A DNA stretch of 27,725 nt. Origin: a virus. The notes under the pieces are model-generated. The model had not been told where the DNA came from. It worked only from the letters and a program-made list of their open reading frames with translations, and ran no database searches. Positions 1 to 27,725 of this stretch are shown one piece after another. Where the stretch lies: positions 1-27,725 of IMG/VR virus record IMGVR_UViG_3300027963_000273, one strand, 5' to 3'. The translations under genes were made by a program, and so were the position numbers. How positions within the stretch are numbered: position 1 is the first letter of the stretch; the number at the start of each line of letters is the position of its first letter.

Positions 1-13
1 GGTAATGCGACCA

Positions 14-625
14 CTAACACAATACACAGTACCAATATGGTGAGGAGAAGTGTGAACGGTATGTGTGACTCGTTCTTATTAGGATCATCAGCCATAGGAA
101 GTACAATATTATGAACATTACCGCTAGGATTGACGTTAGCTGTTCCTGCATTCTTCTTTTTATATTTGCCCGTCGATATTTTGACACCTGCTGCTTTATC
201 AATTCCTGACGTTGAACTTCTGCTCTTTCAGCCTTAACTCTATCGCGCATTGCTTCAAATTCACTCCATACAGCACCAAGTTCTTTAGGAGCGGAATATA
301 TCAATGTTTCGCGTAATTCAGTCTCTATACGTATCATTTCCTTTTGAGCCAGAACCCTATTAAACGCTTCTTGGTTTAACGATAGCTCAGGATCACGTAC
401 CTTCTTAGACTTTAGTTCTTCCTCGTGAATATGCTTCTCAAGCGATTCATGTGCTTTAAAGAAGTTTCCCAAATGCTTGCTAATGTCTTGCACGACATCT
501 TTGGCTTGACCGTAAGCATCCACCAGTTCCATACCATCAGCCTTAGCCGATTGATACATTGCACAGCCTTGCTTAATTGCACTAGCAGCTAACTTTGCAG
601 CAGCAAGAATTGTAAGTGGGTCCAC
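14..625 (-). CDS. Hypothetical coiled-coil protein with C-terminal membrane segment
   Basis: This 203-residue protein has an unknown function. It starts at GTG (625-623), which sits in the tail of the preceding gene's TAA stop; no strong ribosome binding site is visible. The N-terminus (DPLTILAAAKLAASAIKQG) is a hydrophobic helix. Residues about 45-160 are charged and helical, probably coiled coil, and residues about 165-183 form one convincing transmembrane helix (ILAVMFIILYFLWLMILI) followed by a short polar tail. It is the last gene read leftwards in the window and follows the tail fibre and another small membrane protein. Many phages keep lysis genes in such a position, so a spanin- or holin-related role is possible, but no lysis motif can be pointed to. 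A virion membrane protein is the alternative. Confidence 0.7.
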   Translation of the reverse strand: MDPLTILAAAKLAASAIKQGCAMYQSAKADGMELVDAYGQAKDVVQDISKHLGNFFKAHESLEKHIHEEELKSKKVRDPELSLNQEAFNRVLAQKEMIRIETELRETLIYSAPKELGAVWSEFEAMRDRVKAERAEVQRQELIKQQVSKYRRANIKRRMQEQLTSILAVMFIILYFLWLMILIRTSHTYRSHFSSPYWYCVLC

Positions 626-626
626 A

Positions 627-812
627 TTACTTAGGTAGCTGACCGTTACCAGCCATCCATAACAATATACCTAGAGCACCAGCACCAACAATCCAGAATA
701 CTTTCTTTACAACTGACCTACCTACTTCCTCGTAGATACGTTTAAATGCTACTTCCGCAGCACGTTCAGCTATAGCATCAATCTGCTCATCGGTAAGTTG
801 TATTTTTTCCAT
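627..812 (-). CDS. Small single-pass membrane protein, holin candidate
   Basis: This 61-residue protein has an amphipathic, charged N-terminal half (residues 1-36, with TDEQIDAIAERAAEVAFKRI) and one transmembrane helix at about 38-56 (VFWIVGAGALGILLWMAG), ending in a short polar tail. Small proteins of this build are frequent downstream of tail fibre genes in environmental phages and are often annotated as holin-like or hypothetical. It lies 2 nt after the tail fibre stop and directly before another membrane-anchored protein, so the two may act together. The holin role is inference from size, topology and position; no endolysin is seen in the window to support it. Confidence 0.7.
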   Translation of the reverse strand: MEKIQLTDEQIDAIAERAAEVAFKRIYEEVGRSVVKKVFWIVGAGALGILLWMAGNGQLPK

Positions 813-814
813 GA

Positions 815-1957
815 TTACATAACTATAGTTATACCTGTATAACCACCACTATCTGTAACAGCTCCAGAAATAACATTAAATTGAACTACAACATTAGTTG
901 TATTTGTATCCATTACATGACCAATTAATACACCTGTTGCATTTGTATTAAATCCGCATAAAGATACAGCATAGTTACTACTAGTCATTGCAGTTGTGAA
1001 AGTTATTGTATAGTTACCAGTAGAGTTTCTAACAATAGAAGCAATATTTCCACTTGCTTTTATTACTGGTGATGCTCCGGCTGAACCATCAAAACAAGCC
1101 CATGCACGAACTCCGTAAAGAGGAGCAGTACCAGTATAAGTTATAAGATTTTGCCAAGTAGGCAGGGCATTGCCATTAGACATTAAAACTTGTCCATCTG
1201 TACCGTAATCAGTAGCAGTAGTTCCAAAAGAAAAAGCACCAGTTTTAGTAATGGCTAGACGCTGAGTAAGAGTATTAGCAGTAGAACTTGATGTAGTAGA
1301 AGCAGCAGAAGTTTTAAGAATAATTAAACCAGAACCACCAGTACCAGTTCCATTCCCCGCTTGAATCTCAAGGTTTGATCCACTTATATTAGTTCCTGCT
1401 CCACTAGGAGAACGTAATATATTTCCTGTGACAGTAGTAGTTCCCTCACCAACACCAATAATTACATTTCCAGATGAATTAATACGTAATCTATCTGAGC
1501 CACCAGTTACCAGAGCAACAGTATCAGCAGCAGGACGATAAAAACCTGTATTAGTATCAGACTCCCAACTTAAAGGAGGAGCAGTTGCAGTAGTAATACT
1601 ATCGTCTAAATATAATTTTGATGATGTCGTCTGAGTTAGTGTGCCACTTAATAACGTAGCACTTGTAGTAGAACCAATGTTGTTAGTACCATTCATTGTA
1701 ACTGTACTGCTCATTACAACAGCACCTGAGAATGTTGTTCCAGATGAGAATACAGCACCACCAGATGAAGTAAACGCACCGCCTACTACAAAACCATCAC
1801 TATCAGCACCAGTTTGCTGATCTTTAAGCTGTGCCATTAATTCCCTAATAGCGTTATTAATTCCGGATGGGGCACACCCTTCCGAAATGTTAATACCTGC
1901 AATATCCGTGTTATTGGATGCAGTAGAACTGTATTCACTAATCTTATTCTTTGCCAT
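815..1957 (-). CDS. Tail fibre / receptor-binding protein
   Basis: This 380-residue Ser/Thr/Gly-rich protein has the layout of a phage tail fibre. Residues about 20-48 hold an EGCAPSGINNAIRELMAQLK element, which is common at the N-terminus of phage tail and collar proteins and probably attaches the fibre to the tail. Residues about 60-120 are a repetitive beta-rich shaft. A segment near 130-170 (SDTNTGFYRPAADTVAL, then RLRINSSGNVIIG) is typical of trimeric fibres that end in a beta-structured tip. The C-terminal 110 residues (from GVRAWACFDG) look like a globular receptor-binding tip. It lies just downstream of the internal virion proteins and is the second fibre gene in the window. Host range is probably set here, though the receptor cannot be inferred. 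Confidence 0.85.
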   Translation of the reverse strand: MAKNKISEYSSTASNNTDIAGINISEGCAPSGINNAIRELMAQLKDQQTGADSDGFVVGGAFTSSGGAVFSSGTTFSGAVVMSSTVTMNGTNNIGSTTSATLLSGTLTQTTSSKLYLDDSITTATAPPLSWESDTNTGFYRPAADTVALVTGGSDRLRINSSGNVIIGVGEGTTTVTGNILRSPSGAGTNISGSNLEIQAGNGTGTGGSGLIILKTSAASTTSSSTANTLTQRLAITKTGAFSFGTTATDYGTDGQVLMSNGNALPTWQNLITYTGTAPLYGVRAWACFDGSAGASPVIKASGNIASIVRNSTGNYTITFTTAMTSSNYAVSLCGFNTNATGVLIGHVMDTNTTNVVVQFNVISGAVTDSGGYTGITIVM

Positions 1958-1960
1958 GAT

Positions 1961-3994
1961 TTATTCCTCTATACCTAATATTCCAGCCTCAGAAAATAAC
2001 TGTGCCATTCCAGCCCACCGTTTAGCTGATGTTGGTGACATTTTCTTTAATTCTTTAAGTCGTGAAATACCATCAGGACTTGTAATAATGTTAGCAATGT
2101 TCATCGCATTTGCGGAAGCATCTTTTTTAACAGCCCAATCAGTAATCATTTTGCCCCAATTCTGAGGCTGAAGTGCAGCACCAGCAGTTCTAGCTACACC
2201 AGTAGTAATGCTAGTCGCAGGAGGATTCTTCATCAATTCCTCAGTAATTAGTTGATTAAATGCAGTATCAGAACCTAGCTTTTTAACGCGACCAGCAGCC
2301 TCTAATACCTCAGCTAAGTCACGCAAAGCCTGAAACGACTCAGGAGGCAATGCAGCTTGCATAGCTTTCATCTGCTTCTGATCACCCATAATTACATTCT
2401 GCCAAGTGTTACCAGTATCTAACTTGGTTCCTTGTTGAGTCTTAGAAGGCTTTTTAGCTAACGTCCATTGTTCTTCTAAGTAAGCCCTAGTAACAGCGTT
2501 CCATGCCTCCTCACCACCACCAGCAGTAATTTGTTTCTTAGCGTACTTGATAGTTTCAGGACTAGGATTTTGGAATATTCTATTGGCAAAGTTTTTAAGA
2601 TTATCTGGTGACATCTGCATCAATGAAACACCAGTAATACGCTCATTAAACTCATTAATAGGAGCAGATAGTCTTTCAAATGCTCTATTAGCAGCAACAT
2701 AATCAGCGTTTTCAGCACCCATGCGCTCAACTAGATTCTTTTGAATGCCTGTAATTTGACCTTGAATAGTTTTATCTAATGATCCAAATGCCTCATCCTT
2801 TAACATTGCATCAATTTCAAACTTGGCATTTTGCAGGTTAGGCAATCGATCTTCAGGCTTAAATGTTTTTAATAAATTACCTTCTGCATCAATATCAGGA
2901 CGCTGTATTAAGTCTTTAATCTTACGCAAATAGCCAGCAGCCTTACCAGTAGGAGGCTGAGTTTTCAGCATATTGTCAATTTGATCTAATACTGGCTGAG
3001 TATTTACCGGAACAGAAGAATCAAAAGCTGCTTGATAAATAGGAGCTACAGCATCACTTCTAGCCTTAATTAGATTTTCTCTTTGAACCTCAAGAGCCTG
3101 TACACCACGATTACCTGCAACAGCTTGATCTTCTACTTTAGATAAACTACTTAAATAATCATCTACTGCACCTTGCACCTGAGCTTCACGCTTCTTATAA
3201 AAGTCTTGCATCTTCTTAGTAGACTCAGGAATATTCCCGACTACTTTTTGCTGTGCCATTAATGAAGCCATATCAGTTAATTCAGCAGGAGTTAAAGCAA
3301 CTCCTACCTTGCCAGCTTTAGACCGTAATGAAGCAATAGTATTAGGATTAAGCTGTGCTATATCTTTAGCCAATCTACGCTCTACCATCGCTTGACGAGC
3401 AACAGGAGCTAATTCAGCACCACCAGATAACAAACCAGCTAAACCTACTTGATATGGATCAATTTCCTGACCACCTATTGCTTGACCTATTTTCTGCCTA
3501 GCATAATTAGTCCCAGCAGCAACACTACCGACACCACCAGCAGCTAGGAATGGATTAACTAAAGCAGTAGGAGCTAAAGTAATAGCAGCAGCTAAATCAG
3601 GAACCATCTCAGCTACGTCAGGAGCGTAGTAAGCAGCCTTAGCACCTGCACCTACTACCTCTTTATAAAACTTCCCATCGTCAGCCTGATACGCTATATC
3701 TCCATCAATAACTGTATATCGGTTAGGAGATATTCCACGCTGTTTAGCAAAGAAATTAATAGCAGCTTGTTTCTCTGTAGGAATACCAGCCATAAATGCA
3801 GTACCAGCACCAGCAGCCATAGAAGGATCAGATATAGCTACAGGAGGCTTTTCCATAGATGGATACTGTCCAGATCCAGCCTGAAAACCACCAGTAGCCC
3901 GATTACCGTAAAGAAGCTCATCAGTTACGCTTGTGGATCGCTCTTGTTGTTTTGGAGCAGGAGTGCCGTATAGCAGTTCATCCGTAATAGCCAT
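1961..3994 (-). CDS. Large internal virion / ejection protein
   Basis: This 677-residue mostly helical protein is probably ejected with the DNA, in the role of T7 gp15/gp16 or P22 gp16/gp20; no close named family is recognised. The N-terminus carries a short motif twice (TDELLYG at residues 4-10 and 24-30). Residues about 130-195 hold Gly/Ala-rich hydrophobic helices (for example AAAITLAPTALVNPFLAAGG) suited to membrane insertion. The remaining part is charged and helical with long coiled-coil-like stretches. The start has a clear GGAG site 7 nt upstream. It follows another large internal-virion candidate with only 2 nt between them and precedes the second tail fibre. No lytic transglycosylase motif was seen. 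The ejection role is inferred from composition and gene order. Confidence 0.75.
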   Translation of the reverse strand: MAITDELLYGTPAPKQQERSTSVTDELLYGNRATGGFQAGSGQYPSMEKPPVAISDPSMAAGAGTAFMAGIPTEKQAAINFFAKQRGISPNRYTVIDGDIAYQADDGKFYKEVVGAGAKAAYYAPDVAEMVPDLAAAITLAPTALVNPFLAAGGVGSVAAGTNYARQKIGQAIGGQEIDPYQVGLAGLLSGGAELAPVARQAMVERRLAKDIAQLNPNTIASLRSKAGKVGVALTPAELTDMASLMAQQKVVGNIPESTKKMQDFYKKREAQVQGAVDDYLSSLSKVEDQAVAGNRGVQALEVQRENLIKARSDAVAPIYQAAFDSSVPVNTQPVLDQIDNMLKTQPPTGKAAGYLRKIKDLIQRPDIDAEGNLLKTFKPEDRLPNLQNAKFEIDAMLKDEAFGSLDKTIQGQITGIQKNLVERMGAENADYVAANRAFERLSAPINEFNERITGVSLMQMSPDNLKNFANRIFQNPSPETIKYAKKQITAGGGEEAWNAVTRAYLEEQWTLAKKPSKTQQGTKLDTGNTWQNVIMGDQKQMKAMQAALPPESFQALRDLAEVLEAAGRVKKLGSDTAFNQLITEELMKNPPATSITTGVARTAGAALQPQNWGKMITDWAVKKDASANAMNIANIITSPDGISRLKELKKMSPTSAKRWAGMAQLFSEAGILGIEE

Positions 3995-3996
3995 AA

Positions 3997-5397
3997 TTAC
4001 TCCATTAATCCAAATTCTCTAGACAATATAGACCTAACTATTGCTTGATGATTAACATCTTTAGGATTGTATTCTTTATTGCCAAACAATGATTTATTAG
4101 ATTTAATTTTTGCTTCTCGTTCACGCATTAAAGTAGGTATTTTATTTACATCAACATCAGTAATTTTCATGCCATTTTGTTTAATGTATCCAAGTCTAGC
4201 CTCATACAATCGACCTTCTTGTATTTTTGCTTTTAATTTAGCAAGAAATTCAGTAGGACTATCTTTTTGAGGATCAGGAATACCTTTTCTTAAACGCCTT
4301 TCTTCATCACCAGAACCAACAGCAGCACCAGTAATTTGATTAATGTAGTTATTTAACTGTGTATATGAATCTTGAGTAAATCTAGAATAATCTGCTAATT
4401 CAGTAGCCGTTTGTGCATCTGGCTTAATTCCAATTTTTTCACCTTCAGCAACAGCAGTCATCTTTAACTTAAATGGAGTTTCTAAATATTTAGGATTAAA
4501 GTTAGATGCAATGCTTTGTAAATTCAATCTACTTTGACCTAAATCAAGTAGTTGAGTATCTACTTTATTAGCACCTTCTTTACCTAACGGAACTGCTCCG
4601 GCTGGATAATTATTTTGAATTGTTTTATTGGTTGTACTCTCAACATATTGGTCAAAAGTTTTTACTTTTTGTCCTGCTGGAACTTTTGATACATAGTATT
4701 CATAGTTTTTAATATCAGACGTTTTATCACCTGTCGGCGTACCAAAAATAACATCACCAGTTGTAACATCAACAATTTGACCATTAACAACAGCCGTATC
4801 TCTTTTGGTTGGTGCAGTACCTTGAATTAAATCAATTTTTCCATTTGCATCTACTTGGTACTTTTGACCTGCACCTGTAGGTAATTGCTGCTCTAAAACT
4901 TCAGCAGCAGTCATCATTCTTGCTTGTGGTTTATTAGCCGTAAACAAAACTTTACCAGTAGGATCAACTAAATTACCCTCTACAACTATAGGTTTCTTAG
5001 CAGCAGCTTCACGTTCAGCAACTATACGGAATGCACCAGCAGGATTAGTATCAAACTCATCAGCCAAGTCAGGATATTTATTCTTCATAGCCTGTACACC
5101 AGCCTGTTGACGCTGTTGCATCATTAACTGTTGCTGTTGACCATAGTTCTGCACTCCTTGCTGATATTGTTGACCAGCAGCACCATAAGCACCTGCTAGT
5201 GCATTAATAATATTTAATGCAGCAGAACGTCTAGGTCCTTGACCACTCATTCCTTGCGCTAGTGCAGCAGCACCACCTAGTAATCCAGCAAAATTAGATG
5301 AATTTCTAAGAGCATTACTTTGATTTTCACCAAGCAATCCAGTATATGTAGGATTTTCTACACCGAATACGTTAGGAATATAATCAGAAATTGCCAT
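3997..5397 (-). CDS. Putative internal virion protein
   Basis: This is a 466-residue protein. Residues 30-80 are Ala/Gly-rich (NFAGLLGGAAALAQGMSGQG, LNIINALAGAYGAAG). A Gln-rich stretch follows at about 78-105 (GQQQQLMMQQRQQAGVQAMK), and the rest is mixed and mainly helical. It starts at ATG with AGGTGA 5 nt upstream. The glycine-rich hydrophobic N-terminus and the Gln-rich helix resemble ejection proteins of short-tailed phages that form a channel through the cell envelope. It sits between a small glycine-zipper protein and the largest internal virion protein, so these genes probably make one ejectosome-like complex. The exact family was not recognised; a structural role is fairly secure and the ejection role is inferred. 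Confidence 0.7.
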   Translation of the reverse strand: MAISDYIPNVFGVENPTYTGLLGENQSNALRNSSNFAGLLGGAAALAQGMSGQGPRRSAALNIINALAGAYGAAGQQYQQGVQNYGQQQQLMMQQRQQAGVQAMKNKYPDLADEFDTNPAGAFRIVAEREAAAKKPIVVEGNLVDPTGKVLFTANKPQARMMTAAEVLEQQLPTGAGQKYQVDANGKIDLIQGTAPTKRDTAVVNGQIVDVTTGDVIFGTPTGDKTSDIKNYEYYVSKVPAGQKVKTFDQYVESTTNKTIQNNYPAGAVPLGKEGANKVDTQLLDLGQSRLNLQSIASNFNPKYLETPFKLKMTAVAEGEKIGIKPDAQTATELADYSRFTQDSYTQLNNYINQITGAAVGSGDEERRLRKGIPDPQKDSPTEFLAKLKAKIQEGRLYEARLGYIKQNGMKITDVDVNKIPTLMREREAKIKSNKSLFGNKEYNPKDVNHQAIVRSILSREFGLME

Positions 5398-5404
5398 AAT
5401 TCAC

Positions 5405-5875
5405 CTATAGCAAAGAAATTGGTTGCGGACGCATAACAGACTGACCTTGTGGATTCAATAGACTCATGTAATCTACTGGCTGAATCCCACCACGTTGAAT
5501 CTGACCTGCTGGAGCGTATTGAGGCTGTTCTGGAGTTAGCGCATCTTTAGCTAAACCAAGTCCAATCTGTGACGTTATAGGATTAGCATTTATGAACTTA
5601 TTGGCACTACCAAAAGCATCCGCAACTCCTGTCAAGCCACCACCAACTTGTTGGGCAAAAGTAGGAGCAGCAACTTGAGGAGCATATCCAGCAGCACTTC
5701 CCATAATTCCAGTTGGAACAGCACCAGTAGCACCAGTAAACCCACTAGCAAATGAACCTCCAAGACCGCCTGTAGCACCACCAATTAATGCACCTGTAAG
5801 TGGATTACCACCTTTAGCAGCAGAAATACCGCCACCAAGTGCAGCACCAATTAAAACTGGTTCCATTCCGCTCAT
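5405..5875 (-). CDS. Small Gly/Ala-rich virion protein, probable ejection component
   Basis: This 156-residue protein has an N-terminal half that is almost entirely Gly, Ala and small hydrophobic residues, including glycine-zipper patterns (IGAALGGGISAAKGG and LIGGATGGLGGSFASG) able to insert in a membrane. The C-terminal third is Pro/Gln-rich and polar. It starts in a TAATG overlap with the preceding gene. A very strong purine-rich site (GGAGGGGG, 5880s) precedes the ATG, suggesting high expression. Similar glycine-rich small proteins are found among the ejection proteins of short-tailed phages, and the neighbours here fit that. The function is inferred from composition and position. Confidence 0.7.
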   Translation of the reverse strand: MSGMEPVLIGAALGGGISAAKGGNPLTGALIGGATGGLGGSFASGFTGATGAVPTGIMGSAAGYAPQVAAPTFAQQVGGGLTGVADAFGSANKFINANPITSQIGLGLAKDALTPEQPQYAPAGQIQRGGIQPVDYMSLLNPQGQSVMRPQPISLL

Positions 5876-6603
5876 TATTTGCCCCCTCCTGATGCTGTCT
5901 GTGTAGTCGTAGTTCCTTGAGGAACATTAGAGAACAGATTAGCAAAGTTCTGCAATTTCATTTGCGGCAAGTTCTGATTATAGTTAAAACGAGCCATATC
6001 ACCCTGCAATTTAGACTGATCGTAACCTTCATTAATCTGACCAATTTTTAATAGCTTATCAATATCCATATAATCAGCATTAGCCATATTTTGAGCATTA
6101 TTAACCGCAGCCATTTGACGAGCACGTTCAGCCTCAGCAGAACCATAAGCCAATTGACCACCTGTTTCAGCTAAATTTCTAGCAAATATGTCTTGTGCCA
6201 CGCCTTCTTGTTGACCCATAGCACTAGAACCATAGCGACCAGCAGCAGCAGCACTAGACCGTAAACCTTGAATATTCTTATTAAATACGTCACCAGCCTG
6301 ACGATTAACACCTTCTAAAGCACCCGCTAAGAATGGATTAACGCCCTTTCCAGCAATGGTATCAAGAGTCTCTTGCTGTGCAGCCTTAATAAGATCAGAA
6401 CCTCCCAAAGCTCGTCTCTTAGCCATATCAAGAGATTGCATGGTTGCTTCAGAAGGAGAGATATAGTTCTGTCCCTCATAGAATTTAGGACCTTCACCTT
6501 GATAAAGACGTTTAGCTTCTTCTAAGCCATACGTTACAAAGGGAGCAATACGAGGATCAATACTCGTAGTTGTTGTACTAGGACCACCGCCACCACCACC
6601 CAT
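5875..6603 (-). CDS. Putative internal virion protein (T7 gp14-like position)
   Basis: The frame is open further upstream, but the supported start is the ATG at 6603, where GAGGTG lies just before it and the preceding gene stops 1 nt away; this gives 242 residues. The protein begins MGGGGGG followed by a Thr-rich stretch, then is helical and rich in Gln, Asn and Ala (for example RSSAAAAGRYGSSAMGQQEG). It ends in a Thr/Gly tail. Small, Gln/Ala-rich helical proteins with Gly-rich ends occupy this place in T7-like and P22-like ejection clusters (T7 gp14, P22 gp7). It lies between a GNAT-fold protein and the glycine-zipper protein. The role as an ejected virion protein is inferred from composition and order. 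Confidence 0.75.
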   Translation of the reverse strand: MGGGGGGPSTTTTSIDPRIAPFVTYGLEEAKRLYQGEGPKFYEGQNYISPSEATMQSLDMAKRRALGGSDLIKAAQQETLDTIAGKGVNPFLAGALEGVNRQAGDVFNKNIQGLRSSAAAAGRYGSSAMGQQEGVAQDIFARNLAETGGQLAYGSAEAERARQMAAVNNAQNMANADYMDIDKLLKIGQINEGYDQSKLQGDMARFNYNQNLPQMKLQNFANLFSNVPQGTTTTQTASGGGK

Positions 6604-6604
6604 A

Positions 6605-7003
6605 TCACACCTCGCAAATCCATTGTCGTGGACGGAATCCGTAAGTAGCCGCCCTTTTATCCCAACCACGCCTATGGCTAGAAAATGTTATATATTTAAC
6701 CTTAGCCTCTGCTGCCATGCCTTTTATGTATTTTAAGGCATTTTCGGTAATATCATAACTATTTTCTAACGAATAAGCAGCCCATAAGTGCAGAGTTTTA
6801 CCTTGTGGCTGTAATACAAAGAATCCAGCATAATGGTTGTTCTCTATTGCCACAAATAACAGGCTTTTTTGATTAAAACAGTCCGTATATACATCCTCAA
6901 TAATCCAGTTCTCTGGACTCTTGGTCTTAATCTTCTCTAATCCAGTTTTAACACTAGCCCACCAATTTCTAAGCTCTTGTGGATCAATATACTTATATTC
7001 CAT
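6605..7003 (-). CDS. GNAT-like protein in the virion cluster
   Basis: This is a 132-residue protein. The pattern LLFVAIENNHYAGFFVLQ, then LHLWAAYS, then a helix (ENALKYIKGMAAEAKVKYITF), then a C-terminal GWDKRAATYGFRPRQWICEV resembles the core strands of a GNAT acetyltransferase, where the last piece matches the usual 'Gly-Phe' end of the fold. The acetyl-CoA loop (Q/RxxGxG/A) is not clear, so it may be inactive. Proteins with this look commonly sit between the head/tail genes and the internal virion proteins of T7-like phages. It overlaps the gene before it by one base and is followed 1 nt later by a virion gene, so it is probably a virion or assembly factor. Fold call moderate, function unknown. 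Confidence 0.65.
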   Translation of the reverse strand: MEYKYIDPQELRNWWASVKTGLEKIKTKSPENWIIEDVYTDCFNQKSLLFVAIENNHYAGFFVLQPQGKTLHLWAAYSLENSYDITENALKYIKGMAAEAKVKYITFSSHRRGWDKRAATYGFRPRQWICEV

Positions 7004-7317
7004 TAGCCCACCACAACGTAACCATACGTTTTACCTGCTGTTATATTTGCGGTATGAGTTATCGTAGCCGATCCTTGAGTTCTGTTACTAATATATAAAG
7101 AAGATAAGCTAGAAGCAGCCGTAGATGACAATGGCGTAAATAAGATAATACTTCCATATCCTATACGTTCATCATTAATAGTTGTCGTAGTCGCACCACC
7201 AACAGCTAAGGTAACTGATCCAGTATTGTTAGTCTTGCCATCCATAATTCCACGCACAACCTCAGCAACAGCACGATTGTCAGCACCAAATACAGGCAAT
7301 GAACGAAACTGAGTCAT
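7003..7317 (-). CDS. Small beta-rich structural protein
   Basis: This 104-residue protein begins MTQFRSLPVFGADNRAVAEV and then runs as a series of short beta strands rich in Thr, Ser and Gly (SVTLAVGGATTTTINDERIG, SLYISNRTQGSATITH). It overlaps the gp10-like tail hub gene upstream by 4 nt (ATGA) and the next gene downstream by one base. Proteins of this size and shape are frequent next to tail hub genes in aquatic short-tailed phages. A role as a small virion decoration or tail-tip component is likely from context; no named family is recognised. Confidence 0.7.
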   Translation of the reverse strand: MTQFRSLPVFGADNRAVAEVVRGIMDGKTNNTGSVTLAVGGATTTTINDERIGYGSIILFTPLSSTAASSLSSLYISNRTQGSATITHTANITAGKTYGYVVVG

Positions 7318-8969
7318 CGAGCACCCTGAGTAACAATATCTATTTCAGTAGCTACAGCAGTTTTCCATGAAGCATTAGTAGGACTCATCTTAATCCTATG
7401 ATAACGACCAGCAGAACGTAACGAAACACGACCTTCAGCATCAGGAGTTACCTCAGTAGTAAAAGATATATCGTCTGATAATAATTCCCTACTGGCAACA
7501 GAAATAGTACCAGTACCAGCATCAATTACTGGTCTTGCAAAAGTAATAATAGACCTTCCTATATCTATATCACCAGATGATATAGAAGCAGATTTATACG
7601 CGCCTGAAAAAGAAACAATTTTTGATCCTATTACACCCAAAAATACAAGAATACCACCAGCAAAAACACGAGAGTCTAATGGCATTCCGTTTGACGTAAT
7701 ATCAAGATTTCCTAATGTTATTGTGCAGTTTGAACTTGCTATAGTTGCACTTGCCGCAGCTTGGAATGTAAATGTATTCGCGTCAACTTTAGTTATCTGA
7801 AATGTTCCATCAACACCAGCACCAGAAGTAGCATCGAATTTTATAAAAGCATTATCTTCTAATCCATGATCTGTTGTAGTATTAACAGTAACAGTTTTTG
7901 TTCCATTTTGTGTGTATGCACCAGTTTTTGTTGTGCTAAAAAAATAAGAATCAAGTTGCTCAAGTGTGGCACTAGGTGTCAGACCAAATGCAATTGATGT
8001 AGCAGTAGTATCAGCATAACTCCAGCGACCTAAATCAATGGAATACAGCAGTAAATAACGACCACCAGACGAATTTTTAAAATTCCATGCGATTAACTTA
8101 CGTACTGGATCAATCGTAGCACTCATCGATGTACGTATTTCGCTAGGAATAGCGTTATCAAAGAACCAACGATTTACTTTTTCAGCACCTATATTTTTAG
8201 TAGTCTGTCCATCACAAGCATAAAATCCATCGTCTGATAGAAAGTACGTAATACCACCGAATTGTGCAATAGAACCGTTAGTAGAACACCCTAAAGTACG
8301 TGAAATAGCATCAAACTGAAAGAAAAATGGAGAACCAACGTAACTCATACGGTAAATGGCTCGTTCCATAAATATCAAGCCATATTCACCACCTGCTAAA
8401 CCTGTAATATCTCCACCTTCAGGAAGAATTTGCGTATCAGCTTGGCTTGTGGATGCTGGAGTCCAATTAGTTTCATTATTAATGTCTGACCAGTAAATCT
8501 TATTAGTATCACTTCCATCATTAGCGGCAACAACAAAGTCGCGCACTACTGTTACATAGTTAGCAACTGGTGCAGAAGCATCTAAATTTGCAAAAGTTGA
8601 TCCTCCAGCCATATCGTAGGCTTGCAATTTATTTACACCATTGGCAATAATCATCTTAGAGCCAAACTGAGTCACATCCCATGATTCAGCAGATGTATAT
8701 GTAGTGCTTACAGAATCTAACGTAATATCGTCAGAATCAAACTTAAACACTTTAGTAGCACCAGCAGCAAATAGGTTTGTCTCTCCTCGATATTTTCCAG
8801 CAAAAGTTATCAATAATGGTTCAATTGCATCAGCAGAATAATTAACTTCCGATTTAAACGGAGCATAACCATTCGTTACAGGATAGCAATTAATAGCATC
8901 TGTAACCGCTCCTGATACGCTAGGCTGATCTGGTAGCCATTCACCAAAGATAATCTTTTGCTTTGCCAT
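7314..8969 (-). CDS. P22 gp10-like tail hub / head stabilisation protein
   Basis: This 551-residue protein resembles the phage stabilisation proteins related to P22 gp10, which form the beta-propeller hub closing the portal channel. The family look is clear in the N-terminal GEWLPDQPSVSG..TDAINCYPV segment, in the repeated beta blades (for example IYWSDINNETNWTPAS at 158-173, GLIFMERAIYRMSYVGSP at 197-214, YFLSDDGFYACDG at 242-254) and in the final LDSRVFAGG near 431-439. Between TLEQLDS (335-341) and NLDITSNGMPLDSR (421-434), where family members usually continue directly, about 80 extra residues form an additional small beta domain (HGLEDNAFIKF...DGTFQITKVDANTFTF). It sits between fibre genes and ejection proteins, as expected for the distal neck. 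Confidence 0.85.
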   Translation of the reverse strand: MAKQKIIFGEWLPDQPSVSGAVTDAINCYPVTNGYAPFKSEVNYSADAIEPLLITFAGKYRGETNLFAAGATKVFKFDSDDITLDSVSTTYTSAESWDVTQFGSKMIIANGVNKLQAYDMAGGSTFANLDASAPVANYVTVVRDFVVAANDGSDTNKIYWSDINNETNWTPASTSQADTQILPEGGDITGLAGGEYGLIFMERAIYRMSYVGSPFFFQFDAISRTLGCSTNGSIAQFGGITYFLSDDGFYACDGQTTKNIGAEKVNRWFFDNAIPSEIRTSMSATIDPVRKLIAWNFKNSSGGRYLLLYSIDLGRWSYADTTATSIAFGLTPSATLEQLDSYFFSTTKTGAYTQNGTKTVTVNTTTDHGLEDNAFIKFDATSGAGVDGTFQITKVDANTFTFQAAASATIASSNCTITLGNLDITSNGMPLDSRVFAGGILVFLGVIGSKIVSFSGAYKSASISSGDIDIGRSIITFARPVIDAGTGTISVASRELLSDDISFTTEVTPDAEGRVSLRSAGRYHRIKMSPTNASWKTAVATEIDIVTQGAR

Positions 8970-8974
8970 ATTCT

Positions 8975-9145
8975 TTAATCAATAAGTTCGTCAGCAACAA
9001 TATCGGCTTTTTCTGATACTTGTGGTTCAGCTTGAGTACGTACCTTTGTTATTAAATCAACAACTTGCACAAATGGTTTATCGCCTAAAGCACCTAACAC
9101 ACGATTAACTTCATCCACAGTTAGCGTCAGTTTAATGTCACTCAT
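8975..9145 (-). CDS. Small conserved phage protein (56 aa)
   Basis: This short gene fills the space between the gp10-like hub gene and the next small gene. It starts at ATG 9145-9143 and stops at TAA 8977-8975. The protein begins MSDIKLTLTVDEVNRVLGAL and continues with a helical segment ending in an acidic tail (EKADIVADELID). The strand-helix start and the short length match a type of small protein often found among virion genes of environmental phages. No function is known. It stops 5 nt before the hub gene start, so it is probably translated from the same message. Confidence 0.7.
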   Translation of the reverse strand: MSDIKLTLTVDEVNRVLGALGDKPFVQVVDLITKVRTQAEPQVSEKADIVADELID

Positions 9146-9189
9146 TTATTACTCCGTTAGTTTCTGTAATTAAGGCTTACAGTTTGCCT

Positions 9190-9474
9190 TTATGCCCAAG
9201 GAAGCCCTTTGTATCCCGTTGTCGCGGGAGCTTGTAGTTGGGTTACCGTATCTTCATAATACGCAACACCAGACTCGGTCAGCGCCGATTTTACCCATTC
9301 AATTACAACACTTTCAGTAAGTTCTTTGTAAGGCAAAAAATCGCCATCTACGTACGGAATTTCAACTTTACCGTTAAGCAAATCACCTACAGAAAATTCA
9401 ACGTCTTTAACAATGTCTTGCTTGCCATCTTGATTCAAGATGCAATTCATATTAGTAATTTTCCACGTAGCCAT
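9190..9474 (-). CDS. Small DUF7936-like phage protein
   Basis: This 94-residue protein begins MATWKITNMNCILNQDGKQD, has a central beta region, then a FLPYKELTESVVIEWVKSAL helix, and ends with GLPWA. This start, the conserved helix and the GLPWA-type end resemble the small phage family I know as DUF7936, whose function is undescribed. A good site (AGGTGA, 5-6 nt spacing) precedes the ATG. It lies directly downstream of the large repeat-containing tail fibre, so it could be a fibre-associated or assembly protein. The family assignment is from memory of the pattern and moderate in strength. Confidence 0.7.
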   Translation of the reverse strand: MATWKITNMNCILNQDGKQDIVKDVEFSVGDLLNGKVEIPYVDGDFLPYKELTESVVIEWVKSALTESGVAYYEDTVTQLQAPATTGYKGLPWA

Positions 9475-9484
9475 ATTTCACCTA

Positions 9485-11392
9485 TTAAGCAATAGCAACA
9501 GTTCTAGCTGTTTCAAGTACGTTTGTACCGTCAGACACAAAGCTAACCATAAAATATCTTGCTGTTGTTGTTCCTGTAACTAACGTGGCAGTTGTCTTAA
9601 ATCCTGTTCCAAAAGTTATTGTGTAAGAAGAAGTGCCACTCGTTAAAACTATTAACGTAAGTCTAGTTCCAGCAGTAGGTACAGTTGTTGTATATGTTGC
9701 AGTAGCGTTAGGAGTAACTTTAACTACGTTGTACGATCCAAATGCCATCGCTGTAGTACCAGCAGAAGGATTGTTATATCCACCAGTAACATTACCAGTT
9801 GCTAAAACTGCTCCAGTTACATCAACAGCAACCGTTGCCGCACTTGTTCCACCAAATCTGCTATTACCAGAAAATGCAGGATTACCAGAAAAAGTACCAG
9901 TTAAAGCAGCACCGTTACTAATTGAAGGAGTCCCACTTAATACAATAGCACCAGAGAAAGTAGGAGTTCCTGTAAATGTTCCAGCTAAAGATGCACCTGT
10001 ACTAATTGATGGTGTACCACTTAAAGTAATTGCACCAGAAAATGTGGGTGTTCCAGTAAATGTTCCTGTTAATGCTCCACCACCACTTAGAGTAACTGCT
10101 CCAGAATACGTATGTGCTCCTGTAAATGTACCACTTAATGCACCGCCACTATTTAACGTAACTGCACCACCAAAATATGCAGTACCAGCCGCAATATAAA
10201 GTGAATATGCATTAGTAATTGTTACGTTAGTTCCGTTTGCTGGTGCTGCTGATATATACAGAGTTGCTGCATTTGTTACTGTTTGAGAAGCAGTTGTTGC
10301 CGCGAATGTTGGAGTTCCTAAACTATTAGCTGCTACTGTTCCAGTTAATCCAGCACTTGATGTATAAGTACCAGTAGCAACACTAATAGCAGGTCCTGTA
10401 GTAGTCCATGCAGCTTGCGATATGTTGCCGCTAACAACAAGTTTATTACCAGTAGTATTAGAAAAAGTACCTGTCCCTGTTGTAGTTGTGGCTCCACCAA
10501 AATACGAAGCACCAGAAGCTATATATAAAGAATACGAACTAGTAATTGTTGTGCCGCCTGCCGCAGTCGGTGCGCCTTCTATATATAAAGTAGTAGCAAG
10601 TTGTATTGTATCGGGGTATTCTCCATCATCAATTTGTAAAGACGAAATTTTAAGTGAATTTACGTTTATTTGTGTAACTGCATATAAGTCTTGGTTTACA
10701 AACGCCCCGCCAGCATTATAAAATCCAAAAGCATTAGTTGTGGTTGGGCTATAACCATTCAAATTTCCTACAGAATCAATGTGCATTCTTGCTGCTGGTG
10801 TTGTAACTGAACCACTAGCTAAACCATAAGTTCCTGCTTTTACTGGCGCAGCACTTCCAACATATATACCAATAGTTTCTGAAGTAGGTCTATAAATCCC
10901 ATAAGTAGGAGCAGTAGAACTTGTGGGTGTAAAACTTTTAGCCGTTGCTGTACCAGTAGTAGCAAAATTAGTACCATCAAAAGTTAGCGCAGAACCAGTA
11001 GCTAATGCACTTGTGCTTGATGCGTAAGGTACTCCATTTGCTGTAAACGTTGCTTGGCTAACATTAATACCTGCACTCGTACCATCAAGATAAAGAGCGC
11101 GGGATGATGGATACGTTAAAAATACAGTAATTGTGCCTGAGAAAGTTACAGCAGAGCCAGAGTTGCTGGATGAAAGAATAGTTGTACGTGTTAGGGTAGG
11201 ACCAGTAGTTGAATATGTACCTAATCCAGCCTCCCAATTACCATTCGTATCGGTAGCTGCGTAATATGTAGTATTAGTATTTCCAACAACAGAAAATGAT
11301 TGAAACCCTGCAATAGCACCACCAAGCGTAAAGCTAACGGTAGTGTTTGCCGTAGCACTCTCTTTTACGCGATCTTTTAATACTAAAGCCAT
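9485..11392 (-). CDS. Large tail fibre protein with tandem shaft repeats
   Basis: The start chosen is the ATG at 11392, which is in a TAATG overlap with the preceding gene and has GAGG 6 nt upstream; an in-frame start five codons earlier is less likely. The resulting 635-residue protein begins MALVLKDRVKESATANTTVS, a conserved tail-attachment start in phage fibres. Residues about 160-200 carry a YGIYRPTSETIGIYVG segment related to that in the other fibre of this window. Two copies of a LYI..AP..GT..TI..(A/S)YSLYIA.G..YFGGA unit follow. A shaft of 22- and 28-residue Gly/Ser/Thr repeats (GTFTGTPTFSGAI type) comes next, and then a C-terminal beta-rich tip. It is very probably a trimeric fibre. 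Confidence 0.85.
   Translation of the reverse strand: MALVLKDRVKESATANTTVSFTLGGAIAGFQSFSVVGNTNTTYYAATDTNGNWEAGLGTYSTTGPTLTRTTILSSSNSGSAVTFSGTITVFLTYPSSRALYLDGTSAGINVSQATFTANGVPYASSTSALATGSALTFDGTNFATTGTATAKSFTPTSSTAPTYGIYRPTSETIGIYVGSAAPVKAGTYGLASGSVTTPAARMHIDSVGNLNGYSPTTTNAFGFYNAGGAFVNQDLYAVTQINVNSLKISSLQIDDGEYPDTIQLATTLYIEGAPTAAGGTTITSSYSLYIASGASYFGGATTTTGTGTFSNTTGNKLVVSGNISQAAWTTTGPAISVATGTYTSSAGLTGTVAANSLGTPTFAATTASQTVTNAATLYISAAPANGTNVTITNAYSLYIAAGTAYFGGAVTLNSGGALSGTFTGAHTYSGAVTLSGGGALTGTFTGTPTFSGAITLSGTPSISTGASLAGTFTGTPTFSGAIVLSGTPSISNGAALTGTFSGNPAFSGNSRFGGTSAATVAVDVTGAVLATGNVTGGYNNPSAGTTAMAFGSYNVVKVTPNATATYTTTVPTAGTRLTLIVLTSGTSSYTITFGTGFKTTATLVTGTTTARYFMVSFVSDGTNVLETARTVAIA
9860..10170 (-). 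repeat. Tandem repeats encoding fibre shaft
   Basis: This coding repeat lies inside the large fibre gene. Units align with a spacing of 66 bases (22 residues) or 84 bases (28 residues, when an extra SGTPSIS-type piece is present); for example, equivalent positions fall at about 9948, 10032, 10098 and 10164. Each unit encodes a variant of GALTGTFTGTPTFSGAITL. The copies have diverged in silent and replacement positions, so the array is old rather than a recent slippage product. It probably sets shaft length. Confidence 0.75.
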
Positions 11393-12168
11393 TATTGCCT
11401 CAACCAAGTATTAGGACTGCTTGCAACTACAGTCCATGAATTATCGTTACTAGATGGAATTATCCATGTACTGCTTTCTGGACTTACTGTATTCCATTGA
11501 GACGTATTACCAGATTCATTACTCCAATTGCTTGAGTTAGGAGTAGTGTCTATCCACTCCTCACCTATTATCTTACCATTAGCGTTTACAGAAGTTACTG
11601 AACTTATAACACCAAATGCGTCATAGGTAGCACTAGATAAACATTCTACGCTTGATAATGCATTTACATAAGCAACATTAGAAAAAGTATAATTAGCTAA
11701 AGCAGAGACTGATGCAGTTCCATTAATAGCACCAGAAGTATCCTGTACCCTAGTCCCATTGGATGCTACCGTAGCAGTACCATTAACAGAGCCAGAAGTG
11801 TTTTGCACTCTAGTTCCATCAGATACTACTGTTGCAGTTGCATTTACACTACCAATACCACTTAAAATTAATAGTGCATTTGTTGTTATAAATGCCGTTG
11901 CGTTAATACTTGCCGATGCATCTACAGGCTGATTCGGTATGCAACTAACGTCAGCTAAACAAGAAACAGAAGCACTAGAACCTGTTTTTATTATTCCATT
12001 AGTGCTAACTGTTGCAGTTCCATCAATATATATGACAGCACTAAAAATTCGTATTGCATTAGCCGCAACATCAGCAGAAGCATTAATACTTGCAGATGCC
12101 TCTACATAACCACCAACATCATCTAGTGTGGCAAATGGACTTTCTGCAAAAGAACTTATGCCAAACAT
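11392..12168 (-). CDS. Repetitive beta-rich tail-associated protein
   Basis: This 258-residue protein begins MFGISSFAESPFATL, a start often seen in small tail proteins of environmental phages. Residues about 20-185 are a degenerate repeat of roughly 20 residues, alternating small polar and hydrophobic residues (SASINASADV, GTATVSTNGI, SGSVNGTATV), as expected for a beta-solenoid or stacked sheet. The last 50 residues hold four or five Trp-containing pieces (SSNWSNES, TSQWNTVS, SSTWIIPS, DNSWTVVA, PNTWLRQ). It lies between a small tail-fibre-type protein and the large fibre and overlaps the latter by one base. A structural role in the tail is likely; the specific role is unknown. Confidence 0.75.
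   Translation of the reverse strand: MFGISSFAESPFATLDDVGGYVEASASINASADVAANAIRIFSAVIYIDGTATVSTNGIIKTGSSASVSCLADVSCIPNQPVDASASINATAFITTNALLILSGIGSVNATATVVSDGTRVQNTSGSVNGTATVASNGTRVQDTSGAINGTASVSALANYTFSNVAYVNALSSVECLSSATYDAFGVISSVTSVNANGKIIGEEWIDTTPNSSNWSNESGNTSQWNTVSPESSTWIIPSSNDNSWTVVASSPNTWLRQ
11731..11850 (-). repeat. 60-base tandem coding repeat
   Basis: Two adjacent 60-base units (about 11731-11790 and 11791-11850) encode near-identical 20-residue peptides of the form NGTRVQDTSGAINGTASV. The DNA copies share long matching pieces such as 'ccagaagt' and 'tagt.ccat' at 60-base spacing but differ at many third positions. They are the clearest part of a longer, more degenerate 20-residue repeat in this protein. 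Confidence 0.7.
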
Positions 12169-12177
12169 TATTTATTT

Positions 12178-12564
12178 CTACGCAAGAGTTACGCTAAGAT
12201 TCCCAACAGAAACCCTAAATATATCTCCAGTAGCAATAGTTTTAGATGCATCCAATGGTGTGTGATACAGCAAGTTTCCAGCAGTTAATGCATCACGAAT
12301 ACCTATGTGAGTTACGGTTCCCCATGATCCACCAGCAGCAGGAAACTCAATAGCAGCACTATTCGTAGATACTCCGTTACTAGGAGCACCCATCGTAATA
12401 GTCTGACGAGCGTAAGAAGTTCCTGATACCTCTGTGCCTGTATCAGCATCAGTAGGATCAGCCGTATATAACGCCAAGTAAATGGTAGTCGGAGCAGTAT
12501 AACTAGTAGCTCTTAACGTACCGTTAATTAACGCATTTTCTAAGTAGTTCGACATCTCTGCCAT
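12178..12564 (-). CDS. Small tail fibre-type structural protein
   Basis: This 128-residue protein belongs to a widespread group annotated as phage tail fibre proteins. Its features are an N-terminal YLENALINGTLRATSY, then TIYLALYTADPTDADTGTEV, SYARQTITMGAPSNG and SWGTVTHIGIRDALTAGNLL, ending in a beta strand (FRVSVGNLSVTLA). This set of motifs, in this order, is diagnostic of the group although its molecular role is poorly defined. A good AGGTAA site precedes the ATG. It lies 3 nt after the head-tail adaptor gene and before the repetitive tail proteins, consistent with a tail-tip or fibre-base subunit. Confidence 0.8.
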   Translation of the reverse strand: MAEMSNYLENALINGTLRATSYTAPTTIYLALYTADPTDADTGTEVSGTSYARQTITMGAPSNGVSTNSAAIEFPAAGGSWGTVTHIGIRDALTAGNLLYHTPLDASKTIATGDIFRVSVGNLSVTLA

Positions 12565-12567
12565 AAT

Positions 12568-13488
12568 TTACCTCACGCTCATTGACATCGGTTGACCACC
12601 ATATTCACTACTCTGGTCAGCCACGCTTATTGTTGAAATTGCACGATCATACAAAGTTCCCCAAGTCTGAAGCCTTGCATCATTCATTAAATATGGAGCA
12701 GCTTCTCCCAATGCAGCATACAACAGAGCATCAGGATAGTTAGCTAAAAATATATTAGATGAAGTAGTGCTGCTTAATACTGTTGGTTTTGCGTAATACA
12801 ACATTTGTACGCTGTAAGTAGTATCAGGAATTGGAGCAAACTGAATCTCTGACGAAAGTATCGTATAGTTTACTGGTTTACCTGAATCAGTAGTTCGTGA
12901 TGTTGCAAAAAATGTATTAGGAGACAGATACTTTACTGGTGATGCAGGATTAGTACGTAAATGTACGTCACGCATCTCTAGGAAGTCCGTAGGGATGCCT
13001 AATGTCTCTTGACCTGATGTGGTATCAGCGCGAGCAACAACAAGCATCTTGCGTGTTCTAAGCTCTCTAGCAAGCCTAGCCTCAGCTAAAGCAATAAAAG
13101 TAGGAATAATAGTCGTTAAATCTGGTCGCGCTAACCAATCAGCAACCATCAATTTAAAGCCAGTATAGTTAGTGAAGTTAGCTGTAGTATCAGGCAACCT
13201 TACTTCAGCCACAACTTTATCAAATAACTGTGACCATGTTGCAATTCTTGCATCGTCTATAAGGTATGGCTGTGCCTCAAGAAGTGAGCCATACAAATAA
13301 ACATCTGGATGTGCTGTTAGAAGCCAATTGGTAGTTACGCTAGTAGATAAGTTAGTTACACCAACAAATCTACGCTGTAACTTAGCTTCGCAAAGATCAA
13401 TAAAATCAGGAATCTCGTCCGTTAAATCAGAACGAGCTAAATAGTTTGCAATTGCAGCTTTTAAGTTTGTATAGCTATTCAATGCCAT
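12568..13488 (-). CDS. Head-tail adaptor with internal partial duplication
   Basis: This 306-residue protein matches the phage adaptor proteins of short-tailed phages that bind the portal ring. The complete adaptor is residues about 106-306: helices (FKLMVADWLARPDLTTIIPT), a central beta domain (about 145-242) and C-terminal helices (YPDALLYAALGEAAPYLMND). Residues 6-97 repeat both helical parts without the beta domain: 6-42 match 108-144 at about half of positions, and 57-97 match 246-286 (18 of 41 identical by eye). A usual family member is about 200 residues, so the first 100 residues are an addition. It follows the glycosyltransferase with 2 nt between them and precedes the tail genes. 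Confidence 0.85.
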   Translation of the reverse strand: MALNSYTNLKAAIANYLARSDLTDEIPDFIDLCEAKLQRRFVGVTNLSTSVTTNWLLTAHPDVYLYGSLLEAQPYLIDDARIATWSQLFDKVVAEVRLPDTTANFTNYTGFKLMVADWLARPDLTTIIPTFIALAEARLARELRTRKMLVVARADTTSGQETLGIPTDFLEMRDVHLRTNPASPVKYLSPNTFFATSRTTDSGKPVNYTILSSEIQFAPIPDTTYSVQMLYYAKPTVLSSTTSSNIFLANYPDALLYAALGEAAPYLMNDARLQTWGTLYDRAISTISVADQSSEYGGQPMSMSVR

Positions 13489-13490
13489 CG

Positions 13491-14177
13491 CTATTTCCCT
13501 GAGTTATGCTTCTCAACTGCATCTTCTTCTACATCTTCCCATCGATACTCATACGTTCCAATGTGACCAATATGCTTAGATAAACTATGATCTACATACG
13601 TCTGGAACCCATTATCTAAGGCTTTGACGCAGAAATGTACATCCTCACCAATGATGCCCTTAGAACCCCAACCTACGTCATACCACGGCTTTTTTATGGT
13701 ATTAAAGACATCTTTGTGGATCATCACTACGCCACCACCAACTGCTGTACAAGGCTCAATACCTTCTTTGCCCCTAGAGTCTATTTTATGCCATGCGTGA
13801 TGAATAATCTTGCCTTCTTCATCTTTTTCTATCTGAAGATTCAAAGCTGTTGGCAATGTTGGCATACGTCTAGTTACCGCATTAACGCCAACAATCGGAA
13901 CATTCCTACTCAACAGTATTTCTATCGTATCAGCAGGGAACCGCATATCTGAGTCAATGAACAGAATGTAGTCACAACCTTCGCTTAACGCAGCATCAAC
14001 CAGCTTTTCTCTCTGGTCGAATATCAACGTACCAGCCATTGTGTACAACTTCAGACTATTCTCACCAGAACCACAGCGAAACTTAGAGTCTCGTCCTACC
14101 ATCTTCGCTAAGTCAAACGCAAAGCCAGTATGAACCTCATCCCTAGCCGGAACACATACGCCAACTGTTATACCCAT
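13491..14177 (-). CDS. Glycosyltransferase, GT-A fold
   Basis: This is a 228-residue putative family-2-like glycosyltransferase. Strand-helix pattern at residues 3-70 is followed by DYILFIDSDMRF (69-80), with the metal-binding DSD at 75-77, and PADTIEILLSRNVPIVGV. A substrate-side segment CTAVGGGVVMI lies near 143-153, and GIIGEDVHFCVKA near 174-186 supplies the ED pair expected as a catalytic base. A final HIGHIGTYEYRW carries conserved histidines. It starts in a TAATG overlap and lies between a small capsid-adjacent gene and the head-tail adaptor. It probably transfers sugar to a virion protein, DNA or host surface; donor and acceptor cannot be read from the sequence. Confidence 0.85.
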   Translation of the reverse strand: MGITVGVCVPARDEVHTGFAFDLAKMVGRDSKFRCGSGENSLKLYTMAGTLIFDQREKLVDAALSEGCDYILFIDSDMRFPADTIEILLSRNVPIVGVNAVTRRMPTLPTALNLQIEKDEEGKIIHHAWHKIDSRGKEGIEPCTAVGGGVVMIHKDVFNTIKKPWYDVGWGSKGIIGEDVHFCVKALDNGFQTYVDHSLSKHIGHIGTYEYRWEDVEEDAVEKHNSGK

Positions 14178-14473
14178 TAGATATTACCCCTATAGACTTT
14201 CCATTGTGCATTATCGGAATCATTGAGCCATCGAGCAAAACCAGCATCATCAACGATTACAAAGCCCTTCATAATACCCTTTTTATTCAAGTCATCAATG
14301 ACCGTAAAAGGTATCCTAGCTATGTGGTGTAAGTCGTTTAGATTTCCTGTCCTTGCCTTGTCTGCCTCTCTGATATGGTTGTTACTATCAAGTATCTCAG
14401 TAACATCCTGTTTAGTTTCGATGATAATCCCACCATCACCGTCCGCATGAACAACCTGTTGTCTATAGTCCAT
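14177..14473 (-). CDS. Conserved capsid-adjacent small protein
   Basis: This 98-residue protein begins MDYRQQVVHADGDGGIIIET and continues as mixed helices with IARIPFTVIDDLNKKGIM and a C-terminal FARWLNDSDNAQWKVYRG. The layout (beta start, 'DVTEILD', 'ARIP', 'WLNDPDN'-like end) is familiar from small proteins that follow the major capsid gene in many short-tailed phages, but their role is not established. GAGG lies about 4 nt before the ATG, and the gene is separated from the capsid gene only by a strong hairpin. A minor head or head-completion role is plausible from position. Confidence 0.75.
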   Translation of the reverse strand: MDYRQQVVHADGDGGIIIETKQDVTEILDSNNHIREADKARTGNLNDLHHIARIPFTVIDDLNKKGIMKGFVIVDDAGFARWLNDSDNAQWKVYRGNI

Positions 14474-14487
14474 AAGTCCTCGTAAAT

Positions 14488-14513
14488 GCCCCCAGAGACG
14501 AATCCCTAGGGGC
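14488..14513 (-). terminator. UUCG-loop hairpin after the major capsid gene
   Basis: On the minus strand an 11-nt arm GCCCCTAGGGA (14513-14503) is followed by a TTCG loop (14502-14499) and an arm TCTCTGGGGGC (14498-14488). All 11 positions pair if two G-U pairs are allowed, and A(UUCG)U closes the loop. It starts 7 nt after the capsid stop codon. The bases after the hairpin are ATTTACG, so the U tract is short and termination would be partial at best. It may act as a leaky terminator or an mRNA 3'-end stabiliser that raises capsid expression over the genes beyond. The hairpin is seen directly; the function is inferred. Confidence 0.7.
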
Positions 14514-14520
14514 TATTCAA

Positions 14521-15477
14521 TTACAGAGCCATGTTCAAGTCAGCAACGATACCGTGAGCGGCTTCGTTCTTAACTTCCAATGTGCACTCAACCAAAATCT
14601 GAGTCTTGTCAGAGTCACCAGCTTTTGCAAGCTCGTTAGTCATGAAAGGACGCAGATAAGCGATTGCAGCGTACTCAGGATCAAGCACCAGAGCATCACG
14701 TGTACGCATGAAACGATTAGGAACCACGCTCATTGAACCGAAGTCAGACAAGTAAACGTCAGCAGCACCAACGATAGTAGCCTGAGCGCCACCAGTACCA
14801 CCATTGACGTTATAACGATAAGCTGACAGACCTGTGAAAGTCGAAACTTTCTGCTTACCCAATGCACCAACCATCAGAATCTTAGGTACGCCACCAGATA
14901 CAAATACTTCTGAAACTACTGTTTTCAGCAGAGTCTCAGTAAATGTACGTGTGTTACCGTCTGTACGAGTCGATACGCCGATAGTAGTTGGATCAGCACC
15001 GTTAGTCTGAGCGTCAGAGTTGGTCTTGATCCACGACAGCAACGAACCCATCTTACGAGCAGTAGAGTTAGTTGTACCAGCCGAACGACCTTGGTTGCTC
15101 AACAGGATGGTCTCTAGGTCGCGTTTGATTTCTTGCGATGCCTTAGCCAACTGATAAGCCTTCTCAGATTTACGCCCTGCTTTGTTAACTGTATCCAGAG
15201 TGCCAGAGACTTTGATAGTCTTTTGCAGAATCTGAGTGTAGTTACCCAAACGAGTTGTTGGAGACAATGTAGCGTCAGAAGCATCAGCACCTTCAACAGC
15301 AGCGTTGTTGGTAGTTGCAGCAGCCAACGAATCTGTCTGCCATTCGTGGTAAACAGCCGTAGCTTTAGTCTTGCCAATAGAACTCATGAATGGAGTTTCA
15401 GTTGGGCTGATGTCATAAATTACATCGGTCAAATCTTCACGCTGACCAATTGCGTCATAAGCATTATAAATAGCCAT
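14521..15477 (-). CDS. Major capsid protein, HK97 fold (SU10-like)
   Basis: This 318-residue protein begins MAIYNAYDAIGQREDLTDVI followed by YDISPTETPFMSSIGKTKA, the characteristic start of the SU10-type/DUF5309 major capsid proteins. The E-loop region (TTNNAAVEGADASDATLSPTTRLGN) and the core (RDLETILLSNQGRSAG; ILMVGALGKQKVSTF; YLSDFGSMSVVPNRFMRTRD) fit the HK97 fold. AAAGGA lies 8 nt before the ATG. The gene follows the scaffold and is followed by the hairpin at 14488-14513, an arrangement that favours high expression. The length is normal for the family and no separate protease domain is visible. Confidence 0.93.
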   Translation of the reverse strand: MAIYNAYDAIGQREDLTDVIYDISPTETPFMSSIGKTKATAVYHEWQTDSLAAATTNNAAVEGADASDATLSPTTRLGNYTQILQKTIKVSGTLDTVNKAGRKSEKAYQLAKASQEIKRDLETILLSNQGRSAGTTNSTARKMGSLLSWIKTNSDAQTNGADPTTIGVSTRTDGNTRTFTETLLKTVVSEVFVSGGVPKILMVGALGKQKVSTFTGLSAYRYNVNGGTGGAQATIVGAADVYLSDFGSMSVVPNRFMRTRDALVLDPEYAAIAYLRPFMTNELAKAGDSDKTQILVECTLEVKNEAAHGIVADLNMAL

Positions 15478-15488
15478 GATTCAATCCT

Positions 15489-16445
15489 TTATAAAAATCG
15501 TTCAAATACACTAGCCGCATCGCGGACACTTCCGCTAGACTTAGCTCGTGCCTTTAGTTTCTTTGTTTCTTCAGCACTACTATCTCTAGGTTTGCTTACG
15601 CCAGACTTAATCGCTTTCGGAGCCTCATTAACCTTCTTGTTAATGGCTGGCTTACTTGCGACTAACTTGTCGTACTGCATAGCCTTATACAGAGTTAGTA
15701 CCGCACGGCTGTCATAGACAGCACCTAATTCACTATCTGAGAATCCTAACTGTTTACCAAAGGCACGAATATCATTTCTGATAGCTTCACCCTTAGTAGG
15801 ATCAGTAAATTCAGGGATAGCAGCAGACAGTTTTTGCATTTCCTCAGCAACTACGTGCTGCATCTGCATCTGTCTATCTTGCTCCTGTTGCTGAATGATT
15901 CTTGATCTCTCAGCCTGTACAGCAGCTAGTTGCTTATCTCTCTGAACAATCTCAGCCACCTTTACAGAGTATCCAATAGGATCAGTCTCTTTCAGGTAGT
16001 CAAGATTTTCTTCTTGCTGAGGCTGTAGCATTTGCTCAATCATCTCTAGCCTTTGCGCGTACGTATCACGCATCTGCTTGGCTTCTTGAACAGCTTGACG
16101 CTCTGCCTCTACGGCTTTACGTTCCTCAGCTACTACTTGCGATTTCTTGGTGTAATCCGTGCCAAGTTGATAAGCCTTGATAAGCTCATTAAGCGTTACC
16201 TCACGTTCTTCTCCAGCCGCTTTGACTCGATACGTGGGTTGCTCTTGCTCCTCACCGTCATCATCTTGTTCTACCTCAGACTCATCGTCTGATTCGGCAT
16301 CGCTTTCGTTAGCTTCTGGCTCGTGCTCTGGTTGTCCGTTATCGGAGCCTTCATCACGTTCCATCATGCTCAAGAAAGCGTTAGCTGCACCTTCTACCGT
16401 TAACTCACCACTACCTTCCGGTGTCGTGTTCTGAGTATCGCTCAT
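15489..16445 (-). CDS. Scaffold (capsid assembly) protein
   Basis: This 318-residue protein has the composition of a scaffold. It has an extremely acidic N-terminal part (residues about 30-75, rich in Asp, Glu and Gln), a short YRVKAAGEEREVTLNELIKA segment, and long coiled-coil helices (about 100-205, many Glu/Gln/Arg/Ala). The basic C-terminal tail (KKVNEAPKAIKSGVSKPR, KKLKARAKSS) is the end that binds capsid in known scaffolds. It lies directly upstream of the major capsid gene with 11 nt between them, the usual order. AAGGAAAC precedes the ATG. Confidence is high from position and composition; scaffolds are too variable for a firm family name. Confidence 0.88.
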   Translation of the reverse strand: MSDTQNTTPEGSGELTVEGAANAFLSMMERDEGSDNGQPEHEPEANESDAESDDESEVEQDDDGEEQEQPTYRVKAAGEEREVTLNELIKAYQLGTDYTKKSQVVAEERKAVEAERQAVQEAKQMRDTYAQRLEMIEQMLQPQQEENLDYLKETDPIGYSVKVAEIVQRDKQLAAVQAERSRIIQQQEQDRQMQMQHVVAEEMQKLSAAIPEFTDPTKGEAIRNDIRAFGKQLGFSDSELGAVYDSRAVLTLYKAMQYDKLVASKPAINKKVNEAPKAIKSGVSKPRDSSAEETKKLKARAKSSGSVRDAASVFERFL

Positions 16446-16485
16446 TTATGTTTCCTTAATTATATCGCCAACCGGACGATTCGGA

Positions 16486-16716
16486 CTACAAAATCTTAAT
16501 CTTTTTTTCATTAATTAGCTTCTGATCCGCTAACCCTTGTATGTGATTATCAATGGATTCTAGAACTCTTAAACGCATATACGCTTGCTCACGTATCTCT
16601 GCATCGTTATAGTCGCTGTTCATAAACTTAGCCAATTCAACACCCCTGAGTTCTTCCATCATCTCTATGAAGTAATCGTCTCTCAACAGGTTTAATGCCC
16701 ATTCAGTTCTGTTCAT
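16486..16716 (-). CDS. Small conserved helical protein
   Basis: This 76-residue protein starts MNRTEWALNLLRDDYFIEMM and is helical throughout (EELRGVELAKFMNSDYNDAE; REQAYMRLRVLESIDNHIQG) with a basic end. Short helical proteins of this type commonly sit between portal and scaffold genes in short-tailed aquatic phages. Its role is unknown; an assembly or head role is likely from position. It starts in a TAATG overlap with the preceding gene. Confidence 0.75.
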   Translation of the reverse strand: MNRTEWALNLLRDDYFIEMMEELRGVELAKFMNSDYNDAEIREQAYMRLRVLESIDNHIQGLADQKLINEKKIKIL

Positions 16717-17087
16717 TAGAATTGTCTTTGATAATAAATATTTAACAAATTGCCAATGTTAGGGATTCGTTGATAATCAGCACCTATAGTATTGTCGCCA
16801 TATTTGTAAGCAATATCACCACCCTGAAGCCCGAATCCACCAATCGGCATTTTCCCTTGTGGAGTATTAGCAGTTCCAGAATAGCCGCCTCCAAGTAACC
16901 CTAATATCAATTCATTCTTGTCTATTGGAAAAGCATATCCAACTCTGCCACCTCCAGCAGTTACATTAGACTGGCTGTCAGAATTTTTAGAAACATTACC
17001 AGAAAATTGCAATCTATCTAATAAATCTTTCCAATAACTAGGAGCAACTCCAGCATCTAAAAAGCTAGGGATATTGTATTCATCCAT
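16716..17087 (-). CDS. Hypothetical Gly-rich beta protein
   Basis: This 123-residue protein has a short helical start (MDEYNIPSFLDAGVAPSYWK) and then alternating beta strands with Gly turns (TAGGGRVGYAFPI; ELILGLLGGGYSGTANT; IGGFGLQGGDIAYKYGD; NTIGADYQRIPN), ending YYQRQF. The strand-turn pattern and aromatic end look like a small beta-barrel or beta-sheet protein. It starts within a TAATG overlap with the portal stop, and its own stop overlaps the next start, so it is translated with them. The family was not recognised. A minor head component is the likely role by context. Confidence 0.7.
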   Translation of the reverse strand: MDEYNIPSFLDAGVAPSYWKDLLDRLQFSGNVSKNSDSQSNVTAGGGRVGYAFPIDKNELILGLLGGGYSGTANTPQGKMPIGGFGLQGGDIAYKYGDNTIGADYQRIPNIGNLLNIYYQRQF

Positions 17088-19186
17088 TATGCACCTCTAG
17101 TCAGAGAGCCTAGTTCACGTAGAGCCTTCAACGTCAATTCAGTCTGCTTGTTCTTCGTAGCCTCATCAGCCAAGTCCATAGCCAGTACAGCTTGCAATTG
17201 CTTAACTGCTAACTCAGCTTCTTTAATACGCAACTCAGCAGAATCACGCTGGTTCTTCATCTGCATTTCCATACCTTTGCGGGTATATTCGGCTTCCAAT
17301 GATTGCTTCTCAAGTTCAAGTTTTGCCGCATCGATCTGAGACTTAGCCTGAGTCTTTTCTCTTTCCACCTGAGCAAGCATCTCAGCGACCTTTGCTTGGG
17401 CATCTGGTGCAGGAGGCTGTGGTTGAGAAAGCGCAGCATTCTGTTCTGGAGTAATCTCATTCATGAACTCGTTAGCATCTTTGAAACCTGCCGATTCAAT
17501 GAACTTCGCAAGCGTATTGCGATACTGACCAACAGATACCAATGGGTTAGATGGACCATATTGCTGAATGATCTGCTCCTGCTTGGCTAAAACCATCTGC
17601 AACATAGCTAACTTCTGATCCCTATCGCCTGAGCCTAAACCAACATTGACGCTAATGTCGTACTCGTTAGCCCACGTTCTAGGATCAAATGTCACGTACT
17701 TACCACGCATCCTAACGATTCTAGGCTTGTCCTGATACTTGCCCATTAGATGCAAGATGCCCTTAAACAGACTCTTTACACCTGTCTCAGCGAAAATTCT
17801 AGCGATTAACTCTAGCTTGCCTGAGTTAGACTTCATCATCGCAGCCACAGCCGTAGCCGTAACATTGTTTAATACGTCTGGATCAAGTCCAGCTTGAGCA
17901 TCGCTAACACCAGTACGCTTAGATTGAACTGCATCCAAGTATTCCAGCATTGGCATAGCCTGACCGAATGTGCTCTGTACAGTTATCGGGAGCAAAGCAG
18001 TAGGACTTTTCATTCTGATAATGCCACCAACAGAAGCGTTCAGAACGTCATCAATATTGACCTGACCATCAACTACACCCATACGAGCATTATTCGTCAG
18101 GTACAGGTTGTCTAGGCTCTGTCGTGTGATTGTAGATTTCTGTAGCTGAATATCCATCGTCCTATCAGCCAGAGATTGACCAAAGAACTTGTGCGGAATA
18201 GGAATAGGACAGATAGAGTGAAATGGAACATAGTCTGTTTCCTCATCTTCCAATATCGTAGAACCGCAGTAAACGATACGGCGTAACTCAGCGATACCGT
18301 CATCATCCTCATCAATACGGATATAGCACTCGTACACCTCTAGCAACTCCATAGAGAAGTCTAGACTAGTGTTCTGGTCTGGCTGTTCACCGTTAGGGAA
18401 ACGAGCAATACGCTCACGATTAAACGTAAGATCGTTATAAGCTGGTAACTCGTCAACTATCTCCTGATCGTATCCAATAGCAACTAACTCTGATCGAGTC
18501 ATCAACCTACGATGCGCTACGAATGGAGAATCTTCGATGCTTCTAGCTGACTTAGATATTAGGAATTCTTCAGGCGGTACGTTCTCAACCTTTACCTGAC
18601 CTACTTCTTTGCTACGCTGTACGTACACCTCATACGTGGGAACTTGTACTATGTTGCCCATCATATCCGGTACTTCTTCGTATTCTATTTTCTGTTTGAC
18701 AACCTTTAGAGACTGATCCGATAGCAGTAAAGCAAGTTCATCCTCTGATAGATTCTCGTATTCTTCTTTAGTTACGTCCGTTCTCTCATCCCAGTATGAC
18801 TTAACAACGCCAACCTTTTGCAGCAAAGCATCTTTAAACCAATTGTGCAGGATGATTAGACCATCGTTCTCACGATAGAAAGCCCAATTACAGTAGTCCG
18901 TAGCCTGTTTAGCTGATTCCTCGTCCTGTGGTCCTTTAGGCTCGAAGTAAACAATATCCTCAGTAGTCGTAAACACGCGCATCAGTTGTGGCAATGCACC
19001 ATCGATAGCCTCAGCTACCTCACCTGTAACGATCTGCGAGCGACCCTCCTGCTCATTACCGTAAGGACTACGCAGGTAATACTCTAACGCTCTACGGCGA
19101 TCCTCAGTAGTCTCTGTATTAAGATAACCGATAGCATTGTCTATTTCATTCTCGACAATACCCTTAACCTTGCCTTCGTCCATCAT
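17087..19186 (-). CDS. Portal protein
   Basis: This 699-residue protein forms the twelve-subunit DNA gate of the head. Family features are the N-terminal DRRRALEYYLRSPYGNEQEG, the SQIVTGEVAEAIDGALPQLM segment, DALLQKVGVVKSYWDER, PPEEFLISKSARSIEDSPFV and the later helical stem region (RQSLDNLYLTNNARMGVVDG). The C-terminal 120 residues (about 575-690) are a long charged coiled coil rich in Lys, Glu, Gln and Ala. Its type is P22/SU10-like, as for short-tailed phages with large portals. GAGGAAC lies 8 nt before the first of two ATGs. It follows TerL and precedes the scaffold block, as expected. Confidence 0.92.
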   Translation of the reverse strand: MMDEGKVKGIVENEIDNAIGYLNTETTEDRRRALEYYLRSPYGNEQEGRSQIVTGEVAEAIDGALPQLMRVFTTTEDIVYFEPKGPQDEESAKQATDYCNWAFYRENDGLIILHNWFKDALLQKVGVVKSYWDERTDVTKEEYENLSEDELALLLSDQSLKVVKQKIEYEEVPDMMGNIVQVPTYEVYVQRSKEVGQVKVENVPPEEFLISKSARSIEDSPFVAHRRLMTRSELVAIGYDQEIVDELPAYNDLTFNRERIARFPNGEQPDQNTSLDFSMELLEVYECYIRIDEDDDGIAELRRIVYCGSTILEDEETDYVPFHSICPIPIPHKFFGQSLADRTMDIQLQKSTITRQSLDNLYLTNNARMGVVDGQVNIDDVLNASVGGIIRMKSPTALLPITVQSTFGQAMPMLEYLDAVQSKRTGVSDAQAGLDPDVLNNVTATAVAAMMKSNSGKLELIARIFAETGVKSLFKGILHLMGKYQDKPRIVRMRGKYVTFDPRTWANEYDISVNVGLGSGDRDQKLAMLQMVLAKQEQIIQQYGPSNPLVSVGQYRNTLAKFIESAGFKDANEFMNEITPEQNAALSQPQPPAPDAQAKVAEMLAQVEREKTQAKSQIDAAKLELEKQSLEAEYTRKGMEMQMKNQRDSAELRIKEAELAVKQLQAVLAMDLADEATKNKQTELTLKALRELGSLTRGA

Positions 19187-19213
19187 AGTGCGTTCCTCTT
19201 AGGATTTTCGCAA

Positions 19214-20485
19214 TTATACAATCCATTTTGTGTTAATGGGCAATTCCGATGACCACGAACTCTCATTATCGTCAAGGCTTATAGCCAAATAGCGAAAGGA
19301 ATCACTCGAATGACTGCTCCAGTCGTGAAGCGGCTTGTCGTAGAACACTTGCTGTCTCTCGTTGTACTCTCTACGGTAGTTCCTGAGCGCATCCAGACCT
19401 GCTTTTGTTCTATGATCGAACCAGCATTGCGGTAATAGCCTTCTAACGGCTTGTATACCGTCTGCAATACTTAATCTTGGTGCAACTGTTATATCGAGTC
19501 CAGCTTCCATCAAAACCTCTTTACGGCTCTTTCCTGTGCCTAGCTCCCTTACTTCCACATCGTGAGGAAGGAACTGCGTGAACTCTTCGTAGTCGTTCTC
19601 TTTGAGCCACGATACATACCAGTCCAGACCGACTCCGTGGTTTTCCGTAAAATCAATGAGTCGTACCTCTTTTCCAACCACCTGAGCAACCCATAGACTA
19701 GTAGAATCAGACATCCCCAAATCCCAAGCAACATAAGACTTGCACAAGTCATCACGTTCGATAGTGGTGATCCGGTTCTTTTCCTCAAGATTGTTGATAA
19801 TCTGACCATAATAAGAACCCTCTACGGCTGCATCAAAACTGCACTCAAACTCTTGGTTGTACTTATCGTCACCCATTTCCTTACGGGCATCTAAGAGTTC
19901 CTTCTCCGCTAGTATTCCTGTATCACTAGCCTTAAACTCTAGTAGCTTCCAGCCTTCAGCAGTCTTAGCCCTGTCTCTGAACTCTGCGAAATGGTTCCTG
20001 CCTTTAGGTGTGCCAATGAATAAGCACCACGTAGGAGCCTCGTCTGTGTTCCTATCCGCTAGTGCTGGACGTATAACCTCATTCCATATCTTAGGGTTCT
20101 GGTCGCCAATCTCGTCTAAGATAACGCCATCGAAATACTGCCCCCTAAGGCTATCAGCATTGTCGCTACCGTAAAGGCTAATCCTACGACCCCAAAAGTC
20201 AACCCTAAGCTCTGAGATATTAGCAACAGCCCCAAGAGGACGAGTAAATTCCAGCAGGTAATCCCAAGCCACACGTTTCGATTGAGCATAAGTAGGAGCT
20301 ATGTAAGCAAATCTAGGGTTAGGTTTCTGGCACTCTATAGCAGCTTTGATTAGATGGTTAATCGCGCTAACAGTCTTGCCCATCCTTCGATGAGCCACCA
20401 CTACTGTGAACCTGTGCTTGTCTACCGCCTCATGAATCAGCCTTTGCTGTTCACGTGGCTTATAAGGTATGACTACTTCTGCCAT
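19214..20485 (-). CDS. terL: Terminase large subunit
   Basis: This 423-residue DNA-packaging motor has an N-terminal ATPase domain and a C-terminal RNase H-like nuclease. The Walker A-like motif is AHRRMGKT (31-38), an R-rich variant usual in this family. Walker B with catalytic Glu is FDGVILDEIG (118-127), and a coupling motif lies at LFIGTPKG (155-162). The nuclease acidic residues are probably D255 (VAWDLGMSD), D309 (LPHDVEV) and D395 (HSSDSFRYLA). The end is complete. The first 13 nt overlap the small terminase gene, so the two are translationally coupled. The length is usual for compact large terminases. Confidence 0.95.
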   Translation of the reverse strand: MAEVVIPYKPREQQRLIHEAVDKHRFTVVVAHRRMGKTVSAINHLIKAAIECQKPNPRFAYIAPTYAQSKRVAWDYLLEFTRPLGAVANISELRVDFWGRRISLYGSDNADSLRGQYFDGVILDEIGDQNPKIWNEVIRPALADRNTDEAPTWCLFIGTPKGRNHFAEFRDRAKTAEGWKLLEFKASDTGILAEKELLDARKEMGDDKYNQEFECSFDAAVEGSYYGQIINNLEEKNRITTIERDDLCKSYVAWDLGMSDSTSLWVAQVVGKEVRLIDFTENHGVGLDWYVSWLKENDYEEFTQFLPHDVEVRELGTGKSRKEVLMEAGLDITVAPRLSIADGIQAVRRLLPQCWFDHRTKAGLDALRNYRREYNERQQVFYDKPLHDWSSHSSDSFRYLAISLDDNESSWSSELPINTKWIV

Positions 20486-20784
20486 GTGACAACGTGTTGT
20501 TGTGCTCCACCGTCAGCACCTGTTACCTCAGTCCTAGCCAGCTTAGGTATATGGTACTCACTTAGCTTGTTCATTAGGTCAAGTGCCTTATAAGGATCAT
20601 CCTGAGCTACCTCATTAAGCCACCTGTCCATATTAGGAGCATTACGCTCTAGTAGATTAGCAATAGCTTCTCTTACTATCTGCGTTGACTTATTAACCGC
20701 ACCTTTAGGTCTACCCTTACCCATATTAGTAAGATTAGCTACTCGTGCATCTTCCTCTATTTTACTGATGTTATCTGTTTCCAT
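20473..20784 (-). CDS. Terminase small subunit
   Basis: This 103-residue protein lies immediately before terL and overlaps it by 13 nt. Residues 22-36 (GKGRPKGAVNKSTQI) are a basic, Gly/Pro-rich AT-hook-like DNA-contact segment. A helical part follows (VREAIANLLERNAPNMDRWL; DPYKALDLMNKLSEYHIPKL) of the kind that makes the oligomer ring, and the end is polar (RTEVTGADGGAQQHVV). This layout is typical of small phage terminase subunits that recognise packaging DNA. AAGGAT lies about 9 nt before the ATG. Confidence 0.85.
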   Translation of the reverse strand: METDNISKIEEDARVANLTNMGKGRPKGAVNKSTQIVREAIANLLERNAPNMDRWLNEVAQDDPYKALDLMNKLSEYHIPKLARTEVTGADGGAQQHVVTWQK

Positions 20785-20811
20785 TTTTGCATTATCCTTT
20801 GGATGTCATGC

Positions 20812-21672
20812 TTACTTATTAAACACGTTTCTTTGCCTTCTTCGTATTGGTGTATTAGGATCAATGTCAGAACTTATTATTGGTTTACTAATAACTGATG
20901 TATTTACTGGTTCAGATTTATACAATTGAGTGAATTCTGCATTAGGACTTACTAAATATGAAATACCATGCTCATCACTCATTTCAACAGCTTTGTACCC
21001 TAAATTCTTTGATACCTGCCCTCTTAATCTTTGCGCCTCAAAACTAGCCTCGCTAAAATCAGATTTCTTAAAAGCATTTTTTATAACTTCATCAGGATAT
21101 TCAAATATATTTTTATCATTAATTACAATATCGTAAACTTTATCAAATAAATTTTTATCGTTTTTTAAATCTGGTCTAGCTTTTAAAAGTGCATTTTTTA
21201 CTTTAATAATTGGTAACGCATTTAAATCTTGCTGTTTTAATATCTGATTTTCTGGTATATCTGTGTAATAAACTGATCCTCCTCCATGAGATTTAGCAGA
21301 TTGCAATTCACCGCTACCAAACACACCACCAAAAATATCATTTCCCTTGTAATTTTCTTCTACTTTATACATAGGAGATTCATCGTAGCTTCCTCTATAT
21401 ATTCTTTTTGTTGGGTTTATAGTTCCAGCAAATCCGCTACCTGCTTGCATAGCTTGCTGACCATACGGGCTATTTATCCATGCACCTGATGCCATATCCT
21501 GAGCAGTCTTAGGTTCACCTAATAGACCAACTCCAGCCCTCTGACGAGCCTCACTACCTAACTGAGCAGCAAATTCCTGTGGATTATTCATCAACAAGCC
21601 TAAACGAGCAGCTAAAGCCTGTTTTTGCTGGTCAATGTAATTCAATCCACTTGCTAATAATCCGTCAGCCAT
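20812..21672 (-). CDS. Putative polyvalent/ART-like virion effector
   Basis: This 286-residue protein has two different parts. Residues 1-85 (LNYIDQQKQALAARLGLLMN; GAWINSPYGQQAMQAGSGFAG) look like the N-terminal regions of large phage polyvalent and internal virion proteins. Residues 90-255 hold an order of motifs that suggests an ADP-ribosyltransferase-like fold: RIYRGSYDE (90-98), FGGVFGSGELQSAKSHG (114-130), VYYTDIPENQIL (134-145) and GYKAVEMSDEHGISYLVSP (225-243), with R93 and E230/E234 as candidate active residues. The middle is visibly more AT-rich than its ends. The gene overlaps the glycosyltransferase by 8 nt and precedes the terminase. The fold call is tentative; the reading frame is secure. 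Confidence 0.6.
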   Translation of the reverse strand: MADGLLASGLNYIDQQKQALAARLGLLMNNPQEFAAQLGSEARQRAGVGLLGEPKTAQDMASGAWINSPYGQQAMQAGSGFAGTINPTKRIYRGSYDESPMYKVEENYKGNDIFGGVFGSGELQSAKSHGGGSVYYTDIPENQILKQQDLNALPIIKVKNALLKARPDLKNDKNLFDKVYDIVINDKNIFEYPDEVIKNAFKKSDFSEASFEAQRLRGQVSKNLGYKAVEMSDEHGISYLVSPNAEFTQLYKSEPVNTSVISKPIISSDIDPNTPIRRRQRNVFNK

Positions 21673-22375
21673 AGAAAACCTCGTACATATCCGGTCTGTT
21701 AGTCTTTATCCACTCTCTTGGTTCTTCATGGCACTTAGCAAAGTCTGTTCCAACCGTCTGACTTCCAGCATGATGAACGTATCCACGACTAACAAAATGG
21801 AAATATCCTGCTTTGCCTAAGTCATGGCATATTATATTGTCTGAATACCAATTAGTGCTAGGGAATTGTGCCACATCCCATGCTTCTTTACTTATAGCCG
21901 CGAAAATAGGAGCAATGACCTCTGTCATCTTTATGTGGTTCTCACTATCCCACTTTAGCCCTGCGAACTTGTCATCTTCTATCGCTACACGGATATTCTG
22001 GTCTGGCAATATGTAATCTGATCTTGCGCCTAAAAAGCCTGTCTTAAACTCACCATTAACGTGCTTCCAATCCTCATCCATCTTCTTAATAGTATCGGGA
22101 GCCAATACTACGTCATCATTAGCAATGATTAGTGAATCGTACTTCCCGTGCTCAAATGCATAAGAGACAATTGCATTATACGCATCTCCGAAATTGGTAG
22201 CAGTATTTGGTCTGAATATGACTCGATTGTTTTTAAGTCTGCCTCTAACTTCTTTCCACAACTCCAGACTATTTGCACTAACGTAAACTGGCAATCCTTT
22301 TGCATACTGAGTAATGCTCTCCAATAGTACGTGAATGCTTGGACTACCTATAGTAGCGATTACTATTGCTTGCAA
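21665..22375 (-). CDS. Glycosyltransferase, GT-A fold, TTG start
   Basis: This is a 236-residue family-2-like glycosyltransferase. Features: a nucleotide-sugar-binding first half beginning IVIATIGSPSIHVLLESITQ, NTATNFGDAYNAIV (57-70), SLIIANDDVVLAPDTI (81-96) with a DD metal site at 87-88, and VIAPIFAAISKEAWDV in the acceptor half, then GYVHHAGSQT. The start is TTG at 22375: no ATG lies nearby, and AAGGTGA precedes it at 4-5 nt, within the end of the methyltransferase gene. The 13-nt overlap couples it to the methyltransferase, so the two may modify the same glycan. A second glycosyltransferase lies at 13491-14177. The acceptor is unknown. Confidence 0.83.
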   Translation of the reverse strand: MQAIVIATIGSPSIHVLLESITQYAKGLPVYVSANSLELWKEVRGRLKNNRVIFRPNTATNFGDAYNAIVSYAFEHGKYDSLIIANDDVVLAPDTIKKMDEDWKHVNGEFKTGFLGARSDYILPDQNIRVAIEDDKFAGLKWDSENHIKMTEVIAPIFAAISKEAWDVAQFPSTNWYSDNIICHDLGKAGYFHFVSRGYVHHAGSQTVGTDFAKCHEEPREWIKTNRPDMYEVFYG

Positions 22376-22896
22376 AGGATCACCTTCATTGAATCTACCG
22401 CTCTAGGAGTACGCAATATTTCGCTATCAGGAACGTCCTTATCCATCAATTCCTGACCAAACTCTGACAACTTAAACTCCATTGACGATAGATTAAATCT
22501 ATCTTGCCATCCTAGATACCAATGCCACTCTGTGTAATACAACCAGCTATTCTCATTGAACGCTCTAACGTGGGTAGGGTCTTGCCATGCACCTAGACTT
22601 AGCTCATACGGAACACTAATGTGGAACTCACCACCAACCTCTAGCAAGTCCTTACAGTTAGTCATTGCAGCCACAAGATCAGGTATATGCTCTAAAACAT
22701 CATTGGCAACGATTGTTTTAAACATTCCCTTTTCTATCGTTACCTTGCCAAATCTAGGACTGTCTATAACTTGACCGAATTCAACCTTAGATATGTCAAC
22801 CCACCAATCAGGATTGACTCTAAGCAGTATATCTGCATTAAAGCAATGTCTTTTCCAATCCTTACCTGAACCTAGATTAAGAGTTTTAGGCAGCAT
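22363..22896 (-). CDS. SAM-dependent methyltransferase
   Basis: This is a 177-residue class I methyltransferase. The SAM-binding motif is LNLGSGKDW (6-14). The acidic residue after strand 2 is probably in CFNADI (18-23). VANDVLEHIPDLV (63-75) is the common DVLEH motif of this group, followed by LLEVGGEFHISVPYELS (a typical post-I/III strand pair) and DPTHVRAFNENSWLYY. These last features are shared with methyltransferases of glycan and nucleotide-sugar pathways rather than DNA methylases, as no DPPY/NPPY motif is present. It begins in a TAATG overlap and overlaps the glycosyltransferase by 13 nt. Methylation of a sugar is inferred; the substrate is unknown. Confidence 0.82.
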   Translation of the reverse strand: MLPKTLNLGSGKDWKRHCFNADILLRVNPDWWVDISKVEFGQVIDSPRFGKVTIEKGMFKTIVANDVLEHIPDLVAAMTNCKDLLEVGGEFHISVPYELSLGAWQDPTHVRAFNENSWLYYTEWHWYLGWQDRFNLSSMEFKLSEFGQELMDKDVPDSEILRTPRAVDSMKVILCKQ

Positions 22897-23213
22897 TAGA
22901 CCAATTCAGTAATAGAGAAAGTTGACGATGTTACTGCGGCATCTTTAATTACTGCAACTTTTTCACCAGCTTTTACTGAAAAATAAAACGGAGCATTAGG
23001 AACAATCATTGTGCTCGTAGTAACTGTAGCAGTCGGGTTAGTTCCAAAAGCAATGTGGCAATGACCTAGTGAAGAAGATACTAGTACATGAGTCGTATTC
23101 GCACCAAAAGCTGTACTCTGAACACTTGAGTTTGTTACTGTAAAAATTTGTGCTGTTCCTGCTCTAAAAACTTCTACAGGATTACCGTTATCATCTCTTG
23201 TTATGATACTCAT
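22896..23213 (-). CDS. Small beta-sandwich-like phage protein
   Basis: This 105-residue protein is almost all beta strands with Ser/Thr/Val (AQIFTVTNSSVQSTAFGANT; HVLVSSSLGHCHIAFGTNPT; FYFSVKAGEKVAVIKDAAVT). This recalls small phage decoration or head-fibre proteins. GGAG lies 6 nt before the ATG, and the start overlaps the preceding stop as ATGA. It is placed directly before the methyltransferase and glycosyltransferase genes, so it may be the virion protein they act on; this link is speculation from adjacency only. Confidence 0.7.
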   Translation of the reverse strand: MSIITRDDNGNPVEVFRAGTAQIFTVTNSSVQSTAFGANTTHVLVSSSLGHCHIAFGTNPTATVTTSTMIVPNAPFYFSVKAGEKVAVIKDAAVTSSTFSITELV

Positions 23214-23671
23214 GATTGCTCCATGTTAATATCATCATTGGTTTCATACTCTAATTTAGCCATTTTCAGCATAGTCTTTTGACGATCTGTCATAGCAGTC
23301 TTAATGGGACCACCTACAAGCCAAGCCGAACAAGTCCTATCAGCAGCACACTTAAATTCAAAAAGCTCACAATATCCTAACTCAGCACTAGCTACTACTT
23401 CGTTAGCATACGTCTCATTATCCGATTCTTTACCCTGAATACCACCGATAATGCACTTCATCATCTCAGGAGTTTGGATAAACGCAGAGCAGTTACCGCA
23501 ATGCATTGTCTGAGCATTCTTTTCGCTAGTGTTCCATTCCTTAGCTCGAATCTTCCAAAAGTCCTCTGGAGAGTCAGGATTAGCAGGACCATAGCCCACA
23601 TTAGCAAATGCCCAATCACGATTCTTGAGATTTAGCGGTATGTCTGAACAGACTTTAGGGCAAGTTTTCAT
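23210..23671 (-). CDS. Cys-rich phage protein, HiPIP-like cysteine pattern
   Basis: This 153-residue protein has several Cys residues in the central part: HCGNCSAFIQTPEMMKC, then GYCELFEFKCAADRTCSAW. CxxC, a lone Cys, and C...C...C with a following SAW resemble the ligand spacing of high-potential iron-sulfur proteins. It could instead be a zinc site. The same order of motifs occurs in conserved environmental-phage proteins, whose function is unknown. It sits in a chain of genes with ATGA overlaps (both neighbours) between small basic proteins and the decoration-like gene. The iron-sulfur idea is inference; the frame and conserved look are secure. Confidence 0.75.
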   Translation of the reverse strand: MKTCPKVCSDIPLNLKNRDWAFANVGYGPANPDSPEDFWKIRAKEWNTSEKNAQTMHCGNCSAFIQTPEMMKCIIGGIQGKESDNETYANEVVASAELGYCELFEFKCAADRTCSAWLVGGPIKTAMTDRQKTMLKMAKLEYETNDDINMEQS

Positions 23672-23967
23672 TTCTTTTTATTCCTAGCAGAAATAGCAGA
23701 AGCCTTTTTCTTAGCGTCAGCCTTTGAACTTGCACCCCAAGCATTAAGACTCAACAACAGTCTAGTAGGCTCACCATTAGGCTTATGCTCAGGACCAGCC
23801 ATATTGCCCATACGAGCTAAGAAAGATGCTCTACGTGGGTTATCACCACTTTTAACAGGAGCCTTTAGGTTAGAGCCAGAATGTTCAGCCTCATAAGACT
23901 TACGACCTTTCTCGTTAAGCCCACCTTTAGGGTTCTTGCCAGCTTTCTTAGTCCAAGCCGCAGTCAT
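23668..23967 (-). CDS. Small basic DUF6321-like protein
   Basis: This 99-residue strongly basic protein has WTKKAGKNPKGGLNEKGRKS at the start, LKAPVKSGDNPRRASFLARM in the middle, and LSLNAWGASSKADAKKKASA at the end. This motif order matches the DUF6321 phage family as I know it, which has no established function. It begins and ends in ATGA overlaps. Basic charge suggests binding to nucleic acid; position after replication genes and ahead of structural genes does not decide between virion and cytoplasmic roles. Confidence 0.78.
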   Translation of the reverse strand: MTAAWTKKAGKNPKGGLNEKGRKSYEAEHSGSNLKAPVKSGDNPRRASFLARMGNMAGPEHKPNGEPTRLLLSLNAWGASSKADAKKKASAISARNKKK

Positions 23968-24125
23968 TTCTTTGCTTTCTTAGCAGGTTTAGCAGTTTTA
24001 GCAGCTTGCATAAAGTCAGCCTTGGTCGGAGCACCTTTAGCACCTACCTTACGCATCTTCTCGCCCGAACCTTCGGCTATGCGCTTACGTTTAGCTAGGA
24101 TATTACTGTAAAGTCCAGTTTTCAT
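23964..24125 (-). CDS. Small basic protein (53 aa)
   Basis: This short gene runs from ATG 24125-24123 to TGA 23966-23964. The protein begins MKTGLYSNILAKRKRIAEGS, continues GEKMRKVGAKGAPTKADFMQ, and ends in a Lys/Ala tail. It is highly basic, with the GLY.NI..KRKRI..GSGEKMRK layout that I have seen in small phage proteins of unknown role. It overlaps the homing endonuclease stop by 4 nt (ATGA) and the DUF6321-like start by 4 nt, which supports that it is translated. Confidence 0.78.
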   Translation of the reverse strand: MKTGLYSNILAKRKRIAEGSGEKMRKVGAKGAPTKADFMQAAKTAKPAKKAKK

Positions 24126-24568
24126 ATAACACCATTATATAAATTTTCATTTAATGCGGAATGCAAAGGATTTATATCGTTACTTATGCCTTTTTTGTTT
24201 AAAAAATGTGCATATTCAACTAAAAAATCAACTGTTTCTTTATCCCACTCACCACCTCTTTGTGGTCTACACTCATCCCAAGCAAAAACAGCATGAGCTT
24301 GCAAATTTTTGATCTTTAAATATGGTTCAATTTCGTTTAAAAAATCAACTGCTTTAGACCAAGATAATCTCCAACTATATCCTTGTTTCCAATTGTATTT
24401 TCTTAATGACAATGGATTTATATCTCCACCCCATTTTTCTTTAAATTCATTAAGAATATCAATATTTGTATTTGTTACTAATACTCTTGGGAAAATAGAT
24501 GATCTGCACTTAGAAAATCCTATGCAGCCTTCTCCATCAACAAATCCAGCAGCATAATTTAAGTTCAT
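24122..24568 (-). CDS. LAGLIDADG homing endonuclease
   Basis: This 148-residue protein carries one LAGLIDADG motif, LNYAAGFVDGEGCIGF (3-18), with the acidic DGEG at 11-14, and a second family feature, SWSKAVDFLNEIEPYLKIKN (95-114). One motif suggests action as a homodimer. It would cut a specific DNA site and favour its own spread. It is not inside an intron: it stands alone between a DUF6496-like gene and a small basic gene, with 4-nt ATGA overlaps at both ends. Its sequence looks more AT-rich than most of its neighbours, in line with lateral gain. The target is unknown; an intact neighbouring gene junction in a related phage would be a likely site. Confidence 0.85.
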   Translation of the reverse strand: MNLNYAAGFVDGEGCIGFSKCRSSIFPRVLVTNTNIDILNEFKEKWGGDINPLSLRKYNWKQGYSWRLSWSKAVDFLNEIEPYLKIKNLQAHAVFAWDECRPQRGGEWDKETVDFLVEYAHFLNKKGISNDINPLHSALNENLYNGVI

Positions 24569-24729
24569 TTTTTAGTCTTTTTCATTTTTTTTGCTTCACT
24601 ATATGCTATAGCCAATGCTTGTTTCTGAGACTTAACTACAGGACCACCTTTGCCAGAGTGCAATTCTCCTTTACCAAATTCACCCATGACTTTAGCCACT
24701 TTCTTAGCTGCTTTCGATTTCTTCATCAT
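24565..24729 (-). CDS. Small basic DUF6496-like protein
   Basis: This short gene runs from ATG 24729-24727 (or the next codon, also ATG) to TGA 24567-24565. The protein (54 aa) has KVAKVMGEFGKGELHSGKGG, then KQALAIAYSEAKK and a Lys tail. The 'KVM.EFK.G.LHSG' and 'KQA.AIA.SEA' pieces match the DUF6496 family as I know it, found in both bacteria and phages. It overlaps the HNH gene end by 26 nt and the homing endonuclease start by 4 nt. AGGAA lies about 8 nt upstream of the first ATG. Function unknown. Confidence 0.8.
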   Translation of the reverse strand: MMKKSKAAKKVAKVMGEFGKGELHSGKGGPVVKSQKQALAIAYSEAKKMKKTKK

Positions 24730-25006
24730 TTAGCATTTCCTTTACTTGTTCAAGTAGTTGCGTCTCAGTAACTTCATACTGTCGCTCAAAGGCTTTACGT
24801 CCCATTCCGTGGTATCCGGTATTCCCTCGATGGTGCTCAGGGCAAAGCGGTAACGTATCGTAGTGCGAACTCCTAACTCCCATTCCCAAGCCCAAACCGC
24901 GAACGTGGTGAATCTCAGCAGGAGTTCCTGCAAAACCAAGCCTAGTGCAAATTATACAACCTAAATTAGCAACTTTAGATAGATATTTCTTCTGATCTTT
25001 GGTCAA
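24704..25006 (-). CDS. Ref-like HNH nuclease, TTG start
   Basis: This HNH-type zinc nuclease resembles the RecA-dependent Ref nuclease group. With the TTG at 25006 as start, the protein is 100 residues: CIIC (17-20) and LCPEHH (54-59) are the zinc ligands, AEIHHVRG (30-37) is the active His pair, and HRGNTGYHGMGRKAFE follows. TTG is preferred because homologues start a few residues before the first CxxC, and GGAG lies 11 nt upstream. Starts at ATG 25054 or 25135 would overlap the zinc-ribbon gene far more, with unrelated sequence. It lies with the replication genes and may act in recombination or host DNA breakdown. Confidence 0.75.
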   Translation of the reverse strand: MTKDQKKYLSKVANLGCIICTRLGFAGTPAEIHHVRGLGLGMGVRSSHYDTLPLCPEHHRGNTGYHGMGRKAFERQYEVTETQLLEQVKEMLNDEEIESS

Positions 25007-25169
25007 TTTGACGTTTTCTCCACAAATATTTAACTGACGATATTGTCTCTGCATTATTGCACTCAGGACATACATCAACAGCGTCATCAAATGCAAATCC
25101 GCAACGCACCAGCAACACTTCGTCACGTTCACCAATCCAGTTGCAATTATCGCAATAAACTTTATCCAT
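24975..25169 (-). CDS. Small zinc-ribbon protein
   Basis: This 64-residue protein has two Cys pairs, CDNC (6-9) and CPEC (34-37), spaced as in a zinc ribbon, and a basic end. The chosen start is ATG 25169, which has AAGG about 8 nt upstream; an in-frame ATG ten codons earlier is less well placed. It overlaps the HNH nuclease by 32 nt in another frame. The region before it is the only intergenic stretch in the window with genes on both sides reading away from each other. A role in binding nucleic acid or a polymerase is possible; nothing in the sequence decides it. Confidence 0.7.
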   Translation of the reverse strand: MDKVYCDNCNWIGERDEVLLVRCGFAFDDAVDVCPECNNAETISSVKYLWRKRQIDQRSEEISI

Positions 25170-25255
25170 AATATTGACCTTGTGTAATGTAAGTATCATT
25201 AAATTTTGTTATCATTTTCATGCAGTTAGCCGACTGTATTACTTGGGAGAAACAA
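25170..25255. promoter_or_regulatory. Divergent intergenic region, possible promoter
   Basis: This 86-base AT-rich stretch separates a minus-strand gene (starting at 25169) from the only plus-strand gene (starting at 25256). On the plus strand TTGACC (25174-25179) with CATTAA (25197-25202) 17 nt beyond is a possible sigma-70-type promoter; TATCAT at 25194-25199 is closer to consensus but has 14-nt spacing. This would leave a leader of about 50 nt. A ribosome site GGGAGA (25245-25250) lies 5 nt before the plus-strand ATG. No clear promoter was found for the minus direction. Confidence 0.3.
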
Positions 25256-25432
25256 ATGTTTGCATTGAACATTGAAGGCGTAATGTTTTACTTTGAGTCA
25301 GATGACGTAGAGATTTATGAGTTTGATGAAGATGGTGTCGCATGGTGGTTTGATGACGAAGAACAAGTCTGGTACTACTTTGATGACGAGTATTATGACT
25401 GGATCGAGTGTGATGAAGATGATTGCGAATAA
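25256..25432 (+). CDS. Extremely acidic, aromatic repeat protein on the opposite strand
   Basis: The start is set by GGGAGA at 25245-25250, 5 nt before ATG 25256; an upstream in-frame ATG (25220) lacks such a site. The protein is 58 residues with 23 Asp/Glu, 16 aromatic residues and no Lys, Arg or His. Residues 21-58 form about four units of 9-10 residues: YEFDEDGVA, WWFDDEEQV, WYYFDDEYYD, WIECDEDDCE. Such charge and size recall DNA-mimic anti-restriction proteins such as T7 Ocr, but no homology is claimed. It is the only gene on this strand and its stop abuts the convergent gene's stop with no base between. The complementary reading frame is His/Arg/Thr-rich and unconvincing. Confidence 0.7.
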   Translation: MFALNIEGVMFYFESDDVEIYEFDEDGVAWWFDDEEQVWYYFDDEYYDWIECDEDDCE

Positions 25433-25759
25433 TCATTGAGTTGACCTTTCAACTTGACGATTACTAGCTTCTAAACTCCTCCAGCAGTCAACACGAGCCT
25501 GAGCGGCTACGAGCATCCAACGTAGTCGTTCAGCCTCCTCTACAGCCTCTCTAAGTCCTTCTACGCATTCCTTATACTCAACAGTAGTATAAGCATCAGC
25601 TTCTTTTTCAACTACCGTATTTTTTAAACTACGTAAAATTCCCTGAGATTTAACTGTCTTTCTGTAATCGGTCAAATACACTACATTAGCTTTAGCTTGT
25701 GCATAAGCAGTAGCATTCTTAATCATAAAGTTAATTGCTTCGTTCGGATCGATATTCAT
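25433..25759 (-). CDS. Conserved helical phage protein in replication module
   Basis: This 108-residue protein is helical: NEAINFMIKNATAYAQAKAN, VVYLTDYRKTVKSQGILRSL, and then ECVEGLREAVEEAERLRWML and ARVDCWRSLEASNRQVE. The end with 'A.LRW.L.AAQAR...WR.LEA.NR' is a pattern I associate with conserved phage proteins near the replication genes of aquatic short-tailed phages; the function is unknown. It overlaps the VRR-NUC gene by 29 nt and ends next to the convergent acidic gene. A possible site GGAA lies about 9 nt before the ATG. Confidence 0.75.
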   Translation of the reverse strand: MNIDPNEAINFMIKNATAYAQAKANVVYLTDYRKTVKSQGILRSLKNTVVEKEADAYTTVEYKECVEGLREAVEEAERLRWMLVAAQARVDCWRSLEASNRQVERSTQ

Positions 25760-26030
25760 CAGATAGTTTCCATATTAGAGTTTTAGCATCATCAATACTT
25801 GTTACTACATTTACCTGACCTTTCCAGAGCTTATGCCAATTAACTTGATCTGGAGTAAGTACCTTTTTATCACCATCCTTGATCTCAAGCAAGAAATTTC
25901 TAGCTTTAAATCCTACGATAATGTCAGGACAACCTTTACCTACTTCATGCAAATGCTGAACTGTGCAACCCATATCACGTAAAGCCTTAACAATCTGAGT
26001 CTGATTGTTATCTACTTTTTTATAAACCAT
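25731..26030 (-). CDS. VRR-NUC domain nuclease
   Basis: This 99-residue protein is a single VRR-NUC domain, a PD-(D/E)xK-type nuclease of the kind found in phage and in FAN1-type structure-specific enzymes. The start is ATG 26030, in a TGATG overlap with the gene before; four extra codons upstream are possible. Active residues are probably D36 in GKGCPDIIVG (31-40), and E49 and K51 in LLEIKDG (47-53); a Gln in LTPDQVNWHK and a hydrophobic strand NVVTS complete the fold. Standalone VRR-NUC proteins of this size are common in phages and may cut branched DNA during replication or packaging. Confidence 0.85.
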   Translation of the reverse strand: MVYKKVDNNQTQIVKALRDMGCTVQHLHEVGKGCPDIIVGFKARNFLLEIKDGDKKVLTPDQVNWHKLWKGQVNVVTSIDDAKTLIWKLSDEYRSERSN

Positions 26031-26272
26031 CAATATACCCATCTATCTATAATTTCAGAAGCCCAAATTACTAAATGCTTTTTCCCATTTTTAGCATCAA
26101 TTTCTTCTGAAATTAATTTAACTGCTTCAACACCATTATTTTTATTAATAAATAATATTAAATCTTCAATATAATTTTGATACTTTTCATTATCAGTATC
26201 TAATTCAGCAATTTCCTTATCAAGTTTTTCAACCAATGCCTGTAATGCTCTATTTTGTTCCATTATATTCAT
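26030..26272 (-). CDS. Small coiled-coil protein
   Basis: This 80-residue protein has an N-terminal coiled coil (NRALQALVEKLDKEIAELDT, then NEKYQNYIEDLI) and a short helical end with HLVIWASEIIDRW. The start at 26272 is chosen because GGAG lies 7 nt upstream and its ATG forms an ATGA overlap with the stop of the preceding gene; ATGs at 26278 and 26263 are less well placed. It is AT-rich compared with its neighbours. Function unknown; it lies just before the VRR-NUC gene and overlaps its start, so the two are probably co-translated. Confidence 0.7.
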   Translation of the reverse strand: MNIMEQNRALQALVEKLDKEIAELDTDNEKYQNYIEDLILFINKNNGVEAVKLISEEIDAKNGKKHLVIWASEIIDRWVY

Positions 26273-26472
26273 TTCCATTCTCCATTAAGTCCACGATTGC
26301 CTAAAGTCCATTGTTCCCTACAATCTTTCTCTAACAACTTAGCTGCTTTATCTCCGCGCTTTTTGCGGACAATAGACAAATATTCGATGGCTTTGTTTCT
26401 ATCCTGAGTACGCCACTCTAATACCTGTCTGACTTCACACCGATGCCTATGTTGTTCTGAGTTATCAGCCAT
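26269..26472 (-). CDS. Small DUF7696-like protein
   Basis: This 67-residue basic protein has HRHRCEVRQVLEWRT near the start and NKAIEYLSIVRKKRGDKAAK in the middle, ending LLEKDCREQWTLGNRG. The 'H...CEVR.VL' start and the 'YL..V...RG..AA..L' helix resemble a small phage family I know as DUF7696. No clear ribosome site is seen ahead of ATG 26472, only 2 nt from the preceding gene, so re-initiation is likely. Function is unknown. Confidence 0.7.
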   Translation of the reverse strand: MADNSEQHRHRCEVRQVLEWRTQDRNKAIEYLSIVRKKRGDKAAKLLEKDCREQWTLGNRGLNGEWK

Positions 26473-26474
26473 AA

Positions 26475-27020
26475 TTATAAAATTGCAATTGTTTCACCTT
26501 GCTTTGGGATAATTAAACCAAAATCAGTCATAAATAAACTATTAGTTTGAAATCGATAAATATTAATCTTTCGTTTACTGGTTTCTTTCCAAGTATTTTT
26601 ATGGCTAATTCCTTTTCTATCTCCAATCTTTAACCATCCCATTTGCGTCCAGAAAAAATTACTTGCTAGATCATCAGCGCAACCGCAAGCAAAGTCCTCT
26701 CTTCCTACTAAATTGCCATGACTAATAGCAGCAGACAATAATGCCTTACCACGTTCAATTAATCTAGCATCTTCCTGAATACATATTTGATTACATTTAG
26801 ATATTTTTCCGTAGCTAAACATTACAAAGCCTACTAAATCACCATTCTCCTCACATACAAATATTCTGTCATTACAAGTCGTACTCCATCGTTTACCTGA
26901 CTTATGACCTGTAATAGCTGCTGTATATGCTGGACTAGGAATAAACCCAAGAGAAAAACTTTCTTTTTTAGATAAACTAATAATGTATGGAACATCTTCC
27001 AATATGGCTGCACGTATCAT
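26475..27020 (-). CDS. GNAT-family acetyltransferase
   Basis: This 181-residue protein has the strand-helix order of the GNAT fold: MIRAAILEDVPYIISLSKKE (strand 1, helix 1), RIFVCEENGDLVGFVMFSYG (strands 2-4), NQICIQEDARLIERGKALLS (strand 4 into the acetyl-CoA loop, with RGKALL in place of the usual RxxGxG), and NFFWTQMGWLKIG (late strand/helix). The C-terminal 40 residues are an extra basic and hydrophobic extension. It overlaps the helicase stop as ATGA. Acetylation of a host or phage protein during early infection is possible. Substrate not predictable. Confidence 0.75.
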   Translation of the reverse strand: MIRAAILEDVPYIISLSKKESFSLGFIPSPAYTAAITGHKSGKRWSTTCNDRIFVCEENGDLVGFVMFSYGKISKCNQICIQEDARLIERGKALLSAAISHGNLVGREDFACGCADDLASNFFWTQMGWLKIGDRKGISHKNTWKETSKRKINIYRFQTNSLFMTDFGLIIPKQGETIAIL

Positions 27021-27725
27021 GCACGGAAACTCCCACGATTATCAAAGTCTATAGGCTGACCACCTAGCGTATCTACAAACTGCTGGCTGTTGTGCTCAAA
27101 GTACATACCGTAGAACTCCTCAGCCTCACCGTTACGCTGCTTCTGGCACATTAGGAACATATCTGGCTGCTTCTCGTCATAATCCTCATTGTTCCTACGA
27201 GCGTTCTCCTTCTTCTTATTACGCCAGACTAGGAATACATTGTCCACCTGATCTGCAATGCTTCCAGAACCCTTTAAATCGGTCTTAGAAGGCTGTATCT
27301 CCTCAGACTGCAACTTACGTATGTGGTGGACTAAATGAATGTGTACGTTATGATCTCGTGCCAATGCACAAAGCTCGTCAACAAATGACTTCTGCTCGTT
27401 TAATGAATCCTCTGCGACCACACACTTCATTAATGAGTCAATAAAGATATGTTTGATGCCTAATTCAACCGCACAATACCTAGCCATTGCTATTGTCTTT
27501 TGTGGAGTAGTAGAGCCTTGCTGGTCGTAAAGATATAGCTTATCTTCAATGAAACCGGAAAAACGACCCAATAAAGCCCGAATATATCCTTCCTTGTCAT
27601 GAGTTAGCGGAAGATTAATATTCTCACCTGCAAACTGACGCAACATACGGACAATTGTAGTTACAGGTTTCATTTCGTATGAGGCAATACATACCTTTAG
27701 GTTCTGTTTTATCAAACCTAGAGCT
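27017..27725 (-). CDS. DnaB-type replicative helicase, C-terminal part
   Basis: The gene is cut by the right edge of the window; its frame stays open to the last bases (coding ALGLIKQNLK at the edge), so the start and the Walker A loop are outside. The visible 235 residues belong to the RecA-like motor domain: KVCIASYEMKP (the strand after Walker A with its catalytic Glu), HIFIDSLMKC (Walker B), VHIHLVHHIRKLQ (sensor-like H3 region) and DLKGSGSIADQVDNVFLVWR (DNA-loop/H4 and arginine-finger region), ending with KQRNGEAEEFYG. It unwinds DNA at the phage fork. Whether a primase domain is fused at the N-terminus, as in T7 gp4, cannot be seen. Confidence 0.88.
   Translation of the reverse strand, partial: ALGLIKQNLKVCIASYEMKPVTTIVRMLRQFAGENINLPLTHDKEGYIRALLGRFSGFIEDKLYLYDQQGSTTPQKTIAMARYCAVELGIKHIFIDSLMKCVVAEDSLNEQKSFVDELCALARDHNVHIHLVHHIRKLQSEEIQPSKTDLKGSGSIADQVDNVFLVWRNKKKENARRNNEDYDEKQPDMFLMCQKQRNGEAEEFYGMYFEHNSQQFVDTLGGQPIDFDNRGSFRA

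Follow-up and report, generated by a model that had tools for sequence, protein, structure and literature searches.

What does a phage gain from a 58-residue protein of net charge -23, encoded head-on against its neighbours, and is the reading frame a gene at all? The locus lies in a stretch of 27,725 nucleotides, here called the window, which spans positions 1 to 27,725 of a virus record (IMGVR_UViG_3300027963_000273). In its terminase-portal stretch the window bears a distant resemblance to phage MW202481 (64% over 91%) and to Methylophilales phage Venkman (65.5% over 41%). The frame opens at ATG 25256 and closes at TAA 25430-25432 after 58 codons, giving the protein MFALNIEGVMFYFESDDVEIYEFDEDGVAWWFDDEEQVWYYFDDEYYDWIECDEDDCE. 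An alternative start upstream, at 25220, is not kept: its ATG is missing in the leaders of L017, L025 and L027. A recount of the composition (23 D/E, 16 F/W/Y, 0 K/R, no H) agrees with that of the first-pass annotation, which had also described a well-placed GGGAGA site and a convergent neighbour at zero distance; both descriptions hold, the stop ending at 25432 and the neighbour at 25433. It had counted about four repeats. Three units of 9-10 residues are clear, with turns beginning at D24, D33 and D43, while the fourth, at the N-terminus, is weaker. The features of the locus are these:

25207..25215, plus strand: TGTTATCAT, extended -10-like box, an inferred promoter
25220..25239, plus strand: leader hairpin ATGCAGT-TAGCCG-ACTGTAT, nearly private to the family
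25245..25250, plus strand: GGGAGA ribosome-binding site, 5 nt before the ATG, kept in close relatives
25256..25432, plus strand: gene for the acidic/aromatic 58-aa repeat protein
25433..25759, minus strand: convergent 108-aa gene without a named family, which borders the insertion on the left
24975..25169, minus strand: zinc-ribbon-like gene with its ATG at 25169, bounding the insertion on the other side

The gene was also said to be the only one reading rightwards. It does face every other credible gene of the window; a crude picker of ORFs of at least 40 aa returns 40 on the minus strand and 4 on the plus strand, the acidic gene included, so that three more rightward frames exist on paper, of 41-53 aa.

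An accessory gene inserted against the operon

The 108-aa neighbour offers a handle on the site. It belongs to a widespread family (213 relatives in IMG/VR), with no clear match in Pfam, PHROG or NCBIfam. Using it as a query, we took the best 80 of the 213 relatives and scanned the opposite strand just downstream. In 39 of these 80 loci an acidic ORF occupies the site, in the same orientation, either as the window form or as a form about 40% identical to it; homologues sharing both the repeat and the opposite orientation do exist, and at this very site. In the other 41, no acidic ORF was found within 450 bases of the 108-aa gene. Gene order was read in 21 of the 80 loci, and the empty site is plain to see in L036, L037, L066, L103, L105 and L107: the stop of the 108-aa gene is followed directly by the ribosome site and the start of the zinc-ribbon-like gene. 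The 108-aa protein of L036 and L037 is 87% identical to that of the window, where the interval between the same two genes measures 263 bases (25170-25432), taken up by the acidic gene with its leader. A profile of the acidic protein, run on the whole records of 22 of the 41 loci without the gene, found the gene elsewhere in 0 of 22; as a control, the same profile detected it in all of 30 known carrier records. The acidic gene is an accessory gene, inserted against the operon between the 108-aa gene and the zinc-ribbon-like gene.

The second form has a full frame of 99 aa in all 27 loci read, and holds 2-4 K/R in its first 71 residues, the part that was used in the family alignment, composition and Pfam comparisons. 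It runs into the convergent 108-aa gene on the antisense strand, over 119 nt in L031 (gene at 4206-4505 of that locus), so that both strands code there; the same is seen in 26 further loci.

Coding signal

Fifteen close homologues of the acidic protein came out of the IMG/VR scan, of 56, 58 or 59 residues with the length changes in frame; eight distinct aligned rows are 91-97% identical to the window protein. Among 11 distinct haplotypes the first 150 nt hold 26 variable sites, split 4/2/20 over codon positions 1, 2 and 3. Over these haplotypes pN/pS is 0.066 and the frame is open in all 11, and for the 99-aa form the values are 0.106 and all 24 of 24 haplotypes. Four of the five alternative frames carry stops in 9 to 11 of the 11 haplotypes; the fifth is open in all 11, but with a pN/pS of 6.2. 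The acidic ORF is a real gene under strong purifying selection. The first-pass annotation had let its reading depend, at the level of sequence, on protein homologues and on substitutions that preserve this frame, and both are found.

This signal also settles the reading in which the locus is a cis element or an antisense RNA and its frame incidental. The overlap of the 99-aa form with the convergent gene would suit such a reading, and so would the covarying leader hairpin described below. Selection on both forms, frames open in every haplotype, lengths that differ in frame and the poor showing of the sole other open frame nevertheless leave it next to no chance: the coding signal already rules it out as the only function of the locus.

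A family found in several phage settings

Profiles of the protein core reach relatives in other phage gene settings, and 33 loci were read beyond the two same-site forms. The family alignment comprises 41 distinct proteins of 58-104 residues, with net charges from -17 to -44. Their N-termini vary while the core is constant, following the pattern D.DG..WWFDEE..VWYYFDEE..DW; as members in other settings were found via this pattern, its constancy is partly selected for. Over 37 distinct cores D24, D26, G27, D33, D43 and W49 are invariant, the three turn starts among them; positions 25, 44, 45 and 53 are acidic in every core, with D and E interchanging, and positions 30, 39, 41, 42 and 49 are aromatic in 97-100%. 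In two members (L151, 5881-6183; L203, 5893-6198) an apparent second copy of the core module follows the first.

Gene settings of this wider family are shown for 17 loci, in which phosphoesterase, HNH and major head protein were named by database comparison and the terminase of L149 by our own reading of the sequence. In L153, L157, L158, L162, L169 and L203 the acidic gene follows the major capsid gene and is itself followed by a convergent HNH gene; L156 has the capsid gene, with no HNH gene before the end of the locus. In L153, L157, L162 and L203 the acidic gene and the convergent HNH gene together separate the major capsid gene from the structural gene that comes next. In L149 the acidic gene is upstream of a terminase-like gene. 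Often found beside it is a gene for a protein of about 320 aa, whose N-terminus is helix-turn-helix-like and which includes a calcineurin-like phosphoesterase domain (L151, L165, L168, L172, L178, L190, L194, L202): the two stand side by side in L151, L172, L178, L185, L190, L194 and L202, and one small gene separates them in L165 and L168. This gene occurs in 17 of the 30 records with the acidic gene vs 4 of the 22 without it. It was rejected as a general partner, being missing from 13 of the 30, including all 7 in which the capsid setting was seen. Linkage of the acidic gene to the 108-aa gene is likewise partial (12 of 30 records).

Relatives in these other settings mostly run with their neighbouring genes. 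Reverse orientation is therefore a feature of the window's lineage and not of the family, and the epithets "orphan" and "against all other genes", used at first, fail once the family is considered. What its members have in common is a cassette carrying signals of its own.

Leader, hairpin and terminator

The alignment of leaders retained 21 of 33 distinct ones; left out were nine near-duplicates and those of L147, L149 and L159, from the terminase setting, which are without the hairpin. A TANNAT box is present in 21 of the 21, as TATCAT at 25210-25215 in the window, with TG before it. From their spacing, the box would serve as a promoter and the hairpin would come at the 5' end of the transcript. 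A single hairpin is weak when taken alone (shuffle p 0.00-0.37; 0.06 for the window). Over the 21 leaders, by contrast, the stem of 5 pairs is paired in 102 of 105 cells, vs a mean of 93.1 and a maximum of 99 in 5000 swaps of the 3' parts among leaders. Both sides of the stem change with pairing kept: pairs 2 and 5 occur as C-G or T-A, pairs 1 and 4 as G-C or A-T. In the 99-aa form the -10-like box is retained as TACTAT, but there is no conserved hairpin.

The whole arrangement (TANNAT box, hairpin, GGAG) is found ahead of 16 of 20 acidic ORFs vs 1 of 471 other ORFs in 23 loci, with criteria fixed after the leaders had been seen and with three members of the 99-aa form, below the acidity threshold, counted among the 471. 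The four acidic ORFs that fail are those of L153 (where the start was chosen upstream), L168, L151 and L149. The leader thus defined is common to the window gene and to relatives found in other phage settings. Of 30 distinct members in those settings, 25 have an intrinsic terminator behind them, vs 17 of 299 other ORFs. The window gene has no intrinsic terminator after it, its convergent neighbour abutting; and a scan of 24900-25800 for sigma-70 promoters and terminators found neither. Judging from these motifs, the family usually takes the form of a single-gene package that appears to bring its own signals for start and stop.

Such an organization calls to mind the morons of phages, accessory genes inserted between adjacent genes with a promoter and a terminator of their own. 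The likeness lies in an accessory gene placed between genes that abut in relatives (L036, L037, L066, L103, L105 and L107 for the window site); the TANNAT box would be a candidate for a promoter of its own. The terminator of morons is found in most members from other settings and is missing from the window copy, which we call moron-like, not a moron, because no terminator follows it. No integrase was found in 14 records, some of them possibly incomplete, for which the control was positive in 14 of 14; this absence weakens a prophage role, and there is no sign of expression from a prophage.

Predicted fold and structural neighbours

AlphaFold2, run with 33 family members, predicts an all-beta antiparallel meander without any helix (mean pLDDT 74, pTM 0.50), with block values of 82-86 over residues 21-50; with 8 close sequences the pLDDT is 67. 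In the model the turns begin at D24, D33 and D43, and the aromatics sit on the strands between them. The beta layout that the first-pass annotation had set against the helical fold of Ocr is supported by this model, at moderate confidence. Foldseek against the PDB gave no E below 0.001, the top row being the choline-binding LytA (E=1.1), and VIA-align reached a best Z of 3.3, too low to name a fold. The weak structural rows comprise choline-binding repeats and propeller blades. There is no DNA mimic among the Foldseek and VIA-align rows, which excludes nothing. The best PDB sequence-profile matches (E 0.2 and 0.89, a ferredoxin) were judged to be chance.

What the protein may do

Our first choice, to which we give about one chance in three, is that of a real accessory cassette whose protein is a charged decoy that blocks a host protein binding nucleic acids. 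Transcription of the cassette by host RNA polymerase would not depend on the phage operons and would probably be early, and the hairpin, close to where the transcript begins, may protect the mRNA, a role for which 5' hairpins are known. The protein would then fold into a small meander of beta strands that carry the aromatics, joined by turns that hold the invariant aspartates, and this negatively charged surrogate could bind and block a restriction, repair, recombination, nucleoid or transcription factor. We favour a charge-driven role because the charge is conserved across different N-termini and settings. The family shares with T7 Ocr and other small DNA mimics of phages its small size, its extreme negative charge and the scarcity or absence of basic residues. 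It differs from Ocr, which is helical, in its predicted all-beta meander with conserved aromatics. Against the decoy, the aromatics and W49 are left unexplained by charge alone. The scan that gave no promoter, the window copy's lack of a terminator, the K/R residues and missing hairpin of the 99-aa form and the modest pLDDT also weigh against this reading. The PDB profile, Foldseek and VIA-align searches found no partner, target or solved relative.

The aromatics fit either a mimicry of stacked bases or a binding face of the OCRE/WW kind, and it is from there that the main rival comes, placed slightly lower: a small module, like WW/OCRE or choline-binding repeats, whose aromatic strand surface would grip a host protein by a proline-rich or basic peptide (or by a glycan), with acidic turns that ensure solubility and steer basic partners. 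OCRE, WW and choline-binding repeats are, as here, short tandem aromatic beta-hairpin repeats, and the near-constant aromatic positions of the core speak for this possible role. The matches that go in the same direction are weak and non-significant (OCRE, E=0.097 with the 99-aa form; Choline_bind_1, E=0.52 with another member; LytA at the top of the Foldseek rows), and none reaches a curated cut-off: 13.1 bits vs a gathering score of 24.7 for OCRE (PF17780) with the first 71 residues of the 99-aa form, 11.2 vs 20.5 for the choline-binding repeat (PF01473) with one member, the window protein matching neither. The family is also far more acidic, with a net charge that would be far above the need of such modules. 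Quite improbable is that the protein acts as an acidic chaperone or partner for lysine-rich small proteins of the phage itself. Genes for these do lie near the acidic gene in the window (23668-24729; e.g. 23668-23967, 23964-24125, 24565-24729) and in the capsid-type setting (e.g. L153, L157, L162, L169, L203). Relatives of the window phage without the acidic gene, however, keep them (e.g. L098, L105, L107, L108), and the lysine-rich genes therefore do not need it. The D.DG loop and the later aspartate, with D24, D26, G27, D33 and D43 all invariant, might also make a calcium or magnesium site, to which we would grant a small chance: D.DG is also a usual turn of beta-hairpins, as in the PQQ-blade rows of the PDB profile search, and no metal-binding family was matched.

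Returning to the charged decoy, a more ambitious version of it can be proposed, which we consider rather unlikely. A portable cassette that stands alone, its promoter box conserved and the 5' end of its mRNA structured, would spread among unrelated phages and encode a new class of beta-structured host-takeover proteins. The invariant acidic turns would take the place of phosphates and the stacked aromatics that of bases, making the protein a decoy of single-stranded nucleic acid, aimed at a host protein that is widely shared. In this version the leader hairpin may also act as a control element in its own right.

Relation to described proteins

Being a small accessory phage protein, possibly a charge mimic, the product is of a known kind. 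In the libraries searched there is no counterpart of the family, of its core or of its conserved leader. The window protein and the family have no match above threshold in Pfam, PHROG or NCBIfam; PADLOC, which models defence and not counter-defence, gave none for 5 family members; and no description of the family in the literature appeared, judging from search results and the family libraries (Pfam, PHROGs, NCBIfam, PADLOC). Five named phages that have a related capsid gene (Pag-Yong1, DSL-LC04, HTVC023P, HTVC027P and 023Pt_psg01; L206-L210), and MW202481 and Venkman, related to the window, show no family member in the stretches examined. A tblastn search of phages and plasmids gave no significant homologue, under a low-complexity filter that may hide such a protein. 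DNA searches of phages with three family regions returned none for two of them; a 46-base Vibrio phage match to the window region was dismissed as chance, the protein there showing no core motif. Contigs of bacterial and archaeal genomes yielded 195 and 42 stretches that fit the pattern, of which none was confirmed.

It is among small phage proteins without annotation that functions of host takeover and counter-defence hide. Recognizable by sequence in several different phage settings, with a strict core pattern and its own expression signals, this family suggests a function useful in many hosts, and the acidic protein may interfere with a host protein. Three further proteins are probably members: A0A6J7WIK2, A0A6J5NEZ6 and A0A6J7WGB1, from uncultured Caudovirales phage (BFVD/UniProt), were matched by Foldseek with E of 1.6e-5, 2.4e-4 and 0.027 at 34-41% identity, and are listed as uncharacterized, with no function or family given. 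A0A6J7WIK2 has 99 aa, the very length of the second form at the window site.
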